The notes beneath the pieces were generated by a model. It searched no databases. It was not told where the DNA came from and saw only the letters and a program-made list of their open reading frames with translations. Shown piece by piece: positions 1 through 64,000 of a stretch of DNA of 64,000 bases (position 1 is the stretch's first letter; every line of letters begins with the position of its first letter). The stretch comes from Arthrobacter yangruifuii (GTDB lineage Bacteria > Actinomycetota > Actinomycetes > Actinomycetales > Micrococcaceae), in assembly GCF_009192775.1 (NCBI RefSeq), contig NZ_VTFX01000001.1, forward strand, positions 1 to 64,000, in the 5' to 3' direction. Position numbers and translations under genes: made by a program.

Positions 1-182
1 CTAAATTCGAAACCGGCTAAAAAAACCGTCCCATACCCACGGGGTGGGCGGAAACGGCCTGTTCAACCAATCAAAATAAATTGGTATCAATAAACTTGGC
101 ACACTATTGAGTTCTCAAACAACAGACGCAATCCGAAAATACTCGGGAAAACAATGTTTTCCTTTTCTTCTTCGCTGCAATG
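1..182 (-). other. rRNA operon leader (16S rRNA lies beyond the left edge)
   Basis: Read on the minus strand, this stretch is the 5' leader of an rRNA operon. It carries the actinobacterial antitermination block (positions 98-121) followed by AT-rich and hairpin-forming sequence, and it runs out of the left edge toward where 16S rRNA should begin. A well-formed promoter lies just upstream at 189-217. No mature rRNA sequence is visible, so the identity rests on the leader motif and promoter. Confidence 0.8.
98..121 (-). promoter_or_regulatory. boxA-like rRNA antitermination element
   Basis: On the minus strand the element begins TGTTTGAGAACTC and continues AATAGTGTGCC. This block is strongly conserved in the leaders of actinobacterial rRNA operons, where Nus factors are thought to bind. 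It appears once here, about 60-80 nt downstream of the predicted start of transcription. Confidence 0.8.
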
Positions 183-188
183 TTTTAT

Positions 189-217
189 ATCTTATTCCAT
201 TCCGGCGTTATTTGCAA
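189..217 (-). promoter_or_regulatory. rRNA operon promoter
   Basis: On the minus strand there is a -35 box TTGCAA (212-217), a 17-bp spacer and a -10 box TAAGAT (189-194), in an AT-rich island unlike the GC-rich DNA around it. Transcription would start near 182 and run left through the boxA-like element. The spacing is ideal for the main vegetative sigma factor. Confidence 0.7.
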
Positions 218-984
218 TTCGCGGTTTCCGTGATCCGGACCACCGTGAAAAGCGTTTCCGCCGTTCCGGCCCAGCAAAATCCGGGAGTCTTTCCGCCGGC
301 CCCGCGAAGGGCGCGCACCGGTTGGACTCAGGTTTTTTGGTGGGTTTGGCCGCCATGCTCGGGCGCTTTTCCAGCGTCCCGGCCGCGGCGACTTAGAAGA
401 CTTTACACAGGTTTGCCCGCCGCTGCAACTCGGATTCGGGGTGACGCCGGACACCCGTTTCCGCCTCTGTTCCACTGCCTGCTTCCTGCCCTCTTCCCGC
501 CCCTGCCGGCCAGAATCACGTCTGCATCGCGCCAGGATTGTGCCTGCATCCGTCCTGTTCCGAGCCGGATTCCGCCCGCTGCTCTCATCAAGCCGGCATC
601 AGGTCTTCTTCCCTCCCCTGCGGCCTGGACGCACCTGCCTTGTCGGCGGTCACAGTGACCTGCGGATGAAGCTGGAGGAGAGAGGCCGGGCAATCCGTGC
701 ACAGACCGGTCAACGCGCTCCAGGGATGGCGCCAGCGGCAAGGACCTCGTGGCCACCCCAGCGCGGGGTCCGGCCGCTCCCGATGAGGACCTCTATGCAT
801 CCGGCGGCTCCCGGATGAGCACCTCTACAAGGAGGACCTCTATAAAGGAGGCGCCAGAGGCGCCAAGCCCAGTGTCGTCGGGGACTGTATATAGAGGGCG
901 AGGTTAGCCGTAGCGCCGCCGTCCGGGGGTCTCGCTGCCGGGGATGCTGTATTCGGGCAGCCTGTGATGGGAGTGCTTGTGTTT
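218..984. other. Intergenic stretch without a convincing gene
   Basis: Several open frames overlap here on both strands, but none has a recognisable family, a good ribosome binding site or sensible composition; they are Arg/Pro-rich translations of GC-rich DNA. The stretch holds short imperfect repeats near 785-843 and otherwise I see nothing in it. Confidence 0.55.
785..843. repeat. Three short imperfect repeats (GAGGACCTCTAT)
   Basis: GAGGACCTCTAT occurs at 785-796 and 832-843, and a one- to two-base variant GAGCACCTCTAC at 817-828. The core GAGGACCTC is itself a short palindrome. No function is apparent; it may be the degenerate edge of the repeat-rich tract that follows. Confidence 0.5.
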
Positions 985-1000
985 GGGGCTGCCTGTTGTC

Positions 1001-1133
1001 GGGGTGCCTATCGTTGGGGTGCCTATCGTTGGGGTGCCTATCGTTGGGGTGCCTATCGTTGGGGTGCCTATCGTTGGGGTGCCTATCGTTGGGGTGCCTA
1101 TCGTTGGGGTGCCTATCGTTGGGGTGCCTATAT
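1001..1133. repeat. 15-bp tandem repeat, eight full copies plus a partial
   Basis: The unit GGGGTGCCTATCGTT is repeated head to tail without error from 1001 to 1120, followed by a partial ninth copy (1121-1133) that diverges into TATATAGGG. A degenerate copy precedes it at 985-1000. Because 15 is a multiple of three, every frame is open and encodes a pentapeptide repeat (for example AYRWG or CLSLG on plus, RHPND on minus), so open frames here are not evidence of a gene. The identity of the copies points to recent expansion, as in a variable-number tandem repeat. Confidence 0.95.
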
Positions 1134-1360
1134 AGGGAGGAAATCATCGGCTTCCTTTCACCACGCCCACAGCGAGAGGCACTGCCTCGGGAACCGCCGT
1201 CGGTCTGCGCAGCATAGATAGGACGGCGCTGCACCCGCTCTCCGTCACCAGGCTCGCTTCTCCGGCGGTTGTCCAGTTTGGCCTCCCGCCGGGTTCGAGG
1301 CTCCCCTTCCCCTGGAAACTGGCCGGAATCCGCTACGAGTCAGTGCCCGGAATTTTCGGG

Positions 1361-1366
1361 TAGACT
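1361..1366 (+). promoter_or_regulatory. -10 box of the 4.5S RNA gene
   Basis: TAGACT lies 7 nt before the predicted 5' end of the RNA, a good position for a -10 element. No clear -35 box is visible 17-18 bp upstream. Confidence 0.45.
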
Positions 1367-1373
1367 GGTTCCC

Positions 1374-1461
1374 GGCCCCTCATGTGGTGTCATCCTGTGA
1401 ACTCCCCCAGGACCGGAAGGTAGCAAGGGTAAGCGGGCTCTGGCAGGTGCATGGGGGGTCT
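1374..1461 (+). ncRNA. ffs: Signal recognition particle RNA (4.5S type)
   Basis: The sequence has the conserved SRP RNA apical part: CCAGGACCGGAAGGTAGCAA with the GGAA tetraloop and the asymmetric loop AGCA, closed by a long helix in which GGCCCCTCATG at the 5' end pairs with CATGGGGGGTC at the 3' end. The length, about 88 nt, fits the small bacterial form. A T-rich tract (1459-1470) follows as terminator. The RNA binds Ffh and guides nascent membrane proteins to FtsY. A location just upstream of dnaX is usual in this group. Confidence 0.93.
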
Positions 1462-1543
1462 TTAATTTTTTGTGGAAGTGGTGTTTCCGCCGTGCCGGCC
1501 GCCGGAGGAAAAACCGTCAGTGCCAACCGATAGGCTTCTATCT

Positions 1544-4500
1544 GTGAGTACAGCCCTTTACCGCCGCTACCGTCCCGAGAGTTTCGCAGACGTGATCGGC
1601 CAGGAGCACGTCACGGAGCCGCTGATGGCGGCCCTGCAAAAGAACCGCGTGAACCACGCGTACCTCTTCTCCGGCCCCCGCGGCTGCGGCAAAACCACCT
1701 CTGCGCGCATCCTGGCCCGCTGCCTGAACTGCGCTGAAGGTCCCACCCCGGTTCCCTGCGGCAAGTGCGACAGCTGCGTCGAACTTGCGCGCGACGGTTC
1801 CGGAAGCCTCGATGTGATCGAGATTGACGCGGCCAGCCACGGTGGCGTCGACGACGCCCGTGATCTCCGGGAGCGTGCCACCTTTGCACCGGTCCGGGAC
1901 CGCTACAAGATCTTCATCATCGACGAGGCCCACATGGTCACGTCTGCCGGCTTCAACGCCCTCCTGAAGATCGTGGAAGAGCCGCCGGAACACATCAAGT
2001 TCATCTTCGCCACCACGGAACCGGACAAGGTCATTGGCACCATCCGGTCCCGGACCCACCACTATCCCTTCCGGCTGGTTCCCCCGGAGCCGCTGCTGGC
2101 GTATCTGGAGAAGCTTTGCGCCCAGGAAAACGTCGCGGTGGCACCCGGCGTACTTTCGCTGGTGATCCGTGCCGGAGGCGGTTCCGTGCGGGACACCCTT
2201 TCCGTCCTTGACCAGCTGATGGCCGGCGCGGGACCGGACGGCCTGGATTATGAACTAGCCGTGTCGCTGCTGGGCTACACCCCCGTGTCCCTGCTCGACG
2301 ACGTCGTCGACGCCGTGGCCGCCGCAGATGCGGCCACCGTGTTCCGCGCCGTGGACCGGGTTATCCAGACCGGCCAGGATCCGCGCCGGTTTGTTGAAGA
2401 CCTGCTGGAGCGTTTCCGTGACCTGATCATCGTCAACGCCATGCCGGACAGTGCAGCCTCCGTGCTCCGCGGCATGCCCGAAGACCAGATCAGCCGCATG
2501 CAGACACAGGCCGCACAACTGGGCGGCAGTGAACTTTCCCGCGCTGCAGATATCACCAACACGGCGCTCACCGAGATGACGGGCGCCACGTCGCCCCGGC
2601 TGCACCTTGAACTGCTCTGCGCCCGCATCCTGCTCCCGGCCGCGGATCAGGCCGAGCGCGGAACGGCTGCCCGGGTGGACCGCCTGGAGCGCCGCCTCAG
2701 CTATGCAGGTGATCCCACCGAGGCGATGGGCCGTGCCGCCGCTGCCGCATCCCCGGTGAACACCATTCCCGCAGCCGCGCCCACAGCATCGCAGGCGGGC
2801 TCGGCACCTGCTGTCGACGAAGCCCCGTCAGCACCCCGGGGTATCGACGTCGCAGCCACTCCTTCCCCCGACGCAGCACCGGCAACGGACAGTCCCGTTC
2901 CCGCAGCCGCCCGTGAGGACAGCAAGCCGGCGGGCAGTTCCCTGGACTGGGGCGGCACCTGGTCCACTCCTGCCCAGACACCTGCACCGGCTGCACCCTC
3001 CGAACCGGGCTCAATCGGTTCCCGTCCCGCCGCCAGCCGCCCTGCCGAGGCTGCATCCGCAGGGGCGCCGGCCGCCAATACGGCGGCAGCCTCTGCCGCC
3101 TCAGCGTCCCGTCCGGCCGCATCGCCGCAGGGTCCGAATCAGCAGCAGCAGGCGCCCGCACAGCAGGCGCCTTCGCAGCAGCCCCCCGCCCAGCAGAGGC
3201 CGGCGGCCTCCGGTGCGCAGGGTGCCGCCGCCGGACAGGGTGCCGCCGCCGGAACCGGGCAGATCGAGATGATCCGCCGGGCCTGGCCGGAAATCATGGA
3301 TGCCCTAACCGGCATCCGACGTGCCACCTGGCTGAACGTCAGCAAGAACTCCAGCCCGCGCGCCTTCGACGGCAAGGTCCTTGAACTTGCCTTCACCAAT
3401 CCCGGCGCTGCCACCAACTTCAACCGCCCAGACCACTTGGAGAACCTGCGCAAGGCGATCCATCAGGTCCTGGCGCTGGACTGCCAGATCAATCCGATCC
3501 ATGACAGCTCGGCGTCAGCGGGTGAGTCGGGCCCAAAAGCTGGTAGCCGGCGACCGCCGGCATCCGCACCGGCCGCCAAGCCGCCGGTAACTCAGGCTCC
3601 GGCTGCCCCAGGACAGCCGGCCGAGGTTCCGACAGCCCGGGAAACGCCTGCCCAGGCTCCGGCTGCCCAGCCAGCAGCCGCCCCGCAGGCACAGACGGCA
3701 CCTGCACCGGCTGCAGCGCCAGGCGCTGCCCCGGCTGAACCAGTGCGCCCCGCTCGGCCCGTTCCCGCCGCGCACGTGCCCGGACCGCAAGCAACTGCCC
3801 CGGTGAATGCCGCCACCGCTGCCCTCCGGCGGCGCGCCAGCAACCCGGGCGCCGGCAACCCGGGCGGCGCCCCGGGCGGGGGTACGAAAAACGCCGGTCG
3901 GCCCGCCGGACGGCCTGCAGGGCGTCCTGAGGGAAACCGATCATCGGATGAGCCCTGGCCGGACGAGCCCAGCGACCCGTTCAACGATGCGCCGGAAAGC
4001 AATGCCTGGGAAACCGCCGAGGCTCCTGCGGATGTGTACTCCGGCGGCCACCTCTCGGATTCCGAGTGGGCCAGCACCGACTGGGCCGGCACCGGATCCA
4101 TCTCCCGGCCGGTTGCTTCGGCGGCGGATACCCGCTCCGGCGGTGCAGCTGCCTCGAAGCCGCCGGAAGCAGCAGCCGGGGCCCCGGGGGCGGAATGGTC
4201 GACGTCGGCCCCGCCCAGCGGAGGTACCGCCGGGACCGGCAGCAAAACCACGCCCCGAAGCGGGCAGGGTGCATCGGCTCCGGTGCGGACTGCCGCTCCC
4301 CCGGCGTCGGCTGCTACCGGCGGCGGTACACCGAACCAGCCGCTGAGCCGTTACCAGAAACTGCTCAACGAAGCTGCCCAGCGCGGCGGCAGTGCCGCCG
4401 TCCGGGGGAGCCGGCCGGTAGACTCGCCCTACGTTGAAGACGTTCCCAGCGCAGATGACATCACGCTGGAAGACTCCGGCCTGGTCGGGCGTAAGGCGAT

Positions 4501-4555
4501 CGAACGAATACTGGGCGGGCGCCTGATCGAGGAACGCAGCCTGGACGGACGCTGA
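1544..4555 (+). CDS. dnaX: DNA polymerase III subunits gamma and tau
   Basis: This is the clamp-loader ATPase of the replisome. Counting from the GTG at 1544: Walker A GPRGCGKT (44-51), four zinc-binding cysteines (63, 72, 75, 78), DEAH Walker B (127-130) and the SRx arginine near 170. The AAA+ and collar part ends near residue 380. A long Ala/Pro/Gly-rich linker follows, with a conserved tau-like segment around 3265-3510. The product is 1003 aa, within the actinobacterial range. The frame stays open up to 1472, and GTG 1520 has a better Shine-Dalgarno (GGAGG at 1504-1508); I prefer 1544 because family members begin at the TALYRRYRP motif. I see no clear slippery site for a separate gamma form. 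Confidence 0.93.
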
Positions 4556-4655
4556 CCGCCGCGGGCCCCGCCCGGAGTACCGGCAGCAGCGGGAAAGCCG
4601 CAGCCGTCTAGCCACCATCAGCCAAAACGCAGTCCAACCCAGCAGAGAAGGTTAC

Positions 4656-5252
4656 GTGTACGAAGGTGCCGTTCAGGAACTCATCGATGAACTAGGCCGT
4701 CTTCCCGGCGTCGGACCCAAGTCCGCCCAGCGCATCGCGTTCCACATCCTTGAGTCGGATCCCGATGACATGAAGAAACTGGCCACGGCCATCGTCACGG
4801 TCAAGGAGCGGGTCAAGTTCTGCACCGTATGCGGCAACGTCACGGAGCAGGAAACCTGCAGTATCTGCCGCGACCCGCGGCGGGATCCCACCATGATCTG
4901 CGTGGTGGAAGAATCCAAGGACGTGATTGCCGTGGAGCGCACGCGGTCCTTCCGCGGCCGTTACCACGTGCTCGGCGGGGCCATCAATCCCATCGCCGGC
5001 ATCGGCCCGGACCAGCTGCGCATCCGCGAGCTGCTGAGCCGGCTGTCGGATGAACAGATCTCCGAAATCATCATCGCAACGGACCCGAACCTCGAGGGCG
5101 AAGCCACGGCCACCTACCTGGTGCGGATGCTCAAGACCCTGGGAATCAAGGTCACCCGGCTGGCCTCCGGCCTGCCCGTGGGCGGAGACCTCGAATACGC
5201 GGACGAGATCACCCTCGGCCGTGCCTTCGAGGGCCGCCGAAGCATGTCCTAA
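4656..5252 (+). CDS. recR: Recombination protein RecR
   Basis: RecR works with RecF and RecO to load RecA at single-strand gaps. The 198-aa product has the usual length and order: an N-terminal helix-hairpin-helix ([15 protein letters not shown]), a zinc finger (CTVCGN ... CSICRD) and a Toprim domain with acidic residues in VVEESKD and ATDPNLEGE. The GTG start follows AGAGAAGG. It lies 100 bp after dnaX, the common dnaX-recR order, and is probably cotranscribed with it. Confidence 0.95.
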
Positions 5253-5272
5253 CCGGAACCGCGGAGGCCGGC

Positions 5273-5300
5273 CCGGAACCCTAGGCGATCCGGGTTCCGG
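5273..5300. terminator. Hairpin between convergent recR and ABC permease genes
   Basis: CCGGAACCC (5273-5281) pairs with GGGTTCCGG (5292-5300), a 9-bp stem with a 10-nt loop, placed where the two convergent transcripts end and overlapping the permease stop codon. It lacks a U-tract on either side, so termination activity is uncertain. Confidence 0.4.
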
Positions 5301-6345
5301 CGGTGAGGCTGCGGACCGGCGTCCGGAGCCTACGCCGGCCCAGTAGCACCAGCAGCGCTGCGAGCGCCCCCTGCAGCCCGAGCCCCAAGGGCCAGATAGG
5401 CGGCACATCGAGCTCGCCGGTGTTTCCTGCCTCGCCGTTGAGGCACGGCATGGTGTGCTCGGGTCCGGCCTGGGCCTGCCGCACCAGGGTGCTGATCCCT
5501 TCCATGACGCCCGTAGTGCTGAACCCGTTTTCGTCCCGCACCGGTGCGGTGGGAATCGAATCCGCCACCACCACGAAAGGGTTCGCGGCAAGGATCCAGG
5601 CGATCCGCTCCGTGCGGGCAACGGAAACATCGGTGAGTGGACCCGAACAGCTGTACTCCTCCACGCCGTTGCTGCCATAGGAATAGCTGGTCGAGCTGCT
5701 GGCCTTGACGGTCTCTATGGTGAGGAAGCTGCTCAGCCCAAACGTAATCAGTGTGCCCAGCCCCAGCAGCGCCACCAGCATGTAGGTCACCACAATGGAG
5801 AACAGCGGACGGGCCGCCAACGCGGACATTCCCACGCCCACGGCACAGACAATCCCCAGCTCGACGCCGAGCATCACCACCGCCACCACCGCCGAAAGCG
5901 GCTCGACTCCCCCAAGGGCCAGGGCCCACAGCAGGAAGGGAAGGCTGGCCACCAGGAACCCCATGGACGCCACCCAGGATGCCAGCCACTTACCGGCCAG
6001 GATCTGCCCGGGGCGCAGCAGCGTGATCTGCAGGATGGCCAGGGTTCCGGCGGCACGGTCCCCGTTGACCGCATTGGCCGAGAGTGCCGGCGCCAACAGC
6101 AGGCCGAAGAACAGAATGAACCCCACCATCAGCTCATAGAGCACCGGCCCCTGCGGCCCCATGGCAGCGGAGGAGCTCAGGGCAGTGAGCGCAGCCACCA
6201 GCCCGATCACTACAAACCAGACAACGAGCAGCACATACCAGCCGCGGGAACGCAGCCGCTGTTTGATCTCCAGGGCGAAAACCGTCCGCACGCCGGTCCA
6301 GTATCCAAGCGTCCGTGCCTCGGGGGAAAGCGCCTGTGTACTCAT
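5281..6345 (-). CDS. ABC transporter permease, ABC-2 type
   Basis: A 354-aa integral membrane protein with a cytoplasmic start, about six hydrophobic segments and one larger extracellular loop between the last two (the stretch with the SSTSYSYGSNG patch and a Cys). It resembles ABC-2 permeases of the ABC-type multidrug/peptide exporter class. Its start overlaps the end of the ATPase gene upstream (ATGA, 6342-6345), so the pair is translationally coupled and forms one exporter. The substrate cannot be told from sequence. Confidence 0.8.
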   Translation of the reverse strand: MSTQALSPEARTLGYWTGVRTVFALEIKQRLRSRGWYVLLVVWFVVIGLVAALTALSSSAAMGPQGPVLYELMVGFILFFGLLLAPALSANAVNGDRAAGTLAILQITLLRPGQILAGKWLASWVASMGFLVASLPFLLWALALGGVEPLSAVVAVVMLGVELGIVCAVGVGMSALAARPLFSIVVTYMLVALLGLGTLITFGLSSFLTIETVKASSSTSYSYGSNGVEEYSCSGPLTDVSVARTERIAWILAANPFVVVADSIPTAPVRDENGFSTTGVMEGISTLVRQAQAGPEHTMPCLNGEAGNTGELDVPPIWPLGLGLQGALAALLVLLGRRRLRTPVRSLTAGTRIA

Positions 6346-7292
6346 CGGCGATCAGCGTCCAAACTCATGTAGGTCTCTTCGAGGGCGCCGCCGGCGGGGG
6401 CGAACGCGGTGACGGCGACGTCGGCCTGCACAAGGGAGCGCAGCAGCTGTGCTGCGGCGGTTTCCCCGGCCAGCCGGACCTGCACCTCGGGCCGGTCCGC
6501 GCCGCCCCGCTGCCGGTAGGGGATGCGCAACTCATCGACCTGCCGCAGCAGGGACCCGGTGTTCAGGGACCGGATGGAGTACCAGCGCTCCTGCGCACCG
6601 GCGTCGGCCAGCGACTGGGTCTTGACGGTTTCACCGCGGGCAACGAACACCGCGCCGTCCACCATTTCATCCAGTTCCGAGAGCACGTGCGAGGAGACCA
6701 CCACGGTCTTCCCTTCGTCCGCGAGCCGGCGGAGCAGCGCCCGAAGGTCCACCCGTGATCCGGGATCAAGGCCCGACGCCGGTTCATCCAGCAGCAGGAC
6801 CGACGGGTCATGGATCAGCGCCCGGGCCAGGCTGAGCCGCTGCTGCTGGCCGCGGGAGAACACCCGGGCCGGCTTGTCCGCGAAATCGGTGAGATGCACG
6901 GTTTCCAGCAGCCCGGCAGCCCGCACTCCGGCCACGGACCGCTCTATGCCGTACAGGCCGGCCACCGTGACCAGGATTTCCCGTGCGGTCAGGGATCCCC
7001 AGGTGCCCAGTGTGTCCGGCATCCAGCCGATACCCGCCCGCACCTCAAGCGGATTTGCCACCGGATCGTACCCGTTGATCCGCACCGAACCGGCGTCCGG
7101 GGCCAGCAGGGACGCGAGGATCAGCAGCAAAGTGGTCTTGCCGGAGCCATTGGGCCCAATCAACGCGGTGACCTCACCGGCGGGCGCCGTGAAGTCCATC
7201 CTGCGGACGGCTTCGACACTTCCGAAGCTACGCCTGATGCCCGCTGCGACCACGCCGGTGCCGGCGCTGTGGTCCCCCGCACTGTTGTCCAT
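6342..7292 (-). CDS. ABC transporter ATP-binding protein
   Basis: This is the ATPase of the exporter encoded with the permease downstream. It has Walker A GPNGSGKT near residue 48, a signature variant FSRGQQQR, Walker B VLLLDEPASGLD and the H-loop VVSSHVLSEL. The 316-aa length includes a C-terminal extension of about 90 residues, as in CcmA-like exporters. It is transcribed away from lysC, and the 223-bp gap between them should hold both promoters. Confidence 0.85.
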   Translation of the reverse strand: MDNSAGDHSAGTGVVAAGIRRSFGSVEAVRRMDFTAPAGEVTALIGPNGSGKTTLLLILASLLAPDAGSVRINGYDPVANPLEVRAGIGWMPDTLGTWGSLTAREILVTVAGLYGIERSVAGVRAAGLLETVHLTDFADKPARVFSRGQQQRLSLARALIHDPSVLLLDEPASGLDPGSRVDLRALLRRLADEGKTVVVSSHVLSELDEMVDGAVFVARGETVKTQSLADAGAQERWYSIRSLNTGSLLRQVDELRIPYRQRGGADRPEVQVRLAGETAAAQLLRSLVQADVAVTAFAPAGGALEETYMSLDADRR

Positions 7293-7515
7293 GGGGCCAC
7301 CATAGGAACAGCGGCTCCCCCGGCGCCGCAGACTCGCCGGAAAAGCAGATTAAGCACCGATGTCCTCGACATTTCGGGAGTTCCCGGCGGCGGCGATAGA
7401 CTTTCGGAACGGGGTCCTGCGGATATTACCGCCAACTTTCCCGGGGACACCGTTTCTGCCGCGCCGAGGATGCCGGACCCATTACAGTCACAACTAGATT
7501 CGAGAAAGCGTACGC

Positions 7516-8802
7516 ATGAGCCTGATAGTGCAGAAGTTCGGCGGGTCCTCCGTGGCCGACGCCGAAGGTATCAAGCGCGTCGCCAAACGCGTGGTTGACA
7601 CCCATGCCGCCGGAAACGAAGTAGTAGTTGTCGTCTCTGCCATGGGAGACAGCACAGATGAACTGCTGGACCTCGCCGGCCAGATCACCACGCTGGGCAA
7701 TGCCCGCGAAATGGACATGCTCCTCAGCGCCGGAGAGCGCATTTCGATGGCACTGCTGGCCATGGCCATCAACGAACTCGGCGGGTCAGCGCAGTCCTTC
7801 ACCGGCAGCCAGGCCGGCATGATCACCGACGCCTTCCACGGCAAGGCCCGGATCATTGACGTTTCCCCGCACCGCATCAAAACCGCCATCGAGCGGGGCG
7901 ACATTGCCATCGTTGCGGGTTTCCAGGGCGTCAGCCAGGACAGCCATGACATCACCACCTTGGGCCGGGGCGGTTCGGACACGACGGCGGTGGCCCTGGC
8001 CGCGGCACTGGATGCCGATGTCTGCGAGATCTACACCGACGTCGACGGCGTGTACACCGCCGATCCGCGGGTGGTGTCGAGCGCCCAGAAGATTGAGAAG
8101 ATCTCCAGCGAGGAAATGCTGGAACTGGCAGCCTCGGGCGCCAAGATCCTGCACCTGCGCTGTGTCGAGTACGCCCGCCGCTTCGGCGTTCCCCTGCACG
8201 TCCGCTCGTCCTTCAGCGCACATGAGGGAACCTGGGTGCTGCCCAGCCCCGATGACAAGATCAAGATTCAAGAGGGAGAACCCTTGGAACAGCCCATCAT
8301 CTCCGGCGTCGCCCATGACCGCTCTGAAGCCAAGGTCACCGTGGTGGGCGTGCCCGACATCCCCGGCAAGGCCGCGGAGATTTTCGGCATTGTGGCCGGT
8401 GCCAATACGAACATCGACATGATCGTGCAGAACGTCTCCACCAAGGGATCCGGGCGGACGGACATCTCCTTCACCCTGCCCATCATTGACGGCAAGGAAG
8501 CGATTGACGCGCTCAACGCCGCCCAGGCCGTGGTGGGATTCGACACGATCCAGTACAACGAGCAGATCGGCAAGCTCTCCCTCATCGGGGCCGGCATGCG
8601 CTCGAACCCGGGCGTCTCGCACCGCTTCTTCGAAGCGCTGCACAACGCCGGGGTGAACATCGATATGATCTCCACCTCCGAGATCCGCATCTCCGTAGTC
8701 ACCAGTGCCAAGCTGCTGGATACGGCCGTGCGCGCGGTCCACGCTGCCTTCGGACTCGACGGCGAAGACGCAGCCACGGTCTACGGCGGCACCGGCCGCT
8801 AA
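7516..8802 (+). CDS. lysC: Aspartate kinase (aspartokinase)
   Basis: The enzyme phosphorylates aspartate, the first step toward lysine, threonine, methionine and diaminopimelate. The 428-aa product starts with the kinase motif [14 protein letters not shown], has the GRGGSDTTA substrate motif, and carries two C-terminal ACT domains (from about residue 265) that usually bind lysine and threonine. A probable internal start lies at 8284: TTG, codon 257, preceded by AGAGGGAG and followed by [11 protein letters not shown]. It would give a 172-aa regulatory beta subunit, as known for Corynebacterium and Bacillus LysC. No asd gene follows directly. Confidence 0.95.
8271..8286 (+). promoter_or_regulatory. 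Internal ribosome binding site and TTG start for the LysC beta subunit
   Basis: AGAGGGAG (8271-8278) lies 5 nt before TTG 8284-8286, in frame with lysC. The peptide made from it would begin at the ACT regulatory region, matching the beta subunit of the alpha2-beta2 aspartokinases. Confidence 0.55.
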
Positions 8803-8811
8803 GCCCGGAGC

Positions 8812-9027
8812 CTACTCGGGCTTGCGCGAAACGATGTAACTGCTGCCGTCAGGCCGGGTGACGGTTTCCCACATCGCTTTTTCCTGTGCCTGCTGCGCCT
8901 TGAGCAGGGCCTGGTTCTCCTCCGTCATCGGATGATCCAGCGATCCCTGCTGCGCGGGTCCGAAGATCAGCCGCACCTTTCCCGTGGCCCGCATGAACCG
9001 GGTTACAAAGCTTTCCTTTTCAACCAT
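8812..9027 (-). CDS. Small conserved protein of unknown function
   Basis: A 71-aa, soluble, charged protein starting MVEKESFVTRF and ending in SRKPE, with a central Gln/Ala-rich helix (ALLKAQQAQEKAMW). The ATG at 9027 is preceded by GGAAAGGTGCAGC, a good ribosome binding site, so I prefer it to the upstream in-frame start at 9042. I do not recognise a domain. It converges with lysC, with only 9 bp between stop codons. Confidence 0.65.
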   Translation of the reverse strand: MVEKESFVTRFMRATGKVRLIFGPAQQGSLDHPMTEENQALLKAQQAQEKAMWETVTRPDGSSYIVSRKPE

Positions 9028-9147
9028 GCTGCACCTTTCCAAGGCATCCGGTTCCTATGGTACTAACGAGCGGCCGCTGATTTCTCCGGAACGGATTCTC
9101 CTGCGCCGCCGGGTGCCGGCCGGGCGGCCGTCCGCGATAATGGAACC

Positions 9148-10113
9148 GTGATTGCTTCCGCCGCCCGCCCCGCCGTCCTGACCGAGGACCAGTGGCTTCC
9201 CCGCCAGGCGGCGCATGAAAACCGTGTCCGGCCCTTCACCGAAGGATTCCTCGCCCGACGCTCGGCCGGGCAGAAACACCCGGTGGAGGATTTCCTCTTT
9301 ACCTACTACTCCCAGAAACCGGGGCAGCTGCTGCGCTGGCACCCGGGCGCCGGCGTCGTCCTCACCGGTGAGGCCGTCCGCGAGCGCGCAGCCTGGAAGT
9401 TCTACCGGACTCTGACGGATCCGGAATGGGAAGCCGCGGGAATCGGCCCCGGTACACCGGCGGTTGCCGTAGATGTGGACGGGTTCGCCGCGGTGCGCGG
9501 CGATGCCCTGGGATTCACCACCATGCTGCTTTCCCGCACGGCCGCCCGGAAGCCCGTGCTGGGCTGCTTCGGGATGCATGAGTGGGCCATGGCCTACAAA
9601 TCGGAGGAGAACGGCATCCGGCACGACTACCTGCAGCTGCGGCTGGGGCCTCAGGGCACCGATGACCTGGTGGAGCGCAGCAAAATCCGTTGCACCCATT
9701 TCGACGCCTTCCGGTTCTACACCCCCGAAGCCGTTCCCCTGAACGAACTCACCCCGACCCGTGAGAACCAACGGGACCTGGAGCAGCCCGGGTGCCTGCA
9801 TGCCAACATGGACCTGTACAAGTGGGCCTACAAACTGGTGCCGCTGCTTCCCAGCGAGGTGGTGATGGATGCCTTCGAACTTTCCTGGCGCATCCGGGAA
9901 ATGGACATGCAGGCTTCCCCCTATGACCTGGCCGATTGGGGCTACACCCCGATTGCGGTGGAAACTCCCGCAGGACGGGCCCGGTACGCGGCCGCACAAC
10001 GGGGCTTCGCCGAGGAATCCCAGCAGCTGCGGGCCCGCATCCTGGGCCTGCTGGCACCCTTCGGAGGACAGCTGCAGGAGGCCGCGGACCGCGCGGCTTC
10101 GGCCATGCCTTGA
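9148..10113 (+). CDS. Conserved actinobacterial protein, often annotated 3-methyladenine DNA glycosylase
   Basis: A 321-aa soluble protein rich in Trp, Tyr and His (HPVEDFLFTYYSQKPGQLLRW and CFGMHEWAMAYKS regions). Similar proteins in Arthrobacter are labelled 3-methyladenine DNA glycosylase, but I see no helix-hairpin-helix or known glycosylase motif, so I would not assign that function. The gene looks leaderless: GATAAT at 9136-9141 lies 6 nt before the GTG start and there is no Shine-Dalgarno. Confidence 0.75.
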   Translation: MIASAARPAVLTEDQWLPRQAAHENRVRPFTEGFLARRSAGQKHPVEDFLFTYYSQKPGQLLRWHPGAGVVLTGEAVRERAAWKFYRTLTDPEWEAAGIGPGTPAVAVDVDGFAAVRGDALGFTTMLLSRTAARKPVLGCFGMHEWAMAYKSEENGIRHDYLQLRLGPQGTDDLVERSKIRCTHFDAFRFYTPEAVPLNELTPTRENQRDLEQPGCLHANMDLYKWAYKLVPLLPSEVVMDAFELSWRIREMDMQASPYDLADWGYTPIAVETPAGRARYAAAQRGFAEESQQLRARILGLLAPFGGQLQEAADRAASAMP

Positions 10114-10157
10114 CGGGGGAACTAGGCTGGGTGCCACCCACAGCTGGAGGTCTCACC

Positions 10158-10679
10158 GTGACACGCACCCGCCGTACCGTCTTCCCCCTGCTCCTGCTCT
10201 GCTCCGTGCTTGCCCTGGCGGCCTGCGGCACCGGTTCCGGTTCCGGCAGTGATCCCGATCCCTCTCCCTCGGTCACCGACTTCGGCTATATCGGCTCTTC
10301 ACCCCCCGCAGGCCCCCCGTCCTCGGCGGCCCCGGCCGCGGCGCCCGTGTCCCTCACTGTTGGGTTCAAAGCGGACGGAACGGCGACGAGCAGCACCTGG
10401 ACGCTGCTGTGCGACGGCGCCGAGCCGTTGGACGGATCAACTGTTCCAGACGCGGCCGCGGCCTGTGCCCTGCTTGCGGAACAAGGCGCGGCTGCCCTCG
10501 CCGAGCCGGCACCGGACCAGATGTGCACCCAGCAGATCCGCGGCATGCAGCGCGCCCACGTCACCGGCACGGTCAACGGAGAAGCGGTGGACACAACTTT
10601 TTCGCTGACGGACGGCTGCCAGATTTCCCGGTGGGAACGGCTAACCGCGCTGCTGGGTCCCGCCGACGGAGCCCTCTAG
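10158..10679 (+). CDS. Lipoprotein with a subtilisin-inhibitor (SSI)-like domain
   Basis: The product (173 aa) begins with a charged n-region, a leucine-rich core and the lipobox LALAAC, so it should be anchored outside the membrane. After a Ser/Pro/Asp linker, residues about 75-165 keep the SSI pattern: Cys in LLCDG, a Pro/Gly segment, AAAACALL, a second Cys pair MCTQ and DGC, and a Trp near the end (four cysteines, two disulfides). SSI proteins inhibit subtilisin-type serine proteases. GGAGG at 10146-10150 precedes the GTG start. It converges with the next gene, overlapping 39 nt at the 3' ends. Confidence 0.7.
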   Translation: MTRTRRTVFPLLLLCSVLALAACGTGSGSGSDPDPSPSVTDFGYIGSSPPAGPPSSAAPAAAPVSLTVGFKADGTATSSTWTLLCDGAEPLDGSTVPDAAAACALLAEQGAAALAEPAPDQMCTQQIRGMQRAHVTGTVNGEAVDTTFSLTDGCQISRWERLTALLGPADGAL

Positions 10680-10910
10680 CTTCGGCCGCGCTTTTCCCCG
10701 CCGGTCCAGCAGCACCAACGTGCACACCGGCCCCAGCACGGGGAACATAAGACAGAAAATCAACAGTCCGAGCCGCTCGCCGGCGGTCACGACCCTCGAC
10801 CGGGCCAGCCGAATCACTGCCCACACCAGCAGGAGCACCAGCACCGCGGCAATGCCCGAAACCAGGAAGGTATCCGCCGCCGGGACTAACGGGTTGGCAC
10901 CGTCATTCAT
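10641..10910 (-). CDS. Small membrane protein, PLDc_N-like
   Basis: An 89-aa protein with two transmembrane helices (about residues 16-36 and 46-66) and a basic tail. The segment LMFPVLGPVCTLVLLDRRGK fits the cardiolipin-synthase N-terminal (PLDc_N) pattern, found alone in many small actinobacterial membrane proteins of unknown role. The ATG start at 10910 overlaps the stop of the DUF4442 gene upstream by 8 nt, so the two are probably coupled. Confidence 0.65.
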   Translation of the reverse strand: MNDGANPLVPAADTFLVSGIAAVLVLLLVWAVIRLARSRVVTAGERLGLLIFCLMFPVLGPVCTLVLLDRRGKARPKLEGSVGGTQQRG

Positions 10911-11409
10911 GGGTTGCCTCCAAAAGGTTGGGCTCCGGCAGGACGTTCGGGTCCCGCTTTTGCCGCACGTAGACCTGCTTGCGGACCCGCGCCACCACAT
11001 CGCCGGTGCTGTCGACGACGTCGGCGGAAAACCATTCCAGCACCTTCGCCCCGCCCGAAGCCAGCGTGCGCAGGCGTTCGACGTCGGCCGGGTCCAGGGC
11101 AAACTCAACCCGGACCTCGCCCTTGCCCGGCTTCAGGAACTCCACCTCCGCCGCCCGGTCCCACACCACGTGGTCCCGTCCGAGGTGATGGAGCAGCAGC
11201 ATCATCCAGAACGGATCCGTCATGGCGAACAGCGACCCGCCGAAATGCACGCCGGCCACGTTCTTGTTCCACCAGTAAGACCGCAACCGGACACAGGCGC
11301 CCCAATAGCCGGGGTCCAGACGCGTGATCCGGATGCCGGTAAAGGCAAAGGGCGGCCACACATTCATGAACCGGCGGACGGTGGCCGGTTTTGCTTGCAG
11401 GAGTCTCAC
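10903..11409 (-). CDS. DUF4442 hot-dog fold protein (putative thioesterase)
   Basis: A 168-aa protein with the DUF4442 pattern RRFMNVWPPFAFTGI, WWNKNVAGVHFGGSLFAMTDP and a C-terminal RKQVYVRQK. DUF4442 proteins share the hot-dog fold of acyl-CoA thioesterases (PaaI-like), but the substrate is unknown. I chose GTG 11409: TACAGT (11416-11421) lies 6 nt upstream, as in leaderless genes, and the frame upstream of it gives atypical sequence. Confidence 0.75.
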   Translation of the reverse strand: MRLLQAKPATVRRFMNVWPPFAFTGIRITRLDPGYWGACVRLRSYWWNKNVAGVHFGGSLFAMTDPFWMMLLLHHLGRDHVVWDRAAEVEFLKPGKGEVRVEFALDPADVERLRTLASGGAKVLEWFSADVVDSTGDVVARVRKQVYVRQKRDPNVLPEPNLLEATHE

Positions 11410-11550
11410 GGGCCCACTGTAACCGGAATCACACCGGCCCTGCGGAAAGCGGCCCCTGCACAACGTGCGCCCGGCGGTGCCCTAGTATTGAGTAAGTATG
11501 CTTACTATTTCCGGGCAATCATGTTCCGGGATTCAACCCGAAAGCGAAGA

Positions 11551-11778
11551 ATGTCAATCGAAGCAAGCCCCGAGGACCAATACCTCTGGGCACGCGGGCT
11601 CTTTGAGGACGCCGACTACATGCACTGCGGCGAAGCCATGCAGCCCAGGGACACCCGGCAGCGCTCGATCTTCGAACCCATCACGGTGGACTCCATGCCG
11701 CACGAACCTGCAGAAGTGCAGCTGGACATCACCGTGCTGCGCTGCGCCTGCGGGTTCCAGCTGGAGATCCCGGCCTAA
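11551..11778 (+). CDS. Small protein of unknown function with a C-terminal CAC motif
   Basis: A 75-aa protein (MSIEASPEDQYLWARG ... LRCACGFQLEIPA). It holds Cys in DYMHCGEAM and a CxC near the end, which could bind a metal, though there is no complete zinc ribbon. I do not recognise a family. An upstream in-frame ATG at 11521 would add ten residues. It sits 124 bp before purS in the same direction. Confidence 0.55.
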   Translation: MSIEASPEDQYLWARGLFEDADYMHCGEAMQPRDTRQRSIFEPITVDSMPHEPAEVQLDITVLRCACGFQLEIPA

Positions 11779-11813
11779 GCGGGGACCCGTCCGCGTAACA
11801 TACGTAACGCCGC

Positions 11814-11819
11814 TAGAAT
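11814..11819 (+). promoter_or_regulatory. Possible -10 box of the purSQL operon
   Basis: TAGAAT lies about 84 nt upstream of the purS start, in a short region with several TAACG-type words. The -35 box is weak, so this is only a candidate. Confidence 0.35.
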
Positions 11820-11902
11820 GAGTCGTGCAAGCTCGCGGAGCGCTGAATCAGCGTGAGACGGCAAGGTCCGCGGCCACCCATCTCGTTCACAGGAGTTGCC
11901 GG

Positions 11903-12157
11903 ATGCCCCGGATCGTTGTTGATGTCATGCCCAAGCCCGAAATCCTCGATCCGCAGGGCAAAGCCATTGCCGGCGCCCTGCCCCGCCTCGGACTGACGGG
12001 ATTTTCCGCAGTCCGCCAGGGCAAACGCTTTGAACTCACCGTGGACGGTGACGTGACCCCCGAAGTCCTGGAACAGGCACGCACTGCTGCCGCGACTGTG
12101 CTGTCCAATCCCGTGATTGAAGATGTCACCCGCGTTGAAGTAATCCCGGAGGCCTGA
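11903..12157 (+). CDS. purS: Phosphoribosylformylglycinamidine synthase subunit PurS
   Basis: PurS (84 aa) is the small subunit that joins PurQ and PurL in the FGAM synthase complex, step four of purine synthesis. The sequence has the family pattern [28 protein letters not shown] and the tail [11 protein letters not shown]. The ATG follows AGGAG with 7-nt spacing; the longer in-frame start at 11825 has no ribosome binding site. purQ starts 2 nt after its stop. Confidence 0.95.
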
Positions 12158-12159
12158 TC

Positions 12160-12936
12160 TTGAGCACTCCCCTGATCGGCGACTTCTCCGTCGCCCCGGA
12201 AAACGACGCGCTCCGCGCCGTACGGATCGGTGTCATCACCTTCCCCGGCACGCTGGATGACCGCGACGCCGCCCGCGCCGTGACCATCGCCGGCGGCACC
12301 GCCGTCGGGCTCTGGCACGCCGAAGCAAACCTGCAGTCGGTGGATGCCGTGATCATCCCCGGCGGATTCTCCTACGGGGATTACCTGCGGGCCGGCGCCA
12401 TTGCCCGCTTCGCGCCGCTGATGGAAAAGGTAGTGGACGCTGCGGCCGGCGGCATGCCCGTGCTGGGCATCTGCAACGGCTTCCAGATCCTCACCGAAGC
12501 CCATCTGCTGCCCGGATCCATGGTCAAGAACAACCACCTGAAATTCTCCTGCGCGGACCAGCTGCTGCGGGTGGAGAACAACAGCACCGCCTGGACCTCC
12601 GCCTATGAACAGGGTGCGGGCATGGTTGTTCCGCTGAAGAACCAGGACGGCCAGTACGTCGCGGACGAAAAGACCCTGGACGAACTCGAAGGTGAAGGCC
12701 GGGTGGTCTTCCGTTACGACGGCGACAACCCCAACGGCTCGCGCCGCGGCATTGCGGGCATCACCAACGCTGCCGGAAACGTCGTCGGCCTGATGCCGCA
12801 CCCCGAACACGCCGTGGAGCCCGGCTTCGGCCCGGATTCCTCCGCCTACGGAGAGGTCGGGCTAGGCTACGGCACCGACGGGCTCCGCATCTTCAGCTCC
12901 GTACTCAACTCGCTCGTTGCCGGAGGCAAGTCATGA
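12160..12936 (+). CDS. purQ: Phosphoribosylformylglycinamidine synthase subunit PurQ (glutaminase)
   Basis: PurQ supplies ammonia from glutamine to PurL. The class I amidotransferase triad is present: Cys in the nucleophile elbow GICNGFQIL, and His/Glu in MPHPEHAVE near the C-terminus. The product is about 258 aa, longer than some PurQ because of an N-terminal extension. The start is TTG at 12160 with CCGGAGG upstream. Its stop overlaps purL by ATGA (12933-12936), so translation is coupled. Confidence 0.95.
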
Positions 12937-15242
12937 CCGTTTCCCCCAGTGCTGCCGCTGAGCAGAAGAAATTCCGCATCGACACCGTCGAGCACGCCGC
13001 CGCCACCCCCGGCACCGAGCTGCCCTGGGCCGAACTCGGCCTGAAGGAAGACGAGTTTAACCGTGTGGTGGAGATCCTGGGCCGCCGCCCCACCGCTGCG
13101 GAACTGGCCATGTACTCCGTCATGTGGTCCGAACACTGCTCCTACAAGTCCTCCAAGGTGCACCTCAAACAGTTCGGTGAGAAAGTCACCGACAAGATGA
13201 AGGAACACCTGCTGGTGGGCATCGGGGAGAACGCCGGCGTCGTCGACATCGGCGAGGGCTGGGCCGTGACCTTCAAGGTGGAATCCCACAACCACCCCTC
13301 CTTCGTGGAGCCGTACCAGGGCGCCGCGACCGGCGTCGGCGGCATTGTCCGCGACATCATTTCCATGGGAGCCCGGCCGGTGGCCGTGATGGATCCGCTG
13401 CGTTTCGGCGCCATCGACCATCCGGACACCGCCCGCCTGGTGCACGGCATCGTCTCCGGCATCGGCGGCTACGGCAACTCCCTCGGCCTGCCGAACATCG
13501 GCGGTGAACTGGTCTTCGACTCCGTCTACCAGGGCAACCCGCTGGTCAACGCCCTGGCCGTGGGTGTACTGCGGCACGAGGACATCCGGCTGGCCAATGC
13601 CTCCGGTGCCGGCAACAAGGTGGTGCTCTTTGGCGCCCGCACCGGCGGCGACGGCATCGGCGGCGCCTCCGTGCTCGCCTCGGAATCCTTTGACGCCACC
13701 AAGCCGTCCAAGCGCCCCGCCGTCCAGGTGGGAGACCCGTTCGCGGAAAAGGTGCTCATCGAGTGCTGCCTGGAACTGTTCAAGTCCTCCGTGGTGGAGG
13801 GCATCCAGGACCTGGGCGCCGCCGGCATTTCCTGCGCGACGTCGGAACTGGCCTCCAACGGCGACGGCGGCATGCACGTGGAACTGACCAACGTGCTGCT
13901 GCGCGATCCCACCCTGACGCCGGGCGAAATCCTGATGTCCGAGTCGCAGGAACGCATGATGGCCGTGGTCACGCCGGAGAACGCGGACGCGTTCGAGGCC
14001 ATCATGGCCAAGTGGAACGTGGAGTACTCCTGGCTCGGTGAGGTCACCGACACCGGCCGCCTGATCATTGACTGGGCCGGTGAAACCATCGTGGACGTGG
14101 ATCCGCGGACAGTGGCGCACGAGGGCCCGGTCTACCAGCGCCCCATGGCCCGTCCCGCTGCGCAGGACAGCATCGAGGCCAATTCCTTCAACGCGGAACG
14201 CCCCTTCGGCAGCGCCGCGGTCAAGGACGCCATCCTGGAACTCATGGCCAGCCCGAACATGTGCGACAAGTCGTGGGTCACCAACCAGTACGACCGTTAT
14301 GTGCAGGGCAACACCGCCCTGGCCATGCCGGACGACGCCGGGGTGATCCGGGTGGATGAAACCACCGGACTCGGCGTGGCCATCTCCACCGATGCGAACG
14401 GCCGCTACTCCTACCTGAACCCGTATGAGGGCGCGAAGCTGGCCCTGGCCGAGTCCTACCGCAACGTGTCCACCGCCGGCGCCACCCCGCTGGCCGTCAC
14501 CGACTGCCTCAACTTCGGCTCCCCGGAGGATCCCGGGGTCATGTGGCAGTTCGCCGAGTCCGTCCGCGGGCTGGCCGACGGCTGCCGCGAACTCGGCGTG
14601 CCCGTCACCGGCGGCAACGTGTCGCTGTACAACCAGACCGGCGGCGTCGCCATCCATCCCACCCCCGTGGTGGGCGTGCTGGGCGTGTTCGACGACGTCG
14701 CCCGGCGCACGCCGTCGGGGTGGCGGCAGGACGGCCAGGCCATCTACCTGATGGGCACCACGCAGGATGAGCTGGACGGCTCGGAATACGCGAACCTGCG
14801 CGGACATCTGGGCGGAAAACCGCCGAAGGTGGACCTGCAGGCGGAAAAACTGCTGGGTGAACTCCTGGTCAACGCCTCCCGCGACGGCATGATCGACGCC
14901 GCGCATGACGTCTCCGAAGGCGGCCTCGCCGCGGCCCTGTCCGAGATGGCTCTGCGCTTTGGCGTCGGCGCCCGGATTGGCCTCGGCGAGGTCTGCGAGC
15001 GGGACGGGGTGGACCTGTTCACCCTGCTGTTCTCCGAGTCCCAGGCCCGCGCCGTCGTCGCCGTGGCCCGCAGCGAGGAAGTCCGGTTCAAGGACATGTG
15101 CTCGGCCCGCGGTTTCGCCCATGCCCGGATCGGCGTGGTGGACACGGAGATCGGCGCCCTGGACTTCCAGAGCAACTTCGTGCTGCCCCTGGACGAATTG
15201 AAGGCGGCCCACGAGGGCACCCTGCCCCGGCACTTCGGCTAG
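12933..15242 (+). CDS. purL: Phosphoribosylformylglycinamidine synthase subunit PurL
   Basis: PurL (769 aa) is the ATP-dependent synthetase that turns FGAR into FGAM. This is the short PurL form that needs PurS and PurQ, both encoded just upstream. Motifs seen include [16 protein letters not shown] near residue 67, [13 protein letters not shown] for substrate and Mg-ATP binding, [14 protein letters not shown] and the second-domain [13 protein letters not shown]. Length and order are typical. Confidence 0.96.
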
Positions 15243-15253
15243 ACGCTCACCTG

Positions 15254-15285
15254 CACGGGCGGACCGGCTCCCCCGCCCGCCCGTG
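15254..15285 (+). terminator. Hairpin after purL
   Basis: CACGGGCGG (15254-15262) pairs with CCGCCCGTG (15277-15285), a 9-bp GC-rich stem with a 14-nt loop, 11 bp after the purL stop. There is no U-tract; the next gene's -10 box begins right after it. Confidence 0.45.
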
Positions 15286-15298
15286 TAGGCTCCGGGGT

Positions 15299-15694
15299 AT
15301 GGAGAAGACTAAGCAAACCCTCCGTGCCCAGGTGCTGTGCGGGCTGGTGCTTCTGGCGATGGGCGCAGTGCCTCTGGTGATGAATGGCCGGTATCTGTTC
15401 GGCTCAGGCACCGAGGACGGCATTTCAGCGTGGCTGGCCGTTGCCGCGGGTCTCGCCGTCATCGGCAGCGGAATCCATCTTCTGACCGGTCGGCGGCGCC
15501 GCGGCGAGGCACGGGTGTTGACGGACGAGGAATCGCGGCGCACCTATGCACTGGTTATGTCCGGCCTTTGTGTGCTCCTATTGATCGGCGCACTTTTCGT
15601 GCAGCAGCCATCTGTCAGTACGGCCGTCCCGGGACTGCTGCTGGCCGGCACTTTCCCACGTCTTTTCGTCACCGACCAGAACAAAAGCGGCTAG
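15299..15694 (+). CDS. Small membrane protein of unknown function
   Basis: A 131-aa protein with four hydrophobic segments (about residues 10-28, 38-58, 80-100 and 105-120) and a basic RRRRRGEAR-like loop between the second and third. I do not recognise a family. It looks leaderless: TAGGCT (15286-15291) lies 7 nt before the ATG. Confidence 0.6.
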   Translation: MEKTKQTLRAQVLCGLVLLAMGAVPLVMNGRYLFGSGTEDGISAWLAVAAGLAVIGSGIHLLTGRRRRGEARVLTDEESRRTYALVMSGLCVLLLIGALFVQQPSVSTAVPGLLLAGTFPRLFVTDQNKSG

Positions 15695-15739
15695 CGCCCG
15701 CGGGTCGGGAGCGACGAATCATGCAAACCCCGGAGGTGT

Positions 15740-16297
15740 GTGCAGAATTGTCTCGTGAGCATAATTCCCGAAAACCGTGCTGCAGACGCAGACGCAGGCA
15801 TCTCCACCGAGCGGCTATCACTGGACCTGATGACAGTTGCCGAGGTGGACGCCCTCATCATCCAGACACGGCGGCCGGACTGGGCGGAGGACTTCCCACG
15901 GCCTGAGGATTACGACGCCGCACGCCGGGCTTTCGAAGCCGGACTCCTGACCCCCGCGGCAGCCCGGTTCGGCATGCGAATGATCCGCGAACGTGCCACG
16001 TCCCTGGTGGTGGGAACCATCGGTTTCGACGGCGTTCCCCTGGAAAAGGCCGTGGAGGTCACCTACAACGTGGTGCCGTCCCACCGGGCACAGGGATATG
16101 CCGCGGAGGCCCTGAGAGCCATCACCCGCTTCATCCTGGCCCAGCCTCACGTGGACGAAGTCATTGCCTACACGGAACCCGCGAATGAAATCTCCCAGTC
16201 CGTCCTGCTGGCTGCAGGTTTCATCCCCCAGGAGGAAAGCGACATAGTCCTCCGCTTTACCCTGAGCCGGTCTCAGCTCCCGGACGCCAGCGCGTAA
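15740..16297 (+). CDS. GNAT family N-acetyltransferase
   Basis: A 185-aa acetyltransferase of the RimJ/RimL-like branch. The acetyl-CoA site is visible as NVVPSHRAQGYAAEAL (the R/Q-x-x-G-x-A pattern), followed by the helix ITRFILAQP and the strand VIAYTEPANEISQSVLLAAGF. The acceptor is unknown. The start is uncertain: GTG 15740 lies too close to GGAGG (15732-15736), while GTG 15755 is rather far from it. It converges with the DUF1990 gene and overlaps it by 25 nt at the 3' end. Confidence 0.8.
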   Translation: MQNCLVSIIPENRAADADAGISTERLSLDLMTVAEVDALIIQTRRPDWAEDFPRPEDYDAARRAFEAGLLTPAAARFGMRMIRERATSLVVGTIGFDGVPLEKAVEVTYNVVPSHRAQGYAAEALRAITRFILAQPHVDEVIAYTEPANEISQSVLLAAGFIPQEESDIVLRFTLSRSQLPDASA

Positions 16298-16848
16298 GCA
16301 GCCGCGAAGTACCGGGTGGTGTAAAACTGCTGGACCCGCACGTTGACGGGGTTCGCCGCAGCCACCAGCCGGTTGCCCGGCCGGCTGTACGCCGCGATCC
16401 GGAAATACAACCCGCCGTCCTCATCGAGCTCGGCATAAAAACCCTCTTCACCGCACTCCGGGTGTCCCGGCAGGGTGCCGTAGCCAAAGCCGCTGCGCTG
16501 GCCGGGAACCGGTGCCCCGGCGTCGTCAAGCACTGCCTCAGCAGCCCAGATGACCCGGCACGGCGCCCAGTAGCGCAGCCGGCGGAACCCCACCCCCGAG
16601 GCCATCTCCACTCCAGGGGCGGCCCGCGGCGTTCCGGGGGCCACGGCCAGTCCCGCCCGGCGGTGCAGGTCCCAGTCCAGCAGGCCGGAGGCCAGGCGAA
16701 GAAACCCCGCCCGGGCCTCGTCCACCTTGAGTTCCTCCTTGCGCAGTACCAGCCGGTAGCCGTCCGGCCAGCGGTCCGTCATGGGCGCCGGATAGGGGCG
16801 TTCGGTTTGCCCCTGCTCGGCATAGGTAAATCCGGCGTGTCTCTTCAT
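16273..16848 (-). CDS. DUF1990 family protein
   Basis: A 191-aa protein of the DUF1990 family, common in actinobacteria and plants and of unknown role. Visible family features are an N-terminal RHAGFTYAEQG, the central YWAPCRVIW, GFGYGTLPGHPECGEE and FRIAAYSRPGNRLV. The start at 16848 is fixed by an ATGA overlap with the stop of the MmcQ/YjbR gene upstream. Confidence 0.8.
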   Translation of the reverse strand: MKRHAGFTYAEQGQTERPYPAPMTDRWPDGYRLVLRKEELKVDEARAGFLRLASGLLDWDLHRRAGLAVAPGTPRAAPGVEMASGVGFRRLRYWAPCRVIWAAEAVLDDAGAPVPGQRSGFGYGTLPGHPECGEEGFYAELDEDGGLYFRIAAYSRPGNRLVAAANPVNVRVQQFYTTRYFAAAYALASGS

Positions 16849-17231
16849 CTGCCCGCCAACCCCTTCCACGCAAGGGACTCCCGGTCTTTCCGGGGAAGTG
16901 ACGCCACTACCAAGTCGTAGGAATCCTCCACCAGGTCCCGGATCATGCCGCGCGGCAGTCCGGATTCAACCTCCACCTGGTTCCAGTGCCTCTTGTTCAT
17001 GTGCCAGGCCCCGGTGATCTCCGGATGTGCCGCCCGCAGCTGAAGAGCCAGCTCCGGCTCGCACTTCAAACTGATCATCAGGGGCCGGCCGGCAAGCGCC
17101 GCCAGCGCGAACATCTTCGCCTTACCGCCGGCGGCACGAACCTTGAACACCGACGAATCCGGCCCGAAGGGGAAATCCTCGAAGGCCCCGGGCAGGGCAA
17201 GGCACAACCGCCGAAGTTCACCCGCATCCAT
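16845..17231 (-). CDS. MmcQ/YjbR family DNA-binding-fold protein
   Basis: A 128-aa protein with the YjbR pattern: PGAFEDFPFGPDSSVFKV, KMFALAAL, LMISLKCEPELALQLR and HMNKRHWNQVEVE. The fold resembles the double-wing of CyaY-like proteins; the biological role is unsettled. The gene looks leaderless (TAGGCT at 17239-17244, 7 nt before ATG) and is coupled to the DUF1990 gene. Confidence 0.85.
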   Translation of the reverse strand: MDAGELRRLCLALPGAFEDFPFGPDSSVFKVRAAGGKAKMFALAALAGRPLMISLKCEPELALQLRAAHPEITGAWHMNKRHWNQVEVESGLPRGMIRDLVEDSYDLVVASLPRKDRESLAWKGLAGR

Positions 17232-17350
17232 AAGGCAAAGCCTAGCGCCGCCGCCGGGGCCATGGCACGGCTGCTGCCCGGGGATGGGAGGATGGGCGGA
17301 ACAGATTCAGTGCTGCGGGCATACCGGCAGCGGAGCGAAGGACAAACGGT

Positions 17351-18184
17351 TTGAATTCGAACAGCCGCAGCGGCCGGCCCGTCAGCGAGGCGGCGGAACG
17401 CGCCGCCGATTCCACGGCCTTCGAGCGGTTCGCACGCGTTGGCTATGTGGCAAGCGGCCTTGTGCACATCGTCATCGGGCTGATCGCCCTGCAGATTAAT
17501 TCCGGTGGTTCCGGCAACGCGGATACCAGCGGAGCTGTTGCCGCCGTGGCCGAGCAGCCCGCAGGCTATGCGCTGGTCTGGTTCTGCTTCCTCGGCTGCT
17601 ACGCCCTGGCCCTGTTCCAGCTCAGCCGCATTTTCCTCGCCGGGCAGCAGCTTCAGGATAAGGAGCTGTGGAAGGACCGTGCCCGCAATGCGGGACAGGT
17701 GCTGGTGTACGGGGCCATCGGCACGTCCTTTGCCTCCTTCGCCCTCGGCCGCGGCAGCAACAACGGCAGCTCGTCCTCGGTCGGCTGGACGGCCCGCCTG
17801 CTCGCCGTTCCCGCTGGCCAATGGATCCTGGGACTCACCGGCCTGGTGGTGGTGGGAGTCGGCGGTTACTTCATCTTCAAGGGGGCAACCCGCCGCTTCC
17901 GGCGGAACCTCACCGGCGTCCCGTCGGGCCTCTGGCAACGGGCCGTGGACATCACCGGCGTGGCCGGTTTCATTGCCAAGGGGATCTCACTGGGCATTCT
18001 GGGGGTGCTGATTACGGTGGCCGCCGTACGCGCAGATCCGGAGCAGTCCACCGGACTCGACGGGGCGCTGCACACCCTGCACAACCAACCCTTCGGCCCG
18101 GTGGCGCTGGCTGCGGTGGGAATCGGTCTGACGCTCTACGGACTGTACATCGGGATCATCCGCGCGAGGTTCGCCAAACTCTAG
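17351..18184 (+). CDS. DUF1206 family membrane protein
   Basis: A 277-aa membrane protein built of three repeats of a two-helix unit (about residues 25-100, 115-185, 200-275), each containing a G-x-V/I-x-x-G-x-V/I motif such as RVGYVASGLVHIVIG and GFIAKGISLGILGV. That is the DUF1206 architecture, frequent in actinobacteria, function unknown. The start is TTG 17351 after GAAGGAC. It converges with the next gene, overlapping 4 nt. Confidence 0.8.
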   Translation: MNSNSRSGRPVSEAAERAADSTAFERFARVGYVASGLVHIVIGLIALQINSGGSGNADTSGAVAAVAEQPAGYALVWFCFLGCYALALFQLSRIFLAGQQLQDKELWKDRARNAGQVLVYGAIGTSFASFALGRGSNNGSSSSVGWTARLLAVPAGQWILGLTGLVVVGVGGYFIFKGATRRFRRNLTGVPSGLWQRAVDITGVAGFIAKGISLGILGVLITVAAVRADPEQSTGLDGALHTLHNQPFGPVALAAVGIGLTLYGLYIGIIRARFAKL

Positions 18185-18600
18185 AGGCCAAACCGCGGTG
18201 CTTCGATCACCGGACAGCGGTCCATCACGACGTCGAGCCCTGCCGCCGCGGCACGGGCAGCGGCGGCTTCGTCCACCACGCCGAGCTGCAGCCAGACGGC
18301 CTTGGCCCCCGCCTCAATCGCCTGGTCCACAATGTCCCCCACCCGGTCGGAGTTCACGAAGCAGTCCACCACGTCAATGCTTCCCGGGATCTCGCCCAGC
18401 TTCCGGTACCCCTTGTTGCCGTGGACGTCATCGCCTTTCAGGCTGACCGGAATGATCTCCATGCCGAGCTGGTCCTGGACAAAGCGGGAGACGCCGACGG
18501 CGGGGCGCAGCGGATTGTTCGACAGGCCCACTACCGCCCACCGTGCCGCCCTGTTCCGGAGCAGCCGTTCGATTACCGCAGGGTCATTGACGTGTGCCAC
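18181..18600 (-). CDS. CoA-binding protein (YccU-like)
   Basis: A 139-aa protein with the CoA-binding Rossmann fold of the YccU family: WAVVGLSNNPLRPAVGVSRF at the nucleotide end, DVVDCFVNSDRVGDIVDQAI in the middle and AVWLQLGVVDEAAAARAAAAG near the C-terminus, ending with the conserved DRCPVIE. No catalytic role has been proven for the family. GTG start with GAAGGAAG upstream. Confidence 0.88.
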   Translation of the reverse strand: MAHVNDPAVIERLLRNRAARWAVVGLSNNPLRPAVGVSRFVQDQLGMEIIPVSLKGDDVHGNKGYRKLGEIPGSIDVVDCFVNSDRVGDIVDQAIEAGAKAVWLQLGVVDEAAAARAAAAGLDVVMDRCPVIEAPRFGL

Positions 18601-18694
18601 TGTTTCTTCCTTCGCCGGAGACGGTGATTGGCAACCAGCTTACGCTCCCGCCCCGCGGCGGACGGGGCACCGCACGCCCGCGACGTGCAGGGCC

Positions 18695-19312
18695 CTAGGC
18701 CAGGAAAGACTCGATGGCATCCGTCAGCGCCGCATCCGGAATTCCCTGCGTATCCGATTCCACCAGCAGGAACTCTCCGGAATCCAGGGCGTCGGCGGTC
18801 TGCCGTGCCAGGTCCTGGGCCTCGTCCCCGCTGCCGGTCCCCGCCATCACCAGGACGGGGATACGGACTCCGGCAAGACCCTCGATCTCGGTCTGCAGGA
18901 CCATTAGTTCATCATCACCGTCCGCGAGGGAAAGTGTGGGTTCCAGAGCCACCACTCGGCTGACCACCGTGGATTCCTCCGCCGCGCGGAGGGCCAGGAA
19001 AGCCCCCTCATCGAAGCCGTACAGGTCAGTTGATTCTCCGGCGATTTCGAGGACGGCAAGCAGGTCATCCACGTCCGATTCCGAGGTGTATTCCTCTCCC
19101 ATGCCGCTTTCGCCGATCCCCCGGCGGTCATAGGTGTAGACAGTGTGGTTCTGCGAAAGGGCATCCGCAAGGACCACCGTTGCCGGGCTGCTCCGGTGCG
19201 CGAGCAGGGGGCCGACAATCGCCAGCGGCGGCCCGCTGCCCTGCCGGGACCACGCAATGGGTGTTCCGTCGGCGGAAATCGCTTTCCCTGATGCGGCGTC
19301 TGATGTGGCCAT
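18695..19312 (-). CDS. Alpha/beta hydrolase with Asp at the nucleophile elbow
   Basis: A 205-aa protein, short for an alpha/beta hydrolase and without a large cap domain. An oxyanion region (VGPLLAHRS) and the YDRRGIGESG strand-turn are present. The nucleophile elbow reads GFDEGA (99-104), so the usual Ser of G-x-S-x-G is Asp101; Asp nucleophiles are known in haloalkane dehalogenases and epoxide hydrolases. A catalytic His near the C-terminus is not evident, so the protein may be non-catalytic. Single gene, minus strand, upstream of the riboswitch region. Confidence 0.7.
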   Translation of the reverse strand: MATSDAASGKAISADGTPIAWSRQGSGPPLAIVGPLLAHRSSPATVVLADALSQNHTVYTYDRRGIGESGMGEEYTSESDVDDLLAVLEIAGESTDLYGFDEGAFLALRAAEESTVVSRVVALEPTLSLADGDDELMVLQTEIEGLAGVRIPVLVMAGTGSGDEAQDLARQTADALDSGEFLLVESDTQGIPDAALTDAIESFLA

Positions 19313-19560
19313 AACAACCCCTTGAACGGTGGGATGGGACAGGACCCGGCCGGACCCGGTGTACAGGGCCCTTATGGCAGGTTAGGAGTGCCCCTCCGCG
19401 GGGGTCAACGGGTACCGGCCGCACTCCTGCCGGTAACTGACATACGGGGCGGCGGACCTTGGGATCTGACCGCTGTCCAGGTCTCCACGGCAGCGTGCTG
19501 CCTCTTTGCGGGCATTCCGGGCGAAGGCGGCATCGGCCGTAATATTTCCCGGAGGGCTTG

Positions 19561-19589
19561 TTGGACGAGCTCTTGGCGGAGTTTAGTAG
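19561..19589 (+). promoter_or_regulatory. Promoter of the SAM riboswitch transcript
   Basis: TTGGAC (19561-19566) and TAGTAG (19584-19589) are separated by 17 bp. Transcription would then start just at the 5' edge of the riboswitch (about 19594-19597), which supports both calls. The -10 is a weak match. Confidence 0.4.
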
Positions 19590-19593
19590 TGCC

Positions 19594-19757
19594 TGACCAT
19601 CCCGAGCGGCTGAGAGACCTGGATCGTTGAAGCCGCAGCAACCCCGCCTGCCGGATGTCCTCCACGAAGGAACGGCGATGACGAGGCTGGTGCCGCAGGA
19701 CGCCGTTACCCCGGCTCACGGCACCTTCCGTTGGGTGCTACTGCCAGGATCGATGGA
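19594..19757 (+). promoter_or_regulatory. SAM-I (S-box) riboswitch
   Basis: The core matches the S-box: GAGCGGCTGAGAGA (19604-19617), then a kink-turn CGTTGAAGCC and GCAACC (19637-19642). P2 forms from GCGGC (19606-19610) and GCCGC (19632-19636). A GGTGC occurs at 19689-19693, with GCCT/AGGC and ACC/GGT pairing, and again as GGGTGCTACTGCCAG at 19733-19747, so the P3 arm appears enlarged. CCATC (19598-19602) can pair with GATGG (19752-19756) to close P1, which overlaps the ribosome binding site of the next gene; SAM binding would then block translation. S-boxes normally control methionine or sulfur genes. Confidence 0.78.
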
Positions 19758-19766
19758 GATGCTTCT

Positions 19767-20576
19767 ATGACCTCAGTCCTGCGTACGCCCACGTCCGGCT
19801 CCGGCACAGCCCTGCCGGTGTCCTTCGCCGGGCTCGGCCGCAGTTTCGGCACCGGCCCGGACGAACAGGTGGTCCTTCGGGACATCAGCGTCGACGTCCG
19901 TCCCGGGGAGGTCCTGGCTGTCCTGGGACCGGTCGGCTGCGGCAAGTCCACCCTGCTGCGGGCTGCCGCCGGACTGGACCTGCCTACGGCCGGAACCATC
20001 CTCATCGACGGGAAGCCGGTTTTGGGCGCCGATGACCGCTGCGCCGTGGCCGGGCGGGAACCCCGGCTGCTTCCGTCGCAGACGCTGCAGGCCAACATCG
20101 CCGTCGGGTTGCCGAAATCCTCGAGCGCCAGCCGCGGGAAGGCCAAGGTTGCCGAGCTCCTGGACCTGGTGGGACTGGCCGCCTTTGCCAAGCACCTGCC
20201 GCGGGCGGTCTCCCGTGGCCTGGCCCAGCGGACCTCGCTGGCGCGGGCCTTCGCACGGGAACCGGGTGTCCTGCTGCTGGATGAACCCTTTGGCGCCCTG
20301 GATGCGCTGACGCGGCTCAAGATGCGGGAGCTGCTTCAGTCCCTGCACCGGGCGGCGCCCGCCACCGTACTGCTGGTCACCGATGATGTGGATGAAGCCC
20401 TGCAGCTGGCGGACCGCGTCGCGGTCCTTGGCACGGAGGACGGCGTTCCCGGCGCAACCGTCACCGAGGTGCAGAATGTTCCGGGCGGCCGGCCATGGGA
20501 CCGGGACCGGGCTTCGTCGGAGCTGGCCCGAATACGCGGACATCTCGTCGCCCTGCTGGGCGTCGGGCACCGCTAA
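19767..20576 (+). CDS. SsuB-like ABC ATPase, orphan and degenerate, under a SAM riboswitch
   Basis: A 269-aa ATPase of the sulfonate/nitrate/taurine (SsuB/TauB) branch. Walker A GPVGCGKST (54-62), Walker B VLLLDEP (168-174) and D-loop FGALDA are intact. The Q-loop Gln is replaced by Arg97 (AGREPRLLPSQT against the usual FQEPRLLPW), the signature LSGGQ reads VSRGLAQR (148-155), and the H-loop His is Asp206 (VTDDVDEA). No permease or binding protein lies beside it. It may serve transport proteins encoded elsewhere with altered kinetics, or have a non-transport role. The start is fixed by GGAG at 19755-19758. Confidence 0.8.
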   Translation: MTSVLRTPTSGSGTALPVSFAGLGRSFGTGPDEQVVLRDISVDVRPGEVLAVLGPVGCGKSTLLRAAAGLDLPTAGTILIDGKPVLGADDRCAVAGREPRLLPSQTLQANIAVGLPKSSSASRGKAKVAELLDLVGLAAFAKHLPRAVSRGLAQRTSLARAFAREPGVLLLDEPFGALDALTRLKMRELLQSLHRAAPATVLLVTDDVDEALQLADRVAVLGTEDGVPGATVTEVQNVPGGRPWDRDRASSELARIRGHLVALLGVGHR

Positions 20577-20621
20577 CCCTCCGACGTCCTTCACCACCCG
20601 GTCTCTCCGGTTGGCTGGGGA

Positions 20622-20885
20622 TCAGCGCAGGCGGCGCGTCAGGGTCACCCGGTCCAGCACCACGGCTCCTCCCATGGCCTGATGGACCTGAATAAATTCC
20701 GTGGGAGAGACCTCCAGGATGGAGCTATCCGTCCGGGACGGCAGGAGATCCTCGCGCTGACCCTCCCTGATGTCAAGAAACAGCCGGGTGGCCTCGCGCA
20801 GGTCCATCGGCTCGGTGAAGGCCACCCGGTGGGCGGCGGAAGCCATCTTGTAGCCCGTCTCCACAACAATCACGTATTCGTCCAC
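20622..20885 (-). CDS. Hypothetical protein
   Basis: An 87-aa protein starting at GTG 20885, which has a strong AGGAGG five bases upstream. It reads VDEYVIVVETGYKM, then an acidic middle and a basic tail LDRVTLTRRLR, with predicted alternating strands and helices and no membrane segment. I do not recognise a family. It converges with the SsuB-like gene (45 bp between stops). Confidence 0.6.
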   Translation of the reverse strand: MDEYVIVVETGYKMASAAHRVAFTEPMDLREATRLFLDIREGQREDLLPSRTDSSILEVSPTEFIQVHQAMGGAVVLDRVTLTRRLR

Positions 20886-21008
20886 TGCGGCCTCCTGAGT
20901 GCCTGCGGAGCACGCGTTCCACCTGCAACCTAAGCCCATGCCCGGCGCCCACCGCAACGGTGAAGGACGGATTCGTCGCCCCGGCGCCGGAGAAGAAGGA
21001 GCGTCTGC

Positions 21009-21872
21009 CTACCGGTCCCGGCCGGACAGACCGCGCCCGGGAGCGCCGTCGGCGCCCCACCCCTTGCCGCGGCTGGAATCCCCGTGCGGGGCGCCGCGTC
21101 CACCGGGCATGCCCGCGCCCTTGGGATTCTGCGTGCCGTCGTCGGCGTGCGGGCCGTCGTCGTGCAGCCCAGGTCCCGGCGGCGGGCCTTGGACAATTCC
21201 TCGACCTTTACCGCCCCCGGCGCCCGGATCGGCTCCGGCTCCCGGCGGCATCCGGCTGCCCGGCTTTGCGACCGGAGCGGGGGCGACGGTGATTGCTTCC
21301 GTTTCCGGTTCAGGCTCCGGTGCCGGTTCAAGGTCCGTTGGCGGTGCCGGCTCGTGGTCAGGATCAGGCTGCGTTTGCGGCCCGGTTTCCGCTTCCGGTA
21401 CCGGTACGGGGTCCGGGCCGGCCTCTGCCACCGGCTCGGGTTCGGGGTGCGGTTCGGGGACCGGTTCCGCTTCGGCCGCTGGGGCAGCAGGATCCGCAGG
21501 CTCTTCTTCACCCTCGGCCGGGTCCGAACGGTCCATGCTGGAGGACTCCGGCAGAAAGCTGACGGTAGGATTCGGCTCGGCCTGAACCAGGAAATCGGGA
21601 GCGGCTGCCACGCCCCCGGCGCCGACCGCCATGGCCCCGATGAGGGCAGCACCAAGGACAATCCCCCGGCTGCGCTTCCTCCGGGGGCGCAGGGGCACCG
21701 GGGCTCCCGATAACAGGGCGGCGAGTTTTCCTTCCGGCTCCGGCGCGGGTGTGCGGGACTCACAGCACAGGGCCAGCAGCGCCTCAACCAGCTCAGGGGT
21801 TTCCTCGATGCCTGCTTCCGCCAGGAGGCCGCGGACGTAGAGTCGGTCCTGCGCATCAGGATGCTCGCTCAT
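21009..21872 (-). CDS. Membrane protein with Pro/Glu-rich extracellular region, probable sigma-factor partner
   Basis: A 287-aa protein in three parts: a soluble N-terminal region (1-68) with a CC pair at 36-37, a basic stop RRKRSRG, one transmembrane helix (about 70-92), then a long low-complexity exterior. Residues about 128-217 are dominated by Glu-Pro pairs (EPEPEPE type), followed by a Gly/Pro-rich tail. Its gene overlaps the sigma-factor gene by 17 nt, the usual arrangement of sigma and membrane anti-sigma pairs. I see no zinc-binding HxxxCxxC motif, so anti-sigma function is inference from context. Confidence 0.6.
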   Translation of the reverse strand: MSEHPDAQDRLYVRGLLAEAGIEETPELVEALLALCCESRTPAPEPEGKLAALLSGAPVPLRPRRKRSRGIVLGAALIGAMAVGAGGVAAAPDFLVQAEPNPTVSFLPESSSMDRSDPAEGEEEPADPAAPAAEAEPVPEPHPEPEPVAEAGPDPVPVPEAETGPQTQPDPDHEPAPPTDLEPAPEPEPETEAITVAPAPVAKPGSRMPPGAGADPGAGGGKGRGIVQGPPPGPGLHDDGPHADDGTQNPKGAGMPGGRGAPHGDSSRGKGWGADGAPGRGLSGRDR

Positions 21873-22512
21873 TGTGCGGTGCCTCCTTCCGTTCCAATTG
21901 GTTTCTGAGTTCCCCGAGTGCACGGCGCTGGAGCTGCTTCACGGCTCCGGCACTGCGTCCCATGATTTTCGCCGATTCGTCCACGGAGAGATCGGCTACC
22001 ACGCGCAGCAGCAGGACTTCCTGCTGCTGCGGTGTCAGGCCCCCCAGGAGGGCAGCAACTCCGGCACCGCCGCCAAGCACGCTTTCCTCCGCGGATTCCG
22101 TGGCACGCCGGTCCAGCTCCGGATCAAACACGGCTATTGCCGGCTCGCGCTCGCGCCGTCGGGCGTCGTCCACCATACGGGCGTGGGCAACGGAGAAGGC
22201 AAAGGTGCGGGCTCCCCGGAGTCCGCCTTTGAGCGTGTCCAGCTTGGAGAACAACGTCAGGAAGACTTCCTGCGTCAGTGCTTCGGGGTCTTCACACCCC
22301 TTGGAGCGGAGGTAGCCAAGAACGGCCGGTGCGAAGTCGTCATAAATGTTGCGCAGAGCCGCCGGTTTCCGGGCGCGCGCATCACTGAGCGTTTGCTCAG
22401 TAAGCGGTGGTGCCAAGGCGGAATCGCTTTCCTCAAGATACGGAGTGGTCCAAATGCTACCGTGTCCGGCCTTGGTGCGTTGCCGCGAAACGCTCGTACG
22501 CAACGGCCGCAC
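21856..22512 (-). CDS. RNA polymerase sigma factor, ECF-like sigma-70 family
   Basis: A protein of up to 218 aa with sigma region 2 (LRNIYDDFAPAVLGYLRSKG and EALTQEVFLTLFSKL) and region 4 (LTPQQQEVLLLRVVADLSV, ESAKIMGRSAGAVKQLQRRAL), and no region 3, as in ECF factors. The upstream frame holds an extra 45 or so residues that may not be translated; the start is uncertain and GTG 22512 is only the longest choice. The next gene overlaps it and encodes a membrane protein that may hold it inactive. Confidence 0.8.
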   Translation of the reverse strand: MRPLRTSVSRQRTKAGHGSIWTTPYLEESDSALAPPLTEQTLSDARARKPAALRNIYDDFAPAVLGYLRSKGCEDPEALTQEVFLTLFSKLDTLKGGLRGARTFAFSVAHARMVDDARRREREPAIAVFDPELDRRATESAEESVLGGGAGVAALLGGLTPQQQEVLLLRVVADLSVDESAKIMGRSAGAVKQLQRRALGELRNQLERKEAPHNERAS

Positions 22513-22625
22513 CGATGCCCGTTGGGGGGATAGGCCTCGGCGCGGCCGTTACACACACGTAATCGACGGCGGATAGGAGAAGGTTACGCGGCGGCGGAAA
22601 TACTTTCCGCAGGTTTCCCCGGGCC

Positions 22626-23432
22626 CTAATGTGCCTCCACGATCCGCGTGTTTTCCGCGAAGCGGCGGTTCCTGAGGACCGGCAAGAACTGCCGTACGTC
22701 CTCGATCCGCCGGCGGGTGACGTCCGCCGTCACCACAGCCTCGCGTTCCTCCTCCAGCGCAGCCTGGGGCACACCCATCGGGTCCAGGATGGCCGAGTGC
22801 CCCACGGTATGCCGGCTGGAGGTTCCTGCAGCCGCCACCCACACCGTGTTCTCGATGGCGCGGGCCTTCAGCAGCGTCTCCCAGTGGTCAATCTTGTGCT
22901 CACCCCGGAACCACGCCGCGGGAACGGCCAGCAGATCGGCGTCAAGGTCGGCGAGCGCCCTGGCCAGTTCCGGGAAGCGCAGGTCATAGCAGGTCATGAC
23001 CCCCACCAACAGACCGCCCACCTGCATCACCTTTACGCCGCCGTCGCCCGGCTTAATCCGGTCCGACTCGGCATAGCTGAACGCGTCATACAGGTGCAGC
23101 TTCCGGTACGTGTCCACAATCCGGCCGGTCGCATCGATCAGGACCAGGGTGTTGAAGGGCCGCTCCTCGCCGCTGGACTCATAACCGCCGGCAATCACCG
23201 CGATTTCCAGCTCCGCCGCCAGCAGGGACAGCTGGGAGACGAAGGTGGTCCAGGAGGCGTCGACGGCGGAGGCCAGGGGACCTTCCACTTTGCCGATGCT
23301 GAACATGGATTCTTCGGGAAAGATGATCAGCTCGGACCCCTCGGCCCTGGCCTTGCCGGCAAGGGAGCGCATGGTGCCCAGGTTTTCCCGGACGTCCCCG
23401 GAGGGGCTGAACTGACCGACGCTGACTAACAC
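22626..23432 (-). CDS. Carbon-nitrogen hydrolase (nitrilase superfamily)
   Basis: A 268-aa amidase of the nitrilase superfamily. The Glu-Lys-Cys triad is visible in IIFPEESMF (Glu), RKLHLYDAF (Lys) and MTCYDLRFPELAR (Cys). The LRFPEL motif after the Cys is typical of omega-amidase/NIT-like enzymes (deaminated glutathione or omega-amide substrates), but the substrate cannot be fixed. It lies 39 bp upstream of the start side of the alcohol dehydrogenase stop, in the same direction. Confidence 0.87.
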   Translation of the reverse strand: MLVSVGQFSPSGDVRENLGTMRSLAGKARAEGSELIIFPEESMFSIGKVEGPLASAVDASWTTFVSQLSLLAAELEIAVIAGGYESSGEERPFNTLVLIDATGRIVDTYRKLHLYDAFSYAESDRIKPGDGGVKVMQVGGLLVGVMTCYDLRFPELARALADLDADLLAVPAAWFRGEHKIDHWETLLKARAIENTVWVAAAGTSSRHTVGHSAILDPMGVPQAALEEEREAVVTADVTRRRIEDVRQFLPVLRNRRFAENTRIVEAH

Positions 23433-23471
23433 TTTTGCCCCACCTTCGTCCGTACCGGAATTTCTTCCAGC

Positions 23472-24590
23472 CTAGACCAGGTCCTCGAAGTGCAGCACGG
23501 GCTTCAGGACGCTGCCGCTCTTGGCGGCCGCCGCGGCGTCGTTAATGTCCCGGAAGGAATACCGGGTGATCATTTTCTCCAACGGGAACCGGCCCTGCTG
23601 CACCAGATCCACCAGGGCTGGCAGGAACAGCTGCGGGTTGGAATCTCCTTCGGTAATCCCCAGGATCTGCCGGCCGTTGAGCATGAAGTTCACGTCCAGG
23701 CTCATGGTGCTGCCTGCCGCAGGCGCACCGATCAGGCCCAGCTTGCCCAGCGGCGCCAGCACGGCCGCCGCGGTTTCCGCCACCTTGGTGCTGCCGGTGG
23801 TTTCCAGGGCATGGGTGACGCCCAGCCCGTCGGTCAGACCCATCAAGGCCTCCACAGCGTCAGTGCTGCCGGAGTTCACGACGTCGGTGGCGCCGAGTTC
23901 CTTCGCCAGCTCCAGACGGGAGTCCACCAGGTCCATCACAATGATCCGGGTGGCCGGGGACAGGGCCGCGGCCATGACTGCTGCCAGGCCCACCGGGCCG
24001 GCACCGAAGACCGCCAGCACGGATCCGGGCTCGGGTTTCAGCACGTTCAGGACAGCCCCGGCACCTGTCTGGATGCCGCAGCCCAGCGGGGCCAGCAGGG
24101 ACAGGTCCGCTGCCGGATCCACCTTGGTGACGCCGCGCTCATCGGCCAGGACCAGAGTGGAGAAGGAGGACTGGGCAAAGAAGTGGCCGTGCAGGTCACT
24201 GCCGTTTTCGGTGATCGTGGTGCTGCCGTCCGCGCGTTCCCCGCCCAGGAGGTTCCGCGGCAGGAACTCGACACAGTAGGCGGGATGGCCGCTGCGGCAG
24301 TTTCGGCAGATGCCGCAGCTGGTGAAGGTCAGCAGCACATGGTCCCCCGGCTGAACGGACGTCACCGCGTCGCCCACGGCTTCCACCACGCCGGCGCCTT
24401 CATGGCCCAGGACACCGGGAAGCGGGAAAGGAATGTGCCCGGCCTGGACGCCGAGGTCGGTGCCGCAGACTCCGCTGGCAACCATCCGGACCAAAACTTC
24501 ATCCGGGCGCGGGGCGTCCAGCGTGACTTCTGCGAGTTCAAAGGGCTCGTTCACTCCGCGCAGGACTGCCGCGGTGGCGGTGGTGGTCAT
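23472..24590 (-). CDS. Zinc-dependent alcohol dehydrogenase, NAD-type (aryl-alcohol dehydrogenase-like)
   Basis: A 372-aa medium-chain dehydrogenase. Catalytic zinc residues are in SGVCGTDLG and GHEGAGVVEAVG; the structural zinc loop is CGICRNCRSGHPAYC; the Rossmann motif is VFGAGPVGLAAVMAA. Length and loop pattern match the class III/aryl-alcohol branch (AdhC, benzyl-alcohol type). Substrate unknown. It is divergent from the DUF2804 gene, with about 100 bp between starts. Confidence 0.88.
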   Translation of the reverse strand: MTTTATAAVLRGVNEPFELAEVTLDAPRPDEVLVRMVASGVCGTDLGVQAGHIPFPLPGVLGHEGAGVVEAVGDAVTSVQPGDHVLLTFTSCGICRNCRSGHPAYCVEFLPRNLLGGERADGSTTITENGSDLHGHFFAQSSFSTLVLADERGVTKVDPAADLSLLAPLGCGIQTGAGAVLNVLKPEPGSVLAVFGAGPVGLAAVMAAALSPATRIIVMDLVDSRLELAKELGATDVVNSGSTDAVEALMGLTDGLGVTHALETTGSTKVAETAAAVLAPLGKLGLIGAPAAGSTMSLDVNFMLNGRQILGITEGDSNPQLFLPALVDLVQQGRFPLEKMITRYSFRDINDAAAAAKSGSVLKPVLHFEDLV

Positions 24591-24692
24591 GACTGTCCTT
24601 TCCGGCCGGGGCAGGACAACGGGTGCGGCAGGGGATACTGCACCGGCGCTCCGGCACGGTCTTCACCCTACGCTCCCCTACACTTGGGCGGC

Positions 24693-25688
24693 ATGGATGA
24701 AATCACCTCCCCCGTGGACCTCGGCTCTACCGCCGGACTGCTGAACCCCGCAGCCGTCGGCTATGCACGCAGTGCGCTGCACCGGCCGGTGGTTCCTTGG
24801 GGCCTGCGGGGCGGCTGGCGGACCAAGCGCTGGGAATACTGGGGCATCATGACCCCGGATCTGGTGCTGGGGATGACCATTGCGCACCTGGATTACGCGT
24901 CCACCCTGCAGCTCTATGTCCTGGAGCGCGGCACCGGGAAGGAAACCGCCGCCGAACCGCTGAAGCTGCTGCCCACCTACGCGGATGTCTCCGTGCCTGA
25001 CGAGCTTCCGCCGCTGACCGCGTTCGGCTCCTTCGGGGGATCCACCCTGCGCTTTCACGACGCCGACGGCGGCACCCGGCTGTCCGCCTCGTCTTCCCGG
25101 ATCTCTGCGGACCTGTTTGCCGAAGCGGACGGCGACGTCCTCGGCGTCGTCGTTCCGTGGTCAGCGAACCGTTACCAATACACCCTCAAGGATGTAGCCC
25201 GCCGCGTTTCCGGCACCGTCGCCGTGGACGGGCGGGAGTACAAAATCGGCGGCGAGGAAGCCTTTGCCGTGCTGGACCGCGGCCGCGGGCGGTGGCCGTA
25301 TTCGCGGCGCTGGAACTGGGGCGTGGGCTCCGGCACGGTGGACGGCACCCGGCTGGGACTTCAGTTCGGCGGCAAATGGACAGCTGGAACCCCGGCCACG
25401 GAGAACGCCCTGATTGTGGACGGGCACCTGCACCATTACGACGGCGAACTGGAGTTCGCTTACGATCTGGCCGATCCGGCGTCGCCCTGGCGGGTGACGG
25501 GGCCGTGGATCGATGCCACCCTCACCCCGTTCCACCGGCGCGTAGCCGCCACAAACGCCGTCGTCATCAGGGCACAGACCTGGCAGGCGTTCGGCACCTG
25601 GACGGGAACCGCGCGCACACCGAACGGGACCGAATACCCGCTGGACGGGCTGACCGGCTGGGTCGAGGAAGCCCGCAACCGCTGGTAG
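24693..25688 (+). CDS. DUF2804 family protein
   Basis: A 331-aa protein of the DUF2804 family, with the pattern WGLRGGWRTKRWEYWGIMTPDLVLGMTIAHLDYAST near the start, Trp-rich strands, and NWGVGSGTVDGTRLGLQFGGKWT. The fold appears to be beta-rich; function unknown, often found in actinobacteria. The gene looks leaderless: TACACT (24679-24684) lies 8 nt before ATG 24693. Confidence 0.82.
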   Translation: MDEITSPVDLGSTAGLLNPAAVGYARSALHRPVVPWGLRGGWRTKRWEYWGIMTPDLVLGMTIAHLDYASTLQLYVLERGTGKETAAEPLKLLPTYADVSVPDELPPLTAFGSFGGSTLRFHDADGGTRLSASSSRISADLFAEADGDVLGVVVPWSANRYQYTLKDVARRVSGTVAVDGREYKIGGEEAFAVLDRGRGRWPYSRRWNWGVGSGTVDGTRLGLQFGGKWTAGTPATENALIVDGHLHHYDGELEFAYDLADPASPWRVTGPWIDATLTPFHRRVAATNAVVIRAQTWQAFGTWTGTARTPNGTEYPLDGLTGWVEEARNRW

Positions 25689-25693
25689 GCACA

Positions 25694-25724
25694 GGTTTCC
25701 GGGCCGGCGCCGGGCCCAGAAACC
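25694..25724 (+). terminator. Hairpin after the DUF2804 gene
   Basis: GGTTTC (25694-25699) pairs with GAAACC (25719-25724), and GGGCC (25701-25705) with GGCCC (25713-25717), giving an 11-bp stem with one mismatch. It starts 5 bp after the stop codon. No U-tract. Confidence 0.45.
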
Positions 25725-25793
25725 GGCCGTTGACCGGAAACCGGCGTCCCTGCTAGCTTCGGGAATCATTTTCCCCACCGTCAGGAGCGCTCC

Positions 25794-26180
25794 ATGAGCA
25801 GTGTCATTTCGTCCATCGCCCTCGACGCAGCCGATCCGGCGCGGCTGGCGCAGTTCTGGACCGGGGCGCTGGGGTACCGGATCCTGGAGACCAACGACGC
25901 CGACGTCATCTCGCTGGTCCGGGCCGACGGCGGCGCCGGCCCGGATATTGACATCATTCCCGTCCCCGAGGACAAGACCGTCAAGAACCGGCTGCACCTG
26001 GACCTGCGGGCCTCGGAGGGCAGTACGCAGCAGGAGGAAGTGGAACGGCTGCTCGCCCTCGGCGCCGTCCTGGCCGACGTCGGCCAGGGACCGGATGTGT
26101 CCTGGGTGGTGCTGGCGGATCCGGAGGGCAACGAATTCTGCATGCTGAGCGCTACCGCGGAGGAGGCGGCCCGGGGCTAG
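25794..26180 (+). CDS. VOC family protein (glyoxalase-like)
   Basis: A 128-aa vicinal-oxygen-chelate protein: two beta-alpha-beta-beta-beta modules, the first with ALDAADPARLAQFWTGALGYRIL, the second with RLHLDLRA and the ending VVLADPEGNEFCML. His in LHLDL and Glu in GNEFCML are the expected metal ligands. Many such actinobacterial proteins are of unknown function. AGGAGCGCTCC precedes the ATG. Confidence 0.85.
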   Translation: MSSVISSIALDAADPARLAQFWTGALGYRILETNDADVISLVRADGGAGPDIDIIPVPEDKTVKNRLHLDLRASEGSTQQEEVERLLALGAVLADVGQGPDVSWVVLADPEGNEFCMLSATAEEAARG

Positions 26181-26190
26181 CCGGGGAAGG

Positions 26191-26231
26191 CGTGGCCGGG
26201 GTGGCCGGGGTGGACGGCGTGGCCGGGGAGC
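26191..26231. repeat. Short GTGGCCGGG direct repeats
   Basis: GTGGCCGGGG occurs several times in a row with small variations (GTGGACGGC, GTGGCCGGGG) just after the VOC gene. It is a simple low-complexity tract in intergenic DNA with no evident role. Confidence 0.6.
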
Positions 26232-26310
26232 AGGCGTAACCCGAGGGGAAGCCGGGCCCGCTGCCCCGCCCGCCTCCCCGGAGGGGGGCAACCGTGTGCC
26301 CGGAGACACG

Positions 26311-26342
26311 AAAGCCCCGCAGCCACGGGGCTGCGGGGCATT
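26311..26342 (-). terminator. Terminator hairpin of purA
   Basis: GCCCCGCAGCC (26314-26324) pairs with GGCTGCGGGGC (26329-26339), an 11-bp perfect stem with a four-base loop. On the minus strand it lies 11-14 bp after the purA stop and is followed by CTTTCGTG, so it should end the purA transcript; it may also stop transcripts from the VOC gene. Confidence 0.7.
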
Positions 26343-26352
26343 CGAGGGGGAC

Positions 26353-27642
26353 CTACTCGTTGATGAGGTCCCGCACCACAATGGTCTGGTCGCGGTCCGG
26401 GCCCACGCCGATCGCGGAGAACCGGGTGCCGGACATCTTCTCCAGCGCCAGCACATAGTTCCGGGCGTTCTCCGGCAGGTCCTCGAGGGTCTTGGCGCCG
26501 GTGATGTCCTCGGTCCAGCCGTCGAAGTACTCGAAGATGGGCTTGGCGTGGTGGAAGTCGGTCTGCGTCATCGGCATCTCGTCGAACCGCACGCCGTCGA
26601 CGTCGTACGCCACGCAGACCGGGATCTTCTCAATGCCGGTGAGGACGTCCAGCTTGGTGACGAAGTAGTCCGTGAAGCCGTTGACGCGGGAGGCGTGGCG
26701 GGCCAGGACGGCGTCGTACCAGCCGCAGCGGCGCGGCCGGCCGGTGTTGACGCCGAATTCGCCGCCGGTTTTCTGCAGGTACAGGCCCATGTCGTCAAAC
26801 AGCTCGGTGGGGAACGGTCCGGCGCCCACGCGGGTGGTGTAGGCCTTGATGATGCCCACGGCCCGGTTGATGCGGGTGGGGCCGATGCCCGAGCCGACGG
26901 ATGCGCCGCCGGCCGTGGGGTTGGAGGAGGTCACGAAGGGGTAGGTGCCGTGGTCCACGTCCAGGAAGGTGGCCTGGCCGCCCTCCATGAGGATGACCTT
27001 GCCCTCGTCCAGCGCCGTGTTCAGTTCATAGGTGGAGTCGATGACCATGGGGCGCAGCCGGTCCGCGTAGGAGAGGAAGTACTGCACCATTTCTTCGGCG
27101 TCGACGTCGCGGCGGTTGTAGACCTTCAGCAGCAGCTGGTTCTTCTGCTTGAGGGAGCCTTCGACCTTCTGGCGCAGGATGGACTCGTCAAAGATGTCCT
27201 GCACGCGGATGCCGAGGCGGGCCACCTTGTCCATGTACGCCGGGCCGATGCCGCGGCCGGTGGTGCCGATGGCGCGCTTGCCCAGGAAGCGTTCCGTGAC
27301 CTTGTCCATGACCTGGTGGAAGGGGGCCACCAGATGGGCATTGGCGGAAATGCGCAGCTTGGAGGTGTCCGCGCCGCGGGATTCGAGGCCGTCGATTTCG
27401 GCAAAGAGTGCCTCGAGGTTCACCACGCAGCCGTTGCCGATGACGGGAATGGCGTTGGGGCTGAGGATGCCTGCAGGCAGCAGCTTGAGTTCGTATTTTT
27501 CACCGCCGACAACGACGGTGTGGCCGGCATTGTTGCCGCCGTTGGGCTTGACGACGTAGTCGACGCGCCCGCCGAGCAGATCGGTGGCCTTACCTTTACC
27601 TTCGTCGCCCCACTGGGCGCCGACGATGACTATAGCTGGCAT
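26353..27642 (-). CDS. purA: Adenylosuccinate synthetase
   Basis: PurA joins IMP and aspartate using GTP, the first committed step to AMP. The 429-aa product shows the GTP loop [16 protein letters not shown] at residue 9, [11 protein letters not shown] for IMP, and [11 protein letters not shown] plus the C-terminal [10 protein letters not shown] start at ATG 27642: GGGGAGG lies 5 nt upstream, whereas the longer frame adds only four residues. It stands alone here, apart from purSQL. Confidence 0.96.
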
Positions 27643-27860
27643 GGGATCCTCCCCCATTAGTTACGGGGCCGAGCTGCGAGGTTGCAGATCCGCCGCCGTG
27701 CATGAGAACGCCCCTGAACTCGCCGGCCAGCCGTCACGGCGGACCTTGGTGCAAGTTGCGGGGCTCTTACCTGCCAAGTTTAGCCGATCATGCCGTTGCT
27801 CACTTGGGAATGCGCCGGACGGAGGGAGTATCTGCGGTGCCGCGCAGGTAGCGTGGGCGC

Positions 27861-28454
27861 ATGGACCGATTCCGCGGCTATATTGCAGGCCTGGGCACCT
27901 CCTCCGGCACGCGGCTGGTGGTTGGGCACTGGCTCCAGTCTCCGCTGGGCGCCTTCACGGATGTCATGGTGGAGGACGACGCCGGCGTGCGGACACTGCT
28001 GGCCCCCTCCGACGCGGTGGCACGGTATGTCGGCGGAACCTACCGGTTCGACCGGACGGTGGTGTCCCCGGTGGACGCGGCCCTGTCCCCGGAGTTCCTG
28101 CGGGTGGCTGCCGGTCCGCTGCGGCTGGAGGCCAGGCTGGGGCCGGTAACGCTCCTGGGCCGGCTGCTGGAGCATGTGCCGGGTCCGCTCGCCGTCGCTC
28201 CGTGGTGGCTGCGGCTGGTTAATCCGTTGGCCGGGCTGCTGGTTCCGGGCGTCCGGACCGCGGGATCGGCCGGCGGCGGTCGGCGGGAGTTCTACGGCGT
28301 CCGGTCTCTCCGGACGCTGGCAGGTGTGACAGCCAGGTGGGACGGCAGTGACCTGGGCGGGCTGCGTCCGGTCCAACCTCCGGTGAAGTTTGGTTTCAGC
28401 TCCGTTCCGGCCGCCCCGCAGATTGTTGCCGTCACCACCACGATCCTGCCCTGA
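27861..28454 (+). CDS. Conserved actinobacterial protein of unknown function
   Basis: A 197-aa protein beginning MDRFRGYIAGLGTSSGTRLVVGHW and containing a WWLRLVNPLAGLLVPGVRTAGSAGGGRREFYGVR stretch. It shows no membrane helix and no catalytic motif I recognise. It looks leaderless (TAGCGT at 27849-27854, 6 nt before ATG). Divergent from purA, sharing a 218-bp upstream region. Confidence 0.65.
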   Translation: MDRFRGYIAGLGTSSGTRLVVGHWLQSPLGAFTDVMVEDDAGVRTLLAPSDAVARYVGGTYRFDRTVVSPVDAALSPEFLRVAAGPLRLEARLGPVTLLGRLLEHVPGPLAVAPWWLRLVNPLAGLLVPGVRTAGSAGGGRREFYGVRSLRTLAGVTARWDGSDLGGLRPVQPPVKFGFSSVPAAPQIVAVTTTILP

Positions 28455-28714
28455 GCGAGTACGGGCATTCGCGTTCGGTGCCGGCAACCGACAGATTGGG
28501 GGCACCGCGGGCACAGTTCCACCAATTACGCTGGTTTTGCGGGTCAATGCTGTTGTAAAAGGGCAACCTTTGCTTCTGCGAACTAATTCGATGGCGCCAG
28601 ACCCAATTTCGTACTTAGGGGGCGCGCACCGATTACCTGGATCCCTACGCTTTCAGAGTCATCCAACACCCGGGTGCTGGGGGTGCCCTTCTTTACTCAG
28701 GAAGCAGGAATCAC

Positions 28715-29182
28715 ATGAAGAAGACAACAGCAGGCCTCACTCTGACTGCCGTCACCGGATTCGGACTCCTCACGGTAAGTCCGGCCTTCGCCGCGGAACC
28801 GGCCGGGCCATCCGTGTCCATCCCCGCGTACGCCACCTGCGCAGAAGCGAGGGCCGCCGGCAGGACGAACATTCCCTTCGGTGACCCGGAGTTCACCCCC
28901 GGCCTAGACGGAGACGGTGACGGTATCGGATGCGATGACCCCTCCAGGCCCATGCCGCAACCGCAGGGACACATGGACAGTAACGGGACGTGGACGCCCA
29001 CCCAAGTGGACCAGATGCCCGCACAGGTGGGCCGGATGCCGAACGGCGGGGCCAACACGGGCATCGCCCAGGAGCCGGAGGGCTCCAACGCCGGAGCCCT
29101 GGCACTGGGTGGCGGCCTGGTCCTGGTTGCCGCAGCCGGAGGCACGTTCGTCATACGCCGTCGTCTTGCCGGCCAGGAATAG
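28715..29182 (+). CDS. Excalibur calcium-binding protein with a sortase-like C-terminal anchor
   Basis: A 155-aa secreted protein: signal peptide 1-27 (cut after AFAA), an excalibur domain (about 34-74) with the Ca-binding loop DGDGDGIGCD (65-74), then a linker. The C-terminus has MPNGGANTG (108-116), a hydrophobic helix (126-147) and RRR, which is the layout of a cell-wall sorting signal without LPXTG. A class F sortase follows 24 bp downstream in the same operon, so I infer that NTG replaces the canonical site. AGGAATCACATG sets the start. Confidence 0.72.
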   Translation: MKKTTAGLTLTAVTGFGLLTVSPAFAAEPAGPSVSIPAYATCAEARAAGRTNIPFGDPEFTPGLDGDGDGIGCDDPSRPMPQPQGHMDSNGTWTPTQVDQMPAQVGRMPNGGANTGIAQEPEGSNAGALALGGGLVLVAAAGGTFVIRRRLAGQE

Positions 29183-29206
29183 GCAGAACCTGCTGGGCGC
29201 ATTGAT

Positions 29207-29917
29207 ATGAGGAACACTGACAGCGGCCGCCGCAGACGCCTCGCCGCGGCTGCGGCGGCCGCACTTCTCCTCCTTGCCGGCGGCAGCAGCATGGGGCCTG
29301 CGGGGATGCGGGACACCGCATCAGCAACAGCACTCACCCCGGCCCCGGGTTCTCCCGCTCCGGACACCCCGGAACCAACCGTTTCGGATGCTGCCGCGCC
29401 CGCACCGTCGCCGACGACGGCGGAACCCCCTTCCGCCGCGGCCCTCCGCTCTCTGCCGGAATCCGTGCCTGAGACCTTGAGCATTCCCTCGATAGGAGCA
29501 CGATCGACGCTGATCCGGCTGGGACTGGATGACGACGGTGCCCTGAGTGTCCCGCCCGGGGCGCCCGGTTCACCGGCAGGCTGGTATGAATATTCCCCCA
29601 CGCCAGGCGAGACAGGTCCAGCCGTGCTGCTGGGACACGTCAACGCCGAAGACGGCGGCCCCGGGGTTTTCGCCGATCTGCGCAGGCTCTCCCGCGGCGA
29701 CCGGATCGAAGTGAGCCGGGAGGACGGCAGCAGGGCTGTTTTCAGGGTGCTCAAAGGCGAGCAGTACTCCAAGGACAACTTCCCCACGCAGAAGGTGTAC
29801 GGAAACACTGCCGGTGCGGAGCTGCGCCTGATCACCTGTGACGGCTACGACCCGAAGACCGGGCACTTTGACGACAATTACGTGGTCTATGCCGAACTCG
29901 CACCGGCCGGACCGTAA
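29207..29917 (+). CDS. Class F sortase
   Basis: A 236-aa protein with an N-terminal membrane helix (about 11-30), a Pro/Ala/Ser linker (40-88) and a sortase beta-barrel from LSIPSIGARSTLIRLG. Catalytic His144 is in LLGHVN and Cys211 in LITCDG. The position after Cys where class F sortases usually have an Arg reads GHFDDN (219-224), so Arg may be replaced. It likely anchors the excalibur protein encoded just upstream. Class F sortases are common in actinobacteria and recognise LPXT-like motifs. Confidence 0.78.
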   Translation: MRNTDSGRRRRLAAAAAAALLLLAGGSSMGPAGMRDTASATALTPAPGSPAPDTPEPTVSDAAAPAPSPTTAEPPSAAALRSLPESVPETLSIPSIGARSTLIRLGLDDDGALSVPPGAPGSPAGWYEYSPTPGETGPAVLLGHVNAEDGGPGVFADLRRLSRGDRIEVSREDGSRAVFRVLKGEQYSKDNFPTQKVYGNTAGAELRLITCDGYDPKTGHFDDNYVVYAELAPAGP

Positions 29918-29929
29918 CCCGGAAGTCCA

Positions 29930-30370
29930 AGGCCCACCCCTCGGTTTGCCTTTACCGCAATATGTACGGTCTTCTATCTGATCTGGTGCTGCATGTTGGT
30001 CTTCGACCTGGAAACGGACCGCAACATCATTAATCACGGCGTACGAGCCGAGGGAACCGTCGAAAGCGTGGATTTTCACCATGATAAAAAATCCATCTAT
30101 GAAACGGTTATCCAGGTGCGGTACGCCCATCCGGACGGCACCCCGATGCGGTTCGAACAGAGCATCAAGGGAACCTATGAGCAGGGACCGAAAGCCAACA
30201 AACGCGACATCGTTACCGTTTACTTAGATCCCGCTACGCGTCCGGAACAAGCAATCGCGGAATAGCGGCGCGCACGGTACGGGGCTGGTCCGCTCGTCTT
30301 CGCCGTCCTGCTCCTGGTGACGGGGGTGTTCGAGTCACTCTACAGAGCGGCGTCGGTCCCCGAACCGTAG
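29930..30370 (+). pseudogene. Decayed DUF3592-like membrane protein gene
   Basis: One frame reads through from after the sortase stop (TAA 29915-29917) to TAG 30368-30370, with a single in-frame TAG at 30263-30265. Upstream of ATG 29993 the frame codes for a membrane-like segment (RFAFTAICTVFYLIWCC) but has no start codon. The middle (29993-30262) is a DUF3592-like soluble part ending AIAE. After the TAG the frame codes for RRARYGAGPLVFAVLLLVTG, a second helix. The intact form would be helix-domain-helix; here the start is lost and a nonsense codon has removed the second helix. A short 90-aa soluble product from 29993 is possible. Confidence 0.6.
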
Positions 30371-30393
30371 CCACCACAGAAGAATGCTGACGC

Positions 30394-31017
30394 CTAGGCC
30401 GCCACGGGACGGACCGGCTGGCGCAGCACGGTCCGGAGTTTTTCCGGCGCCACCCGGCGCGGGTCGCTCAGATAGACCTCGTGGTGGTCCCCGTTGAAGG
30501 TGAGGCGCCGCTCGGGCATCCAGGAGTCGTGCAGGCGGCGCAGGACGGGAGCCTCCGAGTCATAGGACCCGAGGTGCAGGATCTGGGCGGACAGCCCTTC
30601 ACTCAGGGTCAGCAGCCGGACCTGATCCAGCCCGGGGACCTTCTTCTTCACGGAGACCGAGGACAGGGCCGAGTCCACCATTTCCGGCGTGATCCACTCC
30701 GGCTGGGCAATCAGCATGGTCCAATCCCAGGTGCTCTTTTCCCCGCGGGTGAAAACCCGGGGATCCTCGGCGCGCCAGAGTCCTTCCAAGGGACCGACCG
30801 TGAAATCCGCGTCCAGTTCGTCCTTGGAGGAAAACTTCAGAGTGTACGCCACCGGATACAGGCATTCGAGCGCCTGTGTGTATTCGGGCGAGGTGTTGGG
30901 ATCCCCGTGCCCGTCCACGGCCAGGTAGTGCATGATCGGCACGTCCACCAGCGTAAAGTCGCTGCCGCGGGGCGCATAGAGCTCCGGGTAGGACCGTTTC
31001 AGATCGAACTTCTCCAC
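30394..31017 (-). CDS. GyrI-like small-molecule-binding domain protein
   Basis: A 207-aa protein starting at GTG 31017: MEKFDLKRSYPELYAPRGSD and DVPIMHYLAVDGHGDPNTSPEY. The pattern is that of a GyrI-like (AraC effector-binding) stand-alone protein with a C-terminal HHEVYLSDPRRVAPEKL. Relatives bind DNA gyrase or drugs in E. coli; here the ligand is unknown. No regulator partner lies next to it. Confidence 0.8.
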   Translation of the reverse strand: MEKFDLKRSYPELYAPRGSDFTLVDVPIMHYLAVDGHGDPNTSPEYTQALECLYPVAYTLKFSSKDELDADFTVGPLEGLWRAEDPRVFTRGEKSTWDWTMLIAQPEWITPEMVDSALSSVSVKKKVPGLDQVRLLTLSEGLSAQILHLGSYDSEAPVLRRLHDSWMPERRLTFNGDHHEVYLSDPRRVAPEKLRTVLRQPVRPVAA

Positions 31018-31103
31018 AAGCCACCCACCTTCCGGCCGGCTTTCAGCGTAGGCGTCCGGTGGCGGCTACCGGGAGGCTTGCCTTCTCCGAACAGCCCCCG
31101 GAC

Positions 31104-31142
31104 CGAAAAAGAAACGGCGGCCCCCGAACCGGGGACCGCCGT
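31104..31142 (-). terminator. Rho-independent terminator after the DUF3151 gene
   Basis: A stem of ACGGCGG plus CCCC (31114-31125) with its partner GGGG plus CCGCCGT (31131-31142) lies 21 bp beyond the stop on the minus strand and is followed by TTTCTTTTTC (31104-31113). It is the best-formed terminator of this operon. Confidence 0.85.
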
Positions 31143-31162
31143 CGTTCTTCAAGCGCGGGAGC

Positions 31163-31585
31163 CTACAGGGCTTCGATGGCTGCCTTGGCCTGGGGATCGG
31201 AATCGTCGAGGAACTTCCGGATCCGGTCTACTTCCTCGGTCTCGCCAATGGCCGCCGCCGCGCGGCCGAGGGCATACAACGAGCGGAGGAAACCGCGGTT
31301 GGGTACATGCGACCACGGGATGGGGCCAATGCCGCGCCAGCCGGCGCGGCGCAGCGAGTCCAGTCCGCGGTGGTAGCCCACCCGGGCGTAGGCGTAGGAC
31401 TCGACGTTCCTGCCCTCCTCGAACGCCTCGTCGGCGAGCGCGGCCCACACCTGCGAGGAGGTGGGGAACTGTGCAGCGAGGTCAACCGGTTCGTCGCCGG
31501 CCTCCAGGCGGGCGACGACGTCGGTTTCCTCCGGCAGGTAGGTTGCGTCCGGGCCGAGCAGGTTCTTGCGGAATTCATCGGACAT
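31163..31585 (-). CDS. DUF3151 family protein
   Basis: A 140-aa helical protein of the DUF3151 family, almost always next to fbaA in actinobacteria. Its ATG overlaps the fbaA stop (TAATG, 31583-31587), so it is translated with the aldolase. It has GPDATYLPEE near the start and GWRGIGPIPWSHVPNRGFLR in the middle. Function unknown; the strict pairing with fbaA suggests a role in glycolysis or aldolase regulation. Confidence 0.85.
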   Translation of the reverse strand: MSDEFRKNLLGPDATYLPEETDVVARLEAGDEPVDLAAQFPTSSQVWAALADEAFEEGRNVESYAYARVGYHRGLDSLRRAGWRGIGPIPWSHVPNRGFLRSLYALGRAAAAIGETEEVDRIRKFLDDSDPQAKAAIEAL

Positions 31586-32604
31586 TAGAGTGCCTTGCCT
31601 GCCGATCCGAGGTTCTGTGCAGCTTCCACTACGCGGGCTGCCATGCCCTTTTCGGCCGAGGCACCCCAGACGCGTGGATCGTACTGCTTCTTGTTGCCCA
31701 CTTCGCCGTCCACCTTCAGCACGCCGTCGTAGTTGCGCAGCATGTGGTCCGCTACCGGACGCGTGTAGGCGTACTGGGTATCGGTGTCGATGTTCATCTT
31801 GATGACGCCGTAGGAGACGGCGTCGGCGATCTCCTGCGCGGAGGAACCCGAGCCGCCGTGGAAGACCAGATCAAACGGTCGTTCCTTGCCGATGGATCCA
31901 CCCACCGCGTCCTGGATTTCCTTGAGGATCTCCGGGCGCAGCTTCACGCCGCCGGGCTTGTACACGCCGTGCACGTTGCCGAAGGTCAGGGCCGTGATGT
32001 AGCGGCCCTTGCTGCCGTCACCGAGGGCCTCGATGGTGGCCATGCCGTCCTGGACCGTGGTGTAAAGCTTGTCGTTGATGGCATTCTCCACGCCGTCCTC
32101 TTCACCGCCCACGGTGCCGATCTCCACCTCGAGGATGATCTTGGCGGCCGCGGTGCGGGCCAGCAGTTCCTGAGCGATGCGGAGGTTGTCTTCGAGGGTT
32201 TCGGCCGAGCCGTCCCACATGTGCGAGTTGAAGATGGGATCCTCGCCGCGCTTGACGGCTGCTTCGGAAGCGGCCAGGAGCGGCAGGACAAAGTCGTCGA
32301 GCTTGTCCTTGGGGCAGTGGTCGGTGTGCAGCGCGATGTTGACGTTGTAGCTTTTGGCTACTTCCTTGGCGTAGGCCGCGAACGCGAGGGAACCGGCGAC
32401 CATGTTCTTCACCGTGGCGCCGGACCAGTAGGCCGCGCCGCCGGTGGAGACCTGCACGATGCCGTCCGACCCCGCTTCGGCAAAACCTGCCAGCGCGGCG
32501 TTAAGCGTCTGCGAGGAAGTGACGTTCACTGCCGGATACGCGAAGCCCCCTGCCTTGGCTCGGTCAATCATCTCGGCATAGATCTCCGGGGTTGCAATAG
32601 GCAT
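31585..32604 (-). CDS. fbaA: Fructose-bisphosphate aldolase, class II
   Basis: The zinc aldolase cleaves fructose-1,6-bisphosphate in glycolysis. The 339-aa product carries the zinc ligands in LHTDHCPKDK and in EVEIGTVGGEE, VHGVYKPGG and VFHGGSGSS (the phosphate-binding loop), and GVIKMNIDTDTQYAY. It is the housekeeping aldolase; a second, shorter class II aldolase is encoded at 38184-39035. ATG 32604, SD weak. Confidence 0.95.
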   Translation of the reverse strand: MPIATPEIYAEMIDRAKAGGFAYPAVNVTSSQTLNAALAGFAEAGSDGIVQVSTGGAAYWSGATVKNMVAGSLAFAAYAKEVAKSYNVNIALHTDHCPKDKLDDFVLPLLAASEAAVKRGEDPIFNSHMWDGSAETLEDNLRIAQELLARTAAAKIILEVEIGTVGGEEDGVENAINDKLYTTVQDGMATIEALGDGSKGRYITALTFGNVHGVYKPGGVKLRPEILKEIQDAVGGSIGKERPFDLVFHGGSGSSAQEIADAVSYGVIKMNIDTDTQYAYTRPVADHMLRNYDGVLKVDGEVGNKKQYDPRVWGASAEKGMAARVVEAAQNLGSAGKAL

Positions 32605-32727
32605 GCTGACTCCAAGGTCGATTGCGGCAGGGCCGTAGCCCTCGTTGGCTCCTTACATCCTAGCCACAAGTGCCCTGACGGCATCAGGTACTCCGTCGGA
32701 TTACGACGGCGGTGTCCGGCACCGCGC

Positions 32728-33399
32728 CTAGTTCACCTTCTGGCCGAACACGTGCCGGCGGATCCAGCCGTGCATGGCAATGGCGGCGGCGGATCCGGCG
32801 TTGATGGACCGGGTGGACCCAAACTGGGCAATCGACAGGGTGGCGTCGGCTGCAGCGTGGACTTCGGGGCTGAGGCCGGGGCCTTCCTGCCCGAACACCA
32901 GGACGCAGTTTTCCGGCAGCTCATAGGTCTCCAGCGGCACGGAGTCGGGGAAGTTGTCGATCCCGATGATGTGCAGGTTCTCGCTGCGCGCCCACTCGAC
33001 GAAGTCCTCCACCGTCGGGTGGTTGCGGATGTGCTGGTAACGGTCGGTGACCATGGCGCCGCGGCGGTTCCACCGGCGTCGTCCGATGATGTGCACTTCC
33101 TTCGCCATGAAGGCATTGGCGGTGCGCACCACGGTGCCGATGTTGAAATCGTGCTGCCAGTTCTCGATCGCCACGTGGAACGGATGCCGCCGGGTGTCCA
33201 GGTCCGCCACGATCGCGTCATGCGTCCAGTACCGGTACTCATCCACCACGTTGCGGGTGTCGCCGTGGGCCAGCAGTTCCGGATCCCAGTGTTCGCCTTC
33301 GGGCAACGGCCCTTCCCAGGGGCCTACGCCGACCTGGTGCGTCGGGGCCGGGGCTTCATCGGGGGTGTCATCACGAAGTTCTGAGGGGCTGTCTATCAC
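32728..33399 (-). CDS. TrmH/SpoU family RNA methyltransferase
   Basis: A 223-aa SAM-dependent RNA 2'-O-methyltransferase with the SPOUT knot pattern: WQHDFNIGTVVRTANAFMAKEVHIIGRRR (motif 1 with N and R), VLVFGQEGPGLSP (motif 2) and IAQFGSTRSINAGSAAAIAMHGW (motif 3). The target tRNA or rRNA position is unknown. Its start region overlaps a divergent promoter with the HAD gene. Confidence 0.9.
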   Translation of the reverse strand: MIDSPSELRDDTPDEAPAPTHQVGVGPWEGPLPEGEHWDPELLAHGDTRNVVDEYRYWTHDAIVADLDTRRHPFHVAIENWQHDFNIGTVVRTANAFMAKEVHIIGRRRWNRRGAMVTDRYQHIRNHPTVEDFVEWARSENLHIIGIDNFPDSVPLETYELPENCVLVFGQEGPGLSPEVHAAADATLSIAQFGSTRSINAGSAAAIAMHGWIRRHVFGQKVN

Positions 33400-33503
33400 C
33401 CTTCCAGCCTAAGGTGAAAGACTGGCAGGGCCCGCCGCGGCGTCCCCGGTCGGGGCCGGTTGTGGGCGGGGCCACCTGGGAATGCTGCGAGAAATGGGAG
33501 AAC

Positions 33504-34295
33504 GTGGGCGAAAACGAGAATATTGAATGCTGGCTGACGGACATGGACGGGGTTCTGGTCCACGAAAACCACCCTATTCCGGGCGCCGCGGAGCTCATTG
33601 ACCGCTGGGTGTCCACGTCCAAGCGCTTCCTGGTGCTGACCAACAACTCCATCTACACCCCCCGCGATCTTGCGGCTCGACTGCATGCCTCGGGGCTGGA
33701 GGTGCCGGAGGAGAACCTGTGGACGTCCGCGCTGGCGACGGCAGAGTTCCTGAAGGACCAGGTAAAGAATTCCGGCGCTCCGGGACGCTGCTTTGTGGTG
33801 GGCGAGGCCGGGCTGACAACGGCGCTTCATGAGGCGGGAATGATCCTCACGGACACCGCTCCGGACTACGTAGTGCTGGGCGAGACCCGCACCTATTCCT
33901 TCGGCACCATCACCAAGGCCATCCGGCTCATCCTCGGCGGCGCACGTTTCATTGCCACCAATCCCGACGTCACGGGTCCCTCGCAGGAGGGTGTGATGCC
34001 CGCGACCGGTGCCATTGCCGCCCTGATCACCGCGGCCACCAATATGGAGCCGTACATTGTGGGCAAGCCGAACCCGATGATGTTCCGTTCCGCCATGCGC
34101 AAGATCGATGCCCACTCCGAGACCACTGCCATGATCGGTGACCGGATGGACACCGACATTGTGGCCGGCATCGAAGCAGGACTGCACACCGTGCTGGTGC
34201 TGAGCGGCATCACCCAGCGGGAGGACATCAACCGGTATCCCTTCCGGCCCACGCAGATCATGAACTCGGTGGCGGACCTGATCAACACCATCTGA
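33504..34295 (+). CDS. HAD-superfamily hydrolase, subfamily IIA (NagD-like)
   Basis: A 263-aa phosphatase. Motif I LTDMDGVL (D13, D15), motif II VLTNNS, motif III VGKPNPMMF with Lys, and motif IV IGDRMDTDI are all present. NagD-like enzymes dephosphorylate small sugars or nucleotides. I start at GTG 33504, with GGGAG upstream; the frame open from 33414 gives an unlikely N-terminus. Confidence 0.88.
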   Translation: MGENENIECWLTDMDGVLVHENHPIPGAAELIDRWVSTSKRFLVLTNNSIYTPRDLAARLHASGLEVPEENLWTSALATAEFLKDQVKNSGAPGRCFVVGEAGLTTALHEAGMILTDTAPDYVVLGETRTYSFGTITKAIRLILGGARFIATNPDVTGPSQEGVMPATGAIAALITAATNMEPYIVGKPNPMMFRSAMRKIDAHSETTAMIGDRMDTDIVAGIEAGLHTVLVLSGITQREDINRYPFRPTQIMNSVADLINTI

Positions 34296-34315
34296 CCGCC
34301 GCGGTCCCCGGGAGG

Positions 34316-35374
34316 CTATTCCTCGGGCCGGAGCCGTCCGGCGTAGTCCGGCGGGTCGAAGAGCCTGAGAACCTCCAGCACCACGTCCTCGTACACTCCC
34401 GGGTTCCACTGCGGGCTGGCATGGGCCGGAAGGGCACCCTCCGTGACCAGGGAGCTGGTCAGCAGGGCGTCCCCGAACGCGTTTTCCCAGCCGGCCCTGG
34501 CCGTGGCGTAGTCCACCGTTTTATCCCCGGGGTTTCCAATGAACGCCAGCTTGGTCCGGCCCAGCGTTCCCGCGAAACGGGAAACCGCGAAGTGGTAGAT
34601 ATAGGACGCCTGGGACTGGATGAGCCGGCTGGAGGGGGCCAGGGGTGAAAGCTGCTCCAGGGTCTGTTCGGCGACGGTCCGCCAGGACCGTTCGTTCTTA
34701 TGCAGCACGCGTTCACCCAGTTCGTAACCGCCGCGCAGCCCGGAGGTGATCCGGTAGCCGTTGTCGTACAGGAACACCGCGCCCTTGAACATGGCCTGGT
34801 CACGGACGGCACTGCGTCCGGACGGGCTGGAGTCCAGGACAATCAGGTCAACCGCGACGCCCCTCTCGGCCAGCCCGGCGGCCACCTGCACGGCGAGCAT
34901 CCCGCCGAAGCTGTGCCCGTAGAAATAGATCCGCCTGAGCTGGTTGTCCCTGACGGCGGCATGTACCGCATCAAGTATCCGGGCAACGTTCAGGCCCAGG
35001 TTTGAATAGCCGATTCCGGCGAGCCGGCCGTGCGTGGCGAGTGCGGGGCGGAGGGAGCGCAGCAGCCAGCCGGTTTCCTCCCAGCTGGTTTTGTATCCGG
35101 GAAACAGGAACCACATGGCGTGCGGAAACCGGGAGTCGGCGTCGTCGTCGGGCACCTGGAGGATCTCCAGCTGCTCCCGGTAGTGCTGGATCCGGTCGGT
35201 GGCCGCCAGATCGGCGGCCAGGAGGATTCCGGCGAGCGAGCCGGCCAGGAAGGAGCGCCGGGAGACCCGGTGCAGGTCGAACACGGTCCGGAGGAGGTCC
35301 CCCGGATCGCTGGGTTCCGGCCCCGCCGGGCCGGTGCCGCGCCGGCTGCTGCGGCTAGTCGAGTCCGAGTTCAT
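34316..35374 (-). CDS. Alpha/beta hydrolase with a Tat-type signal, overlapping pyrE
   Basis: A 352-aa protein. Residues 38-60 read SRRSFLAGSLAGILLAADLAATD, a twin-arginine-type signal or membrane anchor after a 37-residue n-region. The nucleophile elbow is GHSFGG (153-158, Ser155). It most resembles secreted or membrane-linked lipases/esterases. The ATG at 35374 lies inside the 3' end of pyrE, overlapping by 20 nt, so it should be translationally coupled with it. Other in-frame starts further downstream are possible. Confidence 0.7.
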   Translation of the reverse strand: MNSDSTSRSSRRGTGPAGPEPSDPGDLLRTVFDLHRVSRRSFLAGSLAGILLAADLAATDRIQHYREQLEILQVPDDDADSRFPHAMWFLFPGYKTSWEETGWLLRSLRPALATHGRLAGIGYSNLGLNVARILDAVHAAVRDNQLRRIYFYGHSFGGMLAVQVAAGLAERGVAVDLIVLDSSPSGRSAVRDQAMFKGAVFLYDNGYRITSGLRGGYELGERVLHKNERSWRTVAEQTLEQLSPLAPSSRLIQSQASYIYHFAVSRFAGTLGRTKLAFIGNPGDKTVDYATARAGWENAFGDALLTSSLVTEGALPAHASPQWNPGVYEDVVLEVLRLFDPPDYAGRLRPEE

Positions 35375-35924
35375 CCTTGCCGAACGCGAACAGGTAGGGT
35401 ATCCCGGCTTCGGCCTCGATACGTTCCTTGGCTCCGGTGTCCCGGTCCACAATCACGGCCACCGCCACCACGTTGCCGCCGGCCCTGCGCACGCCCTCGA
35501 CGGCGGTCAGCGCCGAGCCGCCGGTGGTGGATGTGTCTTCCAGGACCACCACGTTGCGTCCGGCGACGTCGGGGCCTTCCACCTGCCGGCCCATGCCGTA
35601 GGACTTCTGCGCCTTGCGGACCACAAAAGCGTCCACTGCGCGGCCGGCGCGGGTGGCTGCGTGCATCACGGCCGTGCCCACCGGATCCGCGCCCATGGTC
35701 AGTCCGCCCGCGTTGGTGAACTCGATGCCTTCACTGTCCAGCAGTTCCAGCATCACGTCGCCTACGAGCACCGAGGCTTCGTGCTGCAGCGTGACGCGGC
35801 GCAGGTCAATGTAGTAATCAGCCTCGGCGCCGGAGGAAAGCACCACCTTGCCGCGCACCACCGCCAACTCCATGATCAGTTCGAGCAGCCGGGCGCGGGA
35901 CGGGGCAATCGCGGGCGATGTCAT
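35355..35924 (-). CDS. pyrE: Orotate phosphoribosyltransferase
   Basis: The enzyme attaches phosphoribose to orotate in pyrimidine synthesis. The 189-aa product has the PRPP motif VVVLEDTSTTGGSAL and GADPVGTAVMHA. Other pyr genes are not nearby. It is separated from the HPr gene by 129 bp that hold an inverted repeat (35949-35994). Confidence 0.94.
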   Translation of the reverse strand: MTSPAIAPSRARLLELIMELAVVRGKVVLSSGAEADYYIDLRRVTLQHEASVLVGDVMLELLDSEGIEFTNAGGLTMGADPVGTAVMHAATRAGRAVDAFVVRKAQKSYGMGRQVEGPDVAGRNVVVLEDTSTTGGSALTAVEGVRRAGGNVVAVAVIVDRDTGAKERIEAEAGIPYLFAFGKDELGLD

Positions 35925-35948
35925 GGCTCAATCCTAGCGACGGGCAGG

Positions 35949-35994
35949 GGAGGACCGCGTTTTGCTGCCCATTGCTACGCCGGTCCGGTCCTCC
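35949..35994 (-). other. Inverted repeat between ptsH and pyrE
   Basis: GGAGGACCG (35949-35957) pairs with CGGTCCTCC (35986-35994), a 9-bp stem with a 28-nt loop. It lies between the ptsH stop and the pyrE start on the minus strand, so it could end ptsH transcription or act in the pyrE leader. No U-tract. Confidence 0.4.
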
Positions 35995-36013
35995 TCCCGC
36001 CCCTCCCCTGGCG

Positions 36014-36056
36014 TGCCGGGCGGACTTGCCAGGGAAAGTGCCGGGCGGAATTGCTA
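36014..36056. repeat. Imperfect 18-bp direct repeat at the ptsH 3' end
   Basis: TGCCGGGCGGACTTGCCA (36014-36031) and TGCCGGGCGGAATTGCTA (36039-36056) differ at two bases and lie 25 bp apart. The second copy covers the stop codon of ptsH, so the repeat may be the remnant of a small duplication. Confidence 0.6.
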
Positions 36057-36332
36057 GGCGGCGTCGTGGTCGGTCTCGATGACCTTTGCCAGCGTATCCA
36101 GGGCTTCTTCCGCGCCGACGCCTTCGGCGCGCAGCACGAGTACCTCGCCCTGGGCCGCTCCGAGAGCCATCAGGGACAGGATGCTGGCTGCATCCATCGC
36201 GTCTTCCTCCGGCTCGCCTTTTCTTCCGATGGTGACCTCAACGCCGGTGTTCTGCGCCGCCTCGGTGAAGATGGCAGCCGGGCGGGCGTGCAGGCCTGAG
36301 CGGCTGGCAACGGTGGCAATACGTTCGGACAT
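36054..36332 (-). CDS. ptsH: Phosphocarrier protein HPr
   Basis: HPr passes phosphate from Enzyme I to sugar-specific EII proteins. The 92-aa product has the active-site motif GLHARPAA with His15, and the serine region MDAASILSLMALGAAQG with Ser48 for regulatory phosphorylation. AAGGAG precedes the ATG. It lies directly downstream of Enzyme I in the fructose island. Confidence 0.95.
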   Translation of the reverse strand: MSERIATVASRSGLHARPAAIFTEAAQNTGVEVTIGRKGEPEEDAMDAASILSLMALGAAQGEVLVLRAEGVGAEEALDTLAKVIETDHDAA

Positions 36333-36378
36333 TTTTCTCCTTGTTAAGTGATGACGTTGTTCAGTGGTGACGTTCGGC

Positions 36379-38145
36379 TTACAAACCTAGCTCAGCCAGG
36401 GTGGGAAGAGCGGCACGGACGGCCTCCCGGGCAGCCGCAGCGCTCGGCGCCGCCAATGCCGCCGCCGCCAGTTCCCGGGCCTGGCCCATGGTGACACTGC
36501 CGAGCACGGCGGCAACCGGCCCAAGTGCACGGGCACTCATGGACAGGGTGCTGATGCCCAGGCCAACCAGGACGACGGCGAGGGCAGGGTCCGCAGCAGC
36601 TTCGCCGCAGATCCCCACGCTCTTTGCCGTTCCGGCGGCCGTGCCTGCCGCCGCGGCACCGTCGACAGTGAGCTTGGCCAGCCGGAGTACGGCCGGCTGC
36701 CAGGGATCGTTCAGCGCGGCGAGTGGACCGAGTTGCCGGTCTGCTGCCATGGCGTACTGGGTGAGGTCATTGGTGCCGATCGAGGCAAAGTCCACTTCCC
36801 GCAGGACCGTGGACGCCATCAGGGCGGCGGAGGGCACCTCCACCATGATGCCCGGTGTGGCCAATCCGGCTGCGGCGCAGAGGGAAGCGAACAGGGCCGC
36901 TTCTTCCGCCGTCGAAACCATGGGCGCCATGACCCACACTTCAGCACTGTGCAGCGCCGCAGCAGAGGCGATCGCCTGCAGCTGGCGCTCCAGAACCCCC
37001 GGGGAACCGATATGGGTGCGGTATCCGCGAACCCCCAGGGCAGGGTTGGGTTCATCCAGGTTTGTCAGGAACGGCAGTGGTTTGTCCGCTCCCGCGTCCA
37101 GGGTGCGCACCACCACTTTCTTTCCGGGGAATGCCTCGAACACCCCGCCGTATGCCTCCACCTGCTCGGCAACAGTGGGCTCGGCATCCCGGTTCAGGAA
37201 ACAGAACTCGGTGCGGAGCAGGCCCACGCCTTCCGCTCCTGACGCAGCGGCCTGAACCGCGTCCGCGGCGGTACCCACATTGGCCAGCAACGGGACGTGG
37301 ACGCCGTCTGCCATGGTGTTGCGGCCGCTGAATGCCGCCAGGGTGGTGGCTGACAGTGCCCACGCCTCGGCAGCACGCCGCTGGTCCTCCCCCGGCTCGG
37401 CCACAACGGTGCCCGCGGCGCCGTCGACGTAGATCTCCTGGCCTTCCGGGATCCGGTGGACCCCGGGAGCAGCGACTACGGCCGGAAGTCCGAGCGCGCG
37501 GGCCAGTATCGCGGTATGGGACTGGGGACCGCCGCTTGAGGTGACAAGAGCAATGACCTTTTGGGGATCCAGCATTGCGGTGTCCGCCGGTGCCAGGTCT
37601 ACAGCAATGAGGATGAAGGGAAGCTCGGAATAGGGAATGCCCGGGGCGGGCTCACCGCGGAGTTCGCAGACAATGCGTGCACGCACGTCCAGGATGTCCG
37701 CGACGCGTTCAGCCATGTACCCGCCCAGGCTCCTCAGTGTTTCCGCTACGCCGGCACCGGCCTCCCAGATGGCACGCTCGGCGCTGCGCGCACCGCCTTC
37801 AGTACCTGCGGAAAGCAGCTTGACGGCGGATTTCAGCAGCATGGGGTCAGTTGCCATGAGGGCGGTTGCGGAAAGGATTTCCTTCGCTTCGCCGCTTGCC
37901 GTCGCGGCGCGGGCACCGAGCTGGGCCTGCACCGCCTGCGCTGCCTCCTTGATGCGCCGGGTCGAGGATTCCAGCGTTTCACCGGCCGGAATCCCGCCGC
38001 CGGCCGGCGGCTCCTGTACCGCCCCGGGCATCTGCCGGACGGTCCCCAGGACCCGTCCCGGGACCACTCCTACCCCGGTGTAGAGGGAACCCGCCGGGGT
38101 GGCTGCCGCACCCGGGCCTGGAAAAGTGGAACTGGTTTCAAGCAC
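36379..38145 (-). CDS. ptsI: Phosphoenolpyruvate-protein phosphotransferase (Enzyme I)
   Basis: Enzyme I starts the PTS by transferring phosphate from PEP to HPr. The 588-aa product has the active-site helix GGPQSHTAILARALGLPAVVA with the catalytic His, the PEP-binding LLRTEFCFLNR and SIGTNDLTQYAMAADR, and the conserved Cys in KSVGICGEAAADP. The start is GTG 38145 with AAAAGGA upstream; the longer frame (to 38172) lacks a site. Confidence 0.93.
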   Translation of the reverse strand: MLETSSTFPGPGAAATPAGSLYTGVGVVPGRVLGTVRQMPGAVQEPPAGGGIPAGETLESSTRRIKEAAQAVQAQLGARAATASGEAKEILSATALMATDPMLLKSAVKLLSAGTEGGARSAERAIWEAGAGVAETLRSLGGYMAERVADILDVRARIVCELRGEPAPGIPYSELPFILIAVDLAPADTAMLDPQKVIALVTSSGGPQSHTAILARALGLPAVVAAPGVHRIPEGQEIYVDGAAGTVVAEPGEDQRRAAEAWALSATTLAAFSGRNTMADGVHVPLLANVGTAADAVQAAASGAEGVGLLRTEFCFLNRDAEPTVAEQVEAYGGVFEAFPGKKVVVRTLDAGADKPLPFLTNLDEPNPALGVRGYRTHIGSPGVLERQLQAIASAAALHSAEVWVMAPMVSTAEEAALFASLCAAAGLATPGIMVEVPSAALMASTVLREVDFASIGTNDLTQYAMAADRQLGPLAALNDPWQPAVLRLAKLTVDGAAAAGTAAGTAKSVGICGEAAADPALAVVLVGLGISTLSMSARALGPVAAVLGSVTMGQARELAAAALAAPSAAAAREAVRAALPTLAELGL

Positions 38146-38183
38146 TGCGTGTCCTTTTTCGAGTTGCCGCATACCGCGGCTGT

Positions 38184-39035
38184 CTACAGAGAGATGGATG
38201 CCGCGTCGGCGAGGATTTTCAGGCTGTGTTCCACGGTGCCGGCAATGGCGTCCCTGGAAGGCATGAGGTATTTGCGGGGATCGACCACCGACGGATTGCT
38301 GTCCAGGAACCGGCGCGTGGCTGAGGTGTAGGCAATGTTCAACGCGGTGCCGATATTGATTTTGACCATGCCGGCCCGGGCTGCCAGTGTCAGCTCCCCG
38401 TCCGGCACTCCTGAGGAACCGTGGAGAACCAGGGGGACGGGAAGCATGGAGCTCAGCGTCCGGATCAGCTCATGGTCCAGAGCCGCTGATTTGGAGGTCA
38501 TGGCATGGCTGGACCCGACCGCCACCGCCAAGGCCGCCACCCCCGTGGCCTCGACGAATTCCAGTGCTTCACCGGGGTCCGTCCGGACACCGGGGGCATG
38601 GGCGCCGTCTTTTCCGCCCACCCTGCCCAGCTCGGCTTCAATCCAGATTCCGTGCTTCCGCCCCCATTCGACGGCTTCACGGGTGTTGTGGACGTTCTCC
38701 GCGTAGCCGAACTCGGAGCCGTCATACATCACGGAACTTACGTCCAGCTCCGGAGCCATATGCAGAAGGGAAACGTCCGTGATGTGGTCCAGGTGCAGCG
38801 AAATGTCTGAACTGGAATTCCGGGCCACAGCGGCACTCGCTGCCGCGAGGGCATGGGGAAACCCGTGGAACCGGACCGCATTTTCACTGAGCTGCAGAAT
38901 GACCGGCAGGCCGGCGCGTTCCGCTCCCAGAGCAATGCCTTCGGCGTGCTCAAGCGTAATGACGTTGAACGCGGCGACGGCACGGCCGGCGGCACGCGCC
39001 TGCTCTACGAGGTCTCCGGTGGGGACAAGCGGCAT
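38184..39035 (-). CDS. Class II fructose-bisphosphate aldolase, short (GatY/KbaY-type) form
   Basis: A 283-aa zinc aldolase with HLDHITDVSL (catalytic Asp and metal His), EAELGRVGGKDG, VGSSHAM and the phosphate loop LHGSSGVPD. It is shorter than the housekeeping FbaA. Its place beside ptsHI and opposite fruK suggests that it cleaves the fructose-1,6-bisphosphate made from imported fructose; a tagatose-type substrate is possible. The ATG at 39035 has AGGAGG six bases upstream, which decides the start. Confidence 0.88.
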   Translation of the reverse strand: MPLVPTGDLVEQARAAGRAVAAFNVITLEHAEGIALGAERAGLPVILQLSENAVRFHGFPHALAAASAAVARNSSSDISLHLDHITDVSLLHMAPELDVSSVMYDGSEFGYAENVHNTREAVEWGRKHGIWIEAELGRVGGKDGAHAPGVRTDPGEALEFVEATGVAALAVAVGSSHAMTSKSAALDHELIRTLSSMLPVPLVLHGSSGVPDGELTLAARAGMVKINIGTALNIAYTSATRRFLDSNPSVVDPRKYLMPSRDAIAGTVEHSLKILADAASISL

Positions 39036-39286
39036 TGCAGGCCTCCTAGGCAAACGGTGATCCGGCTCACCTAAGATGTTGACACAAATCCAAGAAAGCG
39101 CAAGTATGTCCATGCAATGCCAACGTGATTACGCAGGACCTCGACCTTCCCGGCTTACGGCCGGTCCGGGTTGGCGTGCTGTTCATTTCCGCCGATCCGG
39201 ACCGATAAATCCCCCGGTCAAGACCCCCACCCGCAGCGGACGCTGCCGGGCGCCGGGGATTCGCCCAAGTTGAAAGTGGAGCCAGC
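39036..39286. promoter_or_regulatory. Divergent promoter region of the fructose island
   Basis: The 251-bp region separates the minus-strand aldolase/ptsI/ptsH block from the plus-strand fruK operon. It has TTGACA at about 39080 on plus and, on minus, several TTG-type boxes around GCGCTTTCTTGGATTTGTGTCAA. A DeoR-type repressor encoded in the island would be expected to bind here, but I cannot define its site. Confidence 0.4.
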
Positions 39287-40312
39287 GTGATAGTAACGGT
39301 TACCCCGAGTCCCTCCATCGACTGGACCGTCAACGTGAATTCCTTTGAATTCGCCGCGGTCAACATCGTGGCGTCCAAAAGCCGGGAGGCCAGCGGCAAG
39401 GGAATCAATGTCTCCGTGGCCCTTCACCGCAACGGAGTGGACACCGTGGCCGTGTTTCCGGCAGGACAGGAAACCGGCCGGTTCTTGGTGACCGAACTCC
39501 AGGCGCAGGACGTCCGGATAGCGAGTGTGGAATCCGGGCACGATGTCCGCACCAACATCACCCTGCTGGTTCCCGGCCATTCCGGAACCAAGATCAACGA
39601 GACCGGCACCGCGCTCCCCGGGCACATTCTCGATCAGATTCTGTCCACCTGCCGGGCCACCCTGGAACAGGGGCTCGAAGCGGGCCGGCCCGTCATGATG
39701 GCCATCTGCGGCAGCCTTCCGCCGGGAACCCCCGAGCACTTTCACCGGAACCTGATCCGGCTGGGCCGGGACCTGGGTGTGCCGACGGTAGTTGACGCAT
39801 CCGGTGAGGTTCTGAGCGCGGCCATCAGCGAGCAGCCCGACCTGATCAAGCCCAATGTGCATGAACTCGCGCATGAGGCGGGACGGAACATTGAGACCCT
39901 GGGCGACGTCATGGCCGCGGCGCAGGACCTGCGCGGCCGTGGCGTGGGTTCCGTCCTGGCAAGCCTGGGCGCGGACGGCATGATGCTGGTTGACGGCGCC
40001 GGAGCTCTCCACGGGCAGGCTGACGGAGTGAACGTGGTCAACACCGTGGGAGCAGGGGATGCGGCACTGGCCGGGTTCCTGGCCGGGCTGGCAGCCGAAG
40101 GCGGGCGCACAGCCTGCCTGCGCAGTGCACTGCTCTATGCCTCCTCCGCCGTCGGACACGAAACGACATTGTTCGAAGTTGATCCGTCCATTGCTGGAAG
40201 AATCTCCGTCGACGCAGATTTCGACACCGCTCTCCGGCTCACGGAACCCTCCGTGGGACCGGCCCCCTCAGCTACCCAGTCGACCAACCGCACCGTCGCG
40301 GCCAACATTTAA
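39287..40312 (+). CDS. fruK: 1-Phosphofructokinase
   Basis: FruK phosphorylates fructose-1-phosphate to fructose-1,6-bisphosphate. The 341-aa PfkB-family protein has ASGKGINVSVALH for sugar binding, CGSLPPGTP, KPNVHEL and the catalytic NTVGAGDAALAGFLAG with the base Asp. A Thr/Ala tail follows. GTG start with GTGGAG upstream. It begins the operon with the fructose permease and EIIA genes (8-bp spacing). Confidence 0.93.
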   Translation: MIVTVTPSPSIDWTVNVNSFEFAAVNIVASKSREASGKGINVSVALHRNGVDTVAVFPAGQETGRFLVTELQAQDVRIASVESGHDVRTNITLLVPGHSGTKINETGTALPGHILDQILSTCRATLEQGLEAGRPVMMAICGSLPPGTPEHFHRNLIRLGRDLGVPTVVDASGEVLSAAISEQPDLIKPNVHELAHEAGRNIETLGDVMAAAQDLRGRGVGSVLASLGADGMMLVDGAGALHGQADGVNVVNTVGAGDAALAGFLAGLAAEGGRTACLRSALLYASSAVGHETTLFEVDPSIAGRISVDADFDTALRLTEPSVGPAPSATQSTNRTVAANI

Positions 40313-40320
40313 GGAAAGAC

Positions 40321-41793
40321 ATGGCACCTATCCATATCGTCGCCGCCACCGGTTGCCCCACTGGTATCGCGCATACATTCATGGCCCAGGAAGCGCTCCA
40401 GCAGGCCGCCGAACGCCTCGGCGTCAGCATCAAGGTGGAAACCCACGGCCAGGTCGGCATTGAGAATGCCCTGACCGCGGAAGAGATCGCTGCTGCTGAC
40501 GGCGTCATCATTGCAGCGGACAAAGACGTCAATGCAGCCCGTTTCGACGGAAAGCGCGTCGTGGACGTCGGTGTGAAGGCCGGCATCAGCAGGCCCGAGG
40601 CGCTGATTCAGGAAATCATCAACGGAACAGCACCTGTCCGTGGAAAACGCCCCGCGGCCCCGGTTGCTGCCGAGGACACCGAGGACCACGGACTCTTCGG
40701 CGACACCACCGTGCAGAGCGGAGGCGGATTCCAGGCCCGTGACCTCTACAAGCACCTGATGAACGGTGTTTCCTACATGCTGCCGTTCGTTGTCGGCGGC
40801 GGCGTCCTGGTGGCCCTGTCCTTCCTCTGGGGAATCTACTCGGCGGATCCCGAGCACCCGGAGCAGTACAACGAATTTGCCGCGATGCTCAAGACCATCG
40901 GCGGAACCGCCATGGGCCTGATGGTGCCGGTTCTTTCCGCCTTCATTGCCGATTCCATCGGGAAGCGTCCAGCCCTGGTCGTCGGCCTGATTACCGGCCT
41001 GATTGCATCCAACGGCGGCACCGGTTTCCTGGGCGGCATCATCACCGGTTTCCTCTCAGGCTACGGCATGCTGCTGCTGGCCAAACTGCTGGATAGGCTC
41101 CCCCGCGCCCTGGCCGGCCTGAAGGCAATCTTCATCTTCCCGGTCCTGGGTACGTTCATCTTCGGGTCCATCACCTACCTGATCGCATCGCCGATGAAGG
41201 GAATCAATACTTCCCTGCAGGACTTCCTGTCCGGTTTCCAGGATTCGAACCCGATCCTCCTGGGCCTGATCATCGGAGCCATGTGTGCCTTCGATATGGG
41301 CGGCCCGGTCAACAAGGCTGCGTACGTCACCGGCGTGGCGCTTCTCGGAGACGGCAACTTCTTCTTCATGGCTGCTGTTTCCGCTGCCTGCATCACCCCG
41401 CCCCTGGTCACCGGCTTCGCTGCTCTGTTCTTCCGCAAGGGCTTTGATGCCAAAACCCGGGATGCCGCCTATGTGAACTTCGCGCTGGGAGCAACCCACA
41501 TCACCGAAGGCGCCATTCCCTTCGCCGCCCGCAACCCCCTGCTTGTCATTCCCATCCTGATGGTTTCCTCCGCCGTCTCCGCCATCCTGACCTTCCTGTT
41601 CCAGGTCCAGGTACCGGCTCCGCACGGCGGGTTCCTGGTCCTTCCGGTGGTCACCAACGGGCTGCAGTGGGTCGCGGCCATCCTGGCCGGATCAATCCTC
41701 GGCGGGCTCATCTACGGTTACGCCATGCAGCGCCGTATTAACACTCAGCAGCCGCAGCCATCTGTCGAAAACGAAAAGGAAGTTCTTGTATGA
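40321..41793 (+). CDS. fruA: PTS fructose transporter, EIIBC component
   Basis: The permease imports fructose and releases it as fructose-1-phosphate. The 490-aa product has an EIIB domain (1-100) whose phosphorylated Cys is in ATGCPTGIAHTFMA (C12), then an EIIC membrane domain with about ten helices and the GGPVNKAAY and THITEGAIPFAA loops typical of fructose EIIC. It lies between fruK and the EIIA gene. Confidence 0.93.
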   Translation: MAPIHIVAATGCPTGIAHTFMAQEALQQAAERLGVSIKVETHGQVGIENALTAEEIAAADGVIIAADKDVNAARFDGKRVVDVGVKAGISRPEALIQEIINGTAPVRGKRPAAPVAAEDTEDHGLFGDTTVQSGGGFQARDLYKHLMNGVSYMLPFVVGGGVLVALSFLWGIYSADPEHPEQYNEFAAMLKTIGGTAMGLMVPVLSAFIADSIGKRPALVVGLITGLIASNGGTGFLGGIITGFLSGYGMLLLAKLLDRLPRALAGLKAIFIFPVLGTFIFGSITYLIASPMKGINTSLQDFLSGFQDSNPILLGLIIGAMCAFDMGGPVNKAAYVTGVALLGDGNFFFMAAVSAACITPPLVTGFAALFFRKGFDAKTRDAAYVNFALGATHITEGAIPFAARNPLLVIPILMVSSAVSAILTFLFQVQVPAPHGGFLVLPVVTNGLQWVAAILAGSILGGLIYGYAMQRRINTQQPQPSVENEKEVLV

Positions 41794-42251
41794 GCAGCAT
41801 CCTCGCTCCCGAAAACGTCACGCTCAACGCATCTGCCTCCACCCAGGCGGAGGTCTTCAGCCTCATAGCCGCAAAGGCCGTGGAGCTCGGAATCGCCGCT
41901 GACGCCGCCACGGTGGTTGCGGGACTGGAAAGCCGTGAGAAACAGGGCACCACCGGGCTGATGGACGGCATTGCCATCCCCCACGCCAAGTCGCCCGGCA
42001 TCACTAGCCCTGCGTTGGTCATTGTGCGTCTGCGCGAGAGTGTGGAATGGGAAAGCCTGGACGAACAGCCCATCATCATGGCGATCTCACTGCTCATTCC
42101 GGAAGGCGAAGCCGGGACAACCCACCTGTCGCTCCTGTCGCAGGTTGCCCGCACGCTCATGAAACCGGGGGTTCGGGCCGAGCTTCTGGCCGCTGAATCC
42201 CCGGACGCGGTCATCGGCCTGCTCAGCCAGCACGTGATGTCCGGCAGCTAG
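41790..42251 (+). CDS. PTS fructose EIIA component
   Basis: A 153-aa EIIA of the mannitol/fructose family: phosphate-accepting His in GIAIPHAK, and VELGIAADAATVVAGLESREKQGTTG. It takes phosphate from HPr and gives it to the EIIB domain. Here EIIA is a separate gene, translated by ATGA overlap with fruA, whereas many actinobacteria fuse it to the permease. Confidence 0.92.
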   Translation: MSSILAPENVTLNASASTQAEVFSLIAAKAVELGIAADAATVVAGLESREKQGTTGLMDGIAIPHAKSPGITSPALVIVRLRESVEWESLDEQPIIMAISLLIPEGEAGTTHLSLLSQVARTLMKPGVRAELLAAESPDAVIGLLSQHVMSGS

Positions 42252-42283
42252 GCCTCCGGAACAGGTTTTCCAGCAGGCGTCAG

Positions 42284-42322
42284 GGAAGAGGCGCTCCGCC
42301 AGCACGGCGGAGCGCCTCTTCC
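42284..42322. terminator. Perfect 17-bp hairpin between EIIA and deoR-type gene
   Basis: GGAAGAGGCGCTCCGCC (42284-42300) pairs with GGCGGAGCGCCTCTTCC (42306-42322) around a 5-base loop. It sits between the convergent ends of the fru operon and the regulator and can serve both. There is no U-tract, as often in actinobacteria. Confidence 0.75.
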
Positions 42323-42333
42323 GCGTCCGGGTG

Positions 42334-43131
42334 CTAGACGCACTCCACGTGCACGCCGGCGGCCCGGAGGGCCCTGAGGTCCTTGTTCGCGATGCCCGTA
42401 TCCGTAATGAGCACGTCGACGTTGGACAGCTTTGCGTGCTGAACGGTGCTCACCACATTGATTTTGCTGTGGTCGCAGAGGAACACCCGGCGTCGTGCGC
42501 TGGTGAGCATGGCCCGCTTGATCTGCGCCTCCGCCGCGTCCGGCGTCGTCAGGCCGCGCTCGATACTGATGCCGTTGGTACCCAAAAAGGCAACGTCCGC
42601 GTTCATCTCGGCCAGCGAGCGCAGCGCCCATTCGTCAACTTCGGCCAGCGTGCGGCTGCGCAGCCGTCCGCCAAGGGTAAACACCGTCAGCAGCGGACGG
42701 TTCACCAGTGCCAGGGCAATCGGCAGCGCATTGGTGAACACCGTCAGTTCACGGTCACCGGGAAAGGTGTCGGCAAGTTTTTCGGTGGTCGACCCCGCTT
42801 CGATCAGCACCGCACCCTGATGGGGAAGGTATTCCAGGGCAGCCCGGGCAATCCTGGCCTTTTCGCTCGCATATTCGGTGCGGGCTGACACCGCCGGCTC
42901 AAAGGACAGCGAATCGGCGGGAATGGCACCGCCGTGCACCCGTTTGAGCTGCCCGTGACGCTCGAGATGGATCAGGTCCTTGCGGATACTTTCTCCGCTG
43001 ACGCCAAACGCGGCGGCGAGTTCCGCGGTATCCACCCGTTGTTCGGCGCGCAGCTTGAGCAGGATCTGCTGGTGCCGCTGGACGGCGTAGGCTGTGCGTG
43101 CCACCGCATCTTCATCGGAGGCCGTGGCCAT
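42334..43131 (-). CDS. DeoR/GlpR-type transcriptional regulator
   Basis: A 265-aa regulator with a DeoR helix-turn-helix (RHQQILLKLRAEQRVDTAELAAAFGVSGESIRKDL) and the C-terminal sugar-phosphate sensor. Its position at the end of the fructose island suggests it represses ptsHI/fruK and responds to fructose-1-phosphate or fructose-1,6-bisphosphate (inference). The ATG 43131 has GGAGTAGGAAAC upstream; the longer frame (to 43176) is less likely. Confidence 0.85.
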   Translation of the reverse strand: MATASDEDAVARTAYAVQRHQQILLKLRAEQRVDTAELAAAFGVSGESIRKDLIHLERHGQLKRVHGGAIPADSLSFEPAVSARTEYASEKARIARAALEYLPHQGAVLIEAGSTTEKLADTFPGDRELTVFTNALPIALALVNRPLLTVFTLGGRLRSRTLAEVDEWALRSLAEMNADVAFLGTNGISIERGLTTPDAAEAQIKRAMLTSARRRVFLCDHSKINVVSTVQHAKLSNVDVLITDTGIANKDLRALRAAGVHVECV

Positions 43132-43274
43132 GTTTCCTACTCCTTTAAACCGAACCTGCTGCTGGCGGCACGGCAATCCGCGGCTCCGGCTTCGGCAGCG
43201 GTTCCGGGATTACCTGCCCTCCGTCTTGTATAGCATGCCGGGCACAGCGCAACGGCGGATATAGGCTGAGGTCC

Positions 43275-44096
43275 ATGCGGAAACTACAAGCGGAAATCAT
43301 TGCCGAACTGGGTGTTCAGCCCACTATTGACGCGGCCGCGGAAATCCGCCGCCGGGTGGACTTCCTCAAGGACTATCTGCACGCCTCACACTCCCAGGGC
43401 TATGTGCTGGGGATCAGCGGCGGCGTGGACTCCTCGCTCGCCGGCAAACTGGCCCAGCTCGCCGTGGACGAGCTGAAGGCCGAAGGCACCGAGGCAACCT
43501 TCATTGCGCTGCGCCTGCCTTATAAGGTCCAGCATGACGAAGAGGACGCCCGGGCGGCCCTGGAATTCATTTCTCCGTCCGAGTCCCTGGTCTATAACGT
43601 GGGACCGGCCGTGGACGGATTCGAAGATGAATACGTAAAGATGACCGGCGAGAAGATCACCGATTTCAATAAGGGCAACATCAAGGCCCGCGTGCGCATG
43701 ACCGCACAGTACGCGGTGGCCGGCCAGCACAACCTGCTGGTGATCGGCACCGACCACGCCGCGGAATCCGTCACGGGATTCTTCACGAAGTTCGGCGACG
43801 GCGGCGCGGATCTCCTGCCCCTTTCCGGCCTGGACAAACGCCAGAACCGGGCACTGCTGGCCGAACTGGGCGCTCCGGAAACGCTCATCTCCAAGGCCCC
43901 CACCGCGGACCTCCTGGATGACAAACCCGGCCAGACCGATGAAACCGAGCTGGGCCTGAGCTATGACACCATTGACGGCTACCTGGAAGGCGAGGACATT
44001 CCCGCCGAAGACGCCGAAAAGGTCGAGGCACGCTTCCTCATGACCCGGCACAAGCGCACCGTACCGGTCACCCTGTCCGATTCCTGGTGGAAATAG
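43275..44096 (+). CDS. nadE: NH3-dependent NAD+ synthetase
   Basis: NadE makes NAD+ from deamido-NAD+ and ammonia, the last step of NAD synthesis. The 273-aa protein has the PP-loop motif [23 protein letters not shown], and [18 protein letters not shown]. It is the short ammonia-dependent form without a glutaminase domain. Looks leaderless: TAGGCT (43262-43267) 7 nt before ATG. Confidence 0.93.
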
Positions 44097-44205
44097 GCCC
44101 GGCCCGTCATCCCTTCCCCGCTGCGGGCGGTCCGTCCCGGCCGTCCGCAGCGCCGCGCTGCCGGTGCGCAGTGTGGAGCCGGACCGGATTCGGTAACGTA
44201 GCAGT

Positions 44206-45009
44206 GTGAAGATAGCTACCTGGAACGTGAACTCCATCCGCGCCCGCGCCGACCGCATCGAGGCCTGGCTGCAGCGCTCCGACGTCGACGTCCTGGCAAT
44301 TCAGGAAACCAAGGCGAAGGACGAGAATTTCCCCTGGGAACTGTTTGAAAAGAACGGCTACGAGGTGGCGCACTTCGGGCTGAGCCAGTGGAACGGCGTG
44401 GCCATTGCCTCCCGCGTGGGGCTCGACGACGTCGAACGCACCTTCCCGGACCAGCCGAAGTTCGGCAAGACCGAAGAGACCACGGTGGCCGAGGCCCGCG
44501 CCATCGGTGCCACCTGCGGCGGTGTGCGGGTGTGGAGCCTGTACGTCCCCAACGGCCGTGCCGTGGATGATCCCCACATGCCGTACAAACTGGAATGGCT
44601 GAAGACCCTCAAGAACCACGCCGCGCAGTGGATCACCGAGAACCCGTCCCTGGACCTGGCCCTGATGGGTGACTGGAACATCGCTCCCCAGGATGACGAT
44701 GTGTGGGACATTGACTGGTTCCGGGCCCAGAACGCCACGCACATCACGGACCCCGAACGCCAGGCATTCGCCGAATTCCTCGACGCCGGGTTTGTCGACG
44801 TCGTCCGCCCGTTCACTCCCGGCCCCGGCGTCTACACCTACTGGGACTACACGCAGCTGCGGTTCCCGAAACGCCAGGGCATGCGCATCGACTTCGTGCT
44901 GGGCTCCCCGTCCCTGGCCAAGCGGGTTACCGGCGCCGTGATCGACCGTGAAGAGCGCAAGGGCAAGGGCGCCTCGGACCATGCCCCAGTGATTGTGGAA
45001 CTGGACTAG
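44206..45009 (+). CDS. Exodeoxyribonuclease III (Xth family)
   Basis: A 267-aa nuclease of the ExoIII/AP-endonuclease family, which cuts at abasic sites in base-excision repair. Motifs: ATWNVNSIRARADRIE, QETKAKD with Glu, MGDWNIAPQDDD with Asp/Asn, and SDHAPVIVEL with the catalytic His. It looks leaderless: TAACGT (44194-44199) 6 nt before GTG 44206. The next gene follows after 2 nt. Confidence 0.94.
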   Translation: MKIATWNVNSIRARADRIEAWLQRSDVDVLAIQETKAKDENFPWELFEKNGYEVAHFGLSQWNGVAIASRVGLDDVERTFPDQPKFGKTEETTVAEARAIGATCGGVRVWSLYVPNGRAVDDPHMPYKLEWLKTLKNHAAQWITENPSLDLALMGDWNIAPQDDDVWDIDWFRAQNATHITDPERQAFAEFLDAGFVDVVRPFTPGPGVYTYWDYTQLRFPKRQGMRIDFVLGSPSLAKRVTGAVIDREERKGKGASDHAPVIVELD

Positions 45010-45011
45010 CC

Positions 45012-45866
45012 GTGGCGCGGCATCCGCAGCAGTCGCTGTACCGCACTTTTCCGTTCGTCTCCTATCTCCGCGTCTACGAGCCGCTGGATGCCTTTGATGA
45101 CACCCAGCAGCTCGCCATCATGGAACAGCGCGCCCGCGGACGCCACGAAACCGAGGTCCTGGAACGTACCGACGCCGTCCGCCGGCTGGTGAGGGTGGTG
45201 TCGGATCCGTTTCCGCACAACGCCACGGACCTGGTCCGCGTCCTGCATTATCCGGCGCAGGAAGGGGTCACCACCCGGTTGTACTGCCCGAACCAGCTGG
45301 CAGTGCGCACCTCCCTCGCAGCGGAATCCCTGGGCGAGTCCATCCGGGGCCCGCTCGTGGACGTGCTGGTTCCGGAAGTAGCACGCGAAGCACACGCTGC
45401 CCGGCTGGATCCGGATTCCTTCGCGGACTCGCTGGCTAAGCTGCATACCCGGTCCGCCACCTGGGGCGTGCCGTTCGGCTGGTTTGTCCTGCTGCATGAA
45501 GAGGACCACACGGAGGTGGTGGAGGATGACGGGCACGTCCAGACTGTCCGGCTGTCCGCCCCGGTGCTGCAGTGCATTGACCGCGCGCGGGCAGCCTCGG
45601 CCGCCCTGGCCATGGCCGCTCCGGAGCTGGACCTGCTGGATGAACTGGCCGAACTGACCGCCTGGCTGGAGGTTTTTGATCCCGACGCCGTCCTGGAACT
45701 GGACTACGGCCCGGTGGCGGACCTGGTGTTCCCGGATGACTCGCCTTCGGATGTGAGGCTGGGCATCGAGTCGCTGGCCGACGGCGACATGACGGGCGCC
45801 GCCGCCGCGTACCGTCGGCTTGCCTCCCGCTGGATCCCCATCCGGCAGCTGGCCAGGGCCTCCTAG
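45012..45866 (+). CDS. Conserved actinobacterial protein of unknown function
   Basis: A 284-aa soluble protein starting MARHPQQSLYRTFPFVSYLRVYEPLDAF, acidic toward the C-terminus (VLELDYGPVADLVFPDDSPSD). It contains TRLYCPNQLAVRTSLA and a HEEDHTEVVEDDG acidic patch but no motif I recognise. It begins 2 nt after the exonuclease gene and is almost certainly cotranscribed, so it may be linked to DNA repair. Confidence 0.65.
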   Translation: MARHPQQSLYRTFPFVSYLRVYEPLDAFDDTQQLAIMEQRARGRHETEVLERTDAVRRLVRVVSDPFPHNATDLVRVLHYPAQEGVTTRLYCPNQLAVRTSLAAESLGESIRGPLVDVLVPEVAREAHAARLDPDSFADSLAKLHTRSATWGVPFGWFVLLHEEDHTEVVEDDGHVQTVRLSAPVLQCIDRARAASAALAMAAPELDLLDELAELTAWLEVFDPDAVLELDYGPVADLVFPDDSPSDVRLGIESLADGDMTGAAAAYRRLASRWIPIRQLARAS

Positions 45867-45872
45867 GCGGAG

Positions 45873-46484
45873 CTACCGGACCCGGTCCTCCCGGCTGAAG
45901 CGCAGCCGGCGCCCGGCCTCCAGGCTCAGCAGCACCGGCGTCTGGTGCCCGAGGACGGTGTCCAGGGTTTCCACCAGGGCGGTGGCGTCGGCGGCCACCA
46001 GATGCGGAGCCGCGCCCTGGCGGAGTGTGATCCGCACGCGCAGGGCGGTACGGCCCTTTACGGAGTAAGTGCTCACGGCGGCGGCCGTCACGTCCGGGTT
46101 CTCGCGAAGCGCAGTGCGCAGGGCCTGTTCGGCAACCGTTCCGCTGATCTCCACGCGGCCGGGAGCGCCGTCGTCGTCATATTCGGAGACAAGGGTTCCC
46201 GTCCGGCCGCCGCCCTGGCCGGCCATCCACCCGGTCATCAGCACAATGCCCAGGAAGCTCAGCAGCGCCAGCAGCGCCCAGATCCAGCTGCCGCTGCCTC
46301 CGGGCAGTGCCGTGGAGGAAAGGGCTGAGGCAACGCCCTCCCCCGCATCCGCTGCGAACCCGTTCCAGCTCCGCGCGGCAGCGGGCCAGACGGAGATAAG
46401 CACCAGCCCGCCGCCGATGCCCATCAGCACCAGCCCGAGCACACCCAGCAGGAACCGGTTCAGTGTCCGCGGTGTGGCATTCAC
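45873..46484 (-). CDS. AmaP-like alkaline-shock envelope protein
   Basis: A 203-aa membrane protein with two helices near the N-terminus (about 9-30 and 68-88) and a soluble C-terminal domain. Such AmaP-type proteins anchor Asp23/Gls24 proteins at the membrane. The start at GTG 46484 is fixed by a GTGA overlap with the gene upstream. Last gene of a five-gene alkaline-shock operon on the minus strand. Confidence 0.7.
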   Translation of the reverse strand: MNATPRTLNRFLLGVLGLVLMGIGGGLVLISVWPAAARSWNGFAADAGEGVASALSSTALPGGSGSWIWALLALLSFLGIVLMTGWMAGQGGGRTGTLVSEYDDDGAPGRVEISGTVAEQALRTALRENPDVTAAAVSTYSVKGRTALRVRITLRQGAAPHLVAADATALVETLDTVLGHQTPVLLSLEAGRRLRFSREDRVR

Positions 46485-47068
46485 TGTCCGATCACCCCCG
46501 CGTCGGCAACCCGCACCCGGACTGCGGGCTGCGGATCCAGTTTGGTAAGCGTCAACTCGTCCTCCACAGCAGCCCGCACCGCCTCGGCATCCACGGGCGT
46601 GCCCGACGTCGGGCGGATCTGCACTTCCACCAGGGTCCGTCCCACTGTCACCAGCACCTGCTGCGGCGTGACGCCGGCCTGCATCCTGGCGCACCGGGCC
46701 AGCGACGCTGCCAGCACTTCGCCCTCCACGACGACGGCGGCACGCGGGTTGGGCAGGGCGTAGCGGGCGCGGCGGCCGGGAAGCACCGCGGGCAGGAAGA
46801 ACAGCAGCCCGGCAAGGAAGACAAGGGCTCCGGAGAGCCCCAGAATGACCGGGTCCACCTCCGCCGGGAGGTCCGCGAGCCAGTGGCCGAAGGTTGGCGG
46901 ATCAATCAGCCACGGCTGCTCGCCCAGTACCTGCAGCACGGACTCCAGCAGGACGTACGCAAAGAAGAGGATGCCCAGAACCGCGGCAACTGCCGACGCG
47001 CCGGTGCGTGCCGAATGGGTTTCGCGCCGGACGATTCTTGTGGTGACGTCCTGGTCCGCCTGCTTCAC
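46481..47068 (-). CDS. DUF6286 domain-containing membrane protein
   Basis: A 195-aa protein with two transmembrane helices (about 26-44 and 78-98) and a basic GRRARYALPNPRAAVVVEGEV segment followed by a predicted ferredoxin-like soluble part. This DUF6286 architecture accompanies Asp23 operons in actinobacteria. Coupled by overlaps on both sides (GTGA to the AmaP-like gene, and to the short Asp23-like gene at 47065-47068). Function unknown. Confidence 0.72.
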   Translation of the reverse strand: MKQADQDVTTRIVRRETHSARTGASAVAAVLGILFFAYVLLESVLQVLGEQPWLIDPPTFGHWLADLPAEVDPVILGLSGALVFLAGLLFFLPAVLPGRRARYALPNPRAAVVVEGEVLAASLARCARMQAGVTPQQVLVTVGRTLVEVQIRPTSGTPVDAEAVRAAVEDELTLTKLDPQPAVRVRVADAGVIGQ

Positions 47069-47454
47069 CGCACCCGCCTGCCCTCGGCCGGCAGGGCGCC
47101 GGTGATGCGGATATCCACGCGCGAGAGCCGGGAGCCGGTGAGCTCGGCCACCCGCCGGAGCAGAACCGGCTTCGCTGCATGTGCCCGCTCCCAGACGGTC
47201 CCCCCGGATCGCTGCAGCATGGCAGGGGTAAGGGTCTGAAGCGGCGGCAGGGCGATGGGCAGGAATACCGAGAGTGCGAGCAGCCCCCGCTCATCGGCCC
47301 ATTGAACCCGCACCTGCTGGGCGGGGACGCCGAAGTATTCGGCCGCGGCGGCCTGTGCGGTGCTGGTCAGTGCCTGGGTGCTGATCCGGTTGTGGCCGGC
47401 CAGCGGGGCACCGGTCATCCTCGACGGCAGCGCGGTCATGGCGCCGCTGCTCAC
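47065..47454 (-). CDS. Small Asp23-operon protein
   Basis: A 129-aa protein beginning VSSGAMTALPSRMTGAPLAGHNRISTQALTSTAQAAAAEYFGV. The segment ISTQALTSTAQAAAAEYFGVPAQQVRVQW resembles the beginning of an Asp23/Gls24 domain, with a strongly basic C-terminus (TGALPAEGRRVR). I chose GTG 47454 because it gives a GTGA overlap with the DUF2273 gene; ATG 47439 is an alternative. Confidence 0.55.
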   Translation of the reverse strand: MSSGAMTALPSRMTGAPLAGHNRISTQALTSTAQAAAAEYFGVPAQQVRVQWADERGLLALSVFLPIALPPLQTLTPAMLQRSGGTVWERAHAAKPVLLRRVAELTGSRLSRVDIRITGALPAEGRRVR

Positions 47455-47642
47455 GAAGAAGAGCGGCGGCCGGTTAGCGCATCCGAAACGCTGCGGAAGT
47501 CGATTTTGCCTTCCGCAGCGCGGCCCAGCAGCGCTCCAACTGCAATGAACAGGGCGGTCAGCAGAAAGCCCCAGAAGTCGAATATCAGTGCGGCGAAAGC
47601 CAGTACGGCTCCGGTTGCCATTCCCACCACTGTTGGTTTCAT
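47451..47642 (-). CDS. DUF2273-like small membrane protein
   Basis: A 63-aa protein with two helices (about 8-28 and 29-43) and a polar end GKIDFRSVSDALTGRRSSS. Its pattern, MKPTVVGMATGAVLAFAALIFDFWGFLLTALFIAVGALLGR, matches the DUF2273 family, which goes with Asp23 and AmaP in gram-positive bacteria. Its ATG has no strong ribosome binding site. Confidence 0.72.
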   Translation of the reverse strand: MKPTVVGMATGAVLAFAALIFDFWGFLLTALFIAVGALLGRAAEGKIDFRSVSDALTGRRSSS

Positions 47643-47743
47643 TTCCCCTGCCTTGTTTCCTGCCCCATAATTCCCTGCCCCGCAGTTCCCTGCCGCTGCC
47701 CCGGCTGTAGCCTGTGCGTCCTGCAGGGAACGTGTTCTGAAGC

Positions 47744-48241
47744 CTATACCGCTTTGGCGCCGCCAACAGGTGCGGTGCCGGTTGGCTCGGACGGAAGGTG
47801 GACGTCGGTGATTTCCACGTTGACTTCGACGACGCTAAGCCCCACCAGTTCCTCCACTGCACCGTAAACGGCGGCACGGACATTGTTCGCCACCACGGTC
47901 AGGGAATTGCCGTAAACGGCCACCAGGCTGACATCAACGGCCGCTTCGCGTTCGCCCACCTCCACGTGTACGCCGGAGGTGGCGTTTGTTCCGCCCACGG
48001 CGTCACGCACTGCGCCCAGCGCCCGTCCCGGAGTGTTGCCGAGGCTGAAGACGCCGGGCACCGCCCGGGCGGCCACGGCGGCGACCTTTGCCACGGCCTG
48101 TTCGCTGATGGACGTGCGTCCGCCGACGGTGGCCGGAACGCCTGCGCCGGCCGCGGCATGCGCCGGAGCAGCGGGTGCGGTGGTGACTGAAGCGGTAGCG
48201 GCGGGCGCGGTGGCCGCTGATGTGTTCCGGAGCTCATCCAT
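47744..48241 (-). CDS. Asp23/Gls24 family envelope-stress protein
   Basis: A 165-aa protein. After a Thr/Ala-rich N-terminal arm (1-40) it has the Asp23 pattern SISEQAVAKVAAVAARAVPGVFSL, GVHVEVGEREAAVDVSLVAVYGNSLTVVANNVRAAVYGAVEELVGL and VVEVNVEITDVHL. Asp23 proteins sit at the membrane and support the cell wall under stress. First gene of the operon; 101 bp separate it from the DUF2273 gene. Start ATG 48241. Confidence 0.85.
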   Translation of the reverse strand: MDELRNTSAATAPAATASVTTAPAAPAHAAAGAGVPATVGGRTSISEQAVAKVAAVAARAVPGVFSLGNTPGRALGAVRDAVGGTNATSGVHVEVGEREAAVDVSLVAVYGNSLTVVANNVRAAVYGAVEELVGLSVVEVNVEITDVHLPSEPTGTAPVGGAKAV

Positions 48242-48365
48242 GGGTTCAGCGTATCCCGCGGACCGGCGGTTTTGCAGGGCACCGCCGCCGGGCAGGACAT
48301 GCGGTGTTTTCGGCCGCGGCATTCCCGGCGGGCAGTGTCCCCGGCGGGCAGCCACAGTCCCGGGA

Positions 48366-48414
48366 CAAAAAGAAAAACCCCGTCCTGTCTCCTGCGAGAC
48401 AGCTACGGGGTTTT
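48366..48414 (-). terminator. Terminator of the tRNA cluster
   Basis: AAAACCCCGT (48374-48383) pairs with ACGGGGTTTT (48405-48414), with an inner stem CTGTCTC/GAGACAG. On the minus strand it comes right after tRNA-Phe and is followed by TTTTTCTTTTTGT, a strong U-tract. This is a classic rho-independent terminator. Confidence 0.9.
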
Positions 48415-48417
48415 AGC

Positions 48418-48493
48418 TGGTGGCTCCGACCGGCGTCGATCCGGTGACCTTTCGATTTTCAGTCGAACGCTCTACCAACTGAGCTACAGAGCC
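48418..48493 (-). tRNA. tRNA-Phe (GAA)
   Basis: On the minus strand the molecule starts GGCTCTGTAGCTCAG (D-arm), the anticodon loop is CTGAAAA with anticodon GAA, the T-arm contains GGATCGACGCC, and it ends with encoded CCA (48418-48420). The acceptor GGCTCTG pairs with CGGAGCC. It is the last tRNA of a three-gene cluster. Confidence 0.95.
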
Positions 48494-48549
48494 TGGCATC
48501 ATCAACTGATGATCACCGAGATCTTCCAAATCGCTTCAGAAAATCTGAG

Positions 48550-48623
48550 CGACCCTGACGGGACTTGAACCCGCGACCTCCGCCGTGACAGGGCGGCGCG
48601 CTAACCAGCTGCGCTACAGGGCC
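48550..48623 (-). tRNA. tRNA-Asp (GTC)
   Basis: The acceptor GGCCCTG (48617-48623) pairs with CAGGGTC (48551-48557), discriminator G at 48550. The anticodon loop reads CTGTCAC, giving GTC. The T-arm is GCGGGTTCAAGTCCCGT. No CCA is encoded. It lies between tRNA-Glu and tRNA-Phe. Confidence 0.95.
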
Positions 48624-48682
48624 TTGCTTTTCACGAGTGTAAACTCTACCAGACTCTCGCCGGTTCATTTACCACTCCTGAG

Positions 48683-48755
48683 TACCCCCAACGGGATTCG
48701 AACCCGTGCCGCCGCCGTGAAAGGGCGGTGTCCTAGGCCGCTAGACGATGGGGGC
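48683..48755 (-). tRNA. tRNA-Glu (TTC)
   Basis: The acceptor GCCCCCA pairs with TGGGGGT, with an A discriminator at 48683. The anticodon loop CTTTCAC gives TTC (Glu). The T-arm is ACGGGTTCGAATCCCGT. First of the cluster on the minus strand; its promoter should lie at 48760-48830, but I could not define clear boxes. Confidence 0.93.
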
Positions 48756-48888
48756 CAACAGAACACACATAGTTTGAAGCGGCTGGTAACCAGTCGTTTC
48801 TCGCCGTTGTGGACCTCTAAAACTATAGGGCCTATTTCCGGAATATCCAAAACGGTTCCGGTGAGGCGTACGCCACTACAGTGGAGGG

Positions 48889-49260
48889 GTGCCAATCGAG
48901 ATGAACCCGGATGACTTTGAAGCCTGCGTGGAAGCTGCACTGGACTCCATCCCGGAGGACCTGTCCCGCGCCATGAACAACGTGGCGGTCTTCATCGAGG
49001 ATGAGTACATACCCGGCCCGCACGAGGATCCGGACACCGAACTGCTGGGGGTCTACGAAGGCACCCCGCTGACCGAACGGGACTCCTGGTGGGACGCGGG
49101 ATCCCTGCCGGACCGGATTGTGGTCTTCCGCGGGCCGCTGCTGCGGATGTGTGAAAGCCGCGGGGAAGTAGTGGACGAGGTCCGCATCACCGTCATCCAC
49201 GAGGTGGCCCACCACTTCGGCATCGATGACGAGCGGCTGCACGAACTGGGCTGGGGCTAG
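48889..49260 (+). CDS. Metallopeptidase family protein (minimal zincin, DUF1025-like)
   Basis: A 123-aa acidic protein with the zinc motif VIHEVAHHFGIDDERLHELGW: HExxH plus a conserved downstream Asp/Glu, the hallmark of the small zincin-like family. Peptidase activity has not been shown for the family. It looks leaderless: TACAGT (48877-48882), 6 nt before GTG. Divergent from the tRNA cluster. Confidence 0.88.
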   Translation: MPIEMNPDDFEACVEAALDSIPEDLSRAMNNVAVFIEDEYIPGPHEDPDTELLGVYEGTPLTERDSWWDAGSLPDRIVVFRGPLLRMCESRGEVVDEVRITVIHEVAHHFGIDDERLHELGWG

Positions 49261-49269
49261 CCTTTAAGC

Positions 49270-50199
49270 ATGAGTGCGAATCACGGGCACAGCCACGGGC
49301 TGGGCACAGTCACCGCTACCGGGAAACACCGGCGGCGCCTCCTGATCGTTTTCCTCATCACCCTCTCGGTGGTCCTGATCCAGATTGCCGGCGCCCTGCT
49401 CTCGGGGTCACTGGCACTGCTTGCCGATGCCGGCCACATGCTTTCCGATGCGGCAGGGGTCTCCATAGCCCTGTTGGCGGCCTGGATAGCCGCCCGCCCG
49501 GCCACCGCGAAACGGACCTACGGCTACCAGCGCGCCGAGGTTCTGGCCGCGCTGGCCAATGCCGTGCTGCTCATCGTTATTGCCGTGGTGATTTTCGTCG
49601 AGGCGGTCCGAAGGTTCGGCAGCGGGCCCGACGTCGATACCTCACTGATGCTGCCGTTTGCCATTGTCGGGGGCCTCGCGAACCTCATCTCCCTTCTGGT
49701 GCTGCAGGCAGGGCGGAAGGAATCGTTGAACGTGCGCGGCGCCTACCTGGAGGTGCTGGGCGACCTGCTGGGCTCGGCGGCGGTAGTGGTCTCCGCCGTC
49801 GTGATCATGACCACCGGCTACCAGCAGGCGGACGCCTGGGCCTCGATCCTGATTGCCCTGATGATCCTCCCGCGGGCCTGGTCACTGCTGCGGGAGGTGA
49901 TTGACGTGCTGCTGGAAGCCACCCCGCAGGGCGTGGACGCAGGCATGATCCGGGACCATATTGTCTCCGTGGACGGGGTGGCCGATGCGCACGACATCCA
50001 CATCTGGACCATCACCTCGGGCGTCCCGGTGTTCTCCGCGCACGTGGTGGTTGAAGGGGAACACCTGACGCCTGCGGGTATGGACCAGATGCTGGACAGG
50101 CTGACCCGGTGCCTAAGCAGCCACTTCGACACCGAGCACTGCACCTTTCAGCTGGAGCCGGCCAGCCATGCCGTGCATGAAGGCCAGCAGCACGCCTAG
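49270..50199 (+). CDS. Cation diffusion facilitator (zinc/cobalt exporter)
   Basis: A 309-aa CDF family exporter. The N-terminus is His-rich (HGHSHGLG), six helices follow, and the metal-binding HxxxD pairs lie in LLADAGHMLSDAAG (helix 2) and in the fifth helix. The C-terminal domain has DAHDIHIWTITSGV and HVVVEGEHL. CDF proteins expel Zn2+ or Co2+ in exchange for protons. ATG 49270 lies 9 nt after the previous stop; TAGCCT just before it may be a -10 box. Confidence 0.92.
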   Translation: MSANHGHSHGLGTVTATGKHRRRLLIVFLITLSVVLIQIAGALLSGSLALLADAGHMLSDAAGVSIALLAAWIAARPATAKRTYGYQRAEVLAALANAVLLIVIAVVIFVEAVRRFGSGPDVDTSLMLPFAIVGGLANLISLLVLQAGRKESLNVRGAYLEVLGDLLGSAAVVVSAVVIMTTGYQQADAWASILIALMILPRAWSLLREVIDVLLEATPQGVDAGMIRDHIVSVDGVADAHDIHIWTITSGVPVFSAHVVVEGEHLTPAGMDQMLDRLTRCLSSHFDTEHCTFQLEPASHAVHEGQQHA

Positions 50200-50214
50200 C
50201 CCTACGCGCGCCCG

Positions 50215-51228
50215 CTATTCGGCAACCATGGGCCCGAAATTCGCCCGATCGAGCAGGCGGGGATCGTCATGGTCCGGAACCACCATCACCGGCCCCTTGG
50301 CATGGTGCAGCACGCTCTGGCTGGTGGAACCAAGCAGCATCCCGGTGAAGCCGCCGCGGCCCCGGGTGCCCAACACGAGCAGTTCGACTTTTGCGGTGCG
50401 TTCTACCAGGATCTCCCCCGGAGCGCCGTCCACCAGCTCAACCGTCATCTCCAGACCCGGGAAGTGGCTCTGCAGCCAGTCACGGCCGGCGTCGAGCTGT
50501 TCACGCAGCTCTGCATGCAGCGCCTCGATGTCCAGTGGTGCGGGCACCCAGGCCAGCGACCCGGTGAACGGCGGCAGCGAGCACAGGATGCGCAGCGGCA
50601 GGTTCATGCTCTGCGCCTGCTCGGCGGCGACCAGCGAGGCGGCGCGGCCCTGTTCGGAGCCGTCCACGCCGACGACAACGGCGTGGTGCACGGTGTCCGG
50701 GTCAGGGGAGTTTGCCGGGGGCCGTATTCCCGAGTCGGGCAGCCGCCCCGCAGTTCGCAGCGGAACCACCACCGTGGGGCACTTCGCATGCGCCGGCAGG
50801 GCGCTGGAGACGGATCCCAGCAGGCGTCCGACGAAACCGCCGCGGCCGCGTGAACCCACCACCATCAGGTCAGCGTCTTCGGAAAGCTCCAGCAGGACGG
50901 CGGCAGCGTCACCGGTTTCCACGCGGGGAACCACCTCCACCCCGTAGTGGCTGATCCGCTGCACGGCGTCGTCCAGCACCTGCCGGGCACCGTCCCGGAT
51001 CAGGGCGTCGTCAATGGTGGTGTACCCGGCATCCATCGAGGAGGCCGCGAAAATGGGCACCGTGTATGAGGTCACCACATGGAGCGGGGAGTTCCGGCGC
51101 CGCGCTTCGCGGGCTGCCCAGAACAGGGCGCAGATGCTCTGGTCGGAGCCGTCCACGCCTACGACAATGCCCGCAGGCCCGTCCGTACTGCCTGCACCGC
51201 CGCCTGCACCCCAGGTCGAATCAGTCAT
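50215..51228 (-). CDS. Universal stress protein with two USP domains
   Basis: A 337-aa protein with two tandem USP domains (about residues 17-160 and 178-325). Each ends in the ATP-binding pattern G-x2-G-x9-G: GSRGRGGFVGRLLGS and GTRGRGGFTGMLLGSTSQS. Tandem USPs bind ATP and act in dormancy or stress. ATG 51228 with GGAGCGGCAC upstream; the longer frame (to 51471) is unlikely. Confidence 0.9.
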   Translation of the reverse strand: MTDSTWGAGGGAGSTDGPAGIVVGVDGSDQSICALFWAAREARRRNSPLHVVTSYTVPIFAASSMDAGYTTIDDALIRDGARQVLDDAVQRISHYGVEVVPRVETGDAAAVLLELSEDADLMVVGSRGRGGFVGRLLGSVSSALPAHAKCPTVVVPLRTAGRLPDSGIRPPANSPDPDTVHHAVVVGVDGSEQGRAASLVAAEQAQSMNLPLRILCSLPPFTGSLAWVPAPLDIEALHAELREQLDAGRDWLQSHFPGLEMTVELVDGAPGEILVERTAKVELLVLGTRGRGGFTGMLLGSTSQSVLHHAKGPVMVVPDHDDPRLLDRANFGPMVAE

Positions 51229-51380
51229 GTGCCGCTCCTTCGGGTCCCCAACCGGCAGCTTCCGGCTGTCCTTGGCAGTAGCGTACCGCGGCGGGTACCG
51301 GGCTACACTACCGCCGCGGGACAAGTGGCCGGATGGTCCCGCCTTGAAGCCTGCCGGGGGGTCCTCCCGGAGGCGGGAGC

Positions 51381-52043
51381 TCAGTCCTCCCGCAGCCGCC
51401 GGCGGACAATGAGGGCAATCAGCACGGCCACGGCAAGCAGCACCACGACGGCCGGAATAATCACCGTCCACGGCGAGCCGGCGTCATTGGACCGGTTCAG
51501 CACCGGGCTTTGCGAGGGGTCGGCCAGGGGCGCGGCAGCGGACGGAGCAGCGGACGGAGCAGCGGACGGAGCAGCGGAACCGGCGTCGGACGGGGCAGCG
51601 GAACCGGCGTCGGACGGGGCAGCGGAACCGGCAGCGCCGCCGCCGGACACAGTGAACCCAAAGCTGTTCTCGATCGGGTGGGCGTCGGCAGACACCACAC
51701 GCCACTGAACGGTGTAGCTCCCGGCAGGTGCTCCTGAACGGAGTTTCTGCGTGACGGTGTTGTCCAGGATCCGCACCTGGCCTTCGGCCCAATCCGTTCC
51801 TGATTCATCCAGGATCCGCACCTCGGAGCCGATGGCCGCCGGAACACCGGAGAAGGTGAGCTCAACGGCGTCGGGGGCCGCCTCCAACACTGCACCGTCG
51901 GCCGGACGGCTGCCGGTCAGCTCGTCATGCGCGGCAGCAGGCGGGGCTCCGGCCAGCAGTCCGGCGGACAGCGCCAGCAGGAACGCCGCAGCGGCGGCGG
52001 CGAAACCTGAAGCGGTGAGGAGATTGCGCACGAAATATTTCAC
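51381..52043 (-). CDS. CopC domain copper-resistance protein with a membrane anchor
   Basis: A 220-aa exported protein: signal peptide (1-38, cut before His at AAAHDEL), a CopC fold (about 39-135) with the N-terminal His that binds Cu, a conserved VSADAHPIENSFGFTV, a Ser/Ala/Pro repeat linker (GSAAPSDA twice, then AAPS repeats) and one C-terminal helix with RRRLRED. No copD lies beside it. Copper binding is predicted; the fixed anchor suggests a surface protein. Confidence 0.82.
   Translation of the reverse strand: MKYFVRNLLTASGFAAAAAAFLLALSAGLLAGAPPAAAHDELTGSRPADGAVLEAAPDAVELTFSGVPAAIGSEVRILDESGTDWAEGQVRILDNTVTQKLRSGAPAGSYTVQWRVVSADAHPIENSFGFTVSGGGAAGSAAPSDAGSAAPSDAGSAAPSAAPSAAPSAAAPLADPSQSPVLNRSNDAGSPWTVIIPAVVVLLAVAVLIALIVRRRLRED
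51541..51636 (-). repeat. Tandem repeats within the CopC linker
   Basis: A 12-bp unit GACGGAGCAGCG occurs three times (51541-51576), then a 24-bp unit GAACCGGCGTCGGACGGGGC plus AGCG twice (51577-51624). They code for the Ala/Pro/Ser linker between the CopC domain and the membrane helix. Length polymorphism would be expected. Confidence 0.85.
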
Positions 52044-52149
52044 CGTTTCAGCCTAGCCGCCCCCGGGGCCGGGGCACTGCCCTGCGGCCCCGCGATAAGA
52101 TCGAAGAGCAGGCCCCCCACCATCCCATCGTCAGTCCAGAGGACGAGTC

Positions 52150-53580
52150 ATGCTCAAACCAGGTTCCAAATTGGACCGCTACTTCGAGATCACCAAGCGT
52201 GGCTCCTCCGTTTCAGCTGAAATACGCGGCGGTCTGGCCACCTTCTTCGCGATGAGTTACATCGTGGTCCTCAACCCGCTGATTCTCGGCGGCGAGGATT
52301 CGATGGGCAACACCATGCCCGGCCCTGCCATTGCCGCAGGCACCGCCCTGGTTGCCGGTGTGCTGACCCTGATCATGGGCATTTGGGCCAAACATCCCTT
52401 CGCGATCGCCACCGGTTTGGGCGTCAACGCCTTCGTGGCCGTCACGGTTGCCTCAAATGATGGATTGACCTGGCCGGATGTGATGGGCCTGGTGGTGATC
52501 GCGGGCCTGGCGATGGTGATCCTGGTGCTCACCGGATTCCGCACAGCGGTCTTCCGCGCCGTGCCGCCCAGCCTGAAGACCGCCATCGTGGTCGGCATCG
52601 GCTTGTTCGTGGCACTGGTGGGCCTGGTCAATGCCGGATTTGTGCGGCGTAATCCGGATGCGGCCGGCACCACCGTGCCGCTGGGCCTGGGCAACGGCGG
52701 CCAGCTGCTGGGCTGGCCCACGCTGGTGTTTGTCTTCGGCCTGCTGCTGACCATTGTGCTGATGTCCCGCAAGGTCCGGGGTGCGATCCTCATCGGCATT
52801 GTCGCCTCGACCGTTTTCGCCGTCATTGTCGAATGGCTGGCCGATCCGGGCACCCAGGGTGCCGGAGTGGCTACCGGCTGGTCGCTGGTGACCCCGAGCA
52901 TGCCCCAATGGGCCGCTCCGGATCTCTCCCTGATCGGCGATGTCAGCCTGGTCGGTTCCTTCCAGACCCTGGGCGGAGTTGCCGCCACGCTGCTGGTCTT
53001 CGTGATCCTGCTCAGCATCTTCTTCGACGCAATGGGCACCATGGTGGGCCTCGCCACCGAGGCCGGCAGCATCGACAAGGACGGGAACATCCCCCGCGTG
53101 GAGCGCGTCCTCCTGGTGGATGCCGCGGGTGCGGTGGCCGGCGGCGGTGCCGGTGTTTCCTCCAACCAGATTTTTGTGGAGTCCGGCGCCGGCATCGGCG
53201 AAGGTGCGCGCACCGGGCTCGCCTCCGTGGTGACCGGCCTGCTGTTCATCGTGGCCATGTTCCTGACACCGCTGATCTATCTGGTGCCGTTCGAGGCCGT
53301 GGCCCCTGCCCTGGTGGTCGTGGGCTACCTGATGGTCTCCCAGGTGGGCAAGATCGACTGGAGCGACATCGGGCTGGCTCTGCCGTCCTTCCTCACCTTC
53401 ACGCTGATGCCGTTCACCTACTCGATCGCTGACGGCCTGGGGGCCGGGTTCATCTCCTTCACCATCATCCGCCTCTTCCAGGGCCGGGGCCGTGAGGTCC
53501 ACCCCCTGATGTACGTGGTGGCAGCGGCATTCGCCCTGTTCTTCGGCATAGGTCCCATCCGGGAGATTGCGGGAATCTAG
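52150..53580 (+). CDS. NCS2 family purine permease (AzgA-like)
   Basis: A 476-aa membrane protein of the nucleobase-cation symporter 2 family, AzgA branch (hypoxanthine/adenine/guanine uptake). The family pattern is in GLATFFAMSYIVVLNPLILG, ATGLGVNAFVAVTVA and FDAMGTMVGLATEAG, with a GAGVSSNQIFVESGAG loop. About 12-13 helices. It ends at a strong shared terminator with katE. Substrate assignment rests on family. Confidence 0.88.
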   Translation: MLKPGSKLDRYFEITKRGSSVSAEIRGGLATFFAMSYIVVLNPLILGGEDSMGNTMPGPAIAAGTALVAGVLTLIMGIWAKHPFAIATGLGVNAFVAVTVASNDGLTWPDVMGLVVIAGLAMVILVLTGFRTAVFRAVPPSLKTAIVVGIGLFVALVGLVNAGFVRRNPDAAGTTVPLGLGNGGQLLGWPTLVFVFGLLLTIVLMSRKVRGAILIGIVASTVFAVIVEWLADPGTQGAGVATGWSLVTPSMPQWAAPDLSLIGDVSLVGSFQTLGGVAATLLVFVILLSIFFDAMGTMVGLATEAGSIDKDGNIPRVERVLLVDAAGAVAGGGAGVSSNQIFVESGAGIGEGARTGLASVVTGLLFIVAMFLTPLIYLVPFEAVAPALVVVGYLMVSQVGKIDWSDIGLALPSFLTFTLMPFTYSIADGLGAGFISFTIIRLFQGRGREVHPLMYVVAAAFALFFGIGPIREIAGI

Positions 53581-53611
53581 ACGGGAGCGATTCCGCGCTG
53601 TACTGCTAAAC

Positions 53612-53648
53612 AAGAAGGGATCCGCGGCTGCGGATCCCTTCTTGTTTT
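53612..53648. terminator. Strong hairpin terminator between NCS2 permease and katE
   Basis: AAGAAGGGATCCGC (53612-53625) pairs with GCGGATCCCTTCTT (53630-53643), a perfect 14-bp stem with a 4-base loop, followed by GTTTT on plus and AACA-type sequence on minus. It terminates the permease transcript and probably katE as well. Confidence 0.9.
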
Positions 53649-53678
53649 ATCCGGTTTCGGCACCGGCAACCGCGTCAG

Positions 53679-55892
<2,214 letters not shown>

Positions 55893-55948
55893 GTAGCCTC
55901 CATCGTCGTAGGTCCGGACGCCGCCCGAAAGCGGCATCCCTCCCCTCA

Positions 55949-55983
55949 CCCTACTAACATAAGCATGCTGACTGTTAGTAGGG
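55949..55983 (-). promoter_or_regulatory. Operator-like inverted repeat overlapping the katE promoter
   Basis: CCCTACTAACA (55949-55959) and TGTTAGTAGGG (55973-55983) form an 11-bp dyad with a 13-base spacer centred on GCATGC. On the minus strand TATGTT (plus positions 55956-55961), inside the left arm, is a plausible -10 box of katE, so a repressor bound here would block transcription. Confidence 0.6.
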
Positions 55984-56017
55984 AGCCGCCGGAAGATCTC
56001 TGTGTCGCCCTCAGGTA

Positions 56018-56911
56018 TTACAGCCGACGCGTGGAAAGCTCCTGCCGGGCCGGCGGCTCCTCGCCGGAACCATCATGCAGCGGGCGGGAACCCGCAGCGA
56101 AGCTGCGGACTTTTGCGTCATCCCAAAGATGGGCCGGCACCGCTCCCTTCAACAGGGTGCGGGGCAGGGCCGGATCCTGCGCGAACGGGGTATCGCTGCC
56201 GGCCAGGATGATGTTGCCGTAGCGGCGACCCTTAAGCATTGCGGGGTCTGCAATGGCGGCGGTGTATGCAAAGGACGCACAGATCGTGGCAGCCTCGGCG
56301 CGTGCCCCGCGCAGGTCCGGAGTGTCGCCGCAGTTGACCACGTACATCCCGCCCGGCGCCAGCACACGGGCTGCGTGAGCGGTGAATTCCGCCGTCGTCA
56401 GGGGAACGGGCGTCTTGGCTCCGGCGAAAACATCCCGGATCACCAGGTCGCGGCTGTCCTCGTGCAGGGTTTCGGTGACAGCACGTGCCTCCCCCACCCG
56501 CAGCCGCAGGAGGGGTGCCCGGGGCAGGTCAAACCAGCCGCGGACCAACTCGGCGAGCCGGCCGTCCAGTTCCACGGCCACCTGCCGGGCACCGGGATAA
56601 ACGGCGGCAAGGTACCGCGCCAGCGAACACGCGGCAGCACCCAGGTGCAGGGCACGCAGCGATGCATCCGGACGCCAGCGCGACTCCACCAGGGCGGCGA
56701 TCCAGCGCATGTATTCAAAATCCAGATGGCGCGGGTCCGCCAGATCGATATGCGAGCTGTGCACCCCGTTGATCATCAGGATCCAGCCGTCCGGGTTAAA
56801 GGAATCCGGGACCAGTTCGCAGGTCCCCGTATCAATGGGATAGGTGCCGGCCACCGGACCCGTGCCGCCGGTCGCTTGTTCGGGGTCCTTGCCCGGACGC
56901 TTGCGCCCCAT
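56018..56911 (-). CDS. Spermidine-synthase-like class I methyltransferase-fold protein
   Basis: A 297-aa protein with a spermidine synthase-like Rossmann fold: SFNPDGWILMINGVHSSHIDLADPRHLDFEYMRWIAALV, RALHLGAAACSLARYL, and VRDVFAGAKTPVPL. The usual catalytic Asp motif is weak. Polyamine synthesis is not certain; such stand-alone proteins are common in actinobacteria. The stop of the GNAT gene and its start overlap (56911). Confidence 0.72.
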   Translation of the reverse strand: MGRKRPGKDPEQATGGTGPVAGTYPIDTGTCELVPDSFNPDGWILMINGVHSSHIDLADPRHLDFEYMRWIAALVESRWRPDASLRALHLGAAACSLARYLAAVYPGARQVAVELDGRLAELVRGWFDLPRAPLLRLRVGEARAVTETLHEDSRDLVIRDVFAGAKTPVPLTTAEFTAHAARVLAPGGMYVVNCGDTPDLRGARAEAATICASFAYTAAIADPAMLKGRRYGNIILAGSDTPFAQDPALPRTLLKGAVPAHLWDDAKVRSFAAGSRPLHDGSGEEPPARQELSTRRL

Positions 56912-57423
56912 CAGCGCCTCACCATCCGGATTTCCGCCATCCCGGTGCCTGCCCAGACGGCCGGCAGGTTCTTGGACGTGCCGTCCGCCGCAAAGCCGTT
57001 GCGCCGGTAAAAAGCCTGGGCGCGGGCGTTGTCCTCAAGCACCCACACGTATGCCGGATCGGTGTCCACAGCATGTTCCAGGAGCGCTTGGCCAACTCCC
57101 GTTCCGTACGCTTCGGCCAGGACGTAGATGGACCACAGCTCCAGCGGCACGTCGACGTCGGCGTCCCTTGCCGGACCGGCGGACGCGAAGCCGAGGAGCC
57201 TTCCGTCTTCCGCATGGGCGAGCCAGTTTCGGATCGCCGGGTCCGCTGCCTGTTCCGCCAGGGCGGCCCGCCGGTGCTCGACGGCGGCGGTGCGGTCTGC
57301 TTCGCGGCGCCGGAACACCTCCTCCCCCAACACGTGGGCGTAACTCTCCCGCCAGGACTGCAGGTGGACGGACACGAAGTCCTCGGCGTCGCCGGATACG
57401 GCACGCCGGATGCTAAAGCTCAT
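56911..57423 (-). CDS. GNAT family N-acetyltransferase
   Basis: A 170-aa acetyltransferase: SIRRAVSGDAEDFVSVHLQSWRESYAHVL at the start, EAYGTGVGQALLEHAV as the acetyl-CoA loop, and WVLEDNARAQAFYRRNGF. Substrate unknown. The first 11 nt overlap the end of the methyltransferase gene upstream and its last base the next gene, so the three genes form one operon. Confidence 0.85.
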   Translation of the reverse strand: MSFSIRRAVSGDAEDFVSVHLQSWRESYAHVLGEEVFRRREADRTAAVEHRRAALAEQAADPAIRNWLAHAEDGRLLGFASAGPARDADVDVPLELWSIYVLAEAYGTGVGQALLEHAVDTDPAYVWVLEDNARAQAFYRRNGFAADGTSKNLPAVWAGTGMAEIRMVRR

Positions 57424-58138
57424 ACCTCCAGCTTAAGTCGGCACCGGACCTGCCCTGCACTCCGGGCAGGTCCAGCACCAGCGCCAGGGCGAACCCGTCC
57501 CACCCCTTGCGCCCCACAGTCTGGAGGGCAGTGCCCTCCAGGCGCGGATGCGAGCCCAGGATATCCAGGGCGGCCCGGGTGCCCTGGACTGCTTCATCAC
57601 CCTCCGGGTCCACAACGCTGCCGCCGCGGACCACGTTGTCCACCACAATCACGCTGCCCGGCCGGGACAGCCTGAGCGCCCAATCCACATAGGCGGGATT
57701 GTTCACCTTGTCCGCGTCGATGAAGAACAGGTCGAAAGGATCCTCGTCCACGAGGTCCGGCAGGGTATCCAGTGCTGCACCGATCCGGATGGTGACACGG
57801 TCCAGCAGCCCCGCCGCTGCCAGGTTTGCCCGGGCCACCTCCGCGTGGCGGGGTTCATATTCACAGGTGACCAGCTCGCCGCCGTCCGGCAGTGCGCGGG
57901 CGAGCCAGGCCGTGCTGAAACCGCCCAGCGTGCCGATCTCGAGAATCCGCCGCGCCCCGCTGATCCGTGCCAGAAGCATCAGGAGTTTTCCCTGGGCTGC
58001 GGACACCTCGATGGGCGGAAGGCCGGCGGCGCCGGTCGAGGCGACAATCGCCTTTGCCGCAGCGTCCGGCTGCACCACCCGGCTGTCCAGATACTCCTCG
58101 ACCAGCTCCCACTGCGCAGCCGGGTCCGTCTGCCCCAT
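57413..58138 (-). CDS. O-methyltransferase (family 3, class I SAM-dependent)
   Basis: A 241-aa methyltransferase of the catechol/caffeoyl-CoA type: ILEIGTLGGFSTAWLARALPDGGELVTCE (SAM binding), FDLFFIDADKVNNPAYVDWAL and SVIVVDNVVRGG with metal-binding Asp residues. Substrate unknown; related enzymes act on catechols, including in detoxification. First gene of the operon with the GNAT and spermidine-synthase-like genes. Confidence 0.88.
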   Translation of the reverse strand: MGQTDPAAQWELVEEYLDSRVVQPDAAAKAIVASTGAAGLPPIEVSAAQGKLLMLLARISGARRILEIGTLGGFSTAWLARALPDGGELVTCEYEPRHAEVARANLAAAGLLDRVTIRIGAALDTLPDLVDEDPFDLFFIDADKVNNPAYVDWALRLSRPGSVIVVDNVVRGGSVVDPEGDEAVQGTRAALDILGSHPRLEGTALQTVGRKGWDGFALALVLDLPGVQGRSGADLSWRYEL

Positions 58139-58192
58139 CCCCTGCTCCCGTCCGCCGGGGAACGCCCGGCTGCCGAACTCTCCTATGTTCCG

Positions 58193-58519
58193 CTACCCGT
58201 CCAGATCCCCCAGCGCCTTTTCCAGCCGTTCCACCTTGCCGGTCAGCTCGCCGGCATGCCCCGGCCGGATGTCCGCCTTGAGCACCAGCGACACCCGGCT
58301 GCCGTACCGCCCGGCTGCTTCCGTGGCACGGCGGACAACGTCCATCACTTCGTCCCACTCACCTTCAAGCGTGGTGAACATGGCATCAGTGGAATTCGGG
58401 AGGCCCGATTCGCGGACGATCCGAACAGCGGCTGCCACGGCGTCGTGCACCGAGGCCTCGGCGGACGGGCCGCCAGCAGGCCCGGTTCCGGAGGGGGCAA
58501 CAGAGAAGGCTGCAAGCAT
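58193..58519 (-). CDS. Thiamine-binding-type protein (MTH1187/YkoF-like)
   Basis: A 108-aa protein: MLAAFSVAPSGTG, SVHDAVAAAVRIVRESGLPNSTDAMFTTLEGEWDEVMDVVRRATE and KADIRPGHAGELTGKVERLEKAL. This matches the DUF77 thiamine-binding fold (ferredoxin-like). Many members bind thiamine or HMP; whether this one does is unproven. ATG 58519 chosen; the longer frame (to 58786) is unlikely. Confidence 0.8.
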   Translation of the reverse strand: MLAAFSVAPSGTGPAGGPSAEASVHDAVAAAVRIVRESGLPNSTDAMFTTLEGEWDEVMDVVRRATEAAGRYGSRVSLVLKADIRPGHAGELTGKVERLEKALGDLDG

Positions 58520-58617
58520 CTGCCCAGTGTGCCACCGCCGGCGCCAAAAGGCCCGCGAAGGGTGCCTTGGATCTGCCGGAGCTTCAAGGGCCGGCACCAG
58601 CGGACGCCCTGTGCTGG

Positions 58618-60132
58618 CTAGCCCTCGGTGCCCCGTGGGGCTCCTGCGGCAGCAACACCCGCGAACTTCTGGTTCAGGCGGGAATGGCGCTGGCCATAGG
58701 CGAAGTACAGCAGGAAGCCGATAACCAGCCAGCCGGCGAAGTAGATCCAGGTTTCCACGGCCAGGTTGGTCATCAGGTACAGGCACAGCACGGCGGACAG
58801 GACCGGAATCACCGGACCGAACGGCACCCGGAAGGCGGGCCGGAGGTCCGGACGCTTCTTCCGCAGGACGAGGATGCCCAGGCTGACCACCACGAAGGCG
58901 GACAGTGTGCCGATGTTGATCATTTCCTCCAGCACATCCACCTGCGTGAAACCGGCCACCAGGGCCACCAGGACCCCCAGGATGATCTGCAGCCGTGCGG
59001 GTGTGGAGTGCTTATCGCTGGTCCGGGACAGCGAGCGCGGCAGCAGTCCGTCCCGGGACATGGCCAGCACTACCCGTGCCAGCCCCATCAGCAGCACCAT
59101 GATGACCGTGGTCAGGCCGATCAGGGATCCGACGGCGATGAGGGAGGCCGCACCGGTGTTGCCGACCAGGGTAAAGGCCGTGGCAAGGTTGGGGTCTTCA
59201 GCCGCAGCAAGGTCGGTGTAGGGGACCATGCCCGTCAGCGCCAGCGAGACGCCGATGTAGAGCACGGTGACCACGGCCAATCCGGCGAAGATGCCCCGGG
59301 GAAGTGTCTTGCCCGGGTCCTTGACTTCCTCGGCGGAGGTGGCGACCACGTCGAACCCGATGAAGGCGAAGAAGACAATCGCCGCTCCGGAGAACACGCC
59401 GAACAGACCGTACTGGGCCGGGGCTGCGCCGGTGAGGAAGGAGAACAGGGACTGCTGGAGCACTCCTGAGGTCTCGGCGGTGGCGGTGGAGACCGCGTCC
59501 GGAATGAACGGCGTGTAATTCTCCGCCTTGACGTAGAAGAATCCGGCAACAATAACGAAGAGCACCACGCCCACCTTGATGATGGTGAAGACGTTGCCGA
59601 CCCGGGCGGAAAGTTTGGTGCCCATGACGAGGAGGAACGTGAAGATGGCGACGATCAGGAACGGACCCCAGGTCAGTGTCAGCACGCCCAGCTCCACCGT
59701 GGCGGGTATGTCCCAGCCAATGAGCCCGAAGACCTCACTGAGGTAGATGCCCCAGTACTTGGCGATCACGGCGGCCGCCGTAAAGAGTTCCAGGATCAGG
59801 TTCCAGCCGATGATCCAGGCCACGATCTCGCCCATTGTGGCGTAGGTGAACACATAGGCCGAGCCGGCCACCGGAATGGCCGTGGCGAATTCGGCATAAC
59901 ACATGATGGCCAGGGCGCAGGTGATCGCCGCCAGCACGAAGGAGAGGGTCACGGCGGGACCGGAGAACTGCCCTGCCGCCCGGGCGCCCACCGAGAAAAT
60001 ACCGGCGCCGACGGCCACCGCGACACCCATGATCATCAGGTCCCATGTGGTAAGCGAACGCTTTAGCCTGCGGCCGGACTCATCGGCGTCCGCCAAGGAA
60101 CTCTCGATGGACTTAGTGCGGAAGAGACTCAC
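58618..60132 (-). CDS. Amino-acid permease (APC superfamily)
   Basis: A 504-aa transporter with about 12 helices. The cationic-amino-acid type pattern is seen in GVAVAVGAGIFSVGARAAGQFSGPAVTLSFVLAAITC, YAEFATAIPVAGSAYVFTYATMGEIVAWIIGWNLILE and FIGFDVVATSAEEVKDPGKTLPRGI. Close to the bacterial CAT/YhdG group; substrate unknown. GTG start with GCGAGGATCCC upstream. Confidence 0.88.
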   Translation of the reverse strand: MSLFRTKSIESSLADADESGRRLKRSLTTWDLMIMGVAVAVGAGIFSVGARAAGQFSGPAVTLSFVLAAITCALAIMCYAEFATAIPVAGSAYVFTYATMGEIVAWIIGWNLILELFTAAAVIAKYWGIYLSEVFGLIGWDIPATVELGVLTLTWGPFLIVAIFTFLLVMGTKLSARVGNVFTIIKVGVVLFVIVAGFFYVKAENYTPFIPDAVSTATAETSGVLQQSLFSFLTGAAPAQYGLFGVFSGAAIVFFAFIGFDVVATSAEEVKDPGKTLPRGIFAGLAVVTVLYIGVSLALTGMVPYTDLAAAEDPNLATAFTLVGNTGAASLIAVGSLIGLTTVIMVLLMGLARVVLAMSRDGLLPRSLSRTSDKHSTPARLQIILGVLVALVAGFTQVDVLEEMINIGTLSAFVVVSLGILVLRKKRPDLRPAFRVPFGPVIPVLSAVLCLYLMTNLAVETWIYFAGWLVIGFLLYFAYGQRHSRLNQKFAGVAAAGAPRGTEG

Positions 60133-60204
60133 GGGATCCTCGCCTTATCTGAATGAAATTGAACCAATTAATCGTAGGCTGGCTGCTGCTCCTGACTTAT
60201 TTCA

Positions 60205-60221
60205 GTCTCACATGGTGAGAC
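60205..60221. promoter_or_regulatory. Palindrome GTCTCAC-ATG-GTGAGAC upstream of the permease and pta
   Basis: A perfect 7-bp inverted repeat around ATG lies in the 241-bp region between the permease start (60132) and pta (60374). Its form suggests a dimeric regulator; IclR-type operators of actinobacterial amino-acid genes look similar, so such a factor is a guess. It may serve the permease or pta. Confidence 0.5.
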
Positions 60222-60373
60222 GGAGGTGTCCACGACGTGCCCGCGGAGGGCAGTCATCGGCCGGCCGCTGGCAAGTCCCGTCCGCTTTTGCGAGGATGGA
60301 TATGACCTAGGCCACTTTGCATGTTCCGGAAGTGGTGGACCTGGTCCTTCCCGGCAAAGAACGGATCACAGCT

Positions 60374-62446
60374 ATGGCCCGTGGAATCTATGTAAGCGCC
60401 ATGACGCCCGGATCCGGCAAATCCCTGATCAGCCTGGGACTTGCGGACATGCTGGGCAGGCATGCAGACCGGGTGGGCTTCTTCCGGCCCATCGTGGAGG
60501 GCGACGACCCGGCCCGGGACCCCATGCTTGAACTGATGCAGAGGCGCTTCAATCTGGATTCGTCCACCTGCCGCGGCGGCCTGACCCGCACCCAGCTGCG
60601 TGCCCTGCTTGTCGCCGGCGAGCGCGGGGAGGTTGATGCCCGCTGCCTCGCCGTCTACAGCGAGATCGCCGCGAACTGCGACGTTGTCATTGTCGAAGGC
60701 ACCGACCTGTCCGGACACGACGTCGCCCTGGAGTTCGATCTCAACGCCCGCTTGGCCAACGACCTCGGCACCATGGTGCTGGCGGTCGTCAACGCCCAGG
60801 AAAGCACTACCGCGGAAACGGCTGACGCCGTGGACGTGGCCCGCCGCCAGCTCGCCGACGCCAAGTGCGATCTGCTGGCGGTAATGGTCAACCGTGCCGC
60901 ACCGTCCGACGTCGAGTCCCTCACCGCGGCCATCCGGCCCGGACAGAGCGGCAGGCCGGTCTACGTCATCCCCGAGCAGAGCGAGATTTCCCAGCCGTCC
61001 ATCGCCGAGGTGCGTGACGCCCTGCAGGCCCGCCAGGTTGCCGGCAGTTCCTCCATGGAGCGCGATGTCGCTGCGGTCAAGGTTGCCGCCATGACCGTCG
61101 CCAACTTCATCCCGCAGCTTTCGGACGGAACCCTGGTGATTGTCCCGGCCGACCGCGCCGATGTCATGGTGGCCACCCTTGCCTCCTCGTTCTCCTCCGA
61201 CTTCCCCGTCGCCAGCGGCATGATCCTCACAGGCGGCATCGAGGTGGAACCGGCCATCCTGGGACTGCTGGCTTCGGCACCCTTTCCCGTCTTCGAAGTC
61301 ACCGGCGATACATATACCACCGCACGGCGGGTCAGCCGGGTCCGCGGCGAGATTTCCAGCGGCAACCGGCGCAAGGTGGCAGCGGCCCTGGGATCCTGGT
61401 CCCGGCACGTGGATGAATCCGAACTGCTGGAGCGCCTGGCACTGCCCCGTCCGGCCACCACCACTCCGCTGCGGTTCCTCAACGAGCTGATTGTCCGGGC
61501 CCGTGCCAGCCGGCAGCGGATTGTTCTGCCGGAGGGACTGGACGTGCGCGTCCTGCAGGCGGCGGAGATCCTCAACCGGCGTGATGTCTGTGCCCTCACG
61601 GTGCTGGGACCGGAGATGCAGATCCGTGAACTGGCGGCCAGCGAGGGCATTGATCTGGGCAACATCAACCTCATCAACCCGGCCACCAGCGGACTGCGGG
61701 AGGAATTCGCCCGGGAATACGCCACCCTCCGCAAACACAAGGGTGTGACCCTGGAAGACGCCCACGAACGCATGCTTCAAGGGGCATATTTCGGCGCCAT
61801 GATGGTCCAGCTCGGACGGGTGGACGGGATGGTCTCGGGCGCGGCCCACACGACGGCGAACACCATCCGTCCGGCACTGGAGTTCATCCGGACCAGGGAA
61901 GGCGTGAAAATTGTTTCGTCGGTGTTCCTCATGCTGCTTGAAGACCGCGTCCTGGTCTACGGCGACTGTGCGGTAAACCCGGACCCGGATGCCGAACAGC
62001 TCGCCGACATTGCCCTGGCGTCCGCCGCCACCGCTGAGCAGTTCGGCGTCACGCCGCGGGTCGCCATGCTCTCCTACTCCACCGGGTCCTCCGGGAAGGG
62101 AGGATCGGTGGAACGCGTGCGGAGCGCCACCGATCTGGTCCGCCGTGCCCGCCCGGATCTGCCGGTGGAAGGGCCCATCCAATACGACGCTGCGGTTGAT
62201 GCCTCGGTGGCTGCGTCCAAGGCGCCGGGCTCCTCCGTGGCGGGCCAGGCCACGGTGTTCGTCTTCCCGGACCTGAATACCGGCAACAATACCTACAAGG
62301 CCGTGCAGCAGTCCGCGGGAGCCGTGGCCGTCGGCCCCATCCTGCAGGGCCTGCGCAAACCCGTCAACGACCTTAGCCGCGGCTGCACCGTGGAAGACAT
62401 CGTGAACACCGTCGCCATCACCGCGGTGCAGGCACAGGAGGATTAA
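60374..62446 (+). CDS. pta: Phosphate acetyltransferase
   Basis: Pta interconverts acetyl-CoA and acetyl-phosphate. The 690-aa long form has an N-terminal P-loop-like domain (YVSAMTPGSGKSLISLGLADML, TPGSGKS at 11-17), a central DRTGG-like part and a C-terminal PTA_PTB domain from about residue 375 (RIVLPEGLDVRVLQAAEIL, FVFPDLNTGNNTYK). I chose ATG 60374; a further in-frame start at 60317 adds an unlikely 19 residues. It runs into ackA with no gap. Confidence 0.93.
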   Translation: MARGIYVSAMTPGSGKSLISLGLADMLGRHADRVGFFRPIVEGDDPARDPMLELMQRRFNLDSSTCRGGLTRTQLRALLVAGERGEVDARCLAVYSEIAANCDVVIVEGTDLSGHDVALEFDLNARLANDLGTMVLAVVNAQESTTAETADAVDVARRQLADAKCDLLAVMVNRAAPSDVESLTAAIRPGQSGRPVYVIPEQSEISQPSIAEVRDALQARQVAGSSSMERDVAAVKVAAMTVANFIPQLSDGTLVIVPADRADVMVATLASSFSSDFPVASGMILTGGIEVEPAILGLLASAPFPVFEVTGDTYTTARRVSRVRGEISSGNRRKVAAALGSWSRHVDESELLERLALPRPATTTPLRFLNELIVRARASRQRIVLPEGLDVRVLQAAEILNRRDVCALTVLGPEMQIRELAASEGIDLGNINLINPATSGLREEFAREYATLRKHKGVTLEDAHERMLQGAYFGAMMVQLGRVDGMVSGAAHTTANTIRPALEFIRTREGVKIVSSVFLMLLEDRVLVYGDCAVNPDPDAEQLADIALASAATAEQFGVTPRVAMLSYSTGSSGKGGSVERVRSATDLVRRARPDLPVEGPIQYDAAVDASVAASKAPGSSVAGQATVFVFPDLNTGNNTYKAVQQSAGAVAVGPILQGLRKPVNDLSRGCTVEDIVNTVAITAVQAQED

Positions 62447-63592
62447 ATGCTGGTTCTGGTCATCAATTCCGGTTCCTCGTCGCTGAAGTACCAGGTCCGC
62501 GAAACGGATAGCCAGGACCTGCTGGCGAAGGGCATTATCGACCGGATCGGGGAGGTGGTCCCTGACCACGCTGCGGCGCTGGAGGAACTCAGCGGCAGGC
62601 TTCGCGAGGAACTGGACGGGCGGACGATTGACGCCGTGGGGCACCGGGTGGTTCACGGCGGTGAACGGTTCAGCGAACCCGTGCTGATCAACAACGAGAT
62701 AGTCCGCTCGATTGAACGGCTCAGTCCGCTGGCTCCCCTGCACAACCCTGCGAGCGCCATGGGCATTCGTGCGGTGCATGCCAAATGGCCGAAGATCCCG
62801 CAGGTGGCCGTCTTCGACACCGCCTTTCACCGCACCCTGCCCGAACATGCCTGGCGTTACGCCCTGCCGGACAGCCTGTACCGGCGTCACGGCATCCGCC
62901 GCTACGGTTTCCACGGCACCAGCTACGCCTACGTCGCTCCCGTGGCGGCCCGCTTCCTGGGCATCGACCCCGAAGAGTTCAACGCGGTCATCGCACACCT
63001 GGGGAACGGCGCCTCCGTGGCAGCCATCCAAGGCGGCAAAAGCATCGACACCTCGATGGGCTTCACACCACTGGAGGGGCTGGTGATGGGCACCCGCAGC
63101 GGCGATGTTGATCCGTCGATCCTCATTTTCCTGGCTCGGCAGGGGTACGACGCCGACACCCTGGATGACCTGCTCAACCGGGAATCGGGGCTGCGCGCGC
63201 TGGCCGGGGAGTCGGACATGCGCGCCATCGAAGAAGCCGCAGTCAACGGCAGCGAGCAGGCCAGGCTCGCCCTGGCGGTGGCTGCCTACCGGCTGGCCAA
63301 GTACATCGGGGCCTACCATGTGGCCGTGGGCGGCGCACAGGCAGTGGTCTTCACTGCAGGCATCGGCGAAAACTCCTGGGAGTTCCGCCGGCAGGTGGTG
63401 GACCAGCTGGGTCCGCTCGGCATCCGGCTCGATGCCGATGCCAATGCGGTCCGCGGCAAACAGGTCCGCAGGATCAGTTCCGCGGATTCCGCCATTGACG
63501 TGCTGGTGGCGCCCACGGACGAGGAGGAAGCCATCGCGGAGGCAACGGCCGCCGTCGTCGCACGCGCAGCGGACTCCGCCGCGTCCTTCTGA
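62447..63592 (+). CDS. ackA: Acetate kinase
   Basis: AckA converts acetyl-phosphate and ADP to acetate and ATP. The 381-aa product shows NSGSSSLKYQV, GHRVVHGG, RRYGFHGTSYAYV, HLGNGASV, DTSMGFTPLEGLVMGTRSGDVDP and FTAGIGENS, all family motifs. ATG 62447 directly follows the pta stop (TAA ATG), so the two are coupled. Together they form the acetate overflow or uptake pathway. Confidence 0.96.
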   Translation: MLVLVINSGSSSLKYQVRETDSQDLLAKGIIDRIGEVVPDHAAALEELSGRLREELDGRTIDAVGHRVVHGGERFSEPVLINNEIVRSIERLSPLAPLHNPASAMGIRAVHAKWPKIPQVAVFDTAFHRTLPEHAWRYALPDSLYRRHGIRRYGFHGTSYAYVAPVAARFLGIDPEEFNAVIAHLGNGASVAAIQGGKSIDTSMGFTPLEGLVMGTRSGDVDPSILIFLARQGYDADTLDDLLNRESGLRALAGESDMRAIEEAAVNGSEQARLALAVAAYRLAKYIGAYHVAVGGAQAVVFTAGIGENSWEFRRQVVDQLGPLGIRLDADANAVRGKQVRRISSADSAIDVLVAPTDEEEAIAEATAAVVARAADSAASF

Positions 63593-63716
63593 AGGACGGT
63601 TCCGGAGCCCACGCCCCCTAAAGAGCATCCAACCCGAGACAGCAGGACACCGGCGTTGGTACGGTGGCATACCCGGTCAAGCAGCGGCCGGAACAGCTTG
63701 TCGGTGTGGAGAAGTC

Positions 63717-64000
63717 ATGGAAAATCCGCTGCGTGTTCTGGTCCGGATAGATACGCGGAATGCCGCCGCCTCAATCGAAGTCCGCGGTTCACTCACGGGC
63801 AACAGCTGCGGTTCGCTGCTGAATATCCTCCACCATACGGCCACCCTCGGGGCCGACATCTGCGTCAACCTCACGCGCACTGCACGGATCGAGGCCGCGG
63901 CATTGGAAGTCCTGGCCGACGCTGCGGGCAGCATTGAACGCTCCGCACCCGCCGATGAACCGCTGCAGGTGCACATTGAGCTTCCCGCCGGGGAAGGTTC
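63717..64000 (+). CDS. Unrecognised gene, cut by the right edge (5' part only)
   Basis: An open frame from ATG 63717 (GGAGAA upstream) to the window end, at least 94 aa: MENPLRVLVRIDTRNAAAS, a strand-rich IEVRGSLTGNSCGSLLNILHH segment and ADICVNLTRTARIEAAALEVL. The layout recalls a STAS-like fold, but the similarity is faint. It lies 124 bp after ackA in the same direction. Confidence 0.5.
   Translation, partial: MENPLRVLVRIDTRNAAASIEVRGSLTGNSCGSLLNILHHTATLGADICVNLTRTARIEAAALEVLADAAGSIERSAPADEPLQVHIELPAGEG

Follow-up and report, generated by a model that had tools for sequence, protein, structure and literature searches.

A probable relic of an S-box-controlled SsuBAC-type importer operon in Arthrobacter yangruifuii, with a degenerate ssuB left behind its riboswitch

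The locus at positions 19594–20576 of the window (the first 64,000 nucleotides of Arthrobacter yangruifuii contig NZ_VTFX01000001.1, analysed as a whole) is, with a probability of roughly 0.88, the relic of an S-box-controlled importer of the SsuBAC type, putatively for sulfonate or taurine, that is part-way through loss. We favour this reading because 27 of the 28 other same-genus genomes examined have an S-box-ssuB-ssuA-ssuC operon at this site of the chromosome (the whole block is absent there from the remaining one, G008), because ssuA and ssuC are gone here, and because the ATPase gene and leader that remain carry changes at otherwise invariant sites. The locus looks like a real but ordinary one, a half-lost operon that is decaying instead of gaining a new role.

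The remaining gene (19767–20576, + strand) is a degenerate ssuB, orthologous to the SsuB gene of the S-box-ssuBAC operon, and encodes a 269-aa ABC ATPase (Pfam ABC_tran, 93.1 bits) with 70–84% identity to its orthologues in the genus. Its reading frame is unbroken from the ATG at 19767 to the TAA ending at 20576; this start was chosen since the relatives begin with MT there, and the mechanical ORF list starts at TTG 19731. Walker A (GPVGCGKST) and Walker B (VLLLDEP) are kept as in an SsuB-type ATPase, but the three further residues expected of one are replaced, with Arg97 in place of the Q-loop Gln, Arg in place of the signature Gly (VSRGLAQR, 148–155) and Asp206 in place of the H-loop His, all as the earlier note had read them. 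Its choice of LSGGQ as the reference for the signature did not hold: the native motif in the relatives is VSGGMAQR, so that the signature is indeed degenerate here, by G150R and M152L only. Further losses comprise F96G beside the Q-loop, W104S, and a Ser-to-Val replacement at 56 in the P-loop (alignment columns F84G, W92S and S44V). In ABC ATPases the Q-loop Gln, the signature Gly and the H-loop His couple ATP hydrolysis to transport. All three are canonical in each of the 26 relatives with an unbroken ssuB, one half of the outcome that the earlier note had named as pointing to a degenerate copy. The orthologue search retained the top 80 among 325 relatives, seven of which (L045–L051) had at least 70% identity; the other 73 (30–44%) were distant ABC ATPases and were left out.

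The ATPase scored 161.8 bits against the NCBIfam equivalog PRK11247, below the required 395 bits, as did its intact relative in L046 (198.2 bits). The closest solved relatives by sequence were CmpD and nitrate-transport ATPase chains (9u9z and 8wm7, E 4.9e-40 and 6.6e-38); in CmpD (9u9z, the alignment examined) the Q-loop Gln, the SGG signature and the H-loop His are present, unlike in the ATPase described here. Three PADLOC matches (mad3, mad8 and AriA) were judged to reflect the shared ATPase fold, and a defence role was rejected.

The relatives, where named, are Arthrobacter species such as A. zhaoxinii and A. gandavensis, and ssuB is followed by ssuA and ssuC in all 27 that have it. The gene order ssuB-ssuA-ssuC shared by these 27 relatives is that of the SsuBAC aliphatic-sulfonate importer (nitrate/sulfonate/taurine ABC family), from which the present genome differs in retaining the ATPase alone, without its Q-loop, signature and H-loop residues. 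In L046, SsuA passes TIGR01728 (210.8 over a cut-off of 163.5 bits), and SsuC has its best match to PRK11365 (186 bits, below the cut-off of 347). Of the 27 relatives, 25 have metY (O-acetylhomoserine sulfhydrylase) downstream of ssuBAC and 23 an acetate-CoA ligase gene, neighbours that fit with sulfur and methionine metabolism; the control by sulfur or methionine supply that the earlier note proposed likewise fits the ancestral operon. At the corresponding place of the window (20632–22626), and of G008, G009 and G042 (L167, L192 and L205), neither neighbour was found. One relative, G014 (L189), has its ssuB split over three frames; an assembly or sequencing error is likelier than decay there because its flanking hydrolase gene is also split, over two frames. 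G014 was left out of the ssuB private-change and rate counts on account of the split gene. G009 (L167) has a run of about 17–20 C between ssuC and the gene that matches window positions 20622–20957, which is absent there in G042 and may be either a variable tract or an assembly error.

A deletion scar marks the place of the two lost genes. In a blastn comparison with L045 (Arthrobacter zhaoxinii), the window aligned up to 20582 (L045 position 6775) and resumed at 20632 (8790), leaving 49 bases (20583–20631) where L045 has 2,014 bases with ssuA (6879–7928) and ssuC (7925–8758). No new gene occupies the 49-base gap. The locus is flanked downstream by a gene for a 111-aa protein without a Pfam match (20622–20957, − strand), whose counterpart comes next after ssuC in G009 and G042, two near relatives, and upstream by an alpha/beta hydrolase gene (Abhydrolase_6; 18695–19312, − strand), assigned by Pfam and synteny and used as a control in the rate comparisons. 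The orphan state of the ATPase gene that the earlier note described was borne out: it lacks the SsuA and SsuC genes with which an SsuB-type ATPase shares its operon, and no match to the permease family PF00528 was found within C1:1–86965 of the window's contig. The rest of the genome yielded no SsuA or SsuC orthologue, the best-scoring matches having 25% and 30% identity, respectively.

In another genome, G008, the whole block has been lost. Its flanking genes remain, separated by about 220 unaligned bases; this stretch gave no match to ssuB, ssuA or ssuC, and the genome as a whole gave none to RF00162 and has a paralogue of 45% identity as its best ssuB match. In the flank-gene tree, G008 grouped with G012, G015 and their kin (support 0.92) and the window with G009 and G042 (0.90), and the two losses are considered separate because they fall in different groups of the tree.

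The leader (19594–19759, + strand) is the aptamer of an S-box riboswitch (SAM-I type) in which P3 carries a long insert. The earlier note, whose coordinates are exact, had placed a SAM riboswitch before the ATPase gene, and the assignment was upheld by a covariance-model match to RF00162 that is significant, spans the full model (positions 1–108 of 108), lies on the correct strand 5′ of the ATPase gene and scores 39.7 bits (E 1.8e-7 in a 701-base stretch), although this is below the Rfam gathering score of 44.4 bits, for which reason a plain Rfam scan of the window omits it. Searched against the whole genome, the leader (E 2.2e-7) was the sole RF00162 match at E ≤ 0.1. SAM-IV was rejected in favour of SAM-I, since RF00162 is the best match here within its clan and the three SAM-IV matches of the genome lie elsewhere. 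An Rfam scan of 16 relatives gave an RF00162 match at the same place in 15, at 39.0–43.8 bits, a range that is entirely below 44.4 and includes the score of the window's leader; the one scanned relative without a match there, L044, belongs to another family and has 53% identity. A pattern search found the S-box directly 5′ of ssuB in 27 of 27 relatives having the gene, contrary to the other half of the outcome named in the earlier note, the lack of a conserved S-box; the leaders of G039–G042 were checked by pattern, that of G042 also by RF00162.

The leader thus resembles the S-box of RF00162 in its full alignment, in the shared core GCAACC...GGTGC and in its place before a sulfur-uptake-type gene, and differs from it in scoring under the gathering threshold, as do the leaders of the 15 matching relatives, in the long P3 insert, and in a P1 that itself bears the ribosome-binding site. 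The 3′ strand of P1 (GATGGAGA, 19752–19759, + strand), placed by the P1 pairing in the cmscan alignment and by sequence, includes the ribosome-binding site GGAG (19755–19758) 8 nt 5′ of the ATG. The 24 aligned leaders (L044 left out) preserve GATGGAG in this strand, and so do 27 of 27 relatives, in which the ribosome-binding site stands 6–8 bases 5′ of the ATG. All 15 matching relatives (of 16) score just under the Rfam cut-off, which suggests that in Arthrobacter it misses those SAM-I aptamers whose P3 has a long insert. Other SAM-sensing elements occur nearby in some relatives. Seven of the 16 scanned relatives (L028, L030, L032, L036, L039, L041 and L043) have SAM-IV riboswitches (90.5–100.2 bits) near their S-box operon, and so two SAM-sensing classes side by side, and at L042:1012–1104 (− strand) a second S-box of 63.0 bits, above the Rfam cut-off, lies upstream of the ssuBAC S-box on the opposite strand and faces away from it.

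The window's leader alone has accumulated many changes. Among 24 aligned leaders (the window and 23 relatives, L044 being left out for its 53% identity and other family), it has seven private changes at 116 otherwise invariant columns, several of them in P3, whereas the other 23 have at most two each and 18 of the 24 have none. Two of the seven, T52C and A194T, lie opposite one another in P3, where together they replace a base pair by a mismatch; the P3 duplex is weaker in the window (−10.7 kcal/mol) than in the 23 relatives (−11.7 to −12.9). Neither P1 nor the ribosome-binding site has changed, the fold of P2 is slightly more stable (−12.4 versus −10.7 to −11.6 in the relatives), and the energy of the whole aptamer (−62.3) lies inside the relatives' range (−59.2 to −81.4), as does the Rfam score, so that the switch may still work and a response of the leader to SAM may be retained.

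Private changes are also in excess in the ATPase. In an alignment of 27 sequences, it differs at 20 of the 166 residues on which the other 26 all agree; the next worst ssuB differs at 4 of 150, and 19 of the 26 relatives have no such change. The flanking genes behave differently: the hydrolase of the window has 6/140 private changes and that of another genome 12/146 (11 sequences), and for the gene at 20622–20957 the counts are 1/51 in the window and 5/56 in another genome (8 sequences). A third control, a nitrilase, gave 16/266 private changes in the window and a pairwise dN/dS of 0.08–0.09 from just three sequences. The controls were aligned where identity and coverage passed the limit, which set these numbers of sequences. 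Together with the deletion of ssuA and ssuC, the excess in the ATPase (20/166) and in the leader (7/116) overturns the argument, drawn in the earlier note from the intact Walker motifs and the riboswitch, that the locus is not in simple decay.

Branch rates from distance triplets agree with these counts. For ssuB, dN/dS was 0.37–0.55 on the window branch versus 0.05–0.12 on the sister branch (five triplets), compared with 0.10–0.11 versus 0.04–0.06 for the hydrolase (five triplets) and 0.19–0.23 versus 0.27–0.37 for the gene at 20622–20957 (four triplets). The hydrolase is not a perfectly clean control, as its dN in the window is likewise slightly raised over that of the sister; the range lies above zero in two of the five triplets. 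Bootstrap ranges for the ssuB window branch were 0.31–0.90, 0.29–0.77, 0.20–0.64, 0.28–0.94 and 0.30–1.02, four of the five staying below 1. A dN/dS below 1 is as expected if the gene was free of constraint over part of the branch, and equally if weak constraint remains. In a simple simulation of substitutions alone, the probability that no stop codon arises was 0.68, 0.29 and 0.12 after 20, 60 and 100 random substitutions (60 being a rough guess), and the unbroken frame is therefore mild evidence for some constraint.

That constraint is where a different reading could begin, in which the gene, having lost its transporter, was repurposed as a SAM-controlled ATP-binding regulator or scaffold, a sensor of sulfur status that binds ATP and does not cycle it. 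The unbroken frame, the retained Walker A and B motifs, the dN/dS below 1 and an S-box score inside the range of the relatives are all in its favour. So is the distribution of the private ATPase changes, which hit 5 of the 15 sites in the Q, signature and H motifs (P 0.021) but 1 of the 22 Walker and D-loop sites (P 0.22), these groups having been chosen post hoc. The codon for F84 (alignment column), moreover, is changed at all three bases, which is unusual for independent neutral hits. Radical replacements, however, also fall outside the Q, signature and H motifs (alignment columns W92S, I207A, L179Q and, in the P-loop, S44V), some of them probably at packing positions; the riboswitch itself carries private changes; the altered form occurs in no relative, all 26 being canonical; and nothing but 49 bases has taken the place of ssuAC. 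We regard such a new role as improbable.

It is less probable still that the gene encodes an altered transport ATPase that powers a permease encoded elsewhere, a possibility the earlier note had raised. Fifteen of the 43 permease-domain genes in the genome have no ATPase gene within 4 kb, one ModB-like gene among them, which leaves room for a partner in principle; none of the 15, however, is among the seven matches to the SsuC query, and these fall in four clusters that each have their own ATPase, so that no ATPase-less SsuC-like permease was found in the genome. Scans covered seven of the 15, made up of the unpaired gene and, from six of the seven pairs, the first gene: five were most like UgpA-type sugar permeases, one had no match, and one was ModB-like. 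Four relatives also have an ATPase-less modA-modB pair (judged over 1.5 kb on each side), and three of these four retain an ssuBAC of their own. Loss of the signature Gly and of the H-loop His should, besides, abolish the cycling of an ABC ATPase. The pair itself lies at G000:C5 ~718021–721270 (L213:1522–4770), where modA and the ModB-like gene are followed by what we take to be a molybdopterin-oxidoreductase-like gene (the modA label is likewise presumed from the sequence), with no ATPase gene nearby; G008, G009, G012 and G042 have the same modA-modB arrangement without an ATPase gene within 1.5 kb on each side. An artefact, whereby the assembly would lack an ssuAC block that the organism has and the substitutions would be errors, seems about as doubtful. 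The assembly is indeed a draft of nine contigs, but it is rated 99.55% complete and yielded no ssuA or ssuC orthologue, both sides of the junction lie in one contig with 83–86% identity to L045, and it is just in the ATPase gene and the leader that private replacements are in strong excess.

We thus return to a relic of the importer operon and envisage its history as follows. In the intact relatives, SAM would close P1, whose 3′ strand bears the ribosome-binding site, presumably by direct occlusion of that site, and the importer would be produced just when SAM, and with it methionine or sulfur, is short. On the lineage of the window, ssuA and ssuC would have been lost by deletion, and the decay of the ATPase and of the leader would have come after it. 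The leader would now at best control a partnerless ATPase that lacks the residues coupling hydrolysis to transport, and such a protein, with neither a membrane partner nor these residues, would have no useful role and be on its way to loss. The likely end point of this course is G008, in which the whole block has separately gone.

Literature searches, judged by titles and the openings of abstracts, found no paper on a genus-wide S-box-ssuBAC operon, and PMC3766115 gave no occurrence of Arthrobacter or ssu. The genus-wide operon itself, with an S-box that scores just below the Rfam cut-off, may be mildly new. For the genus, the locus offers a clear intermediate in the erosion of a riboswitch operon, with the operon in 27 relatives, the ATPase gene and the switch here, and nothing in G008, and it illustrates how a half-lost operon can pass for an orphan regulator when one genome is viewed alone.
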